DNA of 64,000 nucleotides from Rheinheimera riviphila (GTDB lineage: Bacteria > Pseudomonadota > Gammaproteobacteria > Enterobacterales > Alteromonadaceae): NCBI RefSeq assembly GCF_004005945.1, contig NZ_SACS01000022.1:1-64000 (forward strand). The letters are read 5' to 3'. Shown piece by piece: positions 1 through 64,000 of this stretch. The stretch's first letter is position 1. Every line of letters starts with the position of its first letter. The notes under the pieces were generated by a model. The model was given only the letters and a program-made list of their open reading frames with translations. It was not told the DNA's origin and did no database searches. A program made the position numbers and the translations under genes.

Positions 1-230
1 GGCCATGGAGGCAGTGTAGTCCCACCACCACTATTGGGAGTAAGAATTGTCCCGTCTTGAATATCGCTTTTTAGTAATTGACTCGCTTCGTTTGAAATCG
101 TGACTTTTTCACCTGGCTGTAAAGGATTGCTTGGAGCAGATTCTAAACCCAAGCTGTTTTGAGCTGCTCTCGCTGTAGTCTGTGGCGAAACATAATTGAG
201 ATAATTCCCTAATTTTGTTTGGATATCCAT
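1..230 (-). CDS. hypothetical protein, 3' end cut by the window edge
   Basis: The reading frame opens with an ATG (complement 228-230) that overlaps the TAA of the upstream XRE regulator by one base (TAATG), so the two are probably translationally coupled. The visible 76 residues start MDIQTKLGNYLNYV, contain the stretch GEKVTISNEASQLLKSD and end in a Ser/Gly/Thr/Pro-rich segment. I see no signal peptide or membrane segment. The 'VTISNEASQLL' stretch faintly recalls short flagellar or secretion-associated proteins, but that is too weak to name a function. The gene continues beyond base 1. Confidence 0.6.
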   Translation of the reverse strand, partial: MDIQTKLGNYLNYVSPQTTARAAQNSLGLESAPSNPLQPGEKVTISNEASQLLKSDIQDGTILTPNSGGGTTLPPW

Positions 231-634
231 TACTGGCCTCTTTTAGTGATTTTCATGTAGATTTTATACAGGAAGTGCGTTGGTAACATGCGGGTCAAGA
301 CTTTCGGCATTTTCGCGACCACAAGCTCTTTTTGAGAAGCATCCTCAACATTGTTGTCATCCTCGCTGTCCAAAAATCCGTTTTCGAACAAGAAGCTTAA
401 TGATAACTCTAACCAGCGCTCCATTTTTATCTTGTCCATATCATTATCATCCTTTGGTCGTGCGCAAGCTATCCACCGCTGTAGAACATACACAGTTGGT
501 ACACTTTGGTTTTTCTCCAACTTATGGACATACGACTTACTTATACCCACCATACCGGCAAAAGTGCTTGCGTCCAAACCTGTGTTTTTTCTAAGTTCGT
601 ATAACTTACAACCAATGTCCACTATATTCCACAC
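230..634 (-). CDS. XRE-family helix-turn-helix regulator
   Basis: A 134-residue protein with a Cro/C1-type helix-turn-helix near the N-terminus (about residues 10-50). It reads LYELRKNTGLDASTFAGMVG, followed by ISKSYVHKLEKNQSVPT, the usual pattern of scaffold helix, recognition helix and a Lys-Asn-rich loop. The remainder is acidic in the middle (DSEDDNNVED) and basic at the end, with no second recognisable domain. The start used is a GTG at complement 632-634; a GTG four codons later is an alternative and neither has a strong ribosome-binding site. It overlaps the next gene by one base, so it probably controls the small operon it leads. Base composition is AT-richer than the rest of the window, which suggests acquired DNA. 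Confidence 0.7.
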   Translation of the reverse strand: MWNIVDIGCKLYELRKNTGLDASTFAGMVGISKSYVHKLEKNQSVPTVYVLQRWIACARPKDDNDMDKIKMERWLELSLSFLFENGFLDSEDDNNVEDASQKELVVAKMPKVLTRMLPTHFLYKIYMKITKRGQ

Positions 635-639
635 CCGAT

Positions 640-1440
640 CTGCATTGTAAGAAAACTATCGACTATTTATAACATCGAATGTTCATTAAATAAACAGTTA
701 TGGCCAATAGTAGACGCACCTTTATGTACTATTAAAGCTGGATGTCGGGATGAGCGGGCATGGATGTTTCGTATTCTAGCCTCTTTTCTATACCTATCGC
801 CAAATCCAGGTTCTTTCTTTGGCGACTGGAGTGACGATCGCTGCATTGGTATTTTCAACAAACTTACGGACACGTAAAAATATACCGGATCACGTCGATT
901 TAAGTTCAGGCATTACCACGAGCAATTTAATCGCGTTGTTGTTTGAGCAAATAATCAATCTTTTACATAAGACTGGTGAACATTTTGACATCCTGCATCA
1001 CGGCCAAAGAAGCGCTCACTTGCTACCTGCTTTTGTATAGGGTTTCTGGCTGCAGTGCTGACGAATTAAAATTTAGTGAATAGACATACATCAAATCACA
1101 GGGCTCAATGATGACATTGTACTGGATGCGTTTTTATCAAATGACTGGCTTAGAAGTGTCGTTCTGTGTTTCATTGCTCCTGTGGTTGTCTCATGAGCGT
1201 GCTGCAGCGAAAGAACTGCTCTTTTGGATGGCCTATTCGCAAAGCATAAAAAGCAGGCGCATGATATTCGCTTTACGACGTATGTTACCTCTGGAGTACA
1301 TCAAGGAATATCTTAGTGGGCGTGTTGATATCACGATTTCAAATGTCCGTGAGGCGAATTTCGACCTTTTTTACAACGAGAACTGATACCACTTGGTTCG
1401 ATTACATATCACTCAGTAACATAGTGACAAAAAAACTTCG
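640..1440 (+). pseudogene. gene-poor stretch with broken plus-strand coding fragments
   Basis: About 860 bases between the XRE gene and the hydrolase hold no convincing intact gene. On the plus strand several protein-like fragments lie in different frames and are interrupted by stops. Examples are DERAWMFRILASFLYLSPNP near 750-805, ITGLNDDIVLDAFLSNDW near 1095-1150, and LLDGLFAKHKKQAHDIRFTT near 1217-1277. Successive fragments switch frame, as expected for one or two old genes disrupted by frameshifts. I cannot assign a family. The alternative is that these are chance frames in AT-rich intergenic DNA. Confidence 0.3.
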
Positions 1441-1456
1441 ACCTCAGCTGGGCGAA

Positions 1457-1478
1457 CCGCCTGCAAACAAGCAGGCGG
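1457..1478. terminator. perfect 8-bp stem-loop downstream of the S33-type hydrolase gene
   Basis: CCGCCTGC, loop AAACAA, GCAGGCGG. It sits 29 bases beyond the stop codon of the minus-strand hydrolase gene. There is no uridine run on either strand, so it is at best a weak or Rho-assisted terminator or an mRNA 3'-end stabiliser. Confidence 0.4.
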
Positions 1479-1506
1479 CATCGTCGCTTAAATCACTGAG
1501 CCTAAA

Positions 1507-3102
1507 TCACTTAGCCGCTGAGAGTTGCAAGTCCGGGATAGGTAGTTCAATCAGGTGCTTATCGACTTTTCCGCTGGCTAAAAATTGTTGGATAAGCTTG
1601 AGCACTTGCGGCGAACTTTCCAGCAAATTGTGGCCGCCGTAACGCACTGTCACCAGTTGTTTTGCGGTGAGTCCGGCCACTGCCTGTTGTTGCTCGGCCA
1701 GATAAGTGCGGCCATCGAGGGTGCCGCTGAACACCAGCGTGGGGATGGCGTGGGTGGCTTCCTGACGAAAGGCTTCGCCCAAATCAAGTCCCGGGATGCT
1801 GCCGTTTAACTGTGGCATTGGGAAATTCAGCATGCCGCCGATCAGAGCGCTTGGTTGCTGCTGATTGAACAACAACTGCCGCTTTGGGGAAATACCGGAT
1901 GCCAGATCGGTCATTAATGGCATTAATCGTAGCTGGATTGGGCCGGCAGCGAATCCGTCAAAGATGCCACTGCTGATAAGCTCGGTGAGTATGGGCTTCA
2001 TCGCCTCGGGTTGTGCTTGTAAACCTTGATATAACTGCAATAACTGACCCAAACGCTGGTTTGGATCGGCCAAAGACATCGAGGTCAGCAGCTGTAAATG
2101 AAGGCTCTGAAACAAAAATGGACTAGTTTTACCGTCGGCCTGCGGCAGGTTGAGCTCAATAGGGGTGCGTTTTAGTTGGGTCAGCACTTGCTGCATAAGC
2201 GCTGCAATATCCGGCCAGAGGGCTTGCTGAGCTGGGTCCAGCGCAATCAGTTGCTGCACGCGCTGTAAATACAAACTGGTTTGAGCCGGCAGCTTCACGG
2301 TTTGGTCCAAGCCTTCGACACTGGCAAGTATCAGTTTATCCAGCCGTTCCGGCATTATTTTGCTGGCCGCCAATGCCAGATGCGTGCCATAGGAAATGCC
2401 CCATAATGTGAGTTTGTTGGCACCCAGATGCTGACGCAAATCATCTAAATCCAATGCATTTTGTACTGTGGTATATCCGAGCACGTCCGCGCCTTGTTGC
2501 TGCCAAAACTGGCTACACTCCTGAGTCGCCTGTTGGTGCAGTGCGCTGAATTTTGGTTCGTCCAGCGGTTGCTGATCCTTGGAATGAGTAACCGGTACCA
2601 CCACCTTCGACACACAATTTGGCATGTCGGCGGACAAACCGGTGCCGCGCTGGTCCAGCGCTATCACATCAGCATGCTGGCTTAAACCGGTAAACAGCGG
2701 ATAGCGTGGACCTTTTGCGGTGTGAATGCCTGAACCGCCAGGGCCACCGGCCAGATACACCACCGGCGAGCCCGGTTGGTCGGTGTGTGCCGGAAAACGC
2801 ACATAATGTAGTTTCAGCTGACGGCTACCCGCACGCTGGCGATTTTCCGGCACCATAAAAAAACCGCTGAATGCGGCAATGCTCTCGCCGTTGCCAGCAG
2901 TAAACTGAATGGGGGTTTCGTTGGCGTACAGCCGTGGTTTTTTGCTGACTGCCGCCGCTGTCACAGCGTTGCTATCGATACCACTAAAAGTCAGAGCATG
3001 CGCCGGAAAAACGCTCGCCCCAACAGCACTGATGCTCAGCAACAATACCCGACCAAAATTTTTGCGGTATTGACCGCTTGTACTTATATATTTCAATAAC
3101 AT
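1507..3102 (-). CDS. secreted alpha/beta hydrolase, TAP / proline-iminopeptidase-like (S33)
   Basis: A predicted exported serine hydrolase of the tripeptidyl-aminopeptidase / prolyl-aminopeptidase group (peptidase family S33), which removes N-terminal residues or short peptides. The 531-residue product begins MLLKYISTS and has a signal peptide ending near PAHA (residue 36). The oxyanion-hole motif GGPGGSG lies at 119-125 and DQRGTG at about 150-155. The nucleophile elbow GISYGT puts Ser at 237, the acid is Asp463 in SGTLDGR, and the base is His491 in YGGHNLL. A C-terminal TAP-like domain is implied. The start was chosen because GGAG lies eight bases upstream; an earlier in-frame start at 3228 would bury the signal peptide behind 42 extra residues. 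It is transcribed away from the LytTR gene. Substrate specificity cannot be read from sequence. Confidence 0.85.
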   Translation of the reverse strand: MLLKYISTSGQYRKNFGRVLLLSISAVGASVFPAHALTFSGIDSNAVTAAAVSKKPRLYANETPIQFTAGNGESIAAFSGFFMVPENRQRAGSRQLKLHYVRFPAHTDQPGSPVVYLAGGPGGSGIHTAKGPRYPLFTGLSQHADVIALDQRGTGLSADMPNCVSKVVVPVTHSKDQQPLDEPKFSALHQQATQECSQFWQQQGADVLGYTTVQNALDLDDLRQHLGANKLTLWGISYGTHLALAASKIMPERLDKLILASVEGLDQTVKLPAQTSLYLQRVQQLIALDPAQQALWPDIAALMQQVLTQLKRTPIELNLPQADGKTSPFLFQSLHLQLLTSMSLADPNQRLGQLLQLYQGLQAQPEAMKPILTELISSGIFDGFAAGPIQLRLMPLMTDLASGISPKRQLLFNQQQPSALIGGMLNFPMPQLNGSIPGLDLGEAFRQEATHAIPTLVFSGTLDGRTYLAEQQQAVAGLTAKQLVTVRYGGHNLLESSPQVLKLIQQFLASGKVDKHLIELPIPDLQLSAAK

Positions 3103-3260
3103 AACATGCTCTCCTTGGTTTACTTTGTTGTAGTAAAGCAAGACCGTTCCAGCACGGCGAGTGCTATTCTGCCAGCGGTATCGGAATGTACAGCGCAATC
3201 GCTGAACGGTGGTGCTTTTCCCGCTCAAAGGCGGACTTTTTTCACCCTATGGAGTTGTAA

Positions 3261-4919
3261 ATGCAGACGTCGGATCCGGCCAAACTTCGTTTTTCCCGTT
3301 ATGGTGCGGGCACGCTACTCCTGTTGTTTGTAGCTTGCCTGTGGCTGGTGTTGCGCCAACCAATGACGCCGCCGCAGTTGCAACCGCTGGAGATTGCCGC
3401 CTGGTGTGATGGTCAGCAAGTTCAGACCATGCCTACAGACTTTCGCGAAGTAGGCTGTCAGCAACAAAACGAAGTGACTGCGGATCCACAACATCGGCTG
3501 CTGTGGCTGCAGCTGCCATTTGAGCTGCCATTTGAAAAAAACCAGCAGTCAACCAGCCCCGCCGCTGTTGAGGCAGCACCACCGCAAGCTCTGTTTATTA
3601 GCGCCAGAGCCTCCAGTGCGGTGTATCTGAATGGCCAGTTGATCGGTCGCAATGGCCGGCCTGGTCTGGCGGCAGATGAAGTGCCGGGGGCGATGGACAG
3701 CCGTTTTTATCTGCCAGCGTCCTTATTGCGCCCTGGTCATAATCAACTGGTGCTGCAAATGTCAGCCCAGCATGGTTGGCTGACGTTAGCGCAACCCATT
3801 CATTTTATTGGTATTGGCCCCTATAGCGATGCCAATGCGCATCTGCAGCGGCACAGTGAACTGGGGTTGGTGCTGCTCGGCATTCTGCTGACCGGGCTGT
3901 TGTATTTCAGCGTATTGGCGCTGCGTAGTCAGCACTCAGGCCCGTTTGTTGATACCAATTCGTCGACCATGCCAAGGCGTTGGCAGGATACGCTGCTGGC
4001 GCTGCTGTGTTTTTTTGCCGCCGGTCAGTTATGGTTGGAAATGGTGCGGGGTCTGGTGGGGTATCTGTATCCGCTGCATGACCTGCGGCTGCTGGCCATT
4101 TTGTTTTGTGCCTGCGGTTTTGGCTGTTGTCTGTTGCTGCTTACAGCGCTGCGTTATCAACGGGCACAATGGCATTACTGGCTGACAGCCACAGTGCTGC
4201 TGACACTGCCGGTGCTGGTATGGCTGGACAGTTTTGATGCGCGTATTGCAGTCGCAACTTTATTACCCATTTGTATTGCAGCCTTGTTGGCTACACTACG
4301 CTGGCGCATCGCTGATAAGCAGGAAGATCCGGCTGCTGACGGTGCCGGTAGCAGTGCCTTGTTATTGTTGTTGTACGTACTGCTCGCGGTACTGCTAACC
4401 GGTATCTTCCAGGAAATCCTGGCTTTTGTGCTGCTGACGCTGCTGCTGTGCGCGTTGTTTATTGAGCAGGCGGTGCAACATCAGCATCAACAACAGTTAC
4501 AACTGGCCGATCAGCAGTTAATTCAGCAATTGCAACTTCAGCTCCAACAACACAGGGTCCCCGAACCAACGGCGAATCTGACGTTAGCCAGCGCCGGTAA
4601 AGTGCAGTTATTGCCGGTTGATGAAATTGCTTATTGTCAGGCGGCGCGCGACTATAGTGAAATCTGGCTGCTGGACGGTCGTCAACAGCTCTATAGCGGC
4701 ACCCTGAGAGCGCTGGAAGAGCAATTACCGGCGCGGTTTATCCGGGTGCACCGCTCTTACCTGGTGAATGTCCGGCACGTCCGGCAATTTCGCACCACCA
4801 CCGATGCCGACAGTGGCAGCGGTGCGGTGTTATTGCTGGCCAGCGGCCAACAGGTGCCGGTCAGCCGCCGGTTGATCCCCGCAGTGCGCAGCGCCATGCA
4901 GGAGGTTGTTGCGGCTTAG
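3261..4919 (+). CDS. membrane-anchored LytTR-type transcriptional regulator
   Basis: A 552-residue protein. Residues 1-35 contain the first hydrophobic segment. A beta-rich extracytoplasmic region of about 150 residues follows, with jelly-roll-like features such as SARASSAVYLNGQLIGRNGR. A cluster of about seven transmembrane helices lies from about residue 195 to 400 and a short Gln-rich coiled coil at about 405-435. The C-terminal LytTR DNA-binding domain (about 440-550) carries the family pattern VDEIAYCQAARDYSEIWL, RFIRVHRSYLVNV and VPVSRR. The architecture resembles 7TM receptors with an extracellular 7TMR-DISM-like sensor directly coupled to LytTR, a one-component membrane regulator. The start has GGAG ten bases upstream. 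It converges with the borosin-type methyltransferase gene, with only 10 bases between the stop codons. Confidence 0.8.
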   Translation: MQTSDPAKLRFSRYGAGTLLLLFVACLWLVLRQPMTPPQLQPLEIAAWCDGQQVQTMPTDFREVGCQQQNEVTADPQHRLLWLQLPFELPFEKNQQSTSPAAVEAAPPQALFISARASSAVYLNGQLIGRNGRPGLAADEVPGAMDSRFYLPASLLRPGHNQLVLQMSAQHGWLTLAQPIHFIGIGPYSDANAHLQRHSELGLVLLGILLTGLLYFSVLALRSQHSGPFVDTNSSTMPRRWQDTLLALLCFFAAGQLWLEMVRGLVGYLYPLHDLRLLAILFCACGFGCCLLLLTALRYQRAQWHYWLTATVLLTLPVLVWLDSFDARIAVATLLPICIAALLATLRWRIADKQEDPAADGAGSSALLLLLYVLLAVLLTGIFQEILAFVLLTLLLCALFIEQAVQHQHQQQLQLADQQLIQQLQLQLQQHRVPEPTANLTLASAGKVQLLPVDEIAYCQAARDYSEIWLLDGRQQLYSGTLRALEEQLPARFIRVHRSYLVNVRHVRQFRTTTDADSGSGAVLLLASGQQVPVSRRLIPAVRSAMQEVVAA

Positions 4920-4929
4920 CGCTGATGCT

Positions 4930-5787
4930 TCAGTTGCTAATCTCAGCGGCCTGATATTCGCCCTCAGGAACTTCAAACTCTGCAGCGGATGCTTCGGCTT
5001 CCAGTTCGGCGGCGCGTATAGCTGCCAGCCGCGCCAGAACCTGCAAGTTTTTTTCAAGTTTGCGGGCAGGGGGCACCACCATGGTGGTTTTCAGGTTCAT
5101 CTCGGCGTCGGGTAATGCTGAGAGTGGTAAATGGGTGATCCGCGCTTGCTGAAAAGGCAGGCTGGCAGCTTCGTATAAAATCACTTCGTGATGAAGTGGA
5201 TAGTGCTCAGCCAGCAAGTCAACTAGCACCTGGCGATAGGCGCCGCCGGTGGCAAAACGGGCGTGGCTTTTATCGCCGGCGATGCCTACTTGCCACAACA
5301 CCAGATAGGCTGTGGGGTCGATATTACGTTGATAAAACATATACTGGCTGGCTTCAAAATACTGACAACCGACTTTACCCGGGTCAATGCCAAGTTCAGC
5401 ATGTAAACAGTCAGCAGAGCTGATACCAGGCTCCATATGAGCGGTGTAACCTTCGGCGCGAGCCAGTTCAATCACCTTATGTGGTGCGTAAGCAAAGACG
5501 CCGGGGTGACCATAAAAAGCACAAACCACCTTTTTGCCGAGCCGCACTTCGACTAGCATTAAATCAATCATCTCTTGATAGGTTACATGGCGCGATTTAC
5601 CTTCAGCATACAGCGGCGCAAAACTACGCACATCTGGATGCATTTCTTTGAGCCAAAGTTCGGTAATTCCATCGGCCACCCCGGCAAAGACCACATCGGC
5701 ATTTTCAATATAACTGCGTGATAACGGGCTGATATGCGAACCTAACGTAATACCGGTGCCAACGATCACAATGCTGCCTGGCTGCAT
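4930..5787 (-). CDS. borosin-type peptide backbone alpha-N-methyltransferase (tetrapyrrole-methylase fold)
   Basis: A 285-residue SAM-dependent enzyme. The N-terminus (IVIVGTGITLGSHISPLSR) and the YGHPGVF and MEPGIS blocks mark the tetrapyrrole-methylase (class III) superfamily. The rest resembles borosin alpha-N-methyltransferases such as SonM of Shewanella oneidensis: LSRSYIENADVVF, FEASQYMFY, LWQVGIAGD and HEVILYEAASLP. Tyr60, Arg66, Tyr70 and Tyr92 have exactly the 6-4-22 spacing of the catalytic Tyr66/Arg72/Tyr76/Tyr98 set of OphMA (recalled from the literature). Cobalamin and siroheme methylases lack this arrangement. No precursor domain is fused. After the catalytic fold comes an Ala/Glu-rich tail of about 30 residues. 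AAGGAA precedes the ATG. It is the last gene of a four-gene operon headed by a candidate precursor peptide, implying a split borosin pathway that methylates peptide-bond nitrogens. Function is inferred and the substrate unproven. Confidence 0.85.
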   Translation of the reverse strand: MQPGSIVIVGTGITLGSHISPLSRSYIENADVVFAGVADGITELWLKEMHPDVRSFAPLYAEGKSRHVTYQEMIDLMLVEVRLGKKVVCAFYGHPGVFAYAPHKVIELARAEGYTAHMEPGISSADCLHAELGIDPGKVGCQYFEASQYMFYQRNIDPTAYLVLWQVGIAGDKSHARFATGGAYRQVLVDLLAEHYPLHHEVILYEAASLPFQQARITHLPLSALPDAEMNLKTTMVVPPARKLEKNLQVLARLAAIRAAELEAEASAAEFEVPEGEYQAAEISN

Positions 5788-5829
5788 GGGAATTCCTTAG
5801 AGTGTTATCAAATGAAACTGCTGTTAAGT

Positions 5830-6438
5830 TCAGGCTTCAGCCAGAGCGGGTTGCGGTTTGTCAAATTGTTGTTCGGAAAATTGCTGGCTGAGTGTGCGCA
5901 GGTAGCTGATGTTGTCGGCAGTTGCATGTAATAAATAGCTATTGAGCTCAGCACTTTTTTTAAGCGCAGCAGGGGCGTCAACAAAACCAAAGTGTTTGAT
6001 ATGTTTCACGGCGCCAAGGTTGCGTGGGTCAACACAGGCCAATAACGCAGGCACTTTTGCGTCAGTAAAACAATGTAAAAACAATGCAGTCAAAGCTTCG
6101 TCGGCGTAACCTAAACCGCGGGCCGTGGCACTTAATATAATACCAAGTTCATAGGGAGCTTCTACAAAGGGTTTGGCTATCAACGAGATAAAACCAATGG
6201 CATCAGTTTGACCCGTCAATTGGATGGCAAAAAAATGCCAGCCGGAATCGGCTTTTTCGGTTTTTTTTAGGCAATTTTTAAAGAACACGGCACTTTGTTC
6301 TTTTTCATAACAAGGCCCGATATATTGCATCGTGACAGGATCAGCATGCAGCCTTTGATAAAGCTCCAGTTCTGAAGACGCAAGTACAGATAAACTTAAA
6401 CGAACGCTTTGAATACACTTTTGAATAGGGTAGATCAT
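5830..6438 (-). CDS. GNAT-family N-acetyltransferase (RimJ/RimL-like) in the borosin operon
   Basis: A 202-residue acetyl-CoA-dependent acetyltransferase of the RimJ/RimL branch. RLSLSVLASSELELYQRLHA forms the N-terminal strand and helix, GFISLI and YELGIILS form the central strands, and ARGLGYADEAL is the acetyl-CoA pyrophosphate-binding loop (R/Q-x-x-G-x-G/A). CVDPRNLGAVKHIKHFGF is the typical final motif with the Asn and the bulge before the last strand. Its ATG overlaps the stop of the GGDEF gene (ATGA), so the two are translationally coupled. The methyltransferase gene starts 42 bases downstream. Members acetylate protein N-termini, antibiotics or small amines. Because of its position it may tailor the peptide product or give self-protection, but this is inference. 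Confidence 0.8.
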   Translation of the reverse strand: MIYPIQKCIQSVRLSLSVLASSELELYQRLHADPVTMQYIGPCYEKEQSAVFFKNCLKKTEKADSGWHFFAIQLTGQTDAIGFISLIAKPFVEAPYELGIILSATARGLGYADEALTALFLHCFTDAKVPALLACVDPRNLGAVKHIKHFGFVDAPAALKKSAELNSYLLHATADNISYLRTLSQQFSEQQFDKPQPALAEA

Positions 6439-8186
6439 AGGACGGCAGTAGCGCTTTCTTTTTGTTGCGTAGGTTCAAATAGCGTCACTTTATTACGCCC
6501 CTGATTTTTTGACAAATAAAGGGCGATATCGGCATCTCGGAACAGTTGCCGTAGTTCATAACCAGAGCGGTCGGAACATGTGACACCAAAGCTGGCGGTT
6601 ATTTTAATGGGGTAGCCACTACCGTTACAGTCAATTTCTTCTATTGCATCACGTAAAATTTCGGCTAATAAAGCGGCTTTTTCGGCGGTACAGGCTGGTA
6701 AAAAGATGGCAAATTCTTCACCTCCAATACGGCCAAAAATATCCACATTACGCACGAACTGTCGGCAATGGCTAACAACAGCTTTTAACACCCAATCGCC
6801 GGTTAAATGACCATATAGGTCGTTCACTTGTTTAAACCAATCTAAATCAAAAATAATAAAAGCATCAGTCTGGCTTGTGGTTTTACTGCTACTAAGTAGT
6901 AGAGCAACTACTTTGGTAAAATAATATCTATTACTAATACCAACTAAACTATCGTTTTCAGCAATTTTCCGGTAAATGCGGGTATTACGAAATGCTCTAA
7001 AGGCAAAATAGCCCAATACCATTAAGATTGTTAAAAGCAGAGTAATAAACAGTTTTTTATTGTCATTTTCTACAGTCGCCAGTTCATTCTCAAGCGTTAG
7101 TAAAGTGTTGCTTTTTTCTAGCAGTGCAATCTGTTGGTTTTTATTTATGATTTCGTTTTTTGCCAAGTTGTAAGCGGTTTGCTGTAGCGAGATGGTGTTT
7201 TTGAATATTTTATCCGCTTCAATATATTGCTTATAAAATTTAAGTGCAGTGCTGGTGTTACCAAGCTTTTCTTCAATTTCTGCTTTTAATTTTAAACCAT
7301 TGACCATTGGCTCACTTGAGAATGATATGTTTTTAATTTTAAAAAAATTATCAAGGGTTTTGCTAGCGGTGACGGTGTCATTTAAAAAATACTGCGCCTG
7401 ACTCAATGTAACGTAATAGTGTCCTACTAAATGGACCGGGCCAATATCTTCGGCAGCACGCTTATGAAAATTCAGTACACTTTCAGCTTTTTCGAATTCT
7501 TTATGAAACAGATGGTACTTTGCAACCAACACCTGACCATACAATGCCATAATTGGTAGATTATGGCTTTTACAGTAATTTATACCATTCTGTATTTGAC
7601 TTAATTCAATTTTCTCTGGAGTCAGCTCTTGCGTACTGTAATTGTTGTAAAACAAGGCATTACAACGAGATAGTCCTTGAACGCCAGTATCCAGCAGTTC
7701 CTGACTAGTATCTATTGTCTCCTGATAAAGCTTTAACGTCATATAGGTAATGATTGCTTGCACTTTTACACTTGGTTTTAATTCTGGATTTGAAACTTTA
7801 TCAACAAGCTCAGATGCCTGGAACAAATAGCTAAAAGCAGCAGTCATATTTTGTTTAACGGTCATGACATTAGAGAGCAATAACAGAGTACGATATTGTA
7901 AATCAACAGAATTTCCAGTGATCAATGCTTGTTGGTACAGTCGGATTGCTTCATCATGATCGCCGATGACTTGCGTCTGGGAACCTAGGAGATAATAATA
8001 ATATTGTTGCTGATTTTCTGTCAGTTTGTGTTTGGAGATTTGTTTTAATAATATTTGTAGTTCGCTGGGATTTGACGTTCTTGCTTTATCTGCTCGATCA
8101 AATAAAGAGTCTAAACTGGGTTCTGCTGAAGATGGTACTGCTACAAACAGCAATACCACGCTCAAAAGTGTAAGAAGCTTTTTCAC
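6435..8186 (-). CDS. TPR-repeat membrane diguanylate cyclase (GGDEF)
   Basis: A 583-residue protein with a signal peptide (first about 21 residues, LLSVVLLFVAVPSSA) and an extracytoplasmic helical region with TPR-like repeats (about 25-350). A short coiled coil and one transmembrane helix follow (LFITLLLTILMVLGYFAF, near 385-405). The C-terminal GGDEF domain contains SLVGISNR, FDLDWFKQVND and the active site GGEEF at 488-492. RNVD at 479-482, five residues ahead, matches the allosteric inhibitory I-site. It is therefore probably an active, product-inhibited diguanylate cyclase making c-di-GMP. Translation starts at a GTG eight bases after the stop of the candidate precursor gene, without a clear ribosome-binding site, which suggests coupling. 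It overlaps the acetyltransferase gene by four bases. No EAL domain is present. Confidence 0.88.
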   Translation of the reverse strand: MKKLLTLLSVVLLFVAVPSSAEPSLDSLFDRADKARTSNPSELQILLKQISKHKLTENQQQYYYYLLGSQTQVIGDHDEAIRLYQQALITGNSVDLQYRTLLLLSNVMTVKQNMTAAFSYLFQASELVDKVSNPELKPSVKVQAIITYMTLKLYQETIDTSQELLDTGVQGLSRCNALFYNNYSTQELTPEKIELSQIQNGINYCKSHNLPIMALYGQVLVAKYHLFHKEFEKAESVLNFHKRAAEDIGPVHLVGHYYVTLSQAQYFLNDTVTASKTLDNFFKIKNISFSSEPMVNGLKLKAEIEEKLGNTSTALKFYKQYIEADKIFKNTISLQQTAYNLAKNEIINKNQQIALLEKSNTLLTLENELATVENDNKKLFITLLLTILMVLGYFAFRAFRNTRIYRKIAENDSLVGISNRYYFTKVVALLLSSSKTTSQTDAFIIFDLDWFKQVNDLYGHLTGDWVLKAVVSHCRQFVRNVDIFGRIGGEEFAIFLPACTAEKAALLAEILRDAIEEIDCNGSGYPIKITASFGVTCSDRSGYELRQLFRDADIALYLSKNQGRNKVTLFEPTQQKESATAVL

Positions 8187-8194
8187 TTTAATTA

Positions 8195-8458
8195 TTATTG
8201 AAAATGAACTGACTGTTTAGTCGGTTGTTCTTCTTGTTCAACAGGCTGCTCTTCTTCCTCTGCAGGGTGCTCTGTCACACAACGATAAACCGGTACTTCC
8301 AACAATTCAGAGAGTGCTTCAACATTGCCTTGTAACAAGGCTTCTAATTGATTTTTGTCTGTTGCCGCATCGCTAAACATCGCCATCAGTTGTGCCTGAC
8401 TTAATTGCTGTAATGCTGCATTGGTGCCCAGTTGCTCGATAACATGGATCAGTGACAT
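8195..8458 (-). CDS. candidate split-borosin precursor peptide
   Basis: An 87-residue peptide starting MSLIHVIEQLG; AGGGATAG lies just upstream of the ATG, which makes this start better than the longer in-frame one at 8509. Residues 2-55 are predicted to be a bundle of short amphipathic helices ending in LEALLQGNVEALSELL. This resembles the leader/binding domain of SonA-type borosin precursors and, more distantly, Nif11-like leaders. A short hydrophobic stretch, VPVYRCVTEHP (55-65), follows and is the likeliest site of backbone N-methylation. The tail is acidic and repetitive (EEEEQPVEQEEQP), ending KQSVHFQ. It is the first gene of the operon that ends with the borosin-type methyltransferase, 3.3 kb away. 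The core assignment is inference; a non-RiPP small acidic protein remains possible. Confidence 0.65.
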   Translation of the reverse strand: MSLIHVIEQLGTNAALQQLSQAQLMAMFSDAATDKNQLEALLQGNVEALSELLEVPVYRCVTEHPAEEEEQPVEQEEQPTKQSVHFQ

Positions 8459-8798
8459 ATCTATCCCTAAAATTAGCTGAGTTGGAAATTCAAATTGATG
8501 CTGAACCAAAAGCTTCAGTCGGTTGTTACATCAACGTTTTGTTAATAGGTAATACGCTGGTTAAGACTAACTGAAGTCGCTTGTTTTGAAAAGGAAAAAA
8601 ACAGGTACTGTGCGAAGTGCTGAGGGACCAATAATTGCTTTAAGGCAGGAGCTGCTGATGCAGGGATTCGGGGCGTTTGCAGCCAGTTGGCAAGTGTAGT
8701 AACGCTTTTGGAACACTAGGTCAAGGTTGGCCGGTTGGGCAGCTTGGCATTGCGGCCTTGTCCTTCAAAAACAGTTGAAGGACAAGGGCTTAACAGGT
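8459..8798. other. intergenic region upstream of the borosin operon, with a 13-bp inverted repeat
   Basis: About 340 bases between the minus-strand PBP gene and the candidate precursor gene. Next to the PBP stop lies a perfect 13-bp inverted repeat (8756-8768 and 8775-8787, six-base loop), which probably ends the PBP transcript although no T-run follows. The rest must hold the promoter of the precursor operon, transcribed leftwards. I could not pick out a convincing -35/-10 pair or operator. Confidence 0.5.
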
Positions 8799-11700
8799 TT
8801 ATTTAGTTGGGGCCACACACATCGGGCTATTTTTCACCACATAAGGCCGGATCAGCGGTGCCATGCCTTTCAGCACTTGCAGTGGTAGGGCGGAGGTGAA
8901 GCTGAAACCGTCGGCGCCTTTGCCCGGTACAAAAGCGGTCAGAGTGCCAAAATAGTTGTCGCCTAAGAAAAACACAAAAGTGGCAGTGCGGTTGTTAACG
9001 GTCGATGCCATCACTTTGCCACGCACCACCTGAGTGGCAACGCGGTTATCGCCGGTGCCGGTTTTTCCGCCAATTTTCAGCGCGCTGCCATCGGCTTTCA
9101 TAAAGCTGCCAGTCAGACGGCGTGCGGTACCAAGCTCTGCCACCTGGCCTAAAGTTTTCTTCAGCGCCCGTGCCACTTCTGGTCGCATCACCCGTTCACC
9201 GGCACTGGCGTTATATTGCAGCATGGTTTCGTAAGGGGTTTTGGCAGCAAAATGCAGGCTGTCGATACGGATGGTCGGTAGCTTAATACCATCGTTCTGA
9301 ATAATCCCCATCAGCTCAGCTAAAGCCGCCGGGCGATCGCCAGAGCTGCCGAGCGCCGTGCCTAAAGACGGCACTAAGTGGTCAAAGGCGTAACCCAGCT
9401 TGGCCCAGCGTTGGTGGATATCGAGGAAGGCTTCTACTTCCAGCATAATGCGGATGCGGTTGTCGCGGGCGCTGCGATTGCTGGTTTTAAATAACCAACG
9501 ATACACTTGCTGGCGCTGCTCGCTGCTTTGCGCCACGGCGTCGTTAAACTTAGCATCGGGGTTTTTGTTCATGTAGCTCAGTAACCAAAGTTCCAGCGGG
9601 TGCACTTTGGCGATATAACCCTGATCCGGCAGGCTGAATTTGCCCGGGCCATATTTGTTATAAAGCTCGTTTAGTTTTTTCGGCGTGAACTGTTCATCCG
9701 GCAGCTTGTCGGTCAAAAAGCGGCTGAATAGCGCAAAGTCAGACTCAGGTAATAAATAGCGATGCACTGCAGCCAGCCGGTCTGGCGTTTGTTTTAAGCC
9801 GTCAAAAAACACTTCAAGCCGTTCATCGGCCGGTTTTTGCTGATACTTGCGCCAGAATTTACGCAAAAACTCGGTGCCTTCTTTATCGATAAAGCGGCGC
9901 AGGTATTCTTCCCGTTTTGGATCTTTATCGCTGCGCAGCAATAACGAGCTGCTGCCAAGCGTTTGATAACTACTGGAATAAGCCACGATATCGCGCATCA
10001 ACCTAACAAATGGCAGGTTATGTGATTGCTGTAGCGACTCGGCCACAGTCGGCACTTTGCCATTTTCTTTGTTGTCGAAGTTATTAAATACCTGTAAACC
10101 ACCACCGGTAAAAAACCGTTCGGCAGGCGAGGCAGAATAGGTCCGCTGCAAGGCGGCATCCAGCATGGCAGTCAGGCTGCGATCGGAGGTTTGCGCCATA
10201 TATTGTGAGGCCCAGCGGGTGATATGGTCTTGCGGCGCAATGTCCAGATTCAGCAAGTTGACCGGTAGTTCGTCAGCGAAACTCTGGTGTAGCTCGGCGA
10301 CAATTTCCAGATAGGTCGCCAGCACCCGCAGTTTGGCGGTTGAACCCAGTTCCAATTTACTATGTTCATTTAAATCAAAAGGTTGGTCTGTACTGTCGGT
10401 TTGCACCCGGACTCTGTTACCGTCCGCGGTTTTTTCAAATAAAGTGAAACTATATAAGACTTCGGCGGTGCCTTTAGCGCTTAACAGCCGCTCACCAATC
10501 AAACCATATTTGGCGGCGGTGTCGGGGTTGGCCAGACTGCGTAAATAGGAGCTGACTTTTTGCTGTACTTCACCATGCAGCGCGCTGTGGGCGTTGAGAT
10601 CTAACCGGTCCAGATCGTACATCGGTTGATTCAGTAAATTGCCTAACCGCAAGCGGGCGGCGTTAATGCCTTTACGCGCATCCTGTTCGGCTTGTGACTG
10701 GTTCGGTTTGGCGCGCACGAATGTGAGTTTCTGTGATAATGCTGAATCGCGTAAGGAGGCATCAACAATACCGGCATTGGCCAGAAGCCGGATATGGCTG
10801 TCAGTCAGTTCTTCCAGATCGTCGTGGCCTTGCAGTAAATAATACGAAGGGCGGCGCTGCGCAATCATCAACGCGACAATTTGCCGGAAATATTGTGCCC
10901 GTTCACTGGCCGTTTCCGCTTGTTCCGGGTTGCTCAGCAACTGATTGGCTTTAGTAAAATCGCTGCCAAACCAGGCATACAGCGCATCACCAACACCATG
11001 CACTTCACCGTGGCCAGGAGCTGAAGATAAAGGCACCGTGTTTAGATAATCTTGCACAATGCGCGTGCGCATGCCCATGGTATTGGTGCCGTGGGCATAA
11101 ACGCGGATAGTGCCGGAGATGATTTGCACCGCTTTGTCTTTAAAGCTGCGGGTCAAACCTTGCGGCGAGTGCCTGAATTTTTCAATCTGGGTGGCGAGGG
11201 TACTGCCACCGGCCGACTGACCACCGACCGATAATACTTTCCCGACCTGGCTGGCTGCCGCCATGATAAAGCGTGGCCAATCCATCACAGGGTTGGCCAT
11301 CGGCGGAATGCGCAGTAAATTACGGTTTTCAATAAACAGCAGGCTATGCGCGACGACCAACGGAATGTCGCGTGGATCGCGGTAGACGCGCTGCGGGTAA
11401 TTAAAATCAAATAAAGTTTCATTGCGGCAATCGGCTAAAAACAAGCCGGATTGTACTTTTTCGCGATAAGGCGGGAATAATCCCTGCTCGGCGTAACTTT
11501 GCAGCGCTGGTGAAAATTCGGTTTGCGCCATAATGCGAAAATTGCGTTCCTGCAATCTTGGCAATAATTGCGGTAACCGGCTGTAGCCATGACGCTCGTC
11601 AAAAGGGCCGGCTTGTGGATACACGATGTTGTTGGATGGACCCGATTTTAATTGATAGGTCAGGGTCTTGGCGTATTCGCTGATCGGTTTGGCGCTGTAG

Positions 11701-11909
11701 TTTGCGGTATGCATTTCATATGCAACCAGCACAGCCCCAGCAATCAGTAATAGGAGTAACAACCAAGGGATCAGGCTTCGACGCGGTTGTGCTGGTTGCC
11801 TTACAGTTGTGTCGGTTTCGCTGCTGTAGGATTTCGGCGCAGAAGGTTCGCGGTAATTATCAAACTGCATTTTTTCAACTGACGGGGGCGTAGGCAACGT
11901 AATTTCCAT
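8799..11909 (-). CDS. atypical bifunctional penicillin-binding protein (GT51 transglycosylase + transpeptidase)
   Basis: A 1036-residue inner-membrane protein anchored by one helix (about residues 45-65, IPWLLLLLLIAGAVLVAY) after a Pro/Ser-rich cytoplasmic tail. The glycosyltransferase-51 domain shows FIENRNLL (in place of the usual ED..F..H) and GGSTLATQIEK at about 233. It also shows VQDYLNTVPL and VGDALYAWFG. The transpeptidase domain carries STAK (SxxK) near 521, SHN (SxN) near 627 and KTGTG near 948. The gap of roughly 320 residues between SxN and KTG is larger than in ordinary class A PBPs and contains a helical, charged insertion. It should polymerise and crosslink peptidoglycan in the periplasm. 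Divergent GT51 motifs leave glycosyltransferase activity uncertain. No strong ribosome-binding site precedes the ATG. It is a single gene with no obvious operon partner. Confidence 0.8.
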   Translation of the reverse strand: MEITLPTPPSVEKMQFDNYREPSAPKSYSSETDTTVRQPAQPRRSLIPWLLLLLLIAGAVLVAYEMHTANYSAKPISEYAKTLTYQLKSGPSNNIVYPQAGPFDERHGYSRLPQLLPRLQERNFRIMAQTEFSPALQSYAEQGLFPPYREKVQSGLFLADCRNETLFDFNYPQRVYRDPRDIPLVVAHSLLFIENRNLLRIPPMANPVMDWPRFIMAAASQVGKVLSVGGQSAGGSTLATQIEKFRHSPQGLTRSFKDKAVQIISGTIRVYAHGTNTMGMRTRIVQDYLNTVPLSSAPGHGEVHGVGDALYAWFGSDFTKANQLLSNPEQAETASERAQYFRQIVALMIAQRRPSYYLLQGHDDLEELTDSHIRLLANAGIVDASLRDSALSQKLTFVRAKPNQSQAEQDARKGINAARLRLGNLLNQPMYDLDRLDLNAHSALHGEVQQKVSSYLRSLANPDTAAKYGLIGERLLSAKGTAEVLYSFTLFEKTADGNRVRVQTDSTDQPFDLNEHSKLELGSTAKLRVLATYLEIVAELHQSFADELPVNLLNLDIAPQDHITRWASQYMAQTSDRSLTAMLDAALQRTYSASPAERFFTGGGLQVFNNFDNKENGKVPTVAESLQQSHNLPFVRLMRDIVAYSSSYQTLGSSSLLLRSDKDPKREEYLRRFIDKEGTEFLRKFWRKYQQKPADERLEVFFDGLKQTPDRLAAVHRYLLPESDFALFSRFLTDKLPDEQFTPKKLNELYNKYGPGKFSLPDQGYIAKVHPLELWLLSYMNKNPDAKFNDAVAQSSEQRQQVYRWLFKTSNRSARDNRIRIMLEVEAFLDIHQRWAKLGYAFDHLVPSLGTALGSSGDRPAALAELMGIIQNDGIKLPTIRIDSLHFAAKTPYETMLQYNASAGERVMRPEVARALKKTLGQVAELGTARRLTGSFMKADGSALKIGGKTGTGDNRVATQVVRGKVMASTVNNRTATFVFFLGDNYFGTLTAFVPGKGADGFSFTSALPLQVLKGMAPLIRPYVVKNSPMCVAPTK

Positions 11910-12044
11910 TTAGAGTGGCGGCTGGCTCAGTGGCGGATTTTAACCGGTTTGCCCGGTCATTGCAGCTGAATTTTCTAAAACTATGTTGTAACGAACATTC
12001 ACCGAAGCGCAGAATTTTCCATTCTGGCTTCGGTGCTTGCGCTA

Positions 12045-12527
12045 TTAATGGTGGTGATGGCCGCCAACACCGTGCGCATGACCATGGGCAATTTCTTCGT
12101 CAGAGGCGGCACGTACGTCCAGCACTTCGAAATTGAACGTCAGCGTCTTGCCAGCCAGTGGGTGGTTGGTGTCGACTTCCGCTTTAAACATGCCGATTTT
12201 GACGATAGTGACCTGGCGTGGGCCTTGTTCCGTCTCAACGACGGCGGTCATGCCGGCTTTCCATTTTTTGGCGCCTTGCAGATGTTTTACCATCACGCTT
12301 TGGATGGCGTCGTCACGGCGCTCGCCGTAAGCATCGCCTGGCGTTAACACCAGATCCAGCGTGTCGCCGATGGTTTTGTCGGTGAGGGCAGCTTCAATCG
12401 CTGGCAACATATTCTGGTGACCGTGCAGATATAACAGCGGTTCGCTTTGGGCTGAGCTTTCCAGCAAGCCGTTTTCATCACTGAGTTTATAGTGCAGTTG
12501 CACCACGGTATTTTGGCTGATCTTCAT
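12045..12527 (-). CDS. slyD: FKBP-type peptidyl-prolyl cis-trans isomerase, SlyD-like
   Basis: A 160-residue cytoplasmic prolyl isomerase and chaperone. It contains the FKBP core (VVQLHYKLSDENG, LLYLHGHQNMLPAIEAAL, LTPGDAYGERRDD) with an inserted-in-flap domain in the middle. The family's closing motif HPLAGKTLTFNFEVLDVR follows. The C-terminus is histidine-rich (HGHAHGVGGHHHH), matching SlyD's metal-binding tail that delivers Ni(II) to hydrogenase in enterobacteria. It is shorter than E. coli SlyD (196 residues), as in many relatives with a reduced tail. The start MKISQN gives the normal family N-terminus; an in-frame ATG 12 codons upstream would add an unusual extension. Confidence 0.9.
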   Translation of the reverse strand: MKISQNTVVQLHYKLSDENGLLESSAQSEPLLYLHGHQNMLPAIEAALTDKTIGDTLDLVLTPGDAYGERRDDAIQSVMVKHLQGAKKWKAGMTAVVETEQGPRQVTIVKIGMFKAEVDTNHPLAGKTLTFNFEVLDVRAASDEEIAHGHAHGVGGHHHH

Positions 12528-12643
12528 GAATAAAAAGTTCCTGATGGACGAAAAGGCCGCCATTATCCTGAGTTGTCAGGCAAAGTGCGACCTTTTTTTC
12601 CGGTTGTTGTCGTGAGCTAGTCAGCTGAACTTAGCAACATGAA

Positions 12644-13321
12644 TTAGTCATGGCCACGGTGGTAATGGCGTTTTTCCTCACGATGGCCGTGGTCGCGATC
12701 CTGATAGACATAGACTTTTTCGTACTGACGTGGCCGGTAATCCACTTCTACAAACTGCACCCGCTGCTGACAAGCGCCGTAGTGATGGCAATATTTTCTC
12801 CAATGTTTACGGTGTTTTTTCGGTGCCTGCACCAACACGTATACGGGTTGCGGCGCGTATTGTGGCGAGTAGTCGTGATGGACATACACCGGCTCGCGAT
12901 AAACGGGTTGGTGGTACACCGGTTGATGATAAACCCGGACGGCCGGTTGTCCGACGTTGATTTGCCCATACACGCCCGGCTGAATTTGACCTTGTACGCT
13001 GATACTGACATCCGCGGCCTGCGTTTGCGGAACCAGTAATGTGCCGATGGTGAATAAGCCCGGCAGCAGCATTTTTTTCAGATTTTGTAGCAGTTGTTGC
13101 CAACGGCTACGCTGGGCTTTTTCTGCTAGTGGTTGGTTTGTGTGGTTTGTGTGGTTTGTGTGGTTTTTTTGCTGAGAGTTGTGGTCATCCTCAACCGGGA
13201 TGTCGCATTGAACCACACGGTGAGTTTGCGCAAGTAACTGCTTTGGCTGCTTCCTTTGAAGAGAAGCGCTTTGAAGACAGGCGTTTTGAAGATGAGTGCT
13301 TTGTGGATGATTGTTGTTCAT
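12644..13321 (-). CDS. hypothetical His/Tyr/Gln-rich protein with PVY repeats
   Basis: A 225-residue protein of unknown function. AGGAGG lies five bases before the ATG, a strong initiation site. Residues 1-80 are polar and contain small repeats (CLQSASLQ-type, then NHT three times from a 9-bp DNA repeat at about 13130-13160). A hydrophobic segment with an AxA site follows (LLPGLFTIGTLLVPQTQA, about residues 85-103). It looks like a signal peptide preceded by an unusually long polar region. The remainder is rich in Tyr, His, Pro and Val, with repeated HQPVY/REPVYV units, and ends in a basic, His-rich tail (HGHREEKRHYHRGHD). It is probably exported. I recognise the composition from 'YXWxxG/PVYV' envelope proteins but no family. 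Confidence 0.65.
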   Translation of the reverse strand: MNNNHPQSTHLQNACLQSASLQRKQPKQLLAQTHRVVQCDIPVEDDHNSQQKNHTNHTNHTNQPLAEKAQRSRWQQLLQNLKKMLLPGLFTIGTLLVPQTQAADVSISVQGQIQPGVYGQINVGQPAVRVYHQPVYHQPVYREPVYVHHDYSPQYAPQPVYVLVQAPKKHRKHWRKYCHHYGACQQRVQFVEVDYRPRQYEKVYVYQDRDHGHREEKRHYHRGHD

Positions 13322-13453
13322 AAAAGCCTCCTGCGGCGATATTCCAACGATGGCGTTGTAATGAATATCGGCGTCAGCCACTGAATCATGGCTGAATAAG
13401 AAGTTTCTAATTTATACCCGCGCGGGACGCCGCAAAGTTGCCCACTACCAGTT

Positions 13454-13617
13454 GGCGTACTGCCGCTGACGCGGCGAGTAGCGCCCTACGCAAAGGTATG
13501 TTTTTTTTAATGAAAAATGTCGTCGGCGTACTGCCGCTGACGCGGCGAGTAGCGCCCTACACAAGCATCTGTTTTGGAGAGGAAATTGTAGGGCGTACTC
13601 GCCGAAGGCAGTACGCC
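13454..13617. repeat. three copies of a REP-like palindromic repeat
   Basis: Two direct copies of the same 36-base sequence lie at 13454-13489 and 13525-13560 (beginning GGCGTACTGCCGCTGACGCG, ending GAGTAGCGCCCTAC). A third, inverted and slightly diverged copy is at 13588-13617 (GTAGGGCGTACTCGCC, ending GCAGTACGCC). Each copy is itself an imperfect palindrome. This is the arrangement of REP/BIME elements, which lie between genes and can halt exonucleases or end transcripts. They fill most of the gap between the hypothetical gene and mtfA. Confidence 0.85.
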
Positions 13618-13655
13618 GTCATGTAAAGCAGCGCTAAAGCGGCGGATCTGGTTGT

Positions 13656-14486
13656 CTATTGGCTCCATAACGCCGGATCCAGCCGGTAATATTGTTTCAG
13701 TTGTTGATAAAGCGCCGGATGTTGCAGCTGAAATATCTGGCCTTGTTCGAAAAAGACTTCGGTGATCACGGCAAAAAACTCCGCCGGATTGGTGGCGGCG
13801 TAAGGGTCAAATAACGAAGGTAAGCCTTGCGCCAAACGCTGTTGCAGTGCCTGAAATTCGCTGCCCAAAACCTTGCTCCAGACGCGGTATGCTTCAGTGC
13901 TGGCTAGAAAGGGCGCCCCATTGGCGGCGCCATTTTCTTGATCCAGTTGATGCGCGAATTCATGCAGCACCACATTATGACCATCAGTTGGATCGGCAGC
14001 GCCGTGTTGACTGTCCGGCCAGGACAACACCACTTTGCCTTGTTGCCAGGATTCGCCAAGCCTGATTTGCACCTGTTCATGCACCACTCCCGCCGCATCA
14101 GGCTGGGTTTGTGGCACCTGATAAGCCGCCGGATAGACCAGAATCGTCTTTAAATTCGGGAACAGTTGCGTCGGGCGATTGAGCATTAATAAACAAGCTT
14201 GTGCGGCAATATTGATACGGATTTCGTCGGTAATTTCCAGCCCTTCACAACCGATAAATTGTTTTTCGGCCAGAAACAGCTGAATTAGTTTTTTCAGTCG
14301 CAGTTGCAAATCGGCCGGTAAGGCGTGAAAGAGCGGCAACTGCTGTTTGAGTATTTTGCGCCAGCGGGTGGGGAAAGGGGTCGCGGCAATCCGTTGTGTT
14401 CGAAGCGATTGCCGCCAAACTGGCGACAGCAGCCAACCCATCATCAGGCACATAACGACTAAAATAATTGCGGTTTGCCAGTTCAT
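13656..14486 (-). CDS. mtfA: MtfA-type zinc metallopeptidase (M90)
   Basis: A 276-residue homologue of MtfA (YeeI), the zinc peptidase that in E. coli binds the Mlc repressor and so affects glucose-PTS expression. The zinc motif HEFAH is at 175-179 (VVLHEFAHQLDQENG), and the distal glutamate ligand is in NPAEFFAVITEVFFE near residue 240. The family motif for the N-terminal fold, CEGLEITDEIRINIAAQACLL, is intact. Unlike cytosolic E. coli MtfA, this version begins with a hydrophobic segment (ILVVMCLMMGWLL), so it is probably membrane-attached, as in many marine relatives. It reads towards the REP cluster and is divergent from the UPRT gene. Confidence 0.88.
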   Translation of the reverse strand: MNWQTAIILVVMCLMMGWLLSPVWRQSLRTQRIAATPFPTRWRKILKQQLPLFHALPADLQLRLKKLIQLFLAEKQFIGCEGLEITDEIRINIAAQACLLMLNRPTQLFPNLKTILVYPAAYQVPQTQPDAAGVVHEQVQIRLGESWQQGKVVLSWPDSQHGAADPTDGHNVVLHEFAHQLDQENGAANGAPFLASTEAYRVWSKVLGSEFQALQQRLAQGLPSLFDPYAATNPAEFFAVITEVFFEQGQIFQLQHPALYQQLKQYYRLDPALWSQ

Positions 14487-14660
14487 TCAAAACCTACTCC
14501 CGGGAAACTCTGCCCACTGCAGCGCTGCTCCTTCAGAAATGGGAGATTGGCCGACCTTTTTCAAGGGGGACGGCTTTGCTGTGCAAAAGCCGCTACTTTT
14601 AACACGCAAATTGCTAAATCCTTGTATACACTGTAGGCAGTGTCATTTTCGGAACCTGCT

Positions 14661-15314
14661 ATGAAGATTTTCCAATTACAACAACAACTTTCCATCGCGC
14701 AAACCATTTTGCGGCAACTGCGGGACCCGCAAATTCAGCAAGATCGCTGGCGTTTCCGGCAAAATTTACAACGGTTGGGCGCATTGTTGGCGTATGAAGT
14801 CTCAAAACAGCTGCCTTATCAGCAAGCTACCCTGCAAACCGGTCTTGGCAGCGCCACCGTTGCCAATTTGGAGCAACAACCGGTGCTGATTTGTGTGATG
14901 CGCGCCGGTTTGCCGTTTTATGAAGGTTTTCTACAAATGTTCGATCAGGCTGACAGTGGTTTTGTCGGCGCTTATCGCCAGGAAGGCGCCAATGCCAGCG
15001 AACTGGATATTTTCTTAGGCTACAGCGCCGCGCCGGAAATTGCCGGACGGGATTTAATTTTAATTGATCCAATGCTCGCCACGGGTTCGTCATTGCTAAA
15101 AGTGTGGGAGCTATTAAAACGGCATGGTGAACCTCGTAGTTTACATATTGCCGCCGCCATTGCTGCGCCTGAAGGATTGGCGCTATTGCAGCAACAGCTT
15201 GGATTTCCGACCTCGTTCTGGCTGGGTGCTGTGGATCAGTGCCTGAACGAGCAAGCCTATATTGTACCTGGGCTGGGGGATGCCGGTGACCTTTGTTATG
15301 GACGCAAGGAATAA
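14661..15314 (+). CDS. uracil phosphoribosyltransferase-like protein
   Basis: A 217-residue type-I phosphoribosyltransferase of the UPRT family, which makes UMP from uracil and PRPP. VMRAGLPF corresponds to the flexible-loop segment of Upp, DPMLATGSS is the PRPP-binding motif (usually DPMLATGGS), and YIVPGLGDAGD is the uracil-binding C-terminal signature. The N-terminal half is much more divergent than standard Upp, so this is probably a second, specialised paralogue rather than the housekeeping copy. The start was placed at the ATG after GGAACCTGCT; an in-frame GTG at 14640 is less likely. The following sensor gene begins within 10 bases of its stop, suggesting co-transcription. Confidence 0.75.
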   Translation: MKIFQLQQQLSIAQTILRQLRDPQIQQDRWRFRQNLQRLGALLAYEVSKQLPYQQATLQTGLGSATVANLEQQPVLICVMRAGLPFYEGFLQMFDQADSGFVGAYRQEGANASELDIFLGYSAAPEIAGRDLILIDPMLATGSSLLKVWELLKRHGEPRSLHIAAAIAAPEGLALLQQQLGFPTSFWLGAVDQCLNEQAYIVPGLGDAGDLCYGRKE

Positions 15315-15323
15315 CATGAGTCT

Positions 15324-17591
15324 TTGCCTGTGAACAGCGAACCTTCGTCGCCAGCTGCGCTTAACCTCAGCCTTCCCATCCAGCCAGCGTCTGGTCATGG
15401 CTGGCGGTTGTGGTTTAGCCGGCATAACTGGCTGACCTGGCTTGGACTGTGTTTTATTTTACCCCTGGTCATTTATTACTGGCAGCACTACAGCGACCAT
15501 CTTCGTCAGCAACAACAGGCGGTGTTTCAACAACATGCCGACAGGATTGAACAAGAACTGCAACAACGGCTCAAGCACATTGAACTGCTGCTCGGCGCCA
15601 ATGCGGCTTATGTGTCATCGTCGGAGTACGTGAGCCAGGCCGAATGGCAACATTATGTCGAGAGCTTAAAGTTACAGCAGCTTTATCCGGGCATTCAGGC
15701 ACTTGGCGTGGTCAGTTATCGGCGGGCAGTCGAATTACCGGTATTGCTGGGGCAGTTGAACCTCGAATTGCAACGGCGGCAGGAGTTAGCGCAATCGGCG
15801 GCGACTGTCACTTTACATCCGGCCGGGGATCGCTCGCACTATGCCATCGTCAGTCATATTCAGCCTGCGACAGCACAAAACCGCAAAGTGCTGGGTTATG
15901 ACATGCTGACCAATCCACTGCGAACGCAAACTGCGATGCGCGCCGCCAGTCTGAATCAACCCGCCATTACCGCCAAAGTCGCGCTGCAACAAGATGGCGG
16001 ACGTACAGAGCAACCGGGTTTGGTGTTGATGTTGCCGCTTTATCATCACAATGCGCCTTTAACCACCGCTGAGCAAAAACAAGCGGCGTTACTAGGTTTT
16101 GTTTATGCGGCATTTCGGGTGCGGGAAATTCTGCCTGCGGCCTGGCACGACTCTGCCACGGTGCTGCCGGATATTCAGTGGTCAAGTGGCTTGGAGGAAG
16201 ACTCGTCACAGTTGCTATTTGCAAGCCGCAGCGAACATGTTGTTGCATCACCTTCAGCCTCGACTGCTGATCCGAAGTCGCCTTCGGTGGCGTTACAGCA
16301 ACACCGTCATCTGGATTGGTACGGCCAACCTTTTGTGCTACATATTCAAAATAATCAGCTGTTCGAGCGTACATGGTTGCCGCTGGCTGAATATGAATTG
16401 GTGTTGCTGGCTTCTGCTGCATTAGTGCTGCTGTTTTTATTGTTAAGTCATCTGAATTTGCGCCGTTATCAGGCGGAATGTCACTCCAGCCAGTTGCAGC
16501 AGCATGTGCAGCAACAACGGCAACTGTTGTTGCTGGACGAGCAGCGGCAAAGTCTGGCGCTAAAAGCAAGCCAACTGGCCTGGTTCGAGTTCGATTTACG
16601 CACTGGCGGTGCCTTTTATGCCGATATCTGGTGGCGAATGTTCGACTTTGCTGCGCCGCAGCTAAACCCTGAGCCACAGCAGTTGTTTGATTTGCTGCAT
16701 CCATCGGCGCTGGCGCTGTTTCGGCAGGATTTACAACGGTTACTGGCGCATGGCCCGGATCAGGATCAGCAGCATTACCGGTTTGTCAGCCGACAGGGAC
16801 GGCAGTTGTATTGTCTGGTGCATTTTTATGTGGTGCGGGCGGCAGAAGGCGATGCAATCCGCCTGTGTTGCACCATGCAGGATCAGACGCTGCAACAGCA
16901 GCAAACCGAGCAGCGCCGCCAACTGGCCGTCTTGTGTCAGCTGGACCTGAGCCAGGCATTGTCCCTGCAATCGGTTGTGACTTTAACCACTGACTTTGAA
17001 CCATTTTTACAGCAACACTGGCGCTGGTTACTGCAGTTTTACTGCGCGGCGCTTGCCGATACGGATGCTGCGCAGCATCCAACGACCACTTCTCAGCCGC
17101 TACAACCGCCATTAGAACAAATCATCCAGCTGATTGCCGATGTAGTACAGCTCTATCAGCCGCAAGCCAGCGCCAACAATCTGCAGCTGATTTGGCAGCC
17201 GCAATCGATCAGCGAACTGTTAAAACTAGACCGCCATCGTGGCTGGCAAATGGCCTGCGGCTTATTGGAACTGGCTTGTGCGCTCGCCAAGCCGGGCACT
17301 GCCGTGACGCTGGAACTGCTGCCATTTCAGACCCGCCTGACCTTCCGGCTGCAATTGCAGCTGAGTGACGCGGCGGCACCACAATGTGCCCAAGATCTGG
17401 CGGCGCTGGCATTACATCCGTTGCAAGCCACCACGATACTGCAACAACGACTGCAAGCGGCAAGGTTCTGGGCAGCGCAGCTGGGTGGCGAATTTAGTTA
17501 TCAGCAAGCCCTAGCTCAGGGTCTAACTCCAGATCAACAATCACCGCCACAACAGCTGAGTTTACAGCTGCAGTTTCCGACAGCCGGTTAA
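15324..17591 (+). CDS. CHASE-domain membrane sensor with a degenerate kinase-like C-terminus
   Basis: A 755-residue inner-membrane protein. Transmembrane helix 1 is near residues 37-55 (WLTWLGLCFILPLVIYYW). A periplasmic CHASE domain follows (about 80-300) with the typical start (HADRIEQELQQRLKHIELLL) and VSYRRAVE. Helix 2 lies at about 358-378 and a PAS-like fold at about 410-530 (LAWFEFDLRTGGAFY). The last 220 residues look like a collapsed histidine-kinase transmitter. I see no H-box histidine, no N-box and no glycine-rich ATP lid, only scattered remnants such as QASANNLQLIW. It may be a sensor acting by protein contact, or a decaying kinase. The start is uncertain: a TTG at 15324 or GTG at 15330, after AAGGA. 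Its stop overlaps that of the convergent DUF3422 gene. Confidence 0.75.
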   Translation: MPVNSEPSSPAALNLSLPIQPASGHGWRLWFSRHNWLTWLGLCFILPLVIYYWQHYSDHLRQQQQAVFQQHADRIEQELQQRLKHIELLLGANAAYVSSSEYVSQAEWQHYVESLKLQQLYPGIQALGVVSYRRAVELPVLLGQLNLELQRRQELAQSAATVTLHPAGDRSHYAIVSHIQPATAQNRKVLGYDMLTNPLRTQTAMRAASLNQPAITAKVALQQDGGRTEQPGLVLMLPLYHHNAPLTTAEQKQAALLGFVYAAFRVREILPAAWHDSATVLPDIQWSSGLEEDSSQLLFASRSEHVVASPSASTADPKSPSVALQQHRHLDWYGQPFVLHIQNNQLFERTWLPLAEYELVLLASAALVLLFLLLSHLNLRRYQAECHSSQLQQHVQQQRQLLLLDEQRQSLALKASQLAWFEFDLRTGGAFYADIWWRMFDFAAPQLNPEPQQLFDLLHPSALALFRQDLQRLLAHGPDQDQQHYRFVSRQGRQLYCLVHFYVVRAAEGDAIRLCCTMQDQTLQQQQTEQRRQLAVLCQLDLSQALSLQSVVTLTTDFEPFLQQHWRWLLQFYCAALADTDAAQHPTTTSQPLQPPLEQIIQLIADVVQLYQPQASANNLQLIWQPQSISELLKLDRHRGWQMACGLLELACALAKPGTAVTLELLPFQTRLTFRLQLQLSDAAAPQCAQDLAALALHPLQATTILQQRLQAARFWAAQLGGEFSYQQALAQGLTPDQQSPPQQLSLQLQFPTAG

Positions 17592-18865
17592 ACTTGCTGT
17601 TTTGCTGGTTTTCGCAAGCGATACCAAACCCAGCCGGTACTGATGATCACCAGCGGTAAACTCAAAGCTTGCAAAATTTGCAGCGGCAACGGCGGATAAA
17701 ATGCGGCTAGCGATGTCAGTGCTTTATCTAATAGTTGCACCGCGTAATAACAAATTGCCACTGTCGATAACCGTTCCACCGCTGTTTGCAGGTGCAATTG
17801 TTGGCGGGCCCGTTTATCCATTGACGCCAATAATGCGGTATTTTGCCGCTCTAACTGTAAATTAATTCGGGTGCGAAGCAATTCGGTCGAACGCCCGAGC
17901 CGGTTGGATAAACTGCGCTGACGACTGAGGACCGACTGCGCGGTGCGAAAGGCCGGGGTGAGCCTGCGCTCTGAAAAATCCTGTAACGACATTAGTCCAG
18001 CCAGCGGTGTTTCGCGCAGTGCTTTAAGCCGATCCAGCGTCAGCTGATAATAGGCGGCGCTCGCTTCGAGTCTGGCGCTGTTGTTGGCAATCAGATGTTC
18101 GGTTTGTGCCGCCATCTGACTGATTTCCTGCAATAGTTGCTCGTCCGAGCCTTGTTTTTGCTCGATGCGGTGGGTGATATCCGACAGCTGCTGTTCTAGT
18201 TGATGCAGTTGATGCACTGCCTGGCGTGTTAACGGCCAACCTAACAGACTGAGTTTGCGATAGTTTCCTAAATCAAATAGCTGCTGGACTAACCGCGCCA
18301 GTGCGCTTGGCGATAATCCTTCATCCTGCACCAACATCCGGCCAGAGCCTTCCGGGTGTTTGCGAAAATCAGTCCAAATGCGCGCTTGATTACTGGCGAC
18401 CAGGCTGGAAATGCAGTGCTCAGCGGCAAACAAACCGGCAATTTCCGGTTCAGACTTGATACTGCTCGACGGCAGCACAATCAGCTGCACCACTCTGAAT
18501 AACTGGCCTGGCAGCTCGCTGAACCAGTGTAAATCCGGGAGCAATTGCATTGGATCCACAAAGCTGGCGCTGGCACCGGGGTGAATAAAACTGTAAGTCG
18601 AAAACTCGCTGTGCCGCTCCCAGCGCAGCTGAATGTCGCCTAATTGCAGTTCTAAGTCGGTGTCACCTTCTTGTAATTCAATGCCATATTGTCTGGCCCG
18701 TTGTTGCATCAGCTGAAACTCGGCGCTGCGTGAGCTGCCGTTGAGCGTCAGCATAAAATGGCAGATGCGGCAGGGCGCCGTCAGCGCCTTAAAAAAGCGC
18801 TGTTGCAGTTCTTTTTCCAATAAATCACGTTGCGGGTGGTTGCGTAGCCATAATTCCGACATCAT
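17588..18865 (-). CDS. DUF3422 family membrane protein
   Basis: A 425-residue protein matching the DUF3422 layout. The N-terminal pattern is LRNHPQRDLLEKELQQRFFK, corresponding to the LRxHPxR...ElHARPf motif of the family. FSTYSFIHPG and a long central helical region follow. Two C-terminal transmembrane helices are at about 365-415. The function of the family is unknown. The start MMSELWLRNHP has AAGGAG at normal spacing; the longer in-frame version starting at 19075 would add about 70 residues not seen in the family. Convergent with the CHASE gene, with overlapping stop codons (17588-17591). Confidence 0.85.
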   Translation of the reverse strand: MMSELWLRNHPQRDLLEKELQQRFFKALTAPCRICHFMLTLNGSSRSAEFQLMQQRARQYGIELQEGDTDLELQLGDIQLRWERHSEFSTYSFIHPGASASFVDPMQLLPDLHWFSELPGQLFRVVQLIVLPSSSIKSEPEIAGLFAAEHCISSLVASNQARIWTDFRKHPEGSGRMLVQDEGLSPSALARLVQQLFDLGNYRKLSLLGWPLTRQAVHQLHQLEQQLSDITHRIEQKQGSDEQLLQEISQMAAQTEHLIANNSARLEASAAYYQLTLDRLKALRETPLAGLMSLQDFSERRLTPAFRTAQSVLSRQRSLSNRLGRSTELLRTRINLQLERQNTALLASMDKRARQQLHLQTAVERLSTVAICYYAVQLLDKALTSLAAFYPPLPLQILQALSLPLVIISTGWVWYRLRKPAKQQV

Positions 18866-19197
18866 TGACACTCCTTGAATTGCGCCGCTTGCAGCCAACT
18901 GCTGGCATGGCGCCAGTCTAGCGATGCCAGATGGCAGTCTCGCGACAATGTCTGAGAACTGCGCTGCAATGGCTATACCAGTAATGGCTTGAGTTAAGTC
19001 ATTGAGTTTTAATTGATTTAAAGTTTTTAATTTTGTTCTGCGGGTCATTTGCCTGCAAATTGCGCAGTAAAGCACAAAAGCAGTGCAAAAATTGTGGTTT
19101 TTTTATGGCCGGATGGTTTGCAGCCAAGGACTGTTGGCGTAAAGTCTCCGCAATTAAGATGAAGTTAAAGCAATTGTTTGCTGTTCAGAGGTTACCC

Positions 19198-20073
19198 GTG
19201 ATCCCGGTTGAGTTAATTTTAATCCTGTTAAGTCCGATTTTTTTTCTGTTTATCGCCTTTGAGTGGTACCAGTCTGAACGCAAACGGCAATCCGTTTATC
19301 ATTGGCGTGACAGCCTGGCCAATCTGGGACTGGCGGCGATGCACCAGGCCGGTGATGCGCTCTCTTTATTGTTGTTATTGCCGTTTTTCTTCTGGCTTAG
19401 CCAGTTTGCGCTGTATTCGTTGTCGTTTAATCTGACCAATTTAGTGCTGTTGTTTATCCTGCAGGACTTTCTCTATTACTGGTTTCATCGCGCTTCGCAT
19501 CAAATTCGTTGGTTGTGGGCTTCGCATGTGGTGCATCACAGCTCCAGGTTGATGAATTTCAGTACTGCCTTTCGCCAAAGTCTGACCTATCCGATTTCCG
19601 GCATGTGGTTATTCTGGACACCGCTGGTGTTGCTCGGTTTTGACGTGCAGCTGGTGCTGGCAGTGGTGGCGATTAATCTGGCGTTTCAATTTTTCGTGCA
19701 TACCCGCTGGGGGGCCGACTGGGGCCTATTAGGGTTGGTGTTGAACACACCAGCATGGCATCGGGTGCACCATGCCTGTAACCCTTTGTATATCGACAAA
19801 AATTACGCCGGCGTGTTGGTGATTTGGGACCGAATGTTTGGTACTTTTCAACCGGAAGTGGCCGAAGTGCCTTGTGTTTATGGCATCACCGAAGATTTTG
19901 AGTCGGTCAATCCGCTGACCATTACCTTTTTTGAGTGGCGGCGGATGTGGCAGGAATTGCGACAACCAAAGACCGCAGGCGCCAAATCCAAACTGCACAT
20001 TTTATTTGGCCCGCCCAAAGGCCGTTCTGAAGTAGTATCAGGTAACGAAGCTGGTAGGCAACTCCATGATTAA
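19198..20073 (+). CDS. fatty acid hydroxylase / sterol desaturase superfamily protein
   Basis: A membrane di-iron enzyme of about 291 residues. The histidine clusters are FHRASH, HVVHHSS and WHRVHHACN, with an extra FVHTRWG. They lie between four hydrophobic helices as in the sterol desaturase / fatty acid hydroxylase superfamily. Members hydroxylate or desaturate lipid or carotenoid substrates with oxygen. The closing pattern YAGVLVIWDRMFGTFQPE is characteristic of this bacterial subgroup. I use the GTG at 19198, preceded by AGAGG at six bases; the in-frame ATG at 19159 is the alternative. It overlaps the LysE-type gene by eight bases. The substrate is unknown. Confidence 0.82.
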   Translation: MIPVELILILLSPIFFLFIAFEWYQSERKRQSVYHWRDSLANLGLAAMHQAGDALSLLLLLPFFFWLSQFALYSLSFNLTNLVLLFILQDFLYYWFHRASHQIRWLWASHVVHHSSRLMNFSTAFRQSLTYPISGMWLFWTPLVLLGFDVQLVLAVVAINLAFQFFVHTRWGADWGLLGLVLNTPAWHRVHHACNPLYIDKNYAGVLVIWDRMFGTFQPEVAEVPCVYGITEDFESVNPLTITFFEWRRMWQELRQPKTAGAKSKLHILFGPPKGRSEVVSGNEAGRQLHD

Positions 20074-20686
20074 TATGACGTTATTATCGGTGTTTATTCC
20101 GACTTTTTTGTTTGTTTCTATCACCCCAGGCCTTTGTATGACGTTGTCGATGACGCTCGGCATTAGCCTTGGCGTGCGGCGCACCTTATGGATGATGTGG
20201 GGCGAAATGCTTGGCGTGGCGCTGGTGGCAACGTCGGCGGTGCTCGGGGTTGCAGCAATCTTGCTTGGAATGCCGCAACTGCTGGTGGCGTTTAAATGGC
20301 TGGGTGGTGCTTATCTGTGTTATGTCGGGCTGCAAATGTGGCAGTCCAAAGGAAAGTTGGCTATTCCGGCCGCTGGCACTGTGATTGAAGTGTCGCGGCG
20401 ACAGCTGTTCTGGCAAGGTTTTCTGACTGCGGTTTCCAACCCCAAAGGTTGGGCCTTTCATATGGCGTTATTGCCGCCTTTTATTGATGCTAAATTGCCG
20501 TTCTGGCCGCAGTTGGCGGTATTGATGTGCATCATTTTGCTGCTGGAATTTGGTTGTTTGTTGTTGTACGCCAGTGGTGGCAAAGCGCTGCGGCTGATTT
20601 TCGCCCAAGAGCACAATGTGCGGTTACTCAACCGCATCGCCGGTAGCCTGATGTTGTTGGTTGGGGTATGGCTGGCGTTATCCTGA
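20066..20686 (+). CDS. LysE/RhtB family exporter
   Basis: A 206-residue inner-membrane protein with six hydrophobic segments. The N-terminal signature of the LysE/RhtB amino-acid exporters is present: FVSITPGLCMTLSMTLGISLG, split around the conserved Pro-Gly. The loop LGGAYLCYVGLQMW and the motif FLTAVSNPKGWAFHMALLPPF are also typical. It would export an amino acid or related metabolite. It starts inside the end of the hydroxylase gene (eight-base overlap), so the two are co-transcribed. Whether the lipid enzyme and the exporter share a pathway is unclear. Confidence 0.88.
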   Translation: MINMTLLSVFIPTFLFVSITPGLCMTLSMTLGISLGVRRTLWMMWGEMLGVALVATSAVLGVAAILLGMPQLLVAFKWLGGAYLCYVGLQMWQSKGKLAIPAAGTVIEVSRRQLFWQGFLTAVSNPKGWAFHMALLPPFIDAKLPFWPQLAVLMCIILLLEFGCLLLYASGGKALRLIFAQEHNVRLLNRIAGSLMLLVGVWLALS

Positions 20687-20697
20687 GGTTTTCCAGA

Positions 20698-20722
20698 AGC
20701 CTTTGATTTAAGATCAAAGGCT
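20698..20722. terminator. bidirectional stem-loop between convergent genes
   Basis: AGCCTTTGAT, loop TTAAG, ATCAAAGGCT: a perfect 10-bp stem placed between the stops of the LysE-type gene (+) and the porin-like gene (-). The U-run is poor on both sides. Confidence 0.55.
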
Positions 20723-20739
20723 AACTCCCAATGATTGCG

Positions 20740-22056
20740 CTAATCAAAACGCCAGTTGAGGACCAACTGCAATTGCTGAAAATGCTGCTGTACCGGCCAG
20801 CCGTCCCATTGCGCGCGATTGGCCTGATGGCTGTTCAGCCGGCTCCATTCCAGCGCTAACATCAATGTCTCGTTCAAAGGCAACTGCAAATTGACGTTCC
20901 AGCCGTGGCCATTGCCGTTATTGTCATCCCCGGGGAACTGATCTTGGTCCTGCTGCTGCCAATGATCATAACGCAGGTTGAACCGGTAATTGCCGCCATC
21001 AAAATGCAGCAGACTAAACCAGCTTTGATAATCCAGCACCACCGCTTTTGGGCCCATTTCGGTACTTCCGGTTAAATACTGGCTGACCAGCCGCCAATTT
21101 TCGCTGAGTTGTTGTTGCCAGGCCAGACTTTGAAATTGCGTGTCCCAGGCATATTGACCATGACGGAACACCAGCGGATCGCCATTGTTGTCGTAATGAT
21201 ACAGCCGCAGTTCGGTCGTGGATTGATGGGTCCAGTGCAGACCGAGGTAATAGCCGGTGCGATGGTCCAGTTCACGGGTGGGTTGCACCCAGGCCGGTTG
21301 TGGCGCCAATAAGCCTTCGCGAATACTGGGGTAATTGGAAAAACGTACTTGTTCACCTAAATTAGTTTGAAATGGGTGACTGGCAAAACCACGCCAGCTG
21401 ATGATCGATCCCAGTGGATCATTACCCTGAAAGATCCCAACTACGCCTTGCCAGCTGGAACTGGAGTTAAAAAACCGGCCGGGACGGCTGAGGCTTAATT
21501 CCAGGCCACGGGCGCGCAGCTCTTCGGCCAGCCAACTATTAATCACTGAAAAATTGCTGCTGTAAGGCGATGACCAGGCGGTGTCGCTATTTTCCAGCGA
21601 CATCGCCGGGTAAAAATAGCCGGCTTTAGCGCGTAGCCGGTAGCCTTCGATGGGTAAAGGCTGATAGCTAAGCCAGGCTTCGGTGATGCCTAAATCGGCG
21701 GTTGGGATGCGATGCCACTGCGCATGGACAGTTCCCGACCAAGCACTGTCGGTATCCATTTGCAGCGCCAGCAGTTGTGGTCCGGCGTGCACGCCACTTT
21801 TTTCATAAGGCAGTTGCCCGGTGCCACCTTGCCACCAGGGCTGTAAACCATAGGGTTGCTGCTGCACCTGCATGATACTGAACTCGCCTTTACCTTTGAG
21901 CATGATGTTAGGGGTCAGCTCGGCTGCAAGCCCTTGCAACGGCAACGCCCCTATCGCGCACAATGCCGCAGACGGCAGTAAATTCCTCGATAACTTGTTC
22001 GGTAACTTTTTCGGGAAGCTTTTCGGTAAAAAAGTTAGTGTATTGATATTTATCAT
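20740..22056 (-). CDS. porin-like outer-membrane beta-barrel protein
   Basis: A 438-residue exported protein. The N-terminus is basic (KSFPKKLPNKLSRNLL) and is followed by a signal sequence ending near LQGLAA. The rest is rich in alternating aromatic/polar strands with many Trp and Tyr residues (HTGYYLGLHWTHQSTTELRL and similar) and ends in ...LVLNWRFD. Closely spaced strand turns with Asn-Gly-Asp (DDNNGNGHG) are typical of outer-membrane barrels of 14-18 strands. I cannot assign a substrate. The ribosome-binding site in front of this ATG is poor and no later Met precedes the signal sequence. It is divergent from the plastocyanin-like gene. Confidence 0.7.
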   Translation of the reverse strand: MININTLTFLPKSFPKKLPNKLSRNLLPSAALCAIGALPLQGLAAELTPNIMLKGKGEFSIMQVQQQPYGLQPWWQGGTGQLPYEKSGVHAGPQLLALQMDTDSAWSGTVHAQWHRIPTADLGITEAWLSYQPLPIEGYRLRAKAGYFYPAMSLENSDTAWSSPYSSNFSVINSWLAEELRARGLELSLSRPGRFFNSSSSWQGVVGIFQGNDPLGSIISWRGFASHPFQTNLGEQVRFSNYPSIREGLLAPQPAWVQPTRELDHRTGYYLGLHWTHQSTTELRLYHYDNNGDPLVFRHGQYAWDTQFQSLAWQQQLSENWRLVSQYLTGSTEMGPKAVVLDYQSWFSLLHFDGGNYRFNLRYDHWQQQDQDQFPGDDNNGNGHGWNVNLQLPLNETLMLALEWSRLNSHQANRAQWDGWPVQQHFQQLQLVLNWRFD

Positions 22057-22196
22057 GAATAAGCGCGTCTGACCAAGGAGCAGTCAAGCATAGCAGTTCT
22101 GATTGTTGGTACAAAACTGCGCTTGCATGTTTTCAAGCTGACTCCGGCTGTTATACTCGAACATCATCAAAGTTTTTGAAAAGGCGGTTGAACGCT

Positions 22197-22835
22197 ATGT
22201 TGTTGAAATTATTAAGTTGTGGGCTGTTGCTGAGCACAACATTATGCCTGGTGGCGCCATTGCAGGCGGCACCACTGCAAATCCGCATTACTGATCAGCA
22301 AGGGCAGCCATTGGCAGACGCCGTCGTCGAATTGCTGGATCCAGCCAATAAGGCTTTTCGCAGCAAGCCAGCCGACGTGGCACAACAAGACTTAACTTTC
22401 CGGCCTTTTGTTTCGGCAGTGCAGGTAGGCACACCGGTGGACTTCCCGAATCAGGACAAAACCCGCCATCATGTTTATTCCTTTTCACCGGCCAAAGTGT
22501 TTGAACTAAAATTGTACGCGGGTAAACCTGAAGCGCCGGTGGTGTTTGATACTCCAGGTATTGTCGCGCTCGGCTGCAATATTCACGATTATATGCAAGC
22601 TTATGTTTATGTTGGACAAAGTCCTTTTTTGGCAGTGACGAACGAGCAGGGTATTGCCGAGTTTACTGATGTGCCCGTTGCGGGTTATCAGTTAAAACTC
22701 TGGCATCCATGGCAAGATGCGGATGTGGTACCTCAGGCTGTGACTTTGCCGTTAACCGCCGCCGATTTTAAAATTACCGTCACCCGGCAGGAAAAACCAA
22801 AACGTCCGAAAAAAGGTTTTGGCAATAATTATTAG
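22197..22835 (+). CDS. exported plastocyanin/cupredoxin-like protein with carboxypeptidase-regulatory-like fold
   Basis: A 212-residue periplasmic protein with a signal peptide (LLSCGLLLSTTLCLVAPLQAA). It resembles the 'methylamine utilization protein' group. The N-terminal strand LQIRITDQQGQPLADAVVEL is followed by FPNQDKTRHHVYSFSPAKVF and GIVALGCNIHDYMQAYVYV. This HH...C-x-I-H-D...M arrangement would be a type-1 copper site (two His, one Cys, one Met). The C-terminus is basic (RPKKGFGNNY). It may carry electrons or bind copper in the periplasm. The start was set at the ATG at 22197; a TTG seven codons upstream is possible. Confidence 0.72.
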   Translation: MLLKLLSCGLLLSTTLCLVAPLQAAPLQIRITDQQGQPLADAVVELLDPANKAFRSKPADVAQQDLTFRPFVSAVQVGTPVDFPNQDKTRHHVYSFSPAKVFELKLYAGKPEAPVVFDTPGIVALGCNIHDYMQAYVYVGQSPFLAVTNEQGIAEFTDVPVAGYQLKLWHPWQDADVVPQAVTLPLTAADFKITVTRQEKPKRPKKGFGNNY

Positions 22836-22968
22836 CGTCAACGGGGTTGAATCGCCGTATCGGTGGCACCATTTCTGACAGCAGTAAGCATGGTCTGAAT
22901 TTTTTTGTACGCTTAAGTATACTGAACATTAACCGTCAGCCACAGGTTGACACCAAGGAGAGCAAAAG

Positions 22969-23466
22969 ATGGCAACTGTTACTTTAAAAGGCAACCCAAT
23001 TACCACGCTGGCTGATTTACCGGCGGTGGGCAGCAAGGCTCCGGATTTTACGCTGACTGGCGCAGGTCTTGCTGATGTGAAACTGGCAGATTTTGCTGGT
23101 AAACGTCTGGTGCTGAACATTTTCCCTAGCGTTGACACGCCAACATGCGCCACCTCAGTGCGTAAATTTAATCAGGTGTTAAGCAGCCTGAACAATACCG
23201 CGGTGCTAAACATTTCTGCCGATTTACCTTTTGCCCAGGCACGTTTTTGTGGTGCTGAAGGCCTGGAAAATGTATTAAACGGCAGCAGCTTCCGGTCAAC
23301 TTTTGGCAAAGACTACGGTGTAGTATTCGCAACTGGTCCATTAACCGGTTTGTTGTCCCGCGCAGTGGTGGTGCTGGACGAACAAGGCAAAGTGCTTTAT
23401 ACCGAGCAAGTTGCTGAAACAGCCGATGAACCTTCTTATGAAGCCGCAGTGGCAGCTTTAAATTAA
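22969..23466 (+). CDS. tpx: thiol peroxidase Tpx (atypical 2-Cys peroxiredoxin)
   Basis: A 165-residue thioredoxin-fold peroxidase that reduces alkyl and hydrogen peroxides using thioredoxin. The peroxidatic Cys60 is in [15 protein letters not shown] and the resolving Cys94 in ARFCGAEG, the two-cysteine pair that defines Tpx. [10 protein letters not shown] and [16 protein letters not shown] are also conserved. Length equals the family norm (about 165-168). AAGGAGAGC precedes the ATG, and a strong intrinsic terminator follows. Confidence 0.95.
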
Positions 23467-23491
23467 GCTGGTAGCGCCAACTACATAAAAC

Positions 23492-23518
23492 CGGGCCGCA
23501 ATTGCGGCCCGTTTTTTT
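23492..23518 (+). terminator. intrinsic terminator of tpx
   Basis: The palindrome CGGGCCGCAATTGCGGCCCG is followed by seven T's. It lies 25 bases after the tpx stop. On the minus strand it would also follow nothing obvious, so it serves tpx. Confidence 0.9.
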
Positions 23519-23534
23519 GTGTTTTTTTGGAAGT

Positions 23535-26500
23535 TTACTTTTTGCCGCTCAGATCGTCGTCGGCAATTTTCTGCTCAGCGTCAATGACCGGTGTCGCCAT
23601 AATGACACTCGCTGGTGCAGGCCAAAAACCACCGGCACTTAACTGACGCCAGGCCCAGGGTAACCAACGTACCAAGGCTGTCGCCAGCCATAATGACCAC
23701 AACAACATCGCTAGCTGATAACACCAAAGTGGCAACGACCAACTGGTGGCAACAGGCAGTTCGCCGGTTGCAGCATCCTGATACCATTGTAAGTTTTGCA
23801 AATAAGAGCCGTTACCGGTTAGGTGCATGTCTGGTTGGGACAGCAAGCCATAAGGAATGGCCAGCAATAAGGCCCCGACAGCGGTCAGCGACAGCAGTAA
23901 TAAACTCAGTTGTTGCAGGCGGCCCTTCACGCCAATCGGCGGTTGTTGTAGCTGCCCCCTTTTACTTAGACTAAATAGCCACAACGCAATCAACACCGGG
24001 ATCCATAAACTGACGGTACTGATGCCAGCAAACAATAACAGCCAATGCCTTTTGGTGAGTGGTGATGCGATCACGCGCGCCAACACTACTGCGAGTCCGA
24101 GCACCACCAGCAACATGCCCCAGAATAAAATCGCCGGGCCAATGGCAGGTCCTTGCACGGCCCACAACCAACGATCGGGCGGCAACTGCAATTGCAGATA
24201 AATATTACCGGCGGCCTGACCTAAATGAAGCTGCGGTGTCTGATGTTGCCAGAACGAATCGCTTGGTTGCTGCCAGTTGATACTGAGTTGTTGAGTGCCG
24301 GGCCGGATCGGCAATTGCAATAATGTCGATGCCGGCGCCGGCAACAGGTCGCCATCAGCTTGTAGTTCGGTAACTTCCGCCGCAGCAGGGAGTTGCAAAG
24401 TGTAAGTTTGGGCGGTGCTGGCGGTGATATCCAACACCAGTCGCAGCTCGGCACTGCGTTTGCCTTGCTGTTGGCTGAGCAGCGCACGGTGAATGGTGAT
24501 GGTGTCGCCGGTAATGGCCGGTGGTTGGCTTATTTGTAACTGCAACTGCTCGCCGGGCCAAGGTCGCCACAGCTGAGGCATCGGGCTGGTGGCATCAGCT
24601 ATGGCCGCAATGCCAGTGCTGCTGATATGCCACTGCGGACCCGCCGCCAGTTGCCACACTTCGGTTAGCTGTGGTTGTGCTGCTGAATCTTCCGCAGTTA
24701 ACGGCAGTTGCGCTTTCAGTTGCAATTGGTCGGTTTTTGCCAGACGCGATACCCAGCTGACCGAGTATTGATCGGGCGCCAATTGCAGCTGAATTTTGCC
24801 ATCCAGCACTGTCTGTTTACTGATGGGCGTTTCACCTGGCAGCAGTGGCAACGCAATTTGCAAACTGGCATTGGACTGGCCTTGACGCTCTAAAGTGGAA
24901 TGCAGCTGCCATTCCAGCCCCAGTTGTAAGCGCCGGGTCAGCACTGCGACTGGTGCAATTGAACTCTGTGACGGATCCAATCGTTGTTGGGTGGCGATTT
25001 TACTGGTGCGCTGCAATTGCAGTTGTTTGCGGCTTTCTATTAAGGCAGGTAGATCGTCGGCATGGGTGGTATCGAGGCTCAGACTCCAGCCCTGTAGTTG
25101 GCTGGTCAGTTGATGCCAGGGCTGTGCAAACTGCAGATTTAACTGCGAAATATTGCCAACTTCAAGCTTTAGCTCCAACTGGTGTTGGCCTCTGGGCAAC
25201 AACAACCAATGTTGTTCATCCTCGCTGTATAAAGTTGCCGGAGATTGACCCAGGGTAATTTGACTCAGCAGATGCAGCGCTACCGGTAACGGCCAGGCGG
25301 TATCTTGCTGGCTGTGCAAGGTCAGCATCACTATGACTTGATCATCGTTGGCGCTTAGGTGTAGCTTCGAAATACTGCTGCACTGTGGCAGACATTCGGG
25401 ACGTTTTAGCAGGCGCTGCTCGAGTTCAGCCAATAGCTCGGCATTCGGCAAACTTTGACTGAATGCCGGGCTCGGGCTGAGGGTTGCGGCCAGCAGCAAT
25501 AACGCCGGTAGCAACGTCGGCAGCAATGACTGGATTGATACAGACACCGAGCCAGGCGCTGGTTTTTGCGCCAACACCTTCCAGTCAACAGCCCATAACT
25601 GACGGCTTAACAACCACCAAAACGCCAACGCCAACAGTACCGTCACCAGCGAACCCAACCGGTTTAACCAGGCTGGCACCAGATACAACTGCGTTTGTTC
25701 TTCTGCCAGAACCGGACCTTGCCAGCGCAAGGTCACCGTTTGCCACTGCCATTCTGGCCGGGCGGGGCCGGTCTGGATCCGCGCGGTTGGATCCTGGGCA
25801 AAGGATGGCGTGGGTAGTGGTTCAGCTAAGTTTTTGCTCAGTTTCTGATATTCATTGACCGCAACCGAACTCATGGCACCAGCGACACTCGCCACCGGCG
25901 GTGCGGCTGCAACCTCTTGTTGAGCCATTTTTGCGGTGGCCTGACGCTCGGCACGTTCATAAGAAGCGCCCTGTTGCTCGTCGGTGTTTGCACTGTTCTG
26001 ATATTGAATACTGTGCCATGGTTTTTCCAATTGCGGGTAAATTGCCAGCCGGATTTGATCAATCGCAAACGGCAATAACAGCAACAATAACATCACCGCA
26101 CAGAGCTGGCTGGCCCGTTGTAGCCATGTCAATACGCGGCCAGAGGCAATTTTTAACAGCGCCAATAACGACACCAACACCAGCCACAACCATTGCGGCG
26201 CATCAGCACGTTGGTAGAGCAGCAACATGCAACTGAATGCCAATAGCGCCAATGGCCAGCCAAACATCCGGCCGCAGGCGGTGGTTAACAGCAACACAAA
26301 AAAGATGTCCCATAAGGTCCAGTTTTGGATATAACCACCGTAAATTTCATCGGCGCCGGTGGCGGTAAATAAGGACCAGCCAGGTGGCAATTGCAACTGC
26401 ATTTCAACGTTCGAAAACCTGGCTTGCCAACCGCTGACCGGCAAGGTTGCCGGCATGGATGCGGATAAAGGCACTGTGCTCACTGTGGTCAGTTGTAGCG

Positions 26501-27836
26501 GGTTTTGTCTTAATTCAACCCCAGGTTGTTGTGGTGGTAATTGCGTAATCAGCTGTGGTTCACCCGACAGTTCGGCGCGGCCGAGTTGATAGGGGGCCAT
26601 CACTGATAAGCGGCTGCTGCTGGCTAATTCGCCGCTCAGCGTATCTGCGACCGTCAGCGTGTCGCCATTAAAATTAAGCCAGGCGGTTTTGCTCAGTTGC
26701 AGTTGATCCTGACTTTGGGTGGCGCCGCGGCTTTGTTGTTCTAATTGCAGACTGCCACCAGCGCTCAGTTGATACAACGGATATTGCCGCCAGTGCTGTG
26801 GCGCCTGGGTTTGATTTGGGTCGAGGGCTGGTGCGCCGCTGATCCGCACGGTACGAAGTTCAGGTGCGGCAGCAAAGGCCAGAATTTCAGTGTCGGGCCA
26901 TGGTGCTTTCGCTCCTGGTAGCGTCAGATTTGCGACAGGGGTAAAACTTTGACTGACCAGTTCAACCTGAAAACGACCTGGCTGCAATTGCAGTCGCAAC
27001 TGACCATCGGCATTGAGCAAAGCCGGTAATTCACTGCTCAGTGTCAACGCCTGAAATGAGGGTAACAAGGCGCCGGATAATTCGATTTCACGGGAATTGC
27101 CGCTGACATCAAGTTGCAGCACTGTGGTGAGCCGCGCCGGAATATGATCTTCCAGCAGTCGAAACACCTGAATTTGCAATTGATCCTGCGCCAGATCGGC
27201 GCTTTGCTGAGCACTTGGCTGTAACCAGAGCTGGCGTCCTAATCTTTTGGGCTGAGCGACCTTTTGCTGCTGCCACTGCAGTTGCAAAATGCCGCTTTGG
27301 GTTGGGATCTGCAGATATTCAGGCGCTTGCTGCCAGTCAAATTTGCCGGTTAATCGCCAGTTGCCATCAGTGAGCCAGATTTGCGGTTCACCATTGAGAT
27401 CACGAATGGCCGGTGTGCTCTCTTCGTTCATCCCATTGCGGGCGACAACTTCTTGTGGCCAATGCCGTACATCGCCCGGCAAGGTGATCCAGCCTTGTTG
27501 AAATAACTGCAGATTGATGCTGAATTCGGCACCGGCGGGGCTTGCCTCAATGCGGGTCTGACCCACCCATAAACATTGTTGCTCCTCACCATCCAGCCAC
27601 GGACAAGGATGATTTGGATGCTTTGCCAGCACCCAGGCCTGCCAGGGTTGTAGTGCCGCTGGAATTTGCCCGGCAATAGTGCTGTTTTGCAGCTGACTGG
27701 TGGTGGATGTTTGGGCCAACGCCGAAAAGCTAAGTAAGCTGCTCATGAGCGATGCCAGCAGCACGCGGCTGAGCAAGTGTGATAATTTTTGCCAAAGCGG
27801 ATGGTTAAATCTAAGAAATGCCACAACAGCCAACAT
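23535..27836 (-). CDS. very large Gln-rich membrane protein of unknown function
   Basis: A 1433-residue protein. The start MLAVVAFLRFN was chosen for AGGAAGG at eight bases; the frame is open further upstream. A signal peptide ends near SFSALAQ (residue about 41). Large beta-rich, Gln/Leu-rich extracytoplasmic regions alternate with membrane segments. There is a cluster of helices around 505-615 and one near 730. A second signal-like helix ending in AFSQS lies near 775-790. Four helices are at about 1235-1400. The two extracytoplasmic halves share style (LQLQ-type strands, RPECLPQCSSIS with a possible disulfide), which suggests an internal duplication. No enzymatic motif is visible. I do not recognise a named family. 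Confidence 0.75.
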   Translation of the reverse strand: MLAVVAFLRFNHPLWQKLSHLLSRVLLASLMSSLLSFSALAQTSTTSQLQNSTIAGQIPAALQPWQAWVLAKHPNHPCPWLDGEEQQCLWVGQTRIEASPAGAEFSINLQLFQQGWITLPGDVRHWPQEVVARNGMNEESTPAIRDLNGEPQIWLTDGNWRLTGKFDWQQAPEYLQIPTQSGILQLQWQQQKVAQPKRLGRQLWLQPSAQQSADLAQDQLQIQVFRLLEDHIPARLTTVLQLDVSGNSREIELSGALLPSFQALTLSSELPALLNADGQLRLQLQPGRFQVELVSQSFTPVANLTLPGAKAPWPDTEILAFAAAPELRTVRISGAPALDPNQTQAPQHWRQYPLYQLSAGGSLQLEQQSRGATQSQDQLQLSKTAWLNFNGDTLTVADTLSGELASSSRLSVMAPYQLGRAELSGEPQLITQLPPQQPGVELRQNPLQLTTVSTVPLSASMPATLPVSGWQARFSNVEMQLQLPPGWSLFTATGADEIYGGYIQNWTLWDIFFVLLLTTACGRMFGWPLALLAFSCMLLLYQRADAPQWLWLVLVSLLALLKIASGRVLTWLQRASQLCAVMLLLLLLPFAIDQIRLAIYPQLEKPWHSIQYQNSANTDEQQGASYERAERQATAKMAQQEVAAAPPVASVAGAMSSVAVNEYQKLSKNLAEPLPTPSFAQDPTARIQTGPARPEWQWQTVTLRWQGPVLAEEQTQLYLVPAWLNRLGSLVTVLLALAFWWLLSRQLWAVDWKVLAQKPAPGSVSVSIQSLLPTLLPALLLLAATLSPSPAFSQSLPNAELLAELEQRLLKRPECLPQCSSISKLHLSANDDQVIVMLTLHSQQDTAWPLPVALHLLSQITLGQSPATLYSEDEQHWLLLPRGQHQLELKLEVGNISQLNLQFAQPWHQLTSQLQGWSLSLDTTHADDLPALIESRKQLQLQRTSKIATQQRLDPSQSSIAPVAVLTRRLQLGLEWQLHSTLERQGQSNASLQIALPLLPGETPISKQTVLDGKIQLQLAPDQYSVSWVSRLAKTDQLQLKAQLPLTAEDSAAQPQLTEVWQLAAGPQWHISSTGIAAIADATSPMPQLWRPWPGEQLQLQISQPPAITGDTITIHRALLSQQQGKRSAELRLVLDITASTAQTYTLQLPAAAEVTELQADGDLLPAPASTLLQLPIRPGTQQLSINWQQPSDSFWQHQTPQLHLGQAAGNIYLQLQLPPDRWLWAVQGPAIGPAILFWGMLLVVLGLAVVLARVIASPLTKRHWLLLFAGISTVSLWIPVLIALWLFSLSKRGQLQQPPIGVKGRLQQLSLLLLSLTAVGALLLAIPYGLLSQPDMHLTGNGSYLQNLQWYQDAATGELPVATSWSLPLWCYQLAMLLWSLWLATALVRWLPWAWRQLSAGGFWPAPASVIMATPVIDAEQKIADDDLSGKK

Positions 27837-28193
27837 GGGTGAATCCTTCCTGAGCATAAGGGCACTGCGTTGCCAGTGCCGGTTGATGTCACTAAGCAAC
27901 CATAAGAACGCAACCATAATATAGCATTGATTTTTATATAGATAACCAGATTGTTGGCGGTGATCGTTACTGGGAATTTACATTTTTTCGTGAAGCCTAA
28001 TCAGAGTAGTGTCAGCGCACAGTTGTTATCTTTTAGAAAAGGTCTTGATTCAGGAATAACTGATGCAGCTCAGGTAGATGCAGCTAAGTTCGCTAAAAAT
28101 AAGCGCATTAACCAGCTTTGTTCAAAAATATTCACTGGAATATAAAAATAAAATAGAGTACAAATGTGCGCTGAAATTTTCAGGTGCAGCCTT
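27837..28193. other. intergenic region between two divergent genes
   Basis: About 355 bases between the large membrane protein (-) and the ferredoxin-reductase gene (+). AT-rich, and presumably carries both promoters. I see no convincing operator, repeat or small gene. Plus-strand open frames here lack ribosome-binding sites and protein-like composition. Confidence 0.4.
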
Positions 28194-29372
28194 ATGACGT
28201 CATTTTCGACCCCGCAACCCAAGCGGTTAAACCAACAGATCACCAAGAAATCCGCCACAGCTGCGGCCTTGTGGCAACAGTGCTGGCGTTGGTGTTGCCA
28301 AGTGGCGTTGGTGCAACCTTCGCTGCTCAGTTATCTCGAGCCGCTGATCCGGCTGGTGCGACCCACATTCCGGGCGCATGTAAGCCACGCCAAACTTGTG
28401 CAGATACAGCAGCACGGCAACTTCCTGCATCTGACGTTACGACCTGGCGGTCGTTGGCAGGGTTTTATTCCAGGGCAACATCTGCAATTGGTGCTGGAAA
28501 TTAATGGCCGTGCTATCAGTCGTACTTTTAGTATCAGCTCGTCACTGCAGCTGTTTTTAGAGCAAGGGCTGATCACACTGACCATTCAGCAGCAGCCACA
28601 AGGCGTGATCAGCAACCAGTTGCAGCAATTGTCTGAGCCGACAGCAGTTGTGTACTCGTTACCACAATTGCCGATCCACCTGAGTGCTGCACAGGGCTCT
28701 TTCACGCTTTCACAACACCAGCCGGCATTGCTACTAGCCGCTGGCTCAGGCATTACGCCGATCCACGCCATGTTAACGTCCATTACCCGGCTGACGCAGC
28801 CACTTCGGCTTATTTACAGTTATCGCGGTGCGGATCAGCTGCTGTTTGCTGAAAGTTGGCGGGAATTACAGCAAAAATTTCCGCTGTTGCAGGTACAACT
28901 TATTGATACCCAAAGTCGCGGCCGCGTCACAGTTGCCGAAGTGACAGCCTGGTTGTTTCAGCAACCGGATAGTCAGATTTATGTCTGCGGGCCCACTTCA
29001 TTTAGCCAATCCTGGTTGCACCAGTTAGCGCTACTGAAGGTGCCGCCGGCGAATATCAAGCAGGAGTCTTTTGGTCTCGGGGCTTTGCGTCCAGAGAATG
29101 GCGCTCAAAGCTTACATCCCATCAGGGTAACTTTGGCCGCACAACAGCTGACCGTGCAAAGCGGCGACGGCAGTTTATTGCAAAGCCTGGAAGCGGCAGG
29201 TCTGGACCCGGCTTATGGCTGTCGACGCGGCATCTGTATGCAGTGTCTTTGCCAGAAAAGTCAGGGGGTGGTGCGTAATCTGGTCACCGGCGAAACGTCG
29301 GATGCCGGACCAGGCCAAATCCAGTTATGTATCAGTCAGCCGCTTTCTGCGGTTGAACTGAACTTTGTTTGA
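28194..29372 (+). CDS. ferredoxin-NADP reductase / 2Fe-2S hybrid protein, electron donor to the desaturase
   Basis: A 392-residue flavin/iron-sulfur reductase. The FAD-binding segment is GQHLQLVLEINGRAISRTFS (R-x-Y/F-S type). The NAD(P)H-binding segment is LLAAGSGITPIHAMLTS with YVCGPTSF. The C-terminal plant-type [2Fe-2S] domain has four cysteines in AYGCRRGICMQCLC and, about 30 residues later, QLCIS. It should pass electrons from NAD(P)H to the membrane desaturase encoded 76 bases downstream, like the Rv3230c/DesA3 pair of mycobacteria. The start was set at ATG 28194; an in-frame ATG at 28164 would add ten residues. Confidence 0.87.
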   Translation: MTSFSTPQPKRLNQQITKKSATAAALWQQCWRWCCQVALVQPSLLSYLEPLIRLVRPTFRAHVSHAKLVQIQQHGNFLHLTLRPGGRWQGFIPGQHLQLVLEINGRAISRTFSISSSLQLFLEQGLITLTIQQQPQGVISNQLQQLSEPTAVVYSLPQLPIHLSAAQGSFTLSQHQPALLLAAGSGITPIHAMLTSITRLTQPLRLIYSYRGADQLLFAESWRELQQKFPLLQVQLIDTQSRGRVTVAEVTAWLFQQPDSQIYVCGPTSFSQSWLHQLALLKVPPANIKQESFGLGALRPENGAQSLHPIRVTLAAQQLTVQSGDGSLLQSLEAAGLDPAYGCRRGICMQCLCQKSQGVVRNLVTGETSDAGPGQIQLCISQPLSAVELNFV

Positions 29373-29448
29373 ACGTGCTTTCTAACGGTCGCAATGACCA
29401 CAGGCGAGCCGCTAAAAATGTGCAGAATTTAATCTCGGAATAAGCAGA

Positions 29449-30639
29449 ATGAACGATCAACAACAGCAATATAAGCAGCAAGATCAAAGGCAACAAACAG
29501 CAGTAGAAAATGCGGTAGCAGCGGGGCAAGTGTGCTCGCATTCAGATGACCGGCATTTTAGCGAAGCACAGGCCAGTGCGCTGGCGGCCGATTTAGATGC
29601 GCTGGCCGATAAAACCCGTGCTGAAGTGGGCGTTGCTGATAGTCAATATCTGCTGCGAATATTACAAATCCAGCGGCTAGCGGCGATCAGTGGCCGCATC
29701 TTGCTGGTCGCAGGTTTTTGGTCGGCCTGGTGGTGGGTATTTGGCGTGCTGCTGTTGGCGTTGGCGAAAATTCTCGACAACATGGAAATTGGCCACAACG
29801 TATTACATGGTCAGTATGATTTTATGAATCATCCGTACCTGAATTCCCGCACTTTTGAGTGGGATATCGCCTGCGATGCTAAATCCTGGCAACGCACCCA
29901 CAATTTTGAACATCACACCTACACCAATGTCATTGGTAAAGACCGCGATTTTGGCTACGGCCTGTTGCGGCTGAGTGATGATTTTCGCTGGCGGTTGCAA
30001 AATAGCTGGCAAATTGTGACCTATTTTATGCTCAGTACGCTGTTTCAGTGGGGCGTGTCGTACCATGAAATGGCGGCAGAACGGGTGTTTTTCGGCCGGA
30101 AAAAAGCAGGACGGGTGGCGCAAGTGACGGATGCTGAACTGAAAAAAGCCTTTTTTGGCAAAGGTGGCCGGCAGCTACTGAAAGACTATTTGCTGTTTCC
30201 ACTGTTAGCAGGTCCAATGTTTTTGCCAGTGTTGTTGGGTAATTTCCTGGCGAATTTACTGCGGAACTGGTGGACGTCGACCATCATCTTTTGTGGCCAT
30301 TTCACCGCGCAAGTGCATATTTTTAAGCCCGAAGTGTGTGAAAACGAAAGCCGCGGCCATTGGTATTACCGGCAAATGCTGGGCTCGTCGAATTTCAGCG
30401 GGCCACATTGGTTTCATATTTTATCCGGACATTTAAGTTGTCAGATTGAACACCATCTGTTTCCGGATTTACCTGCTTATCGTTATTTACAACTAGCGCC
30501 ACAGGTTGCAGCGATCGCCAACAAACACGGAATTCCATATCACAGTGGCAGTTTTGTCCGGCAGTACCTGAGTGTGCTGCAACGAATTCTGCGTTATTCG
30601 GTGCCGGGGAGCCAGCGACAAGTTGCCACCACCTTATAA
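29449..30639 (+). CDS. membrane fatty acid desaturase (acyl-CoA/acyl-lipid type)
   Basis: A 396-residue integral-membrane di-iron desaturase. The three histidine boxes are GHNVLHG, HNFEHHTYTN and QIEHHLFPDLP. Hydrophobic pairs lie between boxes 1/2 and 2/3. The N-terminus is soluble and Gln-rich (NDQQQQYKQQDQRQQ). The family introduces a cis double bond, commonly delta-9, to adjust membrane fluidity. The immediately preceding gene supplies a ferredoxin-reductase partner, so the pair probably forms one operon. GGAATAAG precedes the ATG. Confidence 0.9.
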   Translation: MNDQQQQYKQQDQRQQTAVENAVAAGQVCSHSDDRHFSEAQASALAADLDALADKTRAEVGVADSQYLLRILQIQRLAAISGRILLVAGFWSAWWWVFGVLLLALAKILDNMEIGHNVLHGQYDFMNHPYLNSRTFEWDIACDAKSWQRTHNFEHHTYTNVIGKDRDFGYGLLRLSDDFRWRLQNSWQIVTYFMLSTLFQWGVSYHEMAAERVFFGRKKAGRVAQVTDAELKKAFFGKGGRQLLKDYLLFPLLAGPMFLPVLLGNFLANLLRNWWTSTIIFCGHFTAQVHIFKPEVCENESRGHWYYRQMLGSSNFSGPHWFHILSGHLSCQIEHHLFPDLPAYRYLQLAPQVAAIANKHGIPYHSGSFVRQYLSVLQRILRYSVPGSQRQVATTL

Positions 30640-30675
30640 ACATCTGGATATTTAGCAACCACACCTAACCAGTTT

Positions 30676-30696
30676 GCCGGTAGCAAATCTACCGGC
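30676..30696 (+). terminator. stem-loop after the desaturase gene
   Basis: GCCGGTAG, loop CAAAT, CTACCGGC: a perfect 8-bp stem 36 bases beyond the stop. There is no T-run (AAAAAA follows instead), so termination strength is uncertain. Confidence 0.45.
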
Positions 30697-30815
30697 GCAA
30701 AAAACCTGATAGAAACTTGATATTTCGGTTTTTCAGTTGATTTTTCACTGGTAGGACTTTCGCAATGTCGCTAGTATCAAGTGCGATGTAAAGCAGCCAG
30801 ATAGGAAGGTTGGCG

Positions 30816-31268
30816 ATGAATTATTACTCTGGATTTTTATTAGGCTTGATGCTGATTTGTTCAAGTCTGTTTTATGGGTTGGCATTAACCAACAACGACA
30901 AAAAATATCAACCGGTGAGTTCTGTGCTCGACGGCACCTGGCGTTTGGTATCAACCCGGGTGCTGACACCTGATGGTAAGTTATTGTCGGAAAAGGATGC
31001 AACCCAGTTGCAGTCGATCAAAGTGGTCGCCAATCAGCACTTCAGTTTTGTCAGTAAAACCACGACCGGTGAACTGTTGCAGGCCGCCGCCGGTAGGTTT
31101 GAACTGGCGCAAAACCGCTATTCAGAATCGATTGAATTATCGGCCGTTGCACAGGAACAAACACCGCAGCATTATGAATGGCGCTTGGAACAAGGCCTTT
31201 GGTATCAGCGCAGTGAAGCTCAGCAGCAGGTTGTGGAGCAGGTTTGGCAGCTGGTAGAAGCAATTTGA
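30816..31268 (+). CDS. small lipocalin-like membrane-anchored or exported protein
   Basis: A 150-residue protein with an N-terminal hydrophobic segment (FLLGLMLICSSLFYGLAL) and a beta-rich body. LDGTWRLVSTRVLTPDGK opens it like lipocalin-type domains (G-x-W motif), and ...FSFVSKTTTGELLQAAAGRF follows. AGGAAGG stands six bases ahead of the ATG. Function unknown. It is likely in the periplasm, tethered or secreted. It is flanked by the desaturase and a solute-binding protein, with no tight spacing to either. Confidence 0.7.
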   Translation: MNYYSGFLLGLMLICSSLFYGLALTNNDKKYQPVSSVLDGTWRLVSTRVLTPDGKLLSEKDATQLQSIKVVANQHFSFVSKTTTGELLQAAAGRFELAQNRYSESIELSAVAQEQTPQHYEWRLEQGLWYQRSEAQQQVVEQVWQLVEAI

Positions 31269-31351
31269 AACAACAAGCCGTTCGGACACAATACTAATTT
31301 GGAAAATATGCACTAAGCTTGCTTTGGATAGACTAAACCAAGAGGCAGCAT

Positions 31352-32224
31352 ATGAAAATTCTAACCCTCCTCTCGTGCATCACGCTGGTTTTATTACAAA
31401 TTGGTTGTAAGCCAGCGCCTGTACCCCCGTCAGCTCCTGCTGATGCAGCGACCACCCCGGTCACCGAAACCGCTCCGGCACCTACCGCGCAACCTGCGGT
31501 CACACCACCTGAACCTGTGGCGCAAGCCTGTGTGTTAAAACTCGGCTTTGAAGCCTGGGAACCCTACCAATATGTCGGTATGGATCAAAAACCAGCGGGT
31601 CTTGATATCGAACTGGTGCAAGCAGTTGCCACCAAAATGAATTGTGAAATTACCCCGCAACAGGGCACCTGGGTTGATCTGATTGCCGGTTTAAAAGCCG
31701 GAGAAATAGATATGTTGCTTGGCGCTTCGAAAACGGCCGCCCGGGAGGAATACGCATTTTTCTCCGAACCCTACCGTAAAGAGCAGTTTGTACTTTTTGT
31801 GCGGGCAGCGGAAGTTGCCGGTCTGCCGCAAAATACCATGACCGATTTTCTGAGCGCAGGTAAAAAGCTTGGCATTGTCAGCGAGTATTATTACGGTGAA
31901 GAATTGGCGCAGCTTTATAGTGACGACAAACTCAAAACCAATTTTGTGGAAGCCTCGTTGAGCGAACTGAATCTGGCTCGACTGATCGATGAAGAAATTG
32001 ACGGTATGCTGGAAGATCGGTTTGTGGCGGCATCGATGCTCAGACGCAAAGGGCTGGACAAAATGGTCAGTCCGCACAGCATCACACTGGGTGACAACGA
32101 TGTGTATGTCATGTTCAGTAAAACAACGGTCGCTGATACCAAAGTTGGCGCCTTTAATGCCGCGATGGCAGCGATCCGTCAGAACGGCGAATACGACGCT
32201 ATTATGGCGCGCTATCAGCAGTAG
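31352..32224 (+). CDS. amino-acid-type solute-binding lipoprotein (ABC transporter, family 3)
   Basis: A 290-residue periplasmic binding protein. Signal peptide II has the lipobox LQIGC (Cys19), followed by a Pro/Ala/Thr-rich linker (about 20-55). The SBP family-3 core follows: LKLGFEAWEPYQYVG, GLDIELVQAVATKMN, WVDLIAGLKAGEIDMLLG and the FSEPYRKEQFVLFVR segment. It would bind a polar amino acid or similar compound at the outer leaflet of the inner membrane. No permease or ATPase gene is nearby, so it is an orphan. Orphan SBP-3 lipoproteins can also act as sensors. Confidence 0.85.
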   Translation: MKILTLLSCITLVLLQIGCKPAPVPPSAPADAATTPVTETAPAPTAQPAVTPPEPVAQACVLKLGFEAWEPYQYVGMDQKPAGLDIELVQAVATKMNCEITPQQGTWVDLIAGLKAGEIDMLLGASKTAAREEYAFFSEPYRKEQFVLFVRAAEVAGLPQNTMTDFLSAGKKLGIVSEYYYGEELAQLYSDDKLKTNFVEASLSELNLARLIDEEIDGMLEDRFVAASMLRRKGLDKMVSPHSITLGDNDVYVMFSKTTVADTKVGAFNAAMAAIRQNGEYDAIMARYQQ

Positions 32225-32232
32225 CGAAGGAT

Positions 32233-32273
32233 GCTGGCGGTTGTTGACAACGATGTTGTCAAACGCTGCCAGC
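32233..32273. terminator. long bidirectional stem-loop between the SBP gene and mutH
   Basis: GCTGGC at 32233-32238 pairs with GCCAGC at 32268-32273. An inner perfect stem TTGACAAC / GTTGTCAA surrounds a three-base loop. It sits between the two convergent stops. There is no long T-run. Confidence 0.5.
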
Positions 32274-32289
32274 GTCTGCTCATTGCGGA

Positions 32290-32958
32290 TCAGATCCCAA
32301 ACTGCCGTTGCAGGATTTCTGCTGTAAAATTGGCTTTTAGATAAAAGCCACGGGGCAAGGTCTGAATGGGCTGGCCGTCGCTGCCAACAGCTGCGGTCAG
32401 TGCTTTGGCATTGGCGGCTTTGGGTCTGAGTTGCAGCACCTTACCGTGCGCGCCGCGGATCTCATTGATACCGCCGAGCACTATCAGCTCCATCAGTTCT
32501 TCCCAGTCTTGCTGCAATAAACGTTGTTGCTGCGGATCCGGCTGCCACAAAAAAGCTGAACCTATCACTCGCTCTGCCAATGGCAAACGACGCTCCGCCC
32601 ACACCGGTACCCACAACACTTGCTGTAACTTGCGGCAAACCCAAGAGTCCTGCCAGCGTTGCAGGCTCAGATCGGTCAGTGCGGCGACACAAACGTAGGT
32701 ACTTTCCAGTGGTTTGCCGCTGCTGTCGACCGGCAGGGTTTTGAGTTCAATCCCCAGCTGCGGAAAATCCGGCTCCGCTTTGGAACCACTGCTGGCGCCT
32801 AATGCCTGCTCCAGCATTTGCCCGACCATGCCTTTATCGCGTTTCAGATCCTGGGGCAAGGTCAGCGCCAAATTGGCGGCTACTTCGCCAAGCGTCAGAC
32901 CCGCTAATTGCTGGGCGCGGTACATTAATTCAGCAACATTAACCGGGGGCAAAATCAT
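32290..32958 (-). CDS. mutH: DNA mismatch repair endonuclease MutH
   Basis: A 222-residue endonuclease that nicks the unmethylated strand at hemimethylated GATC sites after MutS/MutL recognition. The catalytic pattern DFPQLGIELKTLP supplies the Asp and the ExK of the type-II restriction-like fold. GEVAANLALTLPQDLKRDKG and QMLEQALGASSGSKAEPDFP match the family. Length is close to E. coli MutH (229). I use the ATG at 32958 with AGG upstream; a GTG three codons earlier is possible. Its presence implies Dam methylation in this organism. Divergent from rppH, as in many gammaproteobacteria. Confidence 0.95.
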   Translation of the reverse strand: MILPPVNVAELMYRAQQLAGLTLGEVAANLALTLPQDLKRDKGMVGQMLEQALGASSGSKAEPDFPQLGIELKTLPVDSSGKPLESTYVCVAALTDLSLQRWQDSWVCRKLQQVLWVPVWAERRLPLAERVIGSAFLWQPDPQQQRLLQQDWEELMELIVLGGINEIRGAHGKVLQLRPKAANAKALTAAVGSDGQPIQTLPRGFYLKANFTAEILQRQFGI

Positions 32959-33350
32959 TGGCAGCACCTATGCAATAACTATCGGCAAACTAACATTTTT
33001 TTCGGGCTTTGACTGGTTATTTTATCGGCAATCCAACTTATGCACAGTGTGTGCGCCAGTGTAATGAAGGTGATGTTTGCCTAACCTAATGATAAACATC
33101 TATAAATTTATAATTCATTGCAGCTGCTAGCCACTGTTTCAAAAGTTATTCATGGATAAGAACAAGGATGTGCACAGTTTTATCTACAACTCCTGTGTAG
33201 AAGTGCACAATGGGTGACTGTATATTTACTGAACTGTGGATAACTTTTGCAAACCACTTTTGCAAAGCCACTGCCAAATACCGTTTGCCGTGGCAGCGAC
33301 TTTGTGAAAGAATCTTTTCACAAGCTGCTGTAAATTAGCTAGAGGTTAGT
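32959..33350. other. AT-rich mutH-rppH intergenic region with DnaA-box-like sites
   Basis: About 390 bases separate the divergent mutH and rppH genes. On reading, a perfect 9-mer DnaA box lies at 33235-33243 (TGTGGATAA, reverse of TTATCCACA) and a one-mismatch copy, TTATCTACA, at 33180-33188. A weaker relative is near 33146-33156. No open frame looks coding. The sites may bind DnaA to regulate the flanking genes or act as a titration site. An origin is unlikely without more boxes and the usual neighbouring genes. Confidence 0.4.
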
Positions 33351-33863
33351 GTGATCGATGCCGAAGGTTTTCGGGCCAATGTCGGCATAGTGATTTGTAA
33401 TCACCAGGGACAGGTGTTTTGGGCTCGCAGATATGGACAACATTCCTGGCAATACCCGCAGGGTGGCATAGACGACGGTGAATCACCGGAGCAAGCCATG
33501 TATCGTGAGTTAAATGAAGAAGTTGGTTTATCGCCCGCTGATGTAGAAATAGTGGCAGTCACCAAACATTGGCTGAGATATAAACTTCCAAAACGTTTAA
33601 TTCGTCGCGATTCAAACCCGGTATGTATCGGTCAGAAGCAAAAATGGTTTTTATTGCGTCTGACCTGCAAGGACGAAGATGTTAATCTGCTAAAAACTAC
33701 ACACCCGGAATTTGATGACTGGCGTTGGGTCAGTTATTGGTATCCAGTGCGTCAGGTCGTTGCTTTTAAACGGGAAGTTTACCGTAAAGTAATGAAAGAG
33801 TTTGCCCCGGTCGCTTTGCCGTTTATTCGTCGTGAAGTTAAAAAAAGTAATGGGGTGAGGTAA
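33351..33863 (+). CDS. rppH: RNA pyrophosphohydrolase RppH
   Basis: A 170-residue Nudix hydrolase that removes pyrophosphate from the 5' end of mRNAs, triggering RNase E decay. The Nudix box runs from Gly38 to Leu60 ([17 protein letters not shown] then NEEVGL). The family opening [17 protein letters not shown] and [11 protein letters not shown] are intact. [20 protein letters not shown] and [10 protein letters not shown] close the fold. It starts at a GTG with AGAGG upstream. It precedes ptsP by 27 bases, the conserved rppH-ptsP order. Confidence 0.95.
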
Positions 33864-33870
33864 CTCACCC
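33853..33870 (+). terminator. stem-loop overlapping the rppH stop codon
   Basis: GGGTGAG, loop GTAA, CTCACCC, spanning the last codons and the stop of rppH. There is no T-run. It more likely modulates rppH/ptsP expression or mRNA processing than full termination. Confidence 0.35.
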
Positions 33871-33890
33871 TGTGACATCAAGGGGTCGTT

Positions 33891-36155
33891 ATGCTGGGCC
33901 AGCTAAGGCGTATTGTACAGGACGTTGCGCAAGAACCATCATTGGCTAATGCTTTGGCCGGTCTGGTCTCGAACGTCAAAAATGCGCTGCAAACCGAGTG
34001 TTGTTCGGTTTATCTGGCTGACTATCAACAACAACAATTTATGCTGATGGCCACCGACGGTCTGAATAAAGACGCCATCGGCAAAGTGGCGATTGGCTTT
34101 TCCGAAGGTCTGATTGGCTGGGTTGGTCAACGCGAAGAACCGATCAACTTAGCTGCCGCTCATCTACATCCCCGTTTTAAAGTGACTCCCGAAGTCAGTG
34201 AAGATTGTTTCTCCGCATTTTTAGGCTGCCCTATTATTCATCACCGTAAAGTGCTGGGCGTGCTGACCATTCAGCAATCGGCGTCGCGGGTGTTTAGTGA
34301 AGATGAAGAATCGTTTTTAGTCACCTTAGGCGTGCAACTGGCGTCGGTGCTGGTCAATGCAGAAATGCGGGAACTGGCCAGTCAGAGCTCACCCAAACAT
34401 GTGCATGTCGGGCAGTTACAAGGTTTAATCGGCGCGCCGGGTATTGCCATTGGTCAAGGGTTTGTGCTGCAACCGGCCAGCGATTTTGATGCTATTTCGC
34501 TACAAAAATCGGATGACCCTGAAAAAGAATTATCGCGTTTTTACCGCGCGGTGAAAGTCACCAAAGCCGAGTTTAACCGTCTCGCCGAGCGGATGTCCGG
34601 GCATTTGCCCCCCGATGCGCTGGCGATTTTTGATGTGTATCACCAGTTATTAGATGCCGCGAGTTTGGGTAACGAGATTGAAGCGCAAATCGCTGAAGGC
34701 TGGTGTGCCAAAAGTTCGCTGAAACGGGTAGTGGAGAAGTTTGCCCGCCAGTTTGACGACATGGACGATGCGTACCTGCGCGAACGTGGTACCGATATCC
34801 GCGATTTAGGCCAGCGGGTTCTCAATCATTTACTCGAAACCGAACAACGTCATCACAAATTGCCAGAACACGTGGTATTGGTCGCGGAAAACGTCACGGC
34901 CACCATGCTGGCCGAGATCCCTCGGGTGCAGCTTGTCGCGATAGTGTCTTTAAAAGGTTCGGTCAACTCGCATGCCGCTATTATGGCCCGGGCCTTGGGT
35001 ATTCCGGCGGTGATGGGCGTCGACGAACTACCGCTGATGCAATGGCAAGGCCAGCAACTGATAGTTGATGGTTATCAGGGCAATATTCTGGTGTCACCGG
35101 CTGAAGCGATTTGTCATGAATATCGCCAGCTGATGAATAAAGACGCTGAGCTGAATGCCCGTTACCAGGCGGAATTACACTTGCCGGGGCAAAGTGCCTG
35201 TGGCGCGCGCTTTAATCTGATGGTGAACTCTGGCCTTGCGATTGAACTTGAAACGACGCAATCGGAATTTACCGATGGCGTTGGTTTATACCGCACTGAA
35301 TTTCCGTTTATTATTCGTAGCCGTTTTCCAACCGAACAAGAGCAGATTGAACTTTATAGCAAAGTGCTGACCGGTTACCCGGATAAACCGGTGGTGATGC
35401 GCACCTTGGATGTCGGTGGTGATAAGCCTTTGCCTTATTTCCCGATTTCTGAAGAAAACCCATTTTTAGGCTGGCGTGGTATTCGGTTAACGCTGGATCA
35501 TCCGGAAATTTTCCTGGTGCAAATTCGCGCTATGCTCAAAGCGAATATCGGCAATGGCAATTTACATATCTTATTGCCGATGATTTCAGATTTAGCCGAA
35601 GTTGATGAGTCGCTGCGTTTGATTAAACAAGCCTGGTTTGAAGTGGACGATGAAGTCAATCAGCAACATGTGGTGCCAAAACCAAAAGTTGGGGTGATGA
35701 TTGAAGTCCCTTCGATAATGTACCAGTTACCTGAACTCGCACGGAAAGTCGATTTTTGCTCGGTTGGCACCAACGATTTAACCCAATATTTGTTGGCGGT
35801 GGATCGCAACAATCCACGGGTTGGCAATTTGTATGATGCGCTGCACCCTTCAGTACTTCGCGCGTTGCACCAGCTCGGGCAACAAACCCATGGCCTGCAA
35901 TTTCCGGCCAGTATTTGTGGTGAATTGGCTGGTGAACCGATCGGCGTGTTGATCCTGGCGGCGATGGGGTTTAACCGTTTTAGTATGAACCATCGAAACC
36001 TGGCGAAAATCAAATGGTTACTGCGTCGGATTGATTTGTCTGAACTGAAGTTATTGTTACCGGAAATTCTGGCTTGTCAGTCGCCAAAACAAGTCCGGCT
36101 GCAAGTACAGCGTTTCCTCGATCAAAAACAACTATTAAATCAACTGCGCGCCTAA
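33891..36155 (+). CDS. ptsP: phosphoenolpyruvate-protein phosphotransferase PtsP (EI-Ntr)
   Basis: A 754-residue first enzyme of the nitrogen-related PTS. It autophosphorylates from PEP and passes phosphate to NPr and EIIA-Ntr. An N-terminal GAF sensor domain occupies about residues 1-165. The phosphohistidine domain contains GSVNSHAAIMARALGIPAV, with the active His around residue 360. The C-terminal PEP-binding barrel has RTLDVGGDKPLPY, GVMIEVPS, CSVGTNDLTQYLLAVDRNN and SICGELAGEP. All EI signatures are present at full length. AGGGG precedes the ATG closely after rppH. Confidence 0.95.
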   Translation: MLGQLRRIVQDVAQEPSLANALAGLVSNVKNALQTECCSVYLADYQQQQFMLMATDGLNKDAIGKVAIGFSEGLIGWVGQREEPINLAAAHLHPRFKVTPEVSEDCFSAFLGCPIIHHRKVLGVLTIQQSASRVFSEDEESFLVTLGVQLASVLVNAEMRELASQSSPKHVHVGQLQGLIGAPGIAIGQGFVLQPASDFDAISLQKSDDPEKELSRFYRAVKVTKAEFNRLAERMSGHLPPDALAIFDVYHQLLDAASLGNEIEAQIAEGWCAKSSLKRVVEKFARQFDDMDDAYLRERGTDIRDLGQRVLNHLLETEQRHHKLPEHVVLVAENVTATMLAEIPRVQLVAIVSLKGSVNSHAAIMARALGIPAVMGVDELPLMQWQGQQLIVDGYQGNILVSPAEAICHEYRQLMNKDAELNARYQAELHLPGQSACGARFNLMVNSGLAIELETTQSEFTDGVGLYRTEFPFIIRSRFPTEQEQIELYSKVLTGYPDKPVVMRTLDVGGDKPLPYFPISEENPFLGWRGIRLTLDHPEIFLVQIRAMLKANIGNGNLHILLPMISDLAEVDESLRLIKQAWFEVDDEVNQQHVVPKPKVGVMIEVPSIMYQLPELARKVDFCSVGTNDLTQYLLAVDRNNPRVGNLYDALHPSVLRALHQLGQQTHGLQFPASICGELAGEPIGVLILAAMGFNRFSMNHRNLAKIKWLLRRIDLSELKLLLPEILACQSPKQVRLQVQRFLDQKQLLNQLRA

Positions 36156-36277
36156 GCCGCATTCAGCGCAACGTTTATTTATAAGCGTTGCATTGCGATG
36201 GTTTTGGCGCTTGAAAAAGTCGGCGCCAGTGTTATTCTGCGACCGCAATCATTCATCCATCGACACAAGGGTAGTGC

Positions 36278-37084
36278 ATGTCTTCCAGCTTTATCGTATT
36301 CCCGCAAATTGATCCGGTTATTTTCAGTGTTGGCCCGCTCAGCGTTCGCTGGTACGGGCTGATGTATTTAATCGCCTTTTTAATGGCGAATCTGATTGCC
36401 AATCGCGCAGCCGATAAGCCAAATTCCGGCTGGAGTCGCGATCAGGTCAGCGACTTGATGTTTTTTGGCTTTCTCGGCGTGGTGCTGGGCGGGCGTATTG
36501 GTTATGTGTTGTTCTATCAGTTTGGGTTGTTTTTAGATGATCCGCTGTATCTGTTTCGGATCTGGGAAGGTGGCATGTCGTTCCACGGCGGAGTGTTGGG
36601 CGTGATGACGGCGATGATTTATTTCGCCTGGCGTACCCAGAAAAACTACCTGCAATTGGGTGATTTTGTGGTGATGCTGCTGCCACTGGGTTTAGGTGCT
36701 GGCCGGATTGGTAATTTTATCAATGCCGAATTGTGGGGCCGCACCACGGATGTGCCTTGGGCGGTGTTATTCCCAGGCGCCGGTCCATTGCCGCGCCACC
36801 CATCACAACTTTATGAATTTGTGCTCGAAGGGTTAGTGTTGTTTGTGCTGCTGTTGTGGTATCGCTCGAAGCAGCCGCCGGCCGGTAATGTCGCTGGTTT
36901 ATTCCTGGCGGGGTACGGTAGTTTCCGTTTTATCGTGGAGTTTTACCGCGAGCCGGATGCCCACCTTGGCGTGTTATCGCTGGGCATGTCGATGGGGCAG
37001 TGGTTATGCCTGCCGATGATTATTTCAGGCGTTGGTTTAATCAGCTGGGGTTATCTGCGTCGTTCACGTGGAGCTTTGATATGA
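36278..37084 (+). CDS. lgt: prolipoprotein diacylglyceryl transferase Lgt
   Basis: A 268-residue inner-membrane enzyme with seven helices. It transfers diacylglycerol from phosphatidylglycerol to the lipobox cysteine of prolipoproteins. Signatures are [24 protein letters not shown] and [20 protein letters not shown] (the core Lgt motif with Arg, Asn and Glu). HPSQLYEF and [10 protein letters not shown] follow. It supplies the lipidation needed by the lipoproteins predicted elsewhere in this window. The stop overlaps the thyA start (ATGA), the classic lgt-thyA coupling. Confidence 0.96.
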
Positions 37085-37914
37085 AACAGTATTTAGACTT
37101 AATGCGCCATGTGTTGGCCGAAGGTCATCAGAAAACCGATCGCACCGGTACCGGTACCATCAGCGTGTTTGGCTATCAGATGCGCTTTGATTTAAGTCAG
37201 GGTTTTCCGCTGGTCACTACTAAAAAATGTCATTTAAAATCAATTATTCATGAGCTGTTGTGGTTTTTGCAAGGCGACACCAATATCGGGTATCTGAAAG
37301 CCAATGGCGTGTCGATTTGGGATGAATGGGCCACCGACAGCGGTGAGTTAGGCCCGGTCTACGGAGCTCAGTGGCGCAGTTGGCAAACGCCGGATGGCCA
37401 GGTGATTGACCAAATCAGCCAGTTAATTGCCGATATTAAACGCACACCGGATTCGCGCCGGTTGATCGTGAGCGGCTGGAATCCGGCGGTGTTACCGGAT
37501 ACCCGAATGTCACCAAAAGACAATGCTGCTGCCGGTCGTCAGGCGTTGCCACCTTGTCACACCTTGTTCCAGTTTTACGTGAATGATGGCAAATTGTCTT
37601 GCCAGCTGTATCAGCGCAGCGCCGACATTTTGCTGGGCGTGCCCTTTAACATCGCCAGTTATGCACTGTTGACGATGATGGTGGCGCAAGTGTGTGAATT
37701 AAAGCCTGGTGATTTTGTGCATACCTTTGGTGATGCGCATTTGTATCTAAACCACTTGGAACAGGTACAGCTGCAACTGAGCCGTGAACCTTATCCAATG
37801 CCGACGATGAAGATTAATCCGGCGGTCACCGACATTTTCGGTTTTACCTTTGCGGATTTCGAATTGCAGAATTATCAGTCGCATCCGGCGATTAAAGCGC
37901 CGATTGCCATTTAA
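37081..37914 (+). CDS. thyA: thymidylate synthase ThyA
   Basis: A 277-residue enzyme methylating dUMP to dTMP with methylene-tetrahydrofolate. The catalytic Cys159 is in [11 protein letters not shown]. Other conserved blocks are [73 protein letters not shown] and [12 protein letters not shown]. Compared with the 264-residue E. coli enzyme there are about 13 extra residues just before the catalytic cysteine ([16 protein letters not shown]), a known class of insert in some ThyA. The ATG overlaps the lgt stop. Confidence 0.96.
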
Positions 37915-38045
37915 TGCAGTGATTTGTCTTAAAACTGTCATGGACCTTTGTCACAACTGTCACAGACATTTTCGATAATAGCTTTACCAGACACGGATTG
38001 ATGTGAAAGGTAACATTCCTGCGATACCCTGCTTGTCTTGTTTTT

Positions 38046-38072
38046 AACCGGCTGAATTCAGCCGGTTTTTTT
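38046..38072 (+). terminator. intrinsic terminator downstream of thyA
   Basis: AACCGGCTGAATTCAGCCGG, continuing TT and a T-run: a 10-bp stem with minimal loop, 130 bases after the thyA stop. It closes the lgt-thyA transcript before the sigma-factor unit. Confidence 0.85.
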
Positions 38073-38188
38073 ATGTTTAAAATTTTTAAATCAAATTTCT
38101 GCAGTTTTTTTTTGCGGCCTTTAAACCATGCCGCTATGGTGTACGACAAACCTTTCAAATCAGTCACAAATCCGGAAGTTTACATCGA

Positions 38189-38701
38189 ATGCAGGATCAG
38201 CTCGAAGGCTGGATACAGCAGGCTAAAAATGGTGATCAGAAGAGTTTTTATCTGATATATCATCATTTTAAAGGACGCGTTTTTGCAGTTTGCTTACGAT
38301 TACTCGCCGACAGAGCACAAGCTGAAGATGCCTGCCAGGAGGCTTTTGTCAGAGTCTGGCAGCAGTTGCCTGGTTTTCGGGGCGATAGTGCATTTTCGAC
38401 CTGGTTACATACTATCGCCAGCCGTGCTGCGGTGGATTTGTTTCGTAAAAACAAAGTGTCGCGGTTAAATCTGGATGTCGAGGTGCCGGACATCGCATTT
38501 GAACACGCACATGCCGATCCGCAATTGGAACAAGCCATTTTACGATTACCGGATCAGGCCAGAGCCGTCTTTGTATTGTTTGCGCTGGAAGGCTATCTGC
38601 ATCAGGAAATTGCCGGGATGTTGGATATTGCCGAGGGTACCAGCAAGGCACAATATCACCGTGCCCGTCAGCTATTAAGAGGTTGGTTAGATGAAAACTG
38701 A
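38189..38701 (+). CDS. ECF-type RNA polymerase sigma factor
   Basis: A 170-residue group-4 sigma factor. Region 2 reads FYLIYHHFKGRVFAVCLRLL, then DRAQAEDACQEAFVRVWQQ (2.2/2.3) and STWLHTIASRAAVDLFRK (2.4). Region 4 is LPDQARAVFVLFALEGYLHQ then EIAGMLDIAEGTSKAQYHRA (the helix-turn-helix binding the -35). There is no region 3, as expected for ECF. GGAAG lies ten bases before the ATG. It overlaps the next gene by 11 bases, the usual sigma/anti-sigma arrangement. It probably drives its own operon. Confidence 0.92.
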   Translation: MQDQLEGWIQQAKNGDQKSFYLIYHHFKGRVFAVCLRLLADRAQAEDACQEAFVRVWQQLPGFRGDSAFSTWLHTIASRAAVDLFRKNKVSRLNLDVEVPDIAFEHAHADPQLEQAILRLPDQARAVFVLFALEGYLHQEIAGMLDIAEGTSKAQYHRARQLLRGWLDEN

Positions 38702-39272
38702 ACAGGATTTACAACAACGTTTGGCGCAATTGCCCGACAGCATAGAGCCGCCACGTGATTTATGGCCGGAATTGGCTGCCCGGCTGGCGCAGACGCCACA
38801 ACAAGCACCGGTCGTGATAGCGCCACCGGCCATCAAAGTTCAGACAGGCTGGTGGCTGGCGGCAGCCGCAGCAGTGCTTTTCACGGTCTGGGCGCCGTGG
38901 CAACAATCCGGGGATCAGCCCTTTGTGGCACAACAAGATCAGCCGACACAACCAGATCAACAGCAGGTCGCATTGCCAGACCGTGAATTTACGGTCAGCG
39001 CCGCGCGGGTCAGAGCAACCAGCGAAACCCAATGGCGGCTAAGTAGCGAATTTGAACAACAACGGGCCTTACAACTGGCACAAATCAACCAGGTGCCGGA
39101 GATTTATCAAGATTGGAAACAACAACTGCAGATCTGGAAACAGGCGACCAACCTGGTCCTGCTGGCGTTGCAATATCAACCGGATGAACCCGGATTACTC
39201 AGACAGCTGTCTAGATTGCAGCAACAAGAATTGGCTTATTTACAAAAAGTGGTCCTTGCGGATCAGACCTAA
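38691..39272 (+). CDS. probable anti-sigma factor (single-pass membrane)
   Basis: A 193-residue protein starting inside the end of the sigma gene. The N-terminal 45 residues are cytoplasmic (LAQLPDSIEPPRDLWPELAARL is typical of anti-sigma-like proteins). One membrane helix follows at about 52-68 (GWWLAAAAAVLFTVWAPW), then a Gln-rich periplasmic part with predicted helices. No zinc-binding HxxxCxxC motif is present, so it is not a ZAS-type anti-sigma. The assignment rests on context, topology and the coupling to the sigma gene. Confidence 0.65.
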   Translation: MKTEQDLQQRLAQLPDSIEPPRDLWPELAARLAQTPQQAPVVIAPPAIKVQTGWWLAAAAAVLFTVWAPWQQSGDQPFVAQQDQPTQPDQQQVALPDREFTVSAARVRATSETQWRLSSEFEQQRALQLAQINQVPEIYQDWKQQLQIWKQATNLVLLALQYQPDEPGLLRQLSRLQQQELAYLQKVVLADQT

Positions 39273-39286
39273 TCAGGAGAATTACC

Positions 39287-40282
39287 ATGACTTTTACTCA
39301 AAAATCGACCATGAAAACATTTACGCCAAAGCGTATCGCGCTGGTATTACTGAGCGTCATTTGTGTGTCGCAGCCGGCTGTTGCCGCTGAACAAATTAAC
39401 GAACAGCGCGATGTAAAGGCCAATGAAAAAATTTACATTGAGAACATGCGCGGCAATGTCGAAATTAAAGCGGTCAGCAAAAATGTGTTTAGTGTCAAAG
39501 GCAAACTGGATGAAAAGGCTGAAGGATTTGAGCTGATTTCCAAAGATGGTTTTACCCGTTTTGAAGTGAAAATGCCACGAACTACTTATAGTGGCTGGAA
39601 TGACAACGGCGAAAAAGAAGGTTCGATGCTGCAAATTGAAGTGCCGGTCGGCAGTCAGATTGAGTTTAGCGGCGTCAATGCCAATGTCACCGCTACTGGG
39701 GTTGAAGGTGGCAGCAAACTGACCACCGTCAACGGCACCATTGTTGCCAAACAGCTCAAAAATGAAGTGAGTCTGGAAACAGTGAATGGTGAAATCGACA
39801 GCATTGATAACTCGGGCCGGATCAAACTCAATACCGTCAATGGTGAAATTGATGATAAAGGCTCAAGTGGTCGTTTGTCAGCAGAATCGGTCAATGGCGA
39901 AATTACCCTGGAAAGTAAAGCCAGTGAAATTGATGTCTCAGTGGTGAATGGTGAAGCGGATCTGAAACTGGAAGGGACCGAGCGACTGGACTTCAGTGCC
40001 GTCAACGGTGAAATTAAAGCTGATTTAAAAGGCAGTCTGGCTCCTCGTATCAACACCAGTACCGTCAGCGGTTCGGCCACGTTAAAACTGGAACCTAAAG
40101 TCAGCGCGCGTTTTAAACTGGAGGCCAGTGCCGGTGGGGATATCGACAATAAACTGACGTCACAAAAAGCGGACAAAGCCAAATATGGCCCGCGCCGTAG
40201 CCTGGAATTTAGCACCGGCTCTGGCGATGGTAGTATTGATATGTCCACTGTCAGCGGTGATCTGACGGTTGAATCACGTTAA
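39287..40282 (+). CDS. DUF4097-type beta-helix-like exported protein
   Basis: A 331-residue exported protein with a signal peptide (IALVLLSVICVSQPAVAAE) and a repeating beta-strand body. The repeat recurs every 18-22 residues: LTTVNGTI, LETVNGEI, LNTVNGEI, AESVNGEI, SVVNGEAD, FSAVNGEI and STVSGSAT. This is the pattern of DUF4097 domains (putative adhesin, right-handed beta-helix). GGAGAATTACC precedes the ATG and the gene sits 14 bases after the anti-sigma-like gene. It is therefore probably the output or sensed component of the ECF unit, an envelope-stress or surface role (inference). Confidence 0.8.
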   Translation: MTFTQKSTMKTFTPKRIALVLLSVICVSQPAVAAEQINEQRDVKANEKIYIENMRGNVEIKAVSKNVFSVKGKLDEKAEGFELISKDGFTRFEVKMPRTTYSGWNDNGEKEGSMLQIEVPVGSQIEFSGVNANVTATGVEGGSKLTTVNGTIVAKQLKNEVSLETVNGEIDSIDNSGRIKLNTVNGEIDDKGSSGRLSAESVNGEITLESKASEIDVSVVNGEADLKLEGTERLDFSAVNGEIKADLKGSLAPRINTSTVSGSATLKLEPKVSARFKLEASAGGDIDNKLTSQKADKAKYGPRRSLEFSTGSGDGSIDMSTVSGDLTVESR

Positions 40283-40291
40283 GTAGCAGCA

Positions 40292-40321
40292 GATGGTTGT
40301 TGTGTTGCCGCAACAACCATC
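40292..40321. terminator. bidirectional hairpin between two convergent genes
   Basis: GATGGTTGTTG, eight-base loop, CAACAACCATC, between the stops of the DUF4097 gene (+) and the FadL-family gene (-). There is no T-run on either strand. Confidence 0.5.
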
Positions 40322-40355
40322 GCTATCTATAACTATCTAAAGTTCCAAGCGAAAA

Positions 40356-41822
40356 TTAATAGCGATAATTCAGCTGCATACCCAGAACCTGGGCATGGTT
40401 TTTAAACGATGCCTGCAACTGCGATTTATAAATGCGTTGATCGTTGGCATTAAATTCATGCTCGTTAATCGACAGCGCACTCATCCACATGTAACCGTAA
40501 GCAAGATCCAACGTCCAGTGGCGATTGATGGTCCAGTTGGCGCCGACAGTCCACCACAGCCGATCGGCCGTCGGTACCCTGGCTGTTTTGTGACTTTGTG
40601 AGATCGGATTCTCATCGTATGCAACACCGGTTTTTAGCGTTAAATCCGGCTGGTATTGCCAGGTCAGGCCAAGTGCCGTCGACCAGCTATCACGCCAGTA
40701 TTCCGGGATGTAACCGATGTAGCCCGGCTTGGCCAGATTTTGCGGTTGGCTGGTTGAAAGTGACAGCGATGGTTTAGCATCGACGCTCACAATTTCAATA
40801 TTTTTAAAAGCACTCCAACCGGTCCAGTTGACGCTGGCCTGCCAGGACCAGTCGCTGGTCAGTTGTTGATCCAAACTCAGCATTAAGTTTGCCGGCGTGG
40901 TCAGGGCCAGCTGGCTTGCTTCGGTGAGTTGCGACTGTGCCGCCAGTTTGCCGGTAGCTTTGTCGATGGCTGGCAGTTGCGGCGCGACCACAATGTAATT
41001 GGCTGAACCTGCCACATTGGCGCCGGTGATTGGGGTGTTGCGGATCACCGAATCGCCCTGTAACGTAAACTTCAGCTCTGAGTGGTAGACGATAGCCAGC
41101 TTCAGACCCGACATTGGTTGACCATGCAGTCCTAAACTGTAACCCGCGGCGACATCGTCACCTGACACTTCATAATGGCTGTCGCAATAAGCCGCATTGT
41201 AGACATCCCGCTGATAAATAGCGTTAATTTTGCTTCCTGTTTCGCACAAGCCATTGTGATCTTTGTATTTGGATAAAGTGCCTTCAGCATGATTCAGGTT
41301 CAGACCTAAGCCAATGGACCACTGCGGAGTCAGTTCATAAGACACCGAACCTTGCAGTGCCAGTACCTGAATGGCCGTTTCATCGGCGAAATAGCGGCCG
41401 GCCCAATCATGGTCATAGTCGCTCGATAAACCAAAAGGCACATAAAAACCAAAGCCGTAGTGGACGTCGTCGTTTAGTTCATCCGCAAAAAACGCAAAAG
41501 GTACCGCTTCAATTAAACTATTTTTACCTGAGCTGCGACCAATCACTGCGGCGCCGTTGGCATTGGCTGCGGCAACATCGCGGTATTGGGTGTCAGCATC
41601 GATAATATTCAGGCCGCCGGCCCATTGTGGCCCTTTGAGCTGACTGAGCGCCGCCGGATTTGAGTAGACCAGACTGGCATCGCTGATTTGTGCGCCGCGG
41701 CCAGCATAAGCATTACCCATGCTACTGACCGATTGTTCATAAAGTTTATAGCCTTCGGCGTGTGCCAGGCCGGTGTGCAGCAAACAGGCAATCGCCACTG
41801 CAATAGACGATGGTTTAAACAT
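40356..41822 (-). CDS. FadL/OmpP1-family outer-membrane transporter
   Basis: A 488-residue outer-membrane barrel that imports long-chain fatty acids or other hydrophobic compounds. The signal peptide is IAVAIACLLHTGLAHA. The mature N-terminus EGYKLYEQSVSSMGNAYAGR followed by GAQISDASLVYSNPAALSQL is the diagnostic FadL hatch signature (N/G-x-G-x-A with NPA). The barrel has many aromatic strands and ends ...LGMQLNYRY with a C-terminal aromatic residue. AGGAAGC lies just upstream of the ATG. A FadR-like operator lies about 50-65 bases upstream. It could be fadL itself or a paralogue. Confidence 0.88.
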   Translation of the reverse strand: MFKPSSIAVAIACLLHTGLAHAEGYKLYEQSVSSMGNAYAGRGAQISDASLVYSNPAALSQLKGPQWAGGLNIIDADTQYRDVAAANANGAAVIGRSSGKNSLIEAVPFAFFADELNDDVHYGFGFYVPFGLSSDYDHDWAGRYFADETAIQVLALQGSVSYELTPQWSIGLGLNLNHAEGTLSKYKDHNGLCETGSKINAIYQRDVYNAAYCDSHYEVSGDDVAAGYSLGLHGQPMSGLKLAIVYHSELKFTLQGDSVIRNTPITGANVAGSANYIVVAPQLPAIDKATGKLAAQSQLTEASQLALTTPANLMLSLDQQLTSDWSWQASVNWTGWSAFKNIEIVSVDAKPSLSLSTSQPQNLAKPGYIGYIPEYWRDSWSTALGLTWQYQPDLTLKTGVAYDENPISQSHKTARVPTADRLWWTVGANWTINRHWTLDLAYGYMWMSALSINEHEFNANDQRIYKSQLQASFKNHAQVLGMQLNYRY

Positions 41823-41872
41823 AATGCTTCCTGAGGGTTGATAAAATTTGGTCACAGACTGCTGTTATGATT

Positions 41873-41889
41873 ATTGGTCAGACCTGTGG
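41873..41889. promoter_or_regulatory. putative FadR operator in front of the fadL-like gene
   Basis: ATTGGTCAGACCTGTGG contains TGGTCAGACCT, matching ten of eleven positions of the FadR core TGGTCNGACCA (recalled consensus). It is 51-67 bases upstream of the FadL-family ATG, a plausible promoter position. FadR represses fadL in E. coli until long-chain acyl-CoA is present. Confidence 0.5.
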
Positions 41890-42156
41890 CGGCGCAGTAT
41901 AGAGCCTGTTTTGCCTAGAGTACATGCTCTAAAACTCGTGAAATATGTGAACTGTCGTGCCGGGGGTTGAGCTAAATCACTAATAGATAGCGATTTTCGC
42001 CAATGCTCTGAAATATCTTGTTGCACTCTAAGCGTACTGAATTGATTTATCTTAATGATTTAAAAGAATAAAATAATCCTATTCCAGCATGGCATGCCAG
42101 ATGCTATATCGGTCACAGTGAAGTTTAAAATTGCTCTTACAGCCAAGGAAATGTTT

Positions 42157-43224
42157 ATGAAAACCCCATCAAAATTAGCCAGTGCTATCAGTGTGTCGTT
42201 ACTTGCCTCCGTTCTGTTGCTGTCAGGCTGTGAATCTGCTTCCGGCAGCCCGGACACTGAGAAAAAAGATGTGGTGGTCAGCATTCCGGTTGAAGCCAGC
42301 AAAGTCAGTCGCGGCGCCATCAGCAGCACGTACCGCACCACTTCTACACTGGAAGCCAAAGCCGACGCCGAAGTAAACAGTAAAGCAACCGGTCTGGTGA
42401 AAACCGTGCTGGTGGAAGAAGGGGACCATGTTGAAGCAGGTCAGGTGCTGGCCACTTTAGATACCGAGCGTCAACGTATTCAACTGGCGCAAGGCAAAGC
42501 CGAGTTAGGCCAGCTGACAAGTGAAATGGTCCGGATGGAAAAAATGTATCAGCGCAAACTTGTCAGCGCTGATGTCTACGACAAATTAAAATGGCAGTTA
42601 GAATCGATGACTGCCGCTGTCGGGATGCAGGAACTTTCATTGCGCGATACCGAAATCCGCGCGCCGATATCCGGGGTGATTGCCCGTCGTTATGTCAAAG
42701 TGGGTCAACTGATCACTGAATATTCATCAAAAGCCTTATTCCACGTGGTGTCACAACAACGTTTGGAAGCAGTGATCAATTTACCGGAACATCAATTACA
42801 ACGGGCCAAAGTTGGCCAAACCGCTTATCTGAATTTTGCTGGCATGCCACAACATCAGGCGCAAATTGTGCGGATTTCGCCAGTGGTTGATGCGACTTCA
42901 GGTACGGCGCGTGTCACCATCGGTATTGATAACAACGATTTAGTATTAAAAGCCGGCATGTTCGCTCAGGTCGAATTGCAGTATGACGCCAAAGCCGATG
43001 CCTTATTAGTGCCAAAACGTGCCGTGTTAGCCATGGACAACACCAGCTCGGTGTTTGTGGTGAATGATGGCAAAGTCAGCCGTAAACTGGTGAAAACCGG
43101 TTATGAATCTGATGCTTTCCTGGAAGTGATTGAAGGACTGGCGGAAGGCGACCAGGTGGTTACTGCCGGTCAGGCGAGCCTGAAAGATAAAAGCACCGTT
43201 AATATCGTCAACGTTAAAAGCTAA
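42157..43224 (+). CDS. RND efflux periplasmic adaptor (membrane fusion lipoprotein)
   Basis: A 355-residue HlyD/AcrA-type adaptor. The signal peptide II ends LLLSGC (Cys25), so the protein is lipidated at the inner membrane. A barrel-sandwich (lipoyl) half-motif is followed by a coiled-coil hairpin (about 100-155, AELGQLTSEMVRMEKMYQRK). The second lipoyl half reads DTEIRAPISGVIARRYVKVG, and a beta-barrel and membrane-proximal domain end the chain. It links the two RND permeases encoded downstream to an outer-membrane channel. No outer-membrane channel gene is present here, so TolC presumably serves. The start at 42157 keeps six bases from AAGGA; the ATG two codons earlier lies too close. Confidence 0.92.
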   Translation: MKTPSKLASAISVSLLASVLLLSGCESASGSPDTEKKDVVVSIPVEASKVSRGAISSTYRTTSTLEAKADAEVNSKATGLVKTVLVEEGDHVEAGQVLATLDTERQRIQLAQGKAELGQLTSEMVRMEKMYQRKLVSADVYDKLKWQLESMTAAVGMQELSLRDTEIRAPISGVIARRYVKVGQLITEYSSKALFHVVSQQRLEAVINLPEHQLQRAKVGQTAYLNFAGMPQHQAQIVRISPVVDATSGTARVTIGIDNNDLVLKAGMFAQVELQYDAKADALLVPKRAVLAMDNTSSVFVVNDGKVSRKLVKTGYESDAFLEVIEGLAEGDQVVTAGQASLKDKSTVNIVNVKS

Positions 43225-43297
43225 TCTCTGAATCATCTGATGCCCGGAGCTATCGCGCCGGGCGCACTCCCACAATAAAAACTACAGGAAGAATTCG

Positions 43298-46200
43298 ATG
43301 AAACTGGTCAATCTGGCAGTTGCCCGTCCCGTTACCATCTGGATGTTCACACTCGGCATTATGTTGTTCGGTTTGGTGGCGATGGCAAGGCTCGCCGTCA
43401 ATCTGTTACCTGACTTATCTTACCCAACGCTAACTATTCGCACCGACTATCTGGGCGCGGCGCCGGCTGAAGTTGAACAGCTGGTCAGTAAACCGATTGA
43501 AGAAAGTGTGGGTATTGTCAAAGGCATTCGCAAAGTGCAGTCGGTGTCGCGCTCTGGGCGTTCTGATGTGATTATGGAATTTGAGTGGGGCACAGATATG
43601 GATCTGGCCGGTCTCGAAGTCCGTGAAAAACTGGATGTGCTCTGGCTGCCGCTGGACGTGAAAAAGCCGTTGTTACTGCGGTTTAACCCTAATCTTGACC
43701 CAATCATCCGCTTAGCCTTAAGCCGCAATGAAGGCGCTGTCAGCAAAGATAGCAATGCGGCTGAAGGTAGCAAAGAGGCACAAGGCAGCAAAGACAACAT
43801 CGCGAAAGCAGCGCCACAGGCATTGTCACAGTCGCAACAGGTGGTGCTGCGTACTTACGCCGATGAAGAATTGCGCCGTAAATTAGAAGCTTTAACCGGT
43901 GTCGCCGCAGTGCGCCCTGATGGTGGTTTAACTCAGGAAATTCAGGTACTGGTCGACAATGAAAAACTGTCGCAGCTGAACCTGGATATCAGCGCTGTCA
44001 ATGCCAGGTTAAAAGCCCAGAACATTAACCAGGCCGGTGGTCGGTTGGAAACTGCTGCGAACGACTATCTGGTCCGAACCATCAACCAATTTAATACGCT
44101 GGATGAAATGCGTAACCTGTATATCGCCACCGTAAACGGTAGCCATATACGGCTCAGTGATATTGCCGAAGTGAAAGATGCCTTTGTCGATCGCCAGAGC
44201 ATTACCTATGTTGATGGTCGTGAAGCCATTGAAATTGCATTGTATAAAGAAGGTGATGCTAATACGGTGCAGGTCGCAAAAACTGTGCTGAGCAAACTGG
44301 AAGAACTGCAAAAAAATCTGCCAGCCGGTTATGAACTCAAGCTGGTCTATGACCAATCGACCTTTATCAGTGATGCGATAGCAGAAGTCAAATCAGCGGC
44401 TATTTCCGGTGGTTTGCTGGCGATGTTGGTGCTGTATCTGTTCCTGCGGAATCTGTGGACCACGCTGGTGATTTCTATCTCTATTCCACTGTCGATTATC
44501 GCCACTTTTAACCTGATGTACGCCCAGGATATCAGCCTGAATATTATGAGTCTCGGTGGTATTGCACTGGCGATTGGTATGCTGGTGGATAACGCCATCG
44601 TGGTGCTGGAAAATATTTCCCGCTACAAAGAACAAGGTTATTCGGCGCTGGAAGCGGCGAAAAAAGGTGCCAGTGAAGTGTCGATGGCGATTACAGCGTC
44701 AACTTTGACTACGGTGGCGGTGTTTTTCCCGCTGGTCTTTATCGACGGTATTGCCGGTCAGTTATTTAAAGATCAGGCCTTAACTGTGACTTATGCCTTA
44801 TTAGCGTCATTAGTGGTGGCATTAACACTGATCCCGGCAATGGCGGCGCATGAGCGTAGTTTTGGCAGCAGCGCAGTCGCAGCTGAAACCGTGGTTAAAG
44901 TGAAACCGCAGCGCTGGTATCAGTGGTTGGTGTGGGGACTGAAACTGCCGTTTGTTGGATTGAGTTATGTGGTGTCAATGCTGGTTTCGCTGTTGACCTT
45001 GCTTTGGCGCGGGCTGGCGAAAGGTTGTGGTTTTGTGCTGGATCCGTTCCTGAATGTTGTGCAACACGGGCTGCTGAAACTGGAACAAAGTTACCGTTGG
45101 TTGTTGCAAAAATCTTTACAGGCGAAAGGACTGGTGTTGGCACTGACCCTGGTGATCACCGGTTTGTGTTTCAGCCTGGCACCACGACTTGGCTTTGATG
45201 TGATCCCGTCGATGAGCCAGGGCGAGTTTTATGTCGAAGTACAATTACCGGTTGGCAGCGCCATTGAACGGACCGATGTGGTGCTAAAACAATTGGCTGA
45301 AGTGGCCAGACAGCAGGACATCGTCGAGCGGACCTATGCGCAGGCCGGCACTGGCCAGCAAATGACGGTTGATCCGTCGATTGGCGGCAGCCACTGGGGC
45401 CGGTTAAATATTGTGTTAAAAGCATCGTCTTCTGCCATTGAAGAGCAGCAACTGATGCAGTTACTGCGGGATACCGTGGCGGCGATGCCGGATGTCACGG
45501 CAAAAATTGATACACCGGAGCTGTTTAACTTAAGCACACCGATGGAAATTGAAGTGGCAGGTCATGAACTGGCGGCGCTTAAAACCGCAGCGGCCGACCT
45601 TGCGACCAAACTTGAAGCGTTGGATCGGTTTGCCGATGTGAAATCCAGTCTGCGGGATGGTCAGCCGGAAATTACCCTGCATTTTGATCATCAACGCCTG
45701 GCGCAGCTTGGGATGACAGCATCCGATGTGGCAAAACGTGTGGCTAATTATGTTGGCGGCGAAGTGGCGGGGCAGTTCTCAATTGCCGATCGCAAAGTAG
45801 ATATCCGGGTGCGGTTGGCAGAAGGCTATCGCAATTCCGAGCAGGAATTGGCACAAATTATTATCAACCCACAAAGTGAATTGCCGTTGCCGTTGTCTGC
45901 CGTGGCCACCATCAGTCGTGAAATTGGCCCGAGCGAAATTACCCGTATCGGCCAGCAACGCGTTGCCGTGATCAGCGCCAATCTGGCCTTTGGTGACGTC
46001 GAACAAGCGGCCGCTGAAGTGCGCCAGTTACTTGCCAATACAGTGCAACCATACGGTGTCACAGTGCGGATGGTTGGTCAAAGTGAAGAAATGGAGCGCT
46101 CGTTTAATTCGCTGGTGATTGCCCTGACCTTAGCAGTATTCCTGGTGTATCTGGTGATGGCATCGCAATTTGAAAACCTGCTGCAACCGCTGCTGATCCT

Positions 46201-46642
46201 GTTTACCGTGCCACTGGCCGGTGCTGGTGCTGTGCTTGGTTTGGCAATAACTGACACCCGAGTGTCTGTGATTGTGTTCATTGGTCTCATCATGCTTGCT
46301 GGTATTGCAGTAAACAACGCCATCGTATTGATTGACCGGATCAACCAGTTACGTGGTGAAGGGCAAGCAATCGATCTGGCCATCGTCGATGCCTGTGCGA
46401 CACGATTAAGACCGGTGATGATGACCACTTTAACCACAGTATTGGGATTATTACCGATGATGTTCGGGGGCGATGGTGCCGAAATCAGGGCGCCGATGGC
46501 GATTACGGTAATTTTTGGTCTGTCCTTTTCAACACTGCTTACCCTGCTGTTTATCCCGGTAATTTATCGGATGACCGCCCGTAATACCGTTGTGAGTGGC
46601 GGTGCTACTAACAATGCGGCCAACACATTGGTTCAGGAGTAA
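43298..46642 (+). CDS. RND efflux permease, first of a pair
   Basis: A 1114-residue proton-driven inner-membrane pump subunit of the HAE-type RND family. It has the N-terminal helix (MKLVNLAVARPVTIWMF), two large periplasmic loops and twelve helices. The motif GMLVDNAIVVLENISRYKE is in helix 4 with its charged relay Asp residues. It is longer than AcrB-class pumps because of two insertions. One is low-complexity near residues 148-170 (SKDSNAAEGSKEAQGSKDN). The other is hydrophobic, around 540-600, with an extra amphipathic/transmembrane stretch before the second half. CAGGAAG precedes the ATG, 73 bases after the adaptor. The substrate is unknown. Confidence 0.92.
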   Translation: MKLVNLAVARPVTIWMFTLGIMLFGLVAMARLAVNLLPDLSYPTLTIRTDYLGAAPAEVEQLVSKPIEESVGIVKGIRKVQSVSRSGRSDVIMEFEWGTDMDLAGLEVREKLDVLWLPLDVKKPLLLRFNPNLDPIIRLALSRNEGAVSKDSNAAEGSKEAQGSKDNIAKAAPQALSQSQQVVLRTYADEELRRKLEALTGVAAVRPDGGLTQEIQVLVDNEKLSQLNLDISAVNARLKAQNINQAGGRLETAANDYLVRTINQFNTLDEMRNLYIATVNGSHIRLSDIAEVKDAFVDRQSITYVDGREAIEIALYKEGDANTVQVAKTVLSKLEELQKNLPAGYELKLVYDQSTFISDAIAEVKSAAISGGLLAMLVLYLFLRNLWTTLVISISIPLSIIATFNLMYAQDISLNIMSLGGIALAIGMLVDNAIVVLENISRYKEQGYSALEAAKKGASEVSMAITASTLTTVAVFFPLVFIDGIAGQLFKDQALTVTYALLASLVVALTLIPAMAAHERSFGSSAVAAETVVKVKPQRWYQWLVWGLKLPFVGLSYVVSMLVSLLTLLWRGLAKGCGFVLDPFLNVVQHGLLKLEQSYRWLLQKSLQAKGLVLALTLVITGLCFSLAPRLGFDVIPSMSQGEFYVEVQLPVGSAIERTDVVLKQLAEVARQQDIVERTYAQAGTGQQMTVDPSIGGSHWGRLNIVLKASSSAIEEQQLMQLLRDTVAAMPDVTAKIDTPELFNLSTPMEIEVAGHELAALKTAAADLATKLEALDRFADVKSSLRDGQPEITLHFDHQRLAQLGMTASDVAKRVANYVGGEVAGQFSIADRKVDIRVRLAEGYRNSEQELAQIIINPQSELPLPLSAVATISREIGPSEITRIGQQRVAVISANLAFGDVEQAAAEVRQLLANTVQPYGVTVRMVGQSEEMERSFNSLVIALTLAVFLVYLVMASQFENLLQPLLILFTVPLAGAGAVLGLAITDTRVSVIVFIGLIMLAGIAVNNAIVLIDRINQLRGEGQAIDLAIVDACATRLRPVMMTTLTTVLGLLPMMFGGDGAEIRAPMAITVIFGLSFSTLLTLLFIPVIYRMTARNTVVSGGATNNAANTLVQE

Positions 46643-46647
46643 GGCGC

Positions 46648-49600
46648 ATGGACTTTAAACCCTTAGCCATCACCAGAATGGCGTTAAAACGCCCGGTGAC
46701 GCTGTGTATGGTATTTTTATCGATGCTGGTGTTTGGCATGTTGGCCAGTCGGATGTTGCCACTGGAAAACTTCCCTGGCATTGATATTCCGGAAATTTAC
46801 ATTAATGTGCCGTACCCGAACGCCACACCGGCCGAAGTGGAGCGGCTGATCACCAGGCCGGTGGAAGAAGCGTTATCGACCGTCACCGGTATTAAAAAGA
46901 TGCGCAGTTTCACCCGCGAAGACGGTATGGATGTTGGCCTGGAATTTAACTGGGAAGAGAACATCAATACCAAAAGCATCGAAGTGCGCGAGCGGCTCGA
47001 TAGCATTCGCCATTTACTGCCAGCGGATGTAGAGCGGGTGCTGGTGTTTCAGTTTAATACCAATGATATGCCAATTTTTCAGCTGCGGATTTCCAGCGAA
47101 CGTGATTTATCGATGGCGTACGATTTGCTGGAACGGCAGATCAAACGACCGTTAGAGCGGGTGCCTGGTGTGTCCAAAGTAGAGTTGTATGGCGTCGACA
47201 AACGCCAGGTGACGATACGGTTGCAGCCGGAAAAAATCCGCAGCTTGCAGGTGGATGTTGCCTCGTTAATGAATATCTTGTCGCAACAAAACTTTGCGAT
47301 GACCGCCGGTGAAATTCGCACCACCGAAAGCAGCATTCTGGTGAAACCAGTCGGTGAACTGACCACGCTCGATGAAATCAAACAAATTCCGATAGGGGGT
47401 GGGATTCATCTGGGCGATATTGCTGAGTTACAGCTGGAACTGCCAAAACGGGTCGAAGGGCGCCGGCTGAATCAGTCGTTTGCGGTCGGTATGAATGTAT
47501 TTAAAGAGTCAGGGGCGAACCTGGTTGATGTGTCAAAAGCAGCTTTGGCGGTGGTTGATGCGGTCGACAACGATCCGGCTTTTAATGGCATCAATCTGTT
47601 TGTGATGGACGATACCGCCAAAGGAGTCACCGATTCGCTGTCCAACGTGTTGAGTTCCGGCGTGATGGGCGCGGTGTTGTCGTTTATTGTGTTGTATTTG
47701 TTTTTGCGACACATTCCGACCACCTTTTTGGTGGTTATTTCGGTGCCGGTGTCGATCACTATTACCCTTGGTATCATGTATTTCCTTGGTTACAGCTTAA
47801 ATATTCTCAGCATGATGGGCTTGATGCTGGCCGTTGGTATGCTGGTCGATAATTCGGTGGTGGTGACCGAAAGTATTTTCCGCGAACGCGAAGCGGACAG
47901 TGATACGGTGCGGGCGACCGAACGTGGTGTGTATCGGGTCAGTCTGGCGGTGCTTGCCGGTACTGCCACCACCGCCATTGTATTTTTGCCGAATATTATT
48001 GGTCAGAAAGTCGATGTCACGGTGTTTCTGGAACATGTGGCCGTCGCCATTTCCATCTCACTAGGCGTGTCGCTGTTGGTGGCGTTAACGCTGATCCCCT
48101 GGTTGTCGACCAAAATCAAAGGCATGACCGCGCAACATACGTTACAACAAAGTGCCACCGACCGTTTTTACAGTCGTTGCCTGCACTGGACTATGCGTAA
48201 GCCAATCGCTTCAACCTTTATCGCGATTGGGTTATTAGCGAGTATCGCCATTCCGATGAGTTTTATCTCCGGCGGCGATGAGGAAGAAGGGGATAAAAAC
48301 CGTCTGTTCCTGAATTACAACATTCAGGGCAATTACAGCCTGGCGGAAGTGGAACAATCGGTGAAAACGATGGAAGCTTATCTTTATGGCAATAAAGAAA
48401 AATTCCATATCGATTCGGTGTACAGCTATTACACGCCGGGTTTTGCGGTATCGACCATCATGTTTATGGATGAATTACCTCAAACCGTGACCCAAATTAA
48501 AGATGCGATCCGCAAGGATTGGCCGCCGATGGTGCTGGGCAAACCCCAATTTGGCTGGGGCGATTCTGGCGGCGGTATGCAAGTACATTTGTCTGGCCCC
48601 TCGACGGGCAAGTTGATGGAACTGGCTGACGAACTGATCCCGGCAATCAGTTCGGTCAAAGGTCTGGAAGATGTGCGCTCTGAAGTAAGTTCTGCCAAAT
48701 TTGAATTACAAATCAAGCTTAATCCGGATAACTTGCAGCGCTTTGGCCTGAACGCCAAAGATGTGGCGGATATGGTCAGTCTGGCGCTGCGTGGCACCAA
48801 CTTGCGGACTTTCCGCACGCCGGATCAAGGCGAAGTGCAGCTGCGGGTATTGTATGACGAGACCGTCAGTTTATCGCAACAAGCACTGGCGGCGATTCCG
48901 GTGAAGTTGCAGGACAATCAGGTGGTGCGCCTCGATGAAATTGCCACTCTGAGTTTTGTGCAGCAACTGGGCGAAATTCGCCGGATGGATCGGCAGACGG
49001 GTCTGGCGATTGGCATGAATCTGCATAAAGACTTAAAAATGGATGACGCCAAAAAGGAACTGACCAAAGTGATGGAGCAGCTCCAACTGCCCGCAGGTTA
49101 CAGCTGGTCGTTTGAAGGCAGCTTCCGTTATCAGGATGAAGCGCAAGGTATTATGCAAATCAATATGTTGCTGGCGGTGGCGATGATTTACCTGGTGATG
49201 GCGGCATTGTTTGAGTCGCTGTTATTGCCAACGGCGGTCATTGGTTCCTTGTTGTTCTCCTTTGTTGGCGTGTTTTGGGCGTTTTTAATCACCGGCACCA
49301 CCATGGGTATTATGGGGATGATCGGCATGCTGGTGTTGATGGGGATTGTGGTTAATAACGGCATTGTGCTGGTCGACCGCATCAATCAATTGCGGGAAGA
49401 ATCGCCGGACGCGGAGCTGGTGGCGCTGATTATTTCGGCTTGTGAAACGCGGTTACGGCCGATTCTGATGACGGTTTCCACCACTGTGCTGGGCCTGATC
49501 CCGCTGACTTTTGGTGATGCGGCCATCGGCAGCAATGGTCCAAGTTATGCGCCAATGGCGATTGCCATCATTGGCGGACTGATTTTTTCCACCTTAACCA

Positions 49601-49722
49601 GCTTGTTATTGGTGCCCTTGACGTACTGGGGACTGGTGCGGATGGGTGTGCGTTGGCAACGGTTTCTCAGCCGCGCCCGTGGCAGGGTAGATAAAATTAT
49701 CAGTGTAAAATCTTCAACTTAA
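46648..49722 (+). CDS. RND efflux permease, second of a pair
   Basis: A 1024-residue RND permease five bases downstream of the first. It shows typical features: N-terminal ALKRPVTLCMVFLSMLVFGM, porter-domain motifs FPGIDIPEIYINVPYPNATP and GMLVDNSVVVTESIFRERE in helix 4. The second half contains GMIGMLVLMGIVVNNGIVLV. It is not a duplicate of its neighbour; the sequences differ throughout. Adjacent unlike permeases with one adaptor recall heteromeric pumps such as MdtBC. AGGAG within the preceding gene's end serves as its ribosome-binding site. A strong terminator follows, closing the operon. Confidence 0.93.
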   Translation: MDFKPLAITRMALKRPVTLCMVFLSMLVFGMLASRMLPLENFPGIDIPEIYINVPYPNATPAEVERLITRPVEEALSTVTGIKKMRSFTREDGMDVGLEFNWEENINTKSIEVRERLDSIRHLLPADVERVLVFQFNTNDMPIFQLRISSERDLSMAYDLLERQIKRPLERVPGVSKVELYGVDKRQVTIRLQPEKIRSLQVDVASLMNILSQQNFAMTAGEIRTTESSILVKPVGELTTLDEIKQIPIGGGIHLGDIAELQLELPKRVEGRRLNQSFAVGMNVFKESGANLVDVSKAALAVVDAVDNDPAFNGINLFVMDDTAKGVTDSLSNVLSSGVMGAVLSFIVLYLFLRHIPTTFLVVISVPVSITITLGIMYFLGYSLNILSMMGLMLAVGMLVDNSVVVTESIFREREADSDTVRATERGVYRVSLAVLAGTATTAIVFLPNIIGQKVDVTVFLEHVAVAISISLGVSLLVALTLIPWLSTKIKGMTAQHTLQQSATDRFYSRCLHWTMRKPIASTFIAIGLLASIAIPMSFISGGDEEEGDKNRLFLNYNIQGNYSLAEVEQSVKTMEAYLYGNKEKFHIDSVYSYYTPGFAVSTIMFMDELPQTVTQIKDAIRKDWPPMVLGKPQFGWGDSGGGMQVHLSGPSTGKLMELADELIPAISSVKGLEDVRSEVSSAKFELQIKLNPDNLQRFGLNAKDVADMVSLALRGTNLRTFRTPDQGEVQLRVLYDETVSLSQQALAAIPVKLQDNQVVRLDEIATLSFVQQLGEIRRMDRQTGLAIGMNLHKDLKMDDAKKELTKVMEQLQLPAGYSWSFEGSFRYQDEAQGIMQINMLLAVAMIYLVMAALFESLLLPTAVIGSLLFSFVGVFWAFLITGTTMGIMGMIGMLVLMGIVVNNGIVLVDRINQLREESPDAELVALIISACETRLRPILMTVSTTVLGLIPLTFGDAAIGSNGPSYAPMAIAIIGGLIFSTLTSLLLVPLTYWGLVRMGVRWQRFLSRARGRVDKIISVKSST

Positions 49723-49746
49723 GCGGCGAAAACTGCAGTTAAAAAA

Positions 49747-49776
49747 GGGCAATCTCGGTGAGGTTGCCCTTTTTTT
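49747..49776 (+). terminator. intrinsic terminator of the RND operon
   Basis: The stem GGGCAA-T-CTC with GAG-G-TTGCCC around a GGT loop is followed by seven T's and preceded by A's. It starts 24 bases after the stop of the second permease gene. Confidence 0.9.
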
Positions 49777-49885
49777 GATCTGTGGTTTTCGTAGGATTGA
49801 GCTCAGTTGACCAGTTGCTGGAAATTTGACCACAAAATAAAGCTGAACTAGCTTCTAATCACCGACAACAAGGATCCCAGTTGTA

Positions 49886-50095
49886 TATACCCAAGCAACT
49901 TGAAGATGCGTTTTCAGAGCTGCGTTGCACAAGCAAACGTTGCACAGTACCGCAGCTTCCTTCGGACGGGGCTAAAAGCCCTTGATGCCGCGTTAGCGCT
50001 TGTCGCTTTGGAACAACCAAAGCTTCCAAACGCTGCCTTGCCTCAAGTGCTTTTATCTCCCGCTGAAACCTGCATCTTCAAGTTGTTTGGGTATA
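49886..50095. mobile_element. 210-bp MITE-like element with 24-bp terminal inverted repeats
   Basis: The left end begins TATACCCAAGCAACTTGAAG and the right end is its inverted complement (TATACCCAAACAACTTGAAG), identical at 23 of 24 positions. The interior encodes nothing convincing. It is inserted just before the cytochrome c gene and ends about 30 bases before its start codon. Such short non-autonomous elements are mobilised by a transposase elsewhere. The flanking TA suggests a TA target-site duplication. Confidence 0.8.
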
Positions 50096-50125
50096 AAGGT
50101 TCCGCTCCAGTGATGGAAGTGCACC

Positions 50126-52420
50126 ATGTTCAGCCGCCTGCTTTATCGAATTGTGCTGTTTTTTATCCGTTTACCTAAGAGTCTGACTTACCTGCTGTTG
50201 GGCGTGTTGGTGGTGTTGCCGTTGTTGGCAACTTTCACCGCCAAAATTTACCAGCAATGGGATAATGACCCCGACCGTGGCGCGCTGGCGATTGCCGAAG
50301 GCAAATTTGGTGAAAACTACAGTACTCCGGAATACCTGGATCAAGGCTGGGATGCCAATGGCAGTTTATGGTTTTACAACACCACCCAAGGTTCGGCTTT
50401 TCTGCCATACGACTTTTTACTGGCCTTAGAACAACCGGAAAAAAGCGCGTTGAGCTGTGAGCGCAACGGCAAAAATAACAGTTGGTTTTTATGTCCGAAA
50501 TTTGTGGATGATTATCGCTATCTGCCGCAAAAATCCACTTTTTTTAATCCTGACGCGCTGCCGGTTGGCTTTGTCAAAGAACGGTATCAGGGCAAAGATT
50601 ATGTCGGCTTAACCTGCAGTGCCTGTCACACCGGGCAAATTAATTTTCAAGGGCGGGCGGTGCGGATTGATGGCGGGCCAGCGATGGCGGATATGGTTGG
50701 TTTTTTAACGGCGATGTCGGCGGCTTTGAATCAGACACAGCGTAAACCAGACCAACCGAATCCACGGTTAGATCGTTTTATTGAGCAAGTGCTGGCACTC
50801 GGCAATGATTTTAGTTCGGCAGAAGAAGTTGAGACAGCGCTCAACAAATGGACCGCGACCCGGGAGCTTTACAATACCGTCAATCACAGTACCACCAATC
50901 AGTGTCTGCAACCGGATGGCAGTACCCATATTTGCGTTGGTGAGAATGGCCGCGAGTATTCTTATCCGCTGCGCTACGGTTATGCGCGGCTGGATGCCTT
51001 TGGCCGTATTTATAATCGGGTACTGCAACATGCGATCAATCGTCAGCAGCTGGAAAAAATTCTAAAAACGGTCACCCGATTTGATGGTGCAGAGCGGGTG
51101 CTGAGCGACGCCGAAGTCGACCTGGTGCTCAAAGGTGTAGGCGATCCCAAAGACGCGGTGTTAAAAGACGAGCAATTCACGCAAATTCTGGCCAATCTAC
51201 GCTCTAATACCCCAGGTTATCCGAAGTTAAATCAGCCCAATATGCTCCGGATCCGCAACGCGATTTTTAATCCACCTAACGCGCCAGTCAGTTATCCATT
51301 TTTGTGGGATATCACCTATTCAGACTATGTGCAATGGAACGGCCTCGCCGGTAATTCATTCCTCGGGCCTTTAGGGCGCAATGCCGGTGAAGTGATCGGA
51401 GTCTTTGCCATTTTGGACTGGCATACCGAAACCGGTGTCAGTAAGTGGATGAAAAACTTTAGTTTGTCGTCATTGCTGACCGGACAAAGTAATAAAGAGC
51501 AAGTGATTAATTTTAAATCGTCGGTCGACTTATTTAATCTGGAACGGTTAGAAAGTCATTTACTGACCCTGATGTCGCCGCGCTGGCCATTTTGCCGCAA
51601 CGGCCAAAGTGGCGATTATTATCTGCCAAATGGCCCGCTCAGTCAGGCAGTCGATTTACGGGATTGTGCCGGGCAAGATTTAAGGATGAATCGGCCGCAA
51701 GTCGAACGTGGCAAAGTTCTATACGCGCAGAAGTGTCAGAGCTGCCATATCGTCCTCGATCGCGAAGCCGGTGATCGGTTGATGGTGTCGAATATGGTCG
51801 GCATTCAGGATCCGGAAACCACCGACGAAACCATGGCCCGCAATAGTGTGCAGTACCACGGTAAATCCGGCAACCTTCGAAATACCTATCAGGAGACCGA
51901 TGTTGGCTCGTTAGTGATCCAGGAAGATGCGCCGGTGGTGCAAATCCTGACGGCCGGAACCAAAGGGGTGATCGCCACCCCAGATCCGGATAAATGGCTG
52001 CCGGTGCGGCTCTATGACTGGGTGTATTCGCTGGTGCGCTCGGCCAAAGATAATCCGGTGCAGAATAGCCTGAAAGCCGGTAATTACCTGCCGGATACCA
52101 CCGCCAATCCATACAATAGTCTGCTGGCCTATCGGGGGCGGTCACTCAATGGCATTTGGGCGACGGCGCCTTATCTGCACAATGGCTCGGTCCCGACTTT
52201 ACACGATTTGCTGAGCTGCGTAGCGGACCGTCCGAAAACGTTTAAGGTTGGCGCACGAGAATTTGACCCGGTAAAAGTGGGCCTTAAAACAGAAGGTTAT
52301 GATGGTTTCGAATTTGATACCAGCCTGGCGGGCAACAGCAATAAAGGACATGACTACGGCGCTTGTAGCTTAAGCCCTGATGATCGAATGAGTCTGATTG
52401 AATTCTTAAAAACGCTATAA
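50126..52420 (+). CDS. membrane-anchored cytochrome c-type protein, di-haem peroxidase-like
   Basis: A 764-residue protein. It has an N-terminal membrane helix (about 20-40, TYLLLGVLVVLPLLATFTA) and then a periplasmic part. Two covalent haem motifs are present: CSACH at 164-168 and CQSCH at 537-541. Late segments such as GIWATAPYLHNGSVPTLHDL match the C-terminal haem domain of the di-haem cytochrome c peroxidase / MauG-like group, where Met or His ligands lie downstream. It is larger than ordinary CcpA (about 330 residues). GGAAG lies six bases before the ATG. The stop is 18 bases before the P450 gene, so the two are probably co-transcribed. Confidence 0.82.
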   Translation: MFSRLLYRIVLFFIRLPKSLTYLLLGVLVVLPLLATFTAKIYQQWDNDPDRGALAIAEGKFGENYSTPEYLDQGWDANGSLWFYNTTQGSAFLPYDFLLALEQPEKSALSCERNGKNNSWFLCPKFVDDYRYLPQKSTFFNPDALPVGFVKERYQGKDYVGLTCSACHTGQINFQGRAVRIDGGPAMADMVGFLTAMSAALNQTQRKPDQPNPRLDRFIEQVLALGNDFSSAEEVETALNKWTATRELYNTVNHSTTNQCLQPDGSTHICVGENGREYSYPLRYGYARLDAFGRIYNRVLQHAINRQQLEKILKTVTRFDGAERVLSDAEVDLVLKGVGDPKDAVLKDEQFTQILANLRSNTPGYPKLNQPNMLRIRNAIFNPPNAPVSYPFLWDITYSDYVQWNGLAGNSFLGPLGRNAGEVIGVFAILDWHTETGVSKWMKNFSLSSLLTGQSNKEQVINFKSSVDLFNLERLESHLLTLMSPRWPFCRNGQSGDYYLPNGPLSQAVDLRDCAGQDLRMNRPQVERGKVLYAQKCQSCHIVLDREAGDRLMVSNMVGIQDPETTDETMARNSVQYHGKSGNLRNTYQETDVGSLVIQEDAPVVQILTAGTKGVIATPDPDKWLPVRLYDWVYSLVRSAKDNPVQNSLKAGNYLPDTTANPYNSLLAYRGRSLNGIWATAPYLHNGSVPTLHDLLSCVADRPKTFKVGAREFDPVKVGLKTEGYDGFEFDTSLAGNSNKGHDYGACSLSPDDRMSLIEFLKTL

Positions 52421-52438
52421 CGGCGGCCAGGAGAGCTT

Positions 52439-53812
52439 ATGCAATACCGGGATTATTTAAGCGAGTTTGATGCAGCCGCCGAACATGAGCGTTACCCGTT
52501 GGTGCAGCAATGGATCAAGAGCGAACAGCGGCTGGCTTTTTTCGCCCAGTTGCGAGCCCAACGGCCGGTATTGCAAACGCCGCAATGCACCTTGGTGGCC
52601 AATTATGTTGATGTAGCCGATATGCTGCAGTTACCCAAGACGTTTACTGTGGATTTATACAAACCAAAAATGGGCGTCACCGCCACCGACGCCGGTTATC
52701 TGATGGCGCATGACGATGATGCTTTGCATTACCGTGAAAAGTCGATTATGCAGGGGCTATTAAATCGCGACGATTTACCAGCGGTCCGGCAGCAGGTTGC
52801 TAAAAACGCGGCCCGTATTTTACAACAAGCCAACGGCGAGATTGAGTTTGTGAACCAATATTGCCGGATGGTGCCGATGTTGCTGGTGCAGCAGTATTTT
52901 GGGCTGGATGGCTCAGATGAACAGGATCTCATTCGCTGGTCGTACTGGAATCAGTATGATGCGTTTCATAATCAGCCAATTGATCTGCTATCAGACCGCG
53001 ATCATGATTTGATTATCAGCGAGCATGCAAAAGTCTCGGAAGAGCTGGTGGCTTATATTGCGGTGCTGATGGCCCGGAAAGTGGTCAGTGTGCGGTTGCT
53101 GGGATTATTGCAACTGGTGTTAAAAGTGCCGGCTATGTTGCTGTACCGGTTACTGGGCATGACGATGAAACCGAAGCGCGACAATATGGTGGTGCGAATG
53201 GTGAAATCGAATTTTGCCAGCGACGTTGATTTTTCATTGGTGCGGGTGGGGGTCAATGCCGGCGGGCTGCTGATTGGCGCTATTGAAACCACCTCGCAAG
53301 CGGTGGCGCAAACCGTACAGTTTTTCCTGCAGCGGCCAGCGTTGTTACAGCAAGCCAAAAATCTGGCACGGGAAAACGATGTTGCCGGTTTTGATGCGAT
53401 GGTGTGGGAAGCGTTACGTTTTGTGCCGATAAGCCCAGATATTTTCCGTAAAACTGCAGAAGATTATGACATTGGGTTGGGCAGCTATTATCAGACCCGG
53501 ATCAAAAAAGGCACTATTGTCCGGTTACTCACGCAATCGGCGATGTTCGACTCTTTTGCGTATAAAGAGCCCGACATTTTTAATCCGCAACGGGATGTGA
53601 ATCACAATTTTGTTTTTGGCTACGGCCCGCATCAGTGCCTCGGAAAATACGTCGGTATCGAGCTTATCCCAGAGATGGTGAAACAAGTTCTGCTGCTGGA
53701 AAACTTGCAGAGCAAAGGTGATATTTGTTACGTCAATCAACAGTTTTTCCCGGACCGGCCAGGGCCATTTCCCGAGAAGTATCCATTGCATTGGACGGTG
53801 AGCTCAACCTAA
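52439..53812 (+). CDS. cytochrome P450
   Basis: A 457-residue P450. The haem-binding loop is FGYGPHQCLGKYVG with the axial Cys at residue 400. The ExxR motif lies in VWEALRFVPI. The I-helix carries NAGGLLIGAIETTSQAV, where the usual A/G-G-x-D/E-T-T proton-delivery motif is GAIETT (Glu-Thr-Thr kept). The N-terminus lacks a membrane anchor, so it is soluble. No ferredoxin or reductase is nearby; the only redox protein encoded beside it is the membrane cytochrome c. Electron supply therefore may be unusual or peroxide-driven. The substrate is unknown. Confidence 0.9.
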   Translation: MQYRDYLSEFDAAAEHERYPLVQQWIKSEQRLAFFAQLRAQRPVLQTPQCTLVANYVDVADMLQLPKTFTVDLYKPKMGVTATDAGYLMAHDDDALHYREKSIMQGLLNRDDLPAVRQQVAKNAARILQQANGEIEFVNQYCRMVPMLLVQQYFGLDGSDEQDLIRWSYWNQYDAFHNQPIDLLSDRDHDLIISEHAKVSEELVAYIAVLMARKVVSVRLLGLLQLVLKVPAMLLYRLLGMTMKPKRDNMVVRMVKSNFASDVDFSLVRVGVNAGGLLIGAIETTSQAVAQTVQFFLQRPALLQQAKNLARENDVAGFDAMVWEALRFVPISPDIFRKTAEDYDIGLGSYYQTRIKKGTIVRLLTQSAMFDSFAYKEPDIFNPQRDVNHNFVFGYGPHQCLGKYVGIELIPEMVKQVLLLENLQSKGDICYVNQQFFPDRPGPFPEKYPLHWTVSST

Positions 53813-53854
53813 GGCTTGCCGCAGCACCGGCCAAGCAGCTACAATGCGCGTCTT

Positions 53855-54000
53855 CCTGCTTGGGGGAGTAATCTGTTGCTGGTTTGTCCGGCTTCGTTGT
53901 GGTCAACATACTTGTGCCTCATGCACATGGCTACAACGACATTCGCTTTGTTTGCGGATGTCTGATGAGACCTGAGACAGCACTGTGGCCCAAAGCGGGA
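53855..54000 (+). promoter_or_regulatory. yybP-ykoY (manganese) riboswitch
   Basis: The leader of the TMEM165/GDT1-type gene contains the two conserved internal-loop sequences of the yybP-ykoY family, GGGGAGTA (53863-53870) and TGTCTGATGAGACC (about 53959-53972). A paired stem region lies between and around them. Downstream, AGCGGGA (53994-54000) can pair with TCCCGCT (54027-54033), close to the start codon, a plausible translational expression platform. The family senses Mn(II) and controls exporters of the type that follows. Ends are approximate. Confidence 0.8.
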
Positions 54001-54043
54001 GTCGCAGCGTTGTCTTTTGTCTGTTATCCCGCTGAGCCCACAT

Positions 54044-54607
54044 ATGGACGCATTGCTTTATTCTTTCACCGGCGTGGCGATCGCTGAGATCGGTGACAAA
54101 ACTCAACTTCTTTCGTTATTTCTGGCGGCGCGATTTCGCTCCCGCGGCGCCATTATTGCCGGCATTCTGGTCGCTACTTTACTCAATCACGCCGCCTCCG
54201 CCTGGTTTGGTGCCTGGGTGGCGCAGTTTATTCCGGCAACCTGGCATGCCTGGTTGCTGGGTGGCTCCTTTATCGCCGTTGCACTTTGGTTGTTGATCCC
54301 GGATAAAGACGACAGCGGCGACAGTGAAGTGCTGAAATACGGCGCTTTTGCCGCCAGTTGCGTGCTGTTTTTTGTGGCGGAAATTGGTGATAAAACCCAA
54401 ATTGCCACCGTGCTACTGGCAGCGGTTTATCCACAAACCTGGCTGGTGATTATCGGTACGACGCTGGGCATGCTGGCGGCCAATGTGCCGGTAGTCTATG
54501 CCGGGCGCTGGATTTTAGAGAGGTTGCCACTGGCCTGGGCGCGAATGGCGGCTTGTGCGGTGTTTATGTTGTTGGGCATAGTGACAATCGTCGCCGGGCA
54601 GATTTAA
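54044..54607 (+). CDS. TMEM165/GDT1 (UPF0016) family cation exporter, probably manganese
   Basis: A 187-residue membrane protein with six helices in two repeats. Each repeat carries the signature E-x-G-D-K-T: AIAEIGDKTQLLSLFLAARF near the N-terminus and VAEIGDKTQIATVLLAA in the second half. These acidic motifs bind the transported cation. Bacterial members such as MneA of Vibrio export Mn(II). The yybP-ykoY riboswitch directly upstream supports a manganese-detoxification role. I chose ATG 54044 because it gives the family N-terminus (MDALLYSFTGVAIAEIG); an in-frame TTG at 54017 is the alternative. Confidence 0.92.
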   Translation: MDALLYSFTGVAIAEIGDKTQLLSLFLAARFRSRGAIIAGILVATLLNHAASAWFGAWVAQFIPATWHAWLLGGSFIAVALWLLIPDKDDSGDSEVLKYGAFAASCVLFFVAEIGDKTQIATVLLAAVYPQTWLVIIGTTLGMLAANVPVVYAGRWILERLPLAWARMAACAVFMLLGIVTIVAGQI

Positions 54608-54625
54608 GCGCAATTGTCTGGCCGC

Positions 54626-56407
54626 TCAGGCCAGGCTGCCTTGTTCCAGATTGCGGATTTTCGCTTGCGCTTGTTCCCAATTTCTTGTCAGGCGTTCAAT
54701 GGTTGAAGCACTGTTGGTTTTGACGAACGACACTTGTTCGAGCAATTGTTGGTTTTGCTCGGACAGCTGTTGTTGTGCTGCCTGTGCTAACTGCGAGGTT
54801 TCGCGTAATTGCGCCAGATTTTCCCGTAATTGCTTGATGGTTTCCCGTTGGGTCGAATGATGTTCCGCAGCACTGGCATTTTGCTGTTTCAGCAGAATGT
54901 TGGTTTCCTGCAATTGACGCAGCTGTGTTTCATGATCCGGCATTTCGGTTTTAAGCGAGGTAATAAGCTGTGCTTGTGCGGCAAGTTCCAGTTGCTGTTG
55001 TTGTAGCTGAAGTTGCTGCTGTTGTTGAGTTTGCTGGGCTTGTTGCAACTCTGCTTTCATTGCGGGCAGTTCGGAGTTCTGCAGCTGTTGTTGCACAGCT
55101 TCAAACTCAGCGTGCAGGGCAGCTAACTGCTGGCCGCTGTCGGTTAATTGTTGTTGCAGTTGTTGTTGTTCTTCCACTGCTTGGGCCTGCTGCTGCGCCA
55201 ACACTTGTTGTAATGCAGTCTGTTCCTGCGCCAACTGGTTTTTTTGCAGTTCCAGCTGCTGCTCACGTTCTTGCTGTTGTTGCAATTGTGCACTGAGCTG
55301 CTGTTGTAGCTGCTGCACTTGCTGATCAACATCGGCACCGTTTTGTTGCTGGCAATTAATTTGTTGTTGAAGCTGCGCAATTTGCTGATTGGCGGCAGTA
55401 TGTGCCTGCTCACTTTGCGTTAGTTGCTGCATCAGCCTCGCCAGTTCCTGGCTGCTTTGTTGCTGAATTTGTACACCTGCCGCTAGTTGCGTGCTGAATT
55501 GCTGCAAGTGCAATTCATAGTTGGCTGTCGTTTGGGTAAGCTGTTCGGTATTGGCGACTAACAATTCCTGTTGTTGCTGCAATTGCTGCGCTTGTTGTTG
55601 TTGCAAGGTTTCAGTGGCAGAAAGTTGCTGGCTCGCGCTCTGCAGTTGCTGCTGTAAGCTGTGGTTTTCGGCCGTGGTCTGTTGTTGCAGTGCCAGACTT
55701 TGTGCCAGTTCCTGCTGTAATTGTTGACGGCCTTGTTCGCTGCGCTCTGCATCTTGGGTGCTGTTTTGCAGTTGTTCGGCAACGGCTTGCAGCTGCGCGT
55801 TCAGCGATTGCGCTTGTTGCTGCTCGGCCTGGATTTGCTGTTGTTGCTCAGCCAGTTGCTGCCGAATGAGCGCCACTGTCTGCTTAAATTCGGCAGTTTC
55901 AGCCTGCGCCTGATCACGCTCCTGTCTGGTGCTGTCCTGCTGCAATTGCAGCTGTTCCAGGTTTTTGCTGAGCAGGCTAGTTTGCTGGTGATGTTGTTCC
56001 GCTGCGGTTTCAAGCTGTGCTTTTTCCGCCGCAGCTTGTTGCAATGTCTGGTTTAAGGCGGCGATTTCAGTTTGTTGCTGGGCTATTTGATTGGTAAAAA
56101 ATACCTGATCATCGGCTGATTGCTGTAACAGCAGCTGTAGTTCGCTCTGTTGTTGCTGTGCTGACAACAATTCTTGTTGTAACTGGGCGGTAAAATTGCG
56201 GGTGAAAGCCGTGGCTTGCTGGCGAAAGGCGTTGATAAATTCGGTGCTGAAATCCGGAGCTTGTTGCTCATTTTGCCACAGGGTATACCAGGTTTGGACT
56301 TGCGCGGCGGGAGCCTCTAACGCCGTGGCAATCGCATCGAGATCGATGGGTTGTCCGGCAGCTTGCCAAGCGTCGCAAAGTTGTTTGACCTGATCATAAC
56401 TCACCAT
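54626..56407 (-). CDS. KfrA-like DNA-binding coiled-coil protein, extremely Gln-rich
   Basis: A 593-residue protein. The first about 75 residues (MVSYDQVKQLCDAWQAAGQP, IDLDAIATALEAPAAQVQTW) resemble the N-terminal DNA-binding domain of KfrA-type proteins. The rest is one long coiled coil of roughly 480 residues in which glutamine makes up a very large share (runs such as QQQQLQLQQQQLEL), ending KIRNLEQGSLA. KfrA of plasmid RK2 binds repeats in its own promoter and forms extended filaments. A chromosomal copy could act in nucleoid or partition organisation. AAGGAAC lies upstream of the ATG, and 14-bp tandem repeats precede that. The open frame continues further upstream, but translation through the repeats seems artefactual. 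Confidence 0.7.
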   Translation of the reverse strand: MVSYDQVKQLCDAWQAAGQPIDLDAIATALEAPAAQVQTWYTLWQNEQQAPDFSTEFINAFRQQATAFTRNFTAQLQQELLSAQQQQSELQLLLQQSADDQVFFTNQIAQQQTEIAALNQTLQQAAAEKAQLETAAEQHHQQTSLLSKNLEQLQLQQDSTRQERDQAQAETAEFKQTVALIRQQLAEQQQQIQAEQQQAQSLNAQLQAVAEQLQNSTQDAERSEQGRQQLQQELAQSLALQQQTTAENHSLQQQLQSASQQLSATETLQQQQAQQLQQQQELLVANTEQLTQTTANYELHLQQFSTQLAAGVQIQQQSSQELARLMQQLTQSEQAHTAANQQIAQLQQQINCQQQNGADVDQQVQQLQQQLSAQLQQQQEREQQLELQKNQLAQEQTALQQVLAQQQAQAVEEQQQLQQQLTDSGQQLAALHAEFEAVQQQLQNSELPAMKAELQQAQQTQQQQQLQLQQQQLELAAQAQLITSLKTEMPDHETQLRQLQETNILLKQQNASAAEHHSTQRETIKQLRENLAQLRETSQLAQAAQQQLSEQNQQLLEQVSFVKTNSASTIERLTRNWEQAQAKIRNLEQGSLA

Positions 56408-56820
56408 CGGAACTGTTCCTTGTAACTCAATCAAAGTAACGCAATCAAAGTAACCCAGCAAAAGTAACCCAGCAAAAGTAACCACATCAAAAAGCACATC
56501 AAACAAACGGGCCGCCACTGCTATTCCCCTGCTCACAATTTCCGTCACACTTCAGTTTGGAAATGACGTTCGAAAACCAGCAATTTGCAAATTAGCAGCG
56601 GCTAAATGGCCTTGGATTGTAACTGGTAGTTGAAACTATGGCTACAACCGATGTTAGTGTTTTTGTTAAAAAATTCATCAATAAATAACAAAAAATAACC
56701 AGATCATGCCGGACGATGGCTACTTGCCGGATTTACCGCCTTGACCAATAATGAAGCTTCACTTCTGCCAATGTCGATGAAAAAGAAGCAGTTGTTGGGA
56801 AAAACCATGGGGCACAATGA
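56408..56820. other. intergenic region between two divergent genes
   Basis: About 410 bases. The part next to the KfrA-like gene carries the 14-bp tandem repeats described separately. The rest, towards the small exported protein, is ordinary sequence with short A-runs (AAATAACAAAAAATAACC near 56683) and no convincing gene, hairpin or operator. Confidence 0.5.
56433..56483. repeat. 14-bp tandem repeat upstream of the KfrA-like gene
   Basis: The unit AAAGTAACCCAGCA occurs exactly at 56447-56460 and 56461-56474. It is preceded by a variant (AAAGTAACGCAATC, 56433-56446) and followed by a partial copy (AAAGTAACC, 56475-56483). The array begins 26 bases upstream of the KfrA-like start codon. It could be the binding site for that protein, as with other KfrA operators (inference). 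Confidence 0.8.
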
Positions 56821-57318
56821 ATGAAGCATCTTAAGCTCAAGTTTTATCTGGTTTTATCAGCACTGTGGTTGCCGCTAACAACGGTGCAGGCAGCTTGTAC
56901 GCTGGATCAATTAACCTGGCTCAGTGGCGAATGGCAGGCCAGTATCGGCAAGTCGACCGTGCTGGAACGCTGGCAAGCGGTCAGTGCTGACAGTTTTGAA
57001 GGCGAAGGCCAGACCATCACCGCTGATGGCAAAATAAAACAGCAGGAAAGTCTGCGGCTGGTGCAAATGCAGCAACAGATTTTTTATCTGGCGAAGGTGG
57101 CGCACAATCCATTGCCGGTGGCGTTTAAATTGGAAGAATGCACTGCCGGGCGGCTGAAATTTGTCAATATGGCGCATGATTTTCCAAAGCAGCTGGAATA
57201 TATGCTCAAGCCTGTTGAGTCATCGGCCGGATCAGATGCGGCGCAAGTGCAGCTGCAAGTCAATGTCAGTGACGGCGCTGGCAAAGGTTTTAGCTTGTTG
57301 TTTTTGAAAAAACGCTAA
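56821..57318 (+). CDS. DUF6265-like exported protein
   Basis: A 165-residue protein with a signal peptide (KFYLVLSALWLPLTTVQAA). A beta-rich domain follows that starts CTLDQLTWLSGEWQ, with LERWQAVSADSFEGEG, SLRLVQMQQQIFYLAKV and FVNMAHDFPKQLEYML further on. This 'W-L-x-G-x-W ... E-x-W ... F-x-N-x-x-H-D-F-P-x' layout is that of the DUF6265 family, lipocalin-like proteins of unknown role. The start has only a weak upstream GGGG. Confidence 0.75.
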   Translation: MKHLKLKFYLVLSALWLPLTTVQAACTLDQLTWLSGEWQASIGKSTVLERWQAVSADSFEGEGQTITADGKIKQQESLRLVQMQQQIFYLAKVAHNPLPVAFKLEECTAGRLKFVNMAHDFPKQLEYMLKPVESSAGSDAAQVQLQVNVSDGAGKGFSLLFLKKR

Positions 57319-57441
57319 TTGCTAACGCACTTGGTCAATCTTGGCGCTAGCGGCAAAGGTTCCATTCGCAGCAATACTTGACTATAATGCTCGGCTATTT
57401 TCGAAAGTCCTTAAATACGTCCTAACTGAGCAACAACCTTG

Positions 57442-59715
57442 ATGCAAACTCCAGTACCAGCCTCACGTAAATCAGCACCGGTCGCCCGTATGGCCGCCGA
57501 TCGCGATTTGTTTTCTTACCCTAAATACTGGGCTGAATGTTATGGCACGGCGCCATTTTTACCGATGTCGCGTCAGGAAATGAAAAAACTCGGCTGGGAC
57601 AGCTGCGACATTATTCTGGTAGTGGGGGACGCTTACGTTGACCACCCAAGTTTTGGCATGGCGGTCGTCGGCCGGATGTTGGAAAGCCAGGGCTTCCGGG
57701 TTGGCATCATTGCCCAGCCGGAATGGAACAGCAAAGACGCCTTTATGACGCTCGGCAAACCCAATCTGTTTTTTGGGGTTTCTGCCGGCAATATGGACTC
57801 GATGATTAACCGCTACACCGCGGATAAAAAACTACGCCACGATGATGCGTATACGCCGGGTGATATTGGTGGCAAGCGGCCAGACCGCGCCGTGCTGGTG
57901 TATTCGCAGCGCTGTAAAGAAGCTTATAAAGACGTGCCGGTGGTGATTGGTGGTATTGAAGCCAGTTTGCGCCGCATCGCGCATTATGATTATTGGCAGG
58001 AAAAAGTCCGCCGTTCGATTTTATTTGATGCCAAAGCGGAAATTCTGATTTACGGTAACGCCGAGCGCCCGTTGATTGAAGTGGCGCATCGGTTAGCGGC
58101 CGGTGAAACTTTTGACACCATGCAGGACATTCGCGGCACCGCAGTTATTCGCAAAGAGCCGTTGCCCGGCTGGCGTGGGGTAGATTCCACCGCCATTGAT
58201 AAAATCGGTAAAATTGATCCTATCCCCAATCCTTATGGCGCTGATGATGTCGCTTGCGGCACTTTTTCGGAGTTTGCCAAAGAAGGCATCGATTTAACCC
58301 AACCGCAAATTGTTGAAGCCAAACCTATTATGGTACAACCGGCCAAGCCAAAGCCGTGGGAGCAGACCTACGTCAAACTGCCAGCCTTTGAGCAGGTCAG
58401 CGTCAACAAACCTTTGTATGCGCATGCTTCACGGATTTTGCACCAGGAAACCAACCCTGGCTGCGCGCGGGCGATTTTTCAGCGCCATGGCGACCGCCAT
58501 ATTTGGGTCAATCCACCGGCTTATCCGTTGACCACCGAAGAGATGGACGGCGTGTTTGGCCTGCCATACCAGCGGGTGCCGCACCCGGTGTATGGCAAAG
58601 AAAAAATTCCTGCTTATGAAATGATCAAAACCTCGGTCAACATTATGCGTGGCTGCTTTGGTGGTTGTTCGTTTTGCTCTATTACCGAGCACGAAGGGCG
58701 GATTATTCAAAGCCGCTCGCAAGAATCTATCCTGAAAGAAATCGAACAAATCCGTGACACAGTGCCTGGCTTTACCGGCGTGATCTCGGATTTAGGCGGC
58801 CCAACCGCCAATATGTACAAGTTGCGCTGTAAAAACCCGAAAGCCGAACAAACCTGTCGCCGGCCGTCTTGCGTGTATCCAACCATTTGTGAACATATGG
58901 ATACCGATCAAAGCCCAACGGTCGATTTATACCGCGCGGCGCGCAAAATTACCGGCGTGAAAAAAGTGCTGGTGGCCTCGGGCGTGCGCTACGACTTAGC
59001 GGTTGAAGATCCAAATTATGTACGCGAATTAGTGCAACACCATGTCGGCGGTTATTTAAAAATTGCTCCTGAGCATACCGAAGAAGGGCCATTGTCGAAG
59101 ATGATGAAACCCGGCATGGGCGCTTATGACAAATTTAAAGCCATGTTCGACAAGTACAGTAAAGAAGCCGGTAAAGAGCAGTACCTGATCCCGTATTTTA
59201 TTTCGGCGCATCCAGGTACTACCGATCAAGATATGGTGAATTTGGCGTTGTGGCTGAAAGAGCGTGATTTCCGGCTGGATCAGGTACAAAACTTTTATCC
59301 AAGCCCGATGGCCAATGCCACCACTATTTACCACACTGAGCTCAACTCGCTGAAAAACCTCAAAGGTAACAGTGAAAAAGTGCCGGTGGCCAAAGGTGAA
59401 CGCCAGCGCCGGTTGCACAAAGCCTTGCTGCGTTATCACGACCCGAAAGGCTGGCCGATGATCCGCGAAGCCTTGCGTAATATGGGCTTAGCGAAGTTGA
59501 TTGGTAAAGGCAAAACCTGTTTAGTGCCGGAAGAAACCCGTGATGAGCTGAAACAAAAAGCCAAACCGGGTGGCCAGATTGCGGTGACCAAACATACCGG
59601 CATGAATCCGGTGAAAGCGGCGTTGATTAAAAAGCAGCAACAAACCGGTAAATCTTCTGGTCAGGCTTCGTTTAATCAGGGTAAAGCCAAAGGGCCGGCT
59701 TCAAAAGCGAAGTAA
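57442..59715 (+). CDS. ygiQ: YgiQ-family radical SAM protein
   Basis: A 757-residue radical-SAM enzyme of the YgiQ/UPF0313 family, function still undefined. The [4Fe-4S]-binding CxxxCxxC is at 405-412 ([19 protein letters not shown]). A cobalamin-binding-like N-terminal region precedes it ([20 protein letters not shown] and [11 protein letters not shown]). The family tail LPEETRDE...KHTGMNP is intact. The start was set at the ATG after TTG. It is not in a visible operon; a REP-like palindrome region follows. Confidence 0.93.
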
Positions 59716-59736
59716 AGACCCATAAACACCGGCATT

Positions 59737-59852
59737 GGTGTGCGATGGCGCTGCGCTTATCGCACCGACCAGGCAAGTTAAGTTGTGACTGGTGTTACCC
59801 AACTTGGGTGTGGGCAAACAGGTAGGGTGGGTCAGCGCAGCGCCACCCACCA
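59737..59852. repeat. two imperfect REP-like palindromes downstream of ygiQ
   Basis: The first, about 59737-59766, pairs GGTGTGCGAT with ATCGCACC. The second, 59822-59852, pairs GGTGGGT with ACCCACC around CAGCGCAGCG. They resemble the REP-type repeats seen next to mtfA in size and GC content but are not the same sequence. They sit in the gap before the next gene. Confidence 0.55.
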
Positions 59853-59894
59853 TTCGTATTGATCGGCGTTTTAGTTTTCCGGAAACATTCAGAC

Positions 59895-60740
59895 ATGACG
59901 TGGCAACTGCACCCGGTGCAAGTAACTAATTTTATTCAGTTTCATTTCAAAAACATACCAGCGAATGCCAAGGCATTCGGGATTTATGTGAAAACGGGCG
60001 CGCTATGGCGGGATGTCGCTAAGTATGCCCGCTGCGCTTATCACTATCTGCAACAATTACCACGCTGGCGCTTAGGCTTGCTGGGCGCTGCGCTATATCT
60101 GCTATTACCTCTATCGGTGACACCTTACTGGCAGTTACAACTTCTTACCGCAAAAAACGCTGAAACCGAAGCATCATTAAAGCCATTACTGAAGTTTTAT
60201 CAGAAACATGGCGAGGCGGTATTGCCAGCTTTGCAGGCTCAGCTGGAGCTGGACAAATTGCGGCGGCTGGAACAGCAGCTCATTGCCGATAACGCCACTT
60301 TTTCATCGCAAGCGCGGGATGAGAAGTGGGCGGAAGCCACCGAATTTATGATCGCGCATTTAGCGCAAAATGTGACCGACAATCAGCTGCGTATTCTCGA
60401 TTCAGAGTGTCGCAATAATTTATGCCGGATTGAGCTGTATGCCCCTAAAGGCCTGACGCCAGAATTTCAGGCGTTGGTGTTAAAATATGCGTCGACGCTG
60501 AAACGGGGTGACTTAGAGTTTCACGATTTAGTGCCGGGCAAAGATCGGATTATGCTGGAGCTGAAATCGGATAAAAAACTAAAATACGGCTTTTGGGCTA
60601 GTCGCCAGTTAGAGCCTGCCGAAAAAGCACAGTGGCGGGAAGACATTCGTGCCTGGTTGAATCCTGCGCCCGGCAATGCAAATCCGCAAGCTAAGGCAAA
60701 ACCGCAAGCTAAGTCAACACCGGAGACAACAGCGAAATGA
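59895..60740 (+). CDS. hypothetical membrane-anchored protein
   Basis: A 281-residue protein. It has one membrane helix (about 60-78, RLGLLGAALYLLLPLSVTPYW) after a basic N-terminal region, then a mostly helical, charged periplasmic domain. That domain contains two cysteines close together (DSECRNNLCRIELYA), which may form a disulfide. The Pro/Ala/Lys-rich tail (NPQAKAKPQAKSTPET) has short repeats. The start is uncertain: ATG 59895 or GTG 59988, the latter after GGGATTTAT. The next gene overlaps by four bases (ATGA). I do not recognise a family. Confidence 0.6.
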   Translation: MTWQLHPVQVTNFIQFHFKNIPANAKAFGIYVKTGALWRDVAKYARCAYHYLQQLPRWRLGLLGAALYLLLPLSVTPYWQLQLLTAKNAETEASLKPLLKFYQKHGEAVLPALQAQLELDKLRRLEQQLIADNATFSSQARDEKWAEATEFMIAHLAQNVTDNQLRILDSECRNNLCRIELYAPKGLTPEFQALVLKYASTLKRGDLEFHDLVPGKDRIMLELKSDKKLKYGFWASRQLEPAEKAQWREDIRAWLNPAPGNANPQAKAKPQAKSTPETTAK

Positions 60741-60961
60741 CCAGTACCGTTATCAAACGAAAAGTGCCAACACTGGTTTGGTTGCCAGTCGGTTATTTGT
60801 TGCTCGCTGCCATTCACGCACTGCTGTTGCAGCTGTTGCCGGTTCCAGCGGTGATGCCTGCTGAACTGGCCGTCACTTTGCAACAGCAGCCAGTGACGCT
60901 TGCCGACATTGAACAGAGTGTCGAACGTTTAGTCCAGCTGAAAAAGCTGGCTGACTTGTAA
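60737..60961 (+). CDS. small single-pass membrane protein
   Basis: A 74-residue protein whose start overlaps the preceding stop by four bases, so it is translationally coupled. There is one hydrophobic helix (LVWLPVGYLLLAAIHALLLQLL), then a soluble helix with LADIEQSVERLVQLKKL. It probably partners the preceding membrane protein. No family recognised. Confidence 0.65.
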   Translation: MTSTVIKRKVPTLVWLPVGYLLLAAIHALLLQLLPVPAVMPAELAVTLQQQPVTLADIEQSVERLVQLKKLADL

Positions 60962-60966
60962 CAGAC

Positions 60967-61749
60967 TTACCCAAACCGCACGGACAACATATCCAGACTG
61001 CCATAGGTCAGGGCGTCGTTGCTGAAGATCAATTCATCAGACGGCGAACTGGCGCCAGCTACATACAACAACGGCAAATAATGATCCGGATGCGGCACTG
61101 CAAACTGCGCTGCAATGCCTTGGGTTTGATAATTGATGAGGGCTTGCCAGTCACGCTCCCGCAACGCCTGGCGGGCAAAGTCGGCAAATTGCTGCGCCAA
61201 AGTGGGCGGTGGACCGTCGTGCCAATCAATTTTGGCCAGGTTATGCACAATATTCCCGGATCCCAAAATCAACACCCCTTGTTGGCGCAAATAAGCCAGT
61301 TGCTGCCCCAAAGCAAAGTGCCAGGCCGGTGCTTGGCGGCTATCCAGCGACAATTGCAAGAGTGGAATATCGGCACCGGCAAAGGCATGGCATAACACCG
61401 ACCAGCTGCCATGGTCAAAACCCCATTGTTGATCGGCACTGATGGGAAGTGGCTTTAGCTGCTCGATTATCGCTGCCGCCAAGTCTGGATCACCTGGCGC
61501 CGGATACTGTTTGGCAAATAACGCTGGTGGAAAACCACCAAAATCATGAATGGTTTTAGGTGCTTGCTGCGCGGTAATTTTCAAGCCAGGGCCATACCAA
61601 TGCGCCGAAATCATTAAAATGGCTTTGGGTCGGCGTGCGCTCACTAAATCTGCCACTAATTGCTGCCAGCCGACCGTCCATTGATTCTGCTCGATTGCAT
61701 TCATCGGACTGCCGTGGCCAAAAAAAATCACCGGTTGAAGTTGCGTCAT
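60967..61749 (-). CDS. ygiD: 4,5-DOPA dioxygenase extradiol-like protein (YgiD)
   Basis: A 260-residue zinc/iron enzyme of the LigB-type extradiol dioxygenase superfamily. HGSPMNAIEQN supplies one conserved His, ISAHWYG a second, and FDHGSWSVL and SGNIVHNL the third and fourth His-containing motifs. E. coli YgiD opens the ring of L-DOPA. The full-length pattern PAPGDPDLA...GFDHGSW...VPLLQLSLD is kept. The start was set at MTQLQPV with AGGA upstream; the longer frame from 61842 would add 31 atypical residues. Convergent with the small membrane protein gene. Confidence 0.9.
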   Translation of the reverse strand: MTQLQPVIFFGHGSPMNAIEQNQWTVGWQQLVADLVSARRPKAILMISAHWYGPGLKITAQQAPKTIHDFGGFPPALFAKQYPAPGDPDLAAAIIEQLKPLPISADQQWGFDHGSWSVLCHAFAGADIPLLQLSLDSRQAPAWHFALGQQLAYLRQQGVLILGSGNIVHNLAKIDWHDGPPPTLAQQFADFARQALRERDWQALINYQTQGIAAQFAVPHPDHYLPLLYVAGASSPSDELIFSNDALTYGSLDMLSVRFG

Positions 61750-61892
61750 AGAGTCCTGCTGAGCATTTCTGCCAAAGTGCTGATTGCTATCCGTCATTCT
61801 AACTATCGATTTCATGGTGGGATAGGGCAAAAAATAGCCCAAAGCTTTCGTATTTGATGAACGTTTTGTCGCTGGTTTGGCACTGTATCTGA

Positions 61893-62867
61893 TCAGTAAG
61901 TCACCACCACCCGCACGGTATCGCGGTAAGTTCCGGCGGCGGGTGTGAGTTGCCCGGATTGCAGCCGCAACCTTGGTTCAATCACCTCCACACTGCCAAG
62001 ACCAGCTTTTTGCAACCGGCTGCTGTCGCTGAGCAGGGTGCTGCCATCCGGATGAAACAGGTCGTACCACAGGTACTGGCTGGTGCCGTTGAACAAGCGC
62101 CGACTGGCACCACTAAAATGGTCGCCGTTATCAATATGGACCTGATAACTTTCACTTAGGGTGCAGTCGACCTGTAACTGCAACCGGAAATCTGCCAGAT
62201 TGCTGATATCGGCAACAGTACCAAAGTGATGCGTCGCTGGCACCGTCAGCGCACAGCTACGATCGACAGTCAGGCTCAACTGCAAATTGACCGTGCTGTT
62301 TAAATCTTCAAAGCCTACGCAGACCGCAGCTACCGCGAGTCGGCAATAACGACCGGTAAAATGCAGCGTTAACTGATCGGTGTAGGTGCCGGACGCAATA
62401 TTGGTCGGTAGTGTCCTTGCGTACAGCGGCACCTGGATATCCTGACCGCCGATAATATTTAGCAGGGTGAAGCTCATATTGCTGTAACCCTGACCGACCG
62501 CTGACAACACCACCGCAAAATTAGCCTGACTCGACAGCTGATATGGGATGTAAAAACTGCCGTTGCGTAAACGAAAGTTGTTGCTGCTGGCGGTGACCTG
62601 ATAGTGGATCACATCGCTGCTAATCAAGGCGATATTGATGACGCGGGTGCAGTCGATCAACACACTGGAATTGGCCGGCAATTGACTGCTGCGGACCATT
62701 GTTGATGGCTGAGCGCTACCAAAATTCATCGCCGCCGGCGTTTGTGCGCTGCAAAATGCCTGTGCCTGGCTGCTTAAAAAGCACCCGCACAACCACCAGC
62801 ACAACCACGATAAGCCGCGGGCCATCAGCCAGAGTATTTGGGTAACACGCTTGAGAGCTGTTTTCAT
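61893..62867 (-). CDS. Csu-type fimbrial tip adhesin (spore coat U domains)
   Basis: A 324-residue secreted pilin-type protein with a signal peptide ending SSQAQA. Two SCPU (spore-coat-protein-U) beta-sandwich domains follow. The first spans about 45-185 and begins FCSAQTPAAMNFGSAQPS. The second starts at RSCALTVPATHHFGTVADIS and ends with a donor-strand-like C-terminus (GTYRDTVRVVVTY). The two-domain architecture matches CsuE, the tip subunit of Csu pili used for biofilm formation on plastics. It follows the usher gene on the same strand, in the order known for csu operons (usher then tip). Confidence 0.85.
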   Translation of the reverse strand: MKTALKRVTQILWLMARGLSWLCWWLCGCFLSSQAQAFCSAQTPAAMNFGSAQPSTMVRSSQLPANSSVLIDCTRVINIALISSDVIHYQVTASSNNFRLRNGSFYIPYQLSSQANFAVVLSAVGQGYSNMSFTLLNIIGGQDIQVPLYARTLPTNIASGTYTDQLTLHFTGRYCRLAVAAVCVGFEDLNSTVNLQLSLTVDRSCALTVPATHHFGTVADISNLADFRLQLQVDCTLSESYQVHIDNGDHFSGASRRLFNGTSQYLWYDLFHPDGSTLLSDSSRLQKAGLGSVEVIEPRLRLQSGQLTPAAGTYRDTVRVVVTY

Positions 62868-62900
62868 CCTGAACTTCGCTGTTATATCCCAGGTTTAAGG

Positions 62901-63020
62901 TTTATGGGTGTCCGTTATTTTCGATTTTTCGTTATTTTCGATTCCAGATTTATGGGTGTCCGTTATTTTTAAGATTTATGGGTGTCCGTTATTTTTAGAT
63001 TTATGGGTGTCCATTATTTT
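62901..63020. repeat. four direct copies of a 21-base repeat in the usher-to-adhesin gap
   Basis: TTTATGGGTGTCCGTTATTT (one more T follows) begins at 62901, 62949 and 62975, and a one-mismatch copy (CCATTA) at 63000. Spacing is irregular (48, 26, 25 bases). The 170-base gap between the usher 3' end and the CsuE-like gene is mostly made of them. They could be the scar of an insertion-prone repeat family or affect expression of the tip gene relative to the usher. Confidence 0.8.
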
Positions 63021-63036
63021 GTTATTTTGCGTTGCG

Positions 63037-64000
63037 TTATTTTGCGATGCACTGCACCGGCACAAAACCGCGCTCTACTGGTGGCGCGGGTAGTTGCAAA
63101 GCGCAATGCTGACCGTCCGGCAACGTCAACTTTAGAGTGCTATTGGCATAAGTTGCGGCCAGCATCACTTCACCATCCCAGCCGACACTACTGATGTGCT
63201 GTCCCCCGGCAAACAGCTGGCTACCCAGGGGCGCGTAAGCCCCGCCGGGCATATAGATTTTCAGCAGCAAGGTCCGTTGCTGATTAATATCAAACTGCAG
63301 ATGAATGCCGGTGACGCCTGCCGGCGTGACTTGTTGCTGGAAATTGCTGATCTGGCTGTCCAGCGGCAATTGCAGCGGATCAATGCTGATTTGATTCGGC
63401 AGATTGGCCAGCAAATGGGGCACCAAGGCTTTACCGCGCTCGTTGGTCGTGGCAACGTAGCGGTAACTGTTGTAAATATCGATCCCGGCGTGTCCCTGGG
63501 TGTCCACCACCGCAAATGCCTGACTGACCGGCTCGGTGATAAACCATTCACCAGCGGTCGCCACCAGACTACCGCGACTGCCGCCCGACCAGCGGTTATT
63601 GCCAGCCTGATTGCTGAAACTGAGGTAACTGTCGCTGACATGATTGCGATAGTTACCATAAAGCTGGCTGTTGTTGGCGGCCGTGGTCAGACTTTGTTGC
63701 GCCGCAAAGCTCCAGCCATGCACCTCAGATCGCGATTGGTGCAGGCTCAGATACTGAAAGTCGTTATCCCCCTGACTGGCGTACACCGAACCACGCAGCT
63801 GCTGATCAAACTGATAACTGACCGAAAGTGCCAGATTCCAGGCGCGTTGTTCGGTCTGATAATTCAGGGTTAAAAAGCCTGACCAGTGGCGATCTCCGGC
63901 CAGACTGTAACTCAAATTCAGATAGCGCTTTTTCGGTTGCTGTGCATATTGTTGTTCCAGCAGGTACAGCGCCGCGCTGCCAAATTGACTATGAAAGCTC
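63037..64000 (-). CDS. outer-membrane fimbrial usher (Csu-type), 5' part beyond the window
   Basis: The 3' 321 codons of an usher gene; the frame is open to the right edge (it reads SFHSQFGSAALYLLEQQYAQ there). It contains part of the translocation barrel (WNLALSVSYQFDQQLRGSVY, SDSYLSFSNQAGNNRW). Near the end come the C-terminal domains: AFAVVDTQGHAGIDIYNSY, KALVPHLLANLPNQISIDP and MPGGAYAPLGSQLFAGGQHIS. These match FimD/CsuD-type ushers, which export pilin-chaperone complexes across the outer membrane. It ends QCIAK. The adhesin gene lies 169 bases downstream on the same strand. Confidence 0.9.
   Translation of the reverse strand, partial: SFHSQFGSAALYLLEQQYAQQPKKRYLNLSYSLAGDRHWSGFLTLNYQTEQRAWNLALSVSYQFDQQLRGSVYASQGDNDFQYLSLHQSRSEVHGWSFAAQQSLTTAANNSQLYGNYRNHVSDSYLSFSNQAGNNRWSGGSRGSLVATAGEWFITEPVSQAFAVVDTQGHAGIDIYNSYRYVATTNERGKALVPHLLANLPNQISIDPLQLPLDSQISNFQQQVTPAGVTGIHLQFDINQQRTLLLKIYMPGGAYAPLGSQLFAGGQHISSVGWDGEVMLAATYANSTLKLTLPDGQHCALQLPAPPVERGFVPVQCIAK

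Follow-up and report, generated by a model that had tools for sequence, protein, structure and literature searches.

The window, by which we mean the whole 64,000-nucleotide stretch of the Rheinheimera riviphila contig that was analyzed, carries four minus-strand open reading frames (ORFs) between positions 4930 and 8458, in the order precursor, sensor, GNAT acetyltransferase and methyltransferase. By their coordinates, the precursor and GGDEF genes are separated by 8 bases, the GGDEF and GNAT genes overlap by 4 bases, and 42 bases lie between the GNAT and methyltransferase genes; gene order, strand and junctions are thus all as described in the original prediction. The precursor and methyltransferase genes lie 2.4 kb apart in this single four-gene run, and the sequences AGGGA and AAGGAA can be read upstream of their respective starts. 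The features are as follows:

8195..8458, minus strand: precursor (87 aa, ATG start), a borosin precursor and SonA homologue
8300..8458, minus strand: borosin-binding domain (leader) of the precursor, aa 1-53, predicted to form five helices like SonA 1-53
8258..8296, minus strand: putative methylated segment of the precursor, aa 55-67 (VPVYRCVTEHPAE), assigned by position
8198..8257, minus strand: hypervariable acidic C-terminal tail, aa 68-87, the most variable of the three precursor regions
6435..8186, minus strand: GGDEF protein (583 aa, GTG start), a TPR sensor with GGDEF output
8124..8186, minus strand: putative signal peptide of the sensor, aa 1-21 (cut after ..VPSSA), read from the sequence without a predictor
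7263..8114, minus strand: TPR-like solenoid, aa 25-308, from the AlphaFold model and thought to be periplasmic
6999..7052, minus strand: transmembrane segment, aa 379-396, read from the sequence
6711..6752, minus strand: cyclase motifs RxxD (479-482) and GGEEF (488-492), read from the sequence
5830..6438, minus strand: GNAT acetyltransferase (202 aa), PF13302 (Acetyltransf_3), E 4.3e-20
4930..5787, minus strand: backbone N-methyltransferase of the SonM type (285 aa), matching 7ltc_A in phmmer at E 1.2e-80

The methyltransferase falls into the Pfam family PF00590 (E 3.5e-21). Its phmmer matches are to SonM and to fungal enzymes of the OphMA type (E 1e-38 to 1e-80), and the best non-borosin ones are cobalamin/precorrin methylases (E 0.11 or worse). 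It is identical to SonM at 131 of 255 aligned residues and keeps seven of the eight active-site or clamp positions that were checked (SonM Y58, R67, Y71, Y93, F99, E146 and W166, with Q178 replaced by R). A cobalamin or siroheme methylase beside an unrelated small ORF might be argued from the generic nature of PF00590 and from YabN as the best NCBIfam match (E 1.1e-12), but YabN reaches 47.7 bits where the cut-off is 525, the best cobalamin or siroheme methylase equivalog of NCBIfam scores 21.1 bits against a cut-off of 259.65, and both the match to SonM and the homology of the precursor to SonA contradict it. We reject this identity, and regard the chance that such an account is right as negligible. 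The original prediction had proposed weighing borosin against tetrapyrrole methylases and had named a grouping with cobalamin or siroheme enzymes as grounds for its refutation; given these E-values, the enzyme sides with SonM and OphMA, and no such grouping was found.

Single-sequence searches with the precursor found zero relatives, and a profile was needed: built from 18 homologues without sequences from the named Shewanella loci, it matches SonA (PDB) at E 3.3e-7 (in alignment A3, the beginning of one row is probably out of register). The AlphaFold model of the peptide (mean pLDDT 78.5, pTM 0.55) has five helices in residues 3-53, SonA 1-53 being the five-helix borosin-binding domain (PMC8429565), and Foldseek places SonA chains at all of ranks 1-11, with weak E-values (0.48-2.6). 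Residues 55-67 follow the binding domain where the alignment enters the SonA core and are conserved among relatives. As for a hydrophobic C-terminal core, a core-like segment is present after the binding domain, but, unlike in SonA, an acidic tail of ~20 residues comes after it. With a methyltransferase of the SonM type and an 87-residue homologue of SonA, the operon is nearly certainly a split borosin (type IV-like), which bears out the original reading, and its peptide is probably backbone-methylated. As in SonM/SonA of Shewanella oneidensis, a type IV split borosin (PMC8429565), enzyme and precursor are separate, and the catalytic residues and five-helix binding domain are kept; the window differs in having a GNAT gene and in placing it and the sensor between precursor and methyltransferase.

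The GGDEF domain of the sensor (Pfam E 4.9e-37) has the features of a diguanylate cyclase, with both the catalytic GG(D/E)EF and the inhibitory RxxD present in the sequence; RxxD and GGEEF are invariant or nearly so across a 23-sequence alignment. In the AlphaFold model (mean pLDDT 88.8), a helical solenoid (aa 25-308) leads into a single long helix (311-410) and then the GGDEF domain. All Pfam TPR matches of the sensor fall under the cut-off (the best, TPR_12, at 25.8 bits vs 30.1), and since the best 50 Foldseek rows for the model are GGDEF-type structures only, the solenoid has no separate structural match among them. The solenoid is predicted to be periplasmic on the basis of the signal-peptide-like start, the one transmembrane segment and the paired cysteines Cys175 and Cys205 (7662-7664 and 7572-7574), both of which occur in 111 of the 141 rows aligned, with exactly one of the two in 1 row. 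The signal-peptide-like start, solenoid and transmembrane segment had not featured in the original prediction. TPR domains also bind short peptide signals in RRNPP receptors, cytoplasmic proteins whose targets are DNA or phosphatases. The sensor would resemble them in using a TPR-type domain for a peptide signal, but it does not fit their definition (cytoplasmic, with a DNA-binding or phosphatase-type N-terminus): it is predicted to be periplasmic and membrane-anchored, with a signal-peptide-like start, a transmembrane segment and, in this family, GGDEF or kinase output.

Recurrence of the sensor at SonM-like loci

The genomic context was compared for 151 SonM-like methyltransferase genes in 146 phylogenetically clustered loci, the window (L054) included. 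L055, which duplicates L006, was removed, the identical L011 and L125 were both counted, other duplicates may remain, and L001, L025-L053, L093-L098 and L184 were excluded from the counts. A gene matching the TPR profile lies within 2.5 kb of 139 of the 151 genes (136 distinct sensor genes), on the same strand as the methyltransferase in 135 of the 139 cases. Matches at E<1e-10 number 0.70 per kb inside the nearest 500 bp and drop to 0-0.007 per kb at distances above 2.5 kb. With recurrence at this level, the pairing of methyltransferase and sensor is far beyond chance, and the idea of an isolated co-occurrence of borosin and c-di-GMP genes was dropped, the gene set being widely recurrent. In 124 of the 139 pairs a small ORF precedes the sensor start, at -80 to 500 bases, counted by a simple ORF rule under which a few of the ORFs look spurious.

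Most partners end in GGDEF, histidine kinases are found at 21 methyltransferase genes, and some partners have no output domain. In a 23-sequence set of kinases, the N-termini of these 21 fit the TPR profile of the GGDEF-type sensors (E 1e-12 to 8e-99), and the remaining two (L004, L005) flank loci with a TPR-GGDEF gene on the opposite side; by Pfam, TPR occurs with HisKA in L090, L091 and L100 and without output in L178, all passing the TPR cut-off. The constant partner of SonM-type genes is the TPR sensor, predicted to be periplasmic, rather than c-di-GMP, and since it may carry a GGDEF domain, a histidine kinase or no output at all, the proposed tie of backbone methylation to c-di-GMP signalling proves too narrow. 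The original prediction had also seen a variant layout here. This holds for the gene order, sensor before methyltransferase being the minority form (19/139), and fails for the GGDEF gene as an oddity: TPR-GGDEF lies beside most SonM-type genes examined, including L141, whose SonM and SonA are by eye near-identical to SonMA and where the TPR-GGDEF gene directly follows the precursor, much as at the window.

Searched against 60 genomes, the window's own TPR region gave matches at SonM-like loci in 25 of 25 cases, with no TPR match (E 1e-8) in 11 of the 34 genomes that have a SonM-like gene. In the profile search, with 150 listed matches analyzed and at most six candidates scored per genome, 19 of the 150 listed matches are solo sensors, away from any listed methyltransferase; a detectable precursor was found at 0 of 18 solo-sensor loci, and 34 of 143 methyltransferases had no listed TPR match within 8 kb. 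Exclusivity of the sensor family to borosin loci, which held with the window's own region, was rejected on this profile search. TPR profiles may pick up unrelated TPRs.

GNAT relatives lie within 2.5 kb of 72 of the 151 methyltransferase genes, and GNAT is therefore optional in SonM-type loci. A PF00026 aspartyl protease lies within 3.5 kb of 30 of the 151, and a conserved protease was set aside as an idea; the window's genome gave no PF00026 match, in a search without a known positive that is uninformative alone, and no exporter or protease is present among the operon's four genes. By eye, an MFS-like gene follows the methyltransferase at two distant loci without TPR matches (L103, L105).

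Co-variation of precursor and sensor

Between the window and Rheinheimera SA_1, which retains two extra precursors, the sensor half is 54% identical and the methyltransferase 98%. The sensor parts of 26 other cyclase ortholog pairs in the same genomes, drawn from the best 30 of 57 and the best 30 of 60 GGDEF matches after dropping pairs with <70% GGDEF identity or an N-terminal part <120 aa, are 78-98% identical. Over 55 pairs from 11 species of the genus, synonymous divergence (pS) of the precursor correlates with that of the TPR region at 0.92 and with that of the methyltransferase at 0.43. A partial Mantel test on the 90 of 139 pairs in which a precursor was found and the sensor has a GGDEF motif and 500 aa or more gave r 0.38 (p 0.0005) for precursor and TPR; two-enzyme loci entered it twice with the same sensor, and some long precursor ORFs were N-terminally cut (e.g. 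L058). After control, the methyltransferase also correlated with the precursor (r 0.30) and the GGDEF domain did not (-0.003, n=90). The pattern of polymorphic peptide-receptor pairs, in which precursor and sensor co-vary beside a conserved enzyme, is found in these 11 species, with kinship partly controlled.

Precursor regions were compared using full ORFs. In the 11 species the acidic tail is the region best correlated with the TPR domain, and the binding domain tracks it too; the putative methylated segment, nearly constant in this clade, gave a partial r of 0.26 (p 0.11), and a weak correlation (0.35) in 33 sequences. The methylated core as the co-varying ligand is unsupported in the clade, and the variable ligand may therefore not be the methylated part.

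Synonymous divergence is raised in both precursor and sensor. It is similar in the cyclase and TPR domains (0.62 vs 0.71), whereas amino-acid change is 12x less in the cyclase domain (0.024 vs 0.281). Three species pairs were candidates for recent sharing, and one survived the flanking-gene check: in L070/L071, pS is 0.39-0.61 across the methyltransferase and eight genes on its flanks, 0.18-0.19 in the sensor and GNAT and 0.28 in the precursor, which is one clean recent transfer. In L062/L063 and L064/L069, sensor and flanking genes show about equal closeness, and recent transfer was rejected.

Interpretation and rival explanations

ComQXPA/agr-type pheromone loci keep a modifying enzyme, a precursor and a membrane receptor together, and precursor and receptor sensor co-vary as allele groups. 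The window likewise has an enzyme, a precursor and a candidate membrane receptor in one locus; it differs in that the predicted modification is backbone N-methylation and the sensor a TPR-like solenoid. We suggest that the operon encodes a split-borosin peptide together with, most likely, the receptor for it, a pairing towards which we lean. By strong homology, the N-terminal binding domain of the precursor would dock on the methyltransferase, and the backbone directly after this domain could be N-methylated. The precursor would then be cut and the peptide reach the periplasm or the outside, where its target may be the TPR solenoid of the membrane protein encoded alongside; the long helix of that protein would relay the signal to the GGDEF domain and alter c-di-GMP output. 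Sensors of this type in relatives carry a histidine kinase or no output domain, which makes peptide plus TPR receptor the conserved theme. Precursor and sensor form matched allele pairs with their own history beside a methyltransferase that stays in place, a pattern also seen in polymorphic pheromone loci.

RiPP clusters frequently include regulators, and the locus might be an ordinary split-borosin cluster in which the TPR-GGDEF or TPR-kinase protein regulates peptide production locally in response to another cue, such as envelope stress or nutrients. The solo sensors fit this, as they indicate that the sensor can work without the peptide, and so do the four genes lacking exporter and protease; sensor and precursor, however, vary together, the methyltransferase and cyclase domain much less so, and other cyclase sensors of the same genomes are far more conserved, and we consider a local regulator unlikely, if a serious contender. 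Compatible with it, and rather improbable, is hitch-hiking: precursor and sensor would sit in a recombining stretch, the sensor changing fast for unrelated reasons. Because the two genes adjoin, shared recombination alone could explain their correlated histories, and the raised synonymous divergence of both, the correlation of the TPR region with binding domain and tail alike, and the movement of GNAT in the L070/L071 transfer agree with this. Against it, the cyclase domain changes so little in amino acids at near-equal synonymous divergence and is uncorrelated with the precursor after control.

Bacteriocin-immunity loci are marked by allele diversity and allele exchange too, and the peptide could be an antimicrobial in a polymorphic antagonistic system, with the TPR membrane protein serving self-recognition, immunity or competition-sensing. 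TPR proteins without output, such as that of L178, and the two extra precursors of SA_1 would suit this, but signalling domains end most partners and immunity proteins need none, and we think an antagonistic role improbable to a still greater degree.

Returning to the peptide-receptor reading, a broader and more tentative possibility is that SonM-type split borosins generally are intercellular or self-sensed signals with a co-encoded periplasmic TPR receptor and a swappable output (c-di-GMP or phosphorelay). Methylation would make the peptide membrane-permeable, so that no dedicated exporter would be needed, and pheromone-like specificity groups would be exchangeable between species.

GGDEF has been mentioned with borosin clusters before: the Figure 1 legend of a 2024 paper (PMC11395268) includes a GGDEF-containing domain among borosin architectures, as at the window. 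On the TPR domain, the predicted periplasmic sensor, kinase-type partners and co-variation the passages drawn from that paper are silent; literature passages on bacterial split borosins cover methylation, not function. A peptide acting as a signal read by the adjoining membrane sensor would, as the comparison with relatives suggests, be a new use for the borosin family. Should every precursor prove to have a dedicated receptor that co-varies with it, borosin function would become directly testable in Shewanella oneidensis and Rheinheimera, with the allele groups as ready-made cognate and non-cognate pairs. If true, a backbone-methylated class would join the peptide signals and c-di-GMP sensors may gain a new type of ligand.

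Methyltransferase and precursor of the operon

The ORF positions agree with the four-gene operon and junctions of the original prediction:

8195-8458, minus strand: precursor peptide
6435-8186, minus strand: membrane sensor with an N-terminal tetratricopeptide (TPR) half and a GGDEF cyclase part
5830-6438, minus strand: GNAT acetyltransferase
4930-5787, minus strand: methyltransferase

The last gene had been proposed to encode an enzyme of the borosin kind, and comparison with tetrapyrrole methylases bears this out. The 285-residue protein matches SonM, the methyltransferase of the type IV split borosin of Shewanella oneidensis (PMC8429565), at E 1.2e-80. Its matches to fungal borosin enzymes of the OphMA type range from E 1e-38 to 1e-46, while the best cobalamin enzyme reaches just E 0.11 and scores against the NCBIfam tetrapyrrole methylases fall far below their cut-offs. 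Seven of eight SonM positions checked are kept, the exception being Q178, which is R here; seven of the positions checked are reported as functional in the available text of PMC8429565, and Y93 was added in this analysis. The closest named relative at the locus is Rheinheimera sp. SA_1, with a methyltransferase 98% identical. The opposite strand encodes, at 3261-4919, a regulator that was judged by eye to be LytTR-like and that has membrane segments; 10 bases separate its end from that of the operon. It is also found in SA_1 and has no match at the SonM-like loci L003-L005.

When the window precursor was used as a single query, no relative was detected. A profile built from 18 precursor relatives, with the named Shewanella loci left out, recovered SonA, the S. 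oneidensis precursor, at E 3.3e-7, against 0.4 for the top non-SonA chain. AlphaFold predicts five helices within residues 3-53, the layout described for SonA in the available account, and in a Foldseek search with this model rows 1-11 were all SonA chains, at weak E-values of 0.48 to 2.6. SA_1 carries three tandem precursor genes (L002:2066-3594), the first two resembling the window precursor and the third, which adjoins the sensor, being divergent. The first shows 3 differences from the window precursor in the first 62 residues and then 24% identity, which is the conserved-leader, variable-tail pattern of RiPPs.

The sensor gene beside SonM-like methyltransferases

SonM-like genes were found in 34 of 60 close genomes, 95 of 394 genomes of the order and 10 of 369 genomes of the class, the window's own genome being included in each count. 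Neighborhoods were surveyed for 151 methyltransferase genes at 146 loci. Motifs within 2.5 kb identified a GGDEF gene at 99 of the 151, a histidine kinase without GGDEF at 20 and neither at 32. The N-terminal halves of 95 partners of the GGDEF type were then combined into a profile, and 139 of the 151 have an ORF that matches it no more than 2.5 kb away (136 distinct sensor genes), among them partners whose GGDEF domain is degenerate, others that lack an output domain and genes truncated at the end of a contig. The density of matches at E<1e-10 is 0.70 per kb in the first 500 bp from the methyltransferase and drops to 0-0.007 per kb at distances above 2.5 kb. Because the profile matches at 139 of 151 genes with varying outputs, we regard the TPR membrane sensor as the constant companion of SonM-like genes. 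Pfam detects TPR and HisKA in the kinase-type partners of L090, L091 and L100, HisKA with no TPR match in that of L080, and TPR without an output domain in the L178 partner; the window sensor's own TPR matches are under the Pfam cut-offs.

The 12 genes with no profile match comprise six distant methyltransferases (L102-L107), second copies at L132 and L142, L179, where the sensor is apparently cut by the contig end, and L118, L160 and L183. At L141, where SonM and SonA look by eye near-identical to the crystal proteins, a TPR-GGDEF gene directly follows the precursor. The window's gene order, sensor before methyltransferase, occurs in 19 of 139 cases, and GNATs accompany 72 of the 151 methyltransferase genes.

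The window's own TPR region, used as a query, gave 25 matches in the 60 genomes, all 25 at SonM-like loci; of the 34 genomes that carry a SonM-like gene, 11 had no match at E 1e-8. With a wider profile containing GGDEF-type sensors only, 150 matches were listed from 394 genomes; 131 of them are no more than 8 kb from a SonM-like gene and 19 are not. Of the 143 methyltransferases listed, 109 have one of these matches within the same distance. The 19 solo matches fall at 18 loci (L245-L262), none of which has a detectable methyltransferase or precursor, and for 13 of the 19 the genome has a borosin system elsewhere, among the matches listed. The solo TPR sensors L245-L262 are perhaps eavesdropping receptors.

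The window sensor, as read from its sequence, has a signal-peptide-like start and one transmembrane segment, and AlphaFold predicts that residues 25-308 form a solenoid and residues 311-410 a long helix. Of 141 aligned rows, 111 contain both Cys175 and Cys205 and one contains just one of the two, as expected of a periplasmic disulfide. A rough test found an uncharged run of 12 residues among the first 90 in 107 of 137 sensors. We infer that the sensor half would be periplasmic and membrane-anchored.

Co-variation of precursor and sensor

The window and SA_1 share 84-90% nucleotide identity over aligned segments longer than 1 kb, and in the TPR stretch 7237-8241 no aligned segment exceeds 150 bases. 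The sensors are 54% identical in the sensor half and 87% in the cyclase part; for 26 other cyclase pairs from these genomes, identity in the N-terminal part is 78-98%. At synonymous sites the methyltransferases diverge by 0.23, the cyclase parts by 1.43 and the precursors by 1.56, and the TPR halves are saturated; these raised values for precursor and sensor point to their replacement by an old allele.

Across 11 species of the genus, identity is 90-99% in the methyltransferase and in the cyclase part, and the sensors form groups (46-60% identity between, 77-99% within) into which the precursors also fall. Over the 55 species pairs, synonymous divergence (pS) of the precursor correlates with that of the TPR half at 0.92, of the methyltransferase at 0.43 and of an upstream control gene at 0.49; the TPR half has 12 times as much amino-acid change as the cyclase part, the two being similar in synonymous change. 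Three pairs of loci were first suggestive of recent sharing, and only L070/L071 stands against its flanking genes; L062/L063 and L064/L069 were rejected, their flanking genes being about as close as the sensor. Between L070 and L071, pS is 0.39-0.61 for the methyltransferase and eight flanking genes, 0.18-0.19 for sensor and GNAT and 0.28 for the precursor; GNAT, precursor and sensor therefore moved together. In partial Mantel tests over 90 loci, TPR-precursor correlation given methyltransferase and cyclase was 0.38 (p 0.0005), methyltransferase-precursor 0.30 (p 0.0005) and cyclase-precursor, given the others, -0.003. Within the precursor, the acidic tail (residues 68-87) and the binding domain (1-53) track the sensor in the 11 species at 0.80 and 0.71; the putatively methylated segment (55-67) gives 0.26 (p 0.11, not significant) in the 11 species and tracks weakly, at 0.35 (p 0.0005), across 33 sequences. 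All these p-values assume that related loci can be exchanged and serve as a guide only.

Other loci and a possible peptide receptor

At L132:4340-4774, at L142:6118-6321 and with the second enzyme of L072, second SonM-like genes go with precursors that contain a repeated short core or several such cores; SHKALIITPKAQA, for instance, recurs several times in L132. These would form a multi-core class of borosin alongside the one with the sensor. Within 3.5 kb of 30 of the 151 methyltransferases, at L132:5680-6987 and 28 other loci, lies an aspartyl protease of the pepsin type (PF00026, assigned by Pfam for the L132 copy only), which is a candidate leader protease. L118, possibly a decaying locus, has a SonM-like gene (L118:7319-8065) accompanied by a GNAT and by a pair of precursors that are nearly identical, no sensor, and a fragment similar to the aspartyl protease. 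L183 is a possible fused borosin, since a SonM-like domain lies inside a 638-residue ORF (L183:600-2516). By eye, the distant borosin-like enzymes L103 and L105, which lack a TPR match, are preceded by a small ORF and followed by an MFS-like gene that is possibly an exporter.

The literature searched contained nothing on borosins with diguanylate or tetratricopeptide, and an earlier account of the sensor may exist; the Figure 1 legend of PMC11395268 names GGDEF among borosin clusters. Searches of borosins with histidine kinase gave marine peptides only, and those with pheromone largely fungal work. The SonM paper (PMC8429565) was the sole match to the locus tags SO1478-1480.

Backbone N-methylation favors membrane permeability, according to the available text of PMC8429565, and we speculate that the peptide needs no exporter. 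The tail, rather than the methylated segment, may be the part read by the sensor. A membrane sensor with swappable outputs, varying in a pair with the precursor, is what a peptide receptor would look like.
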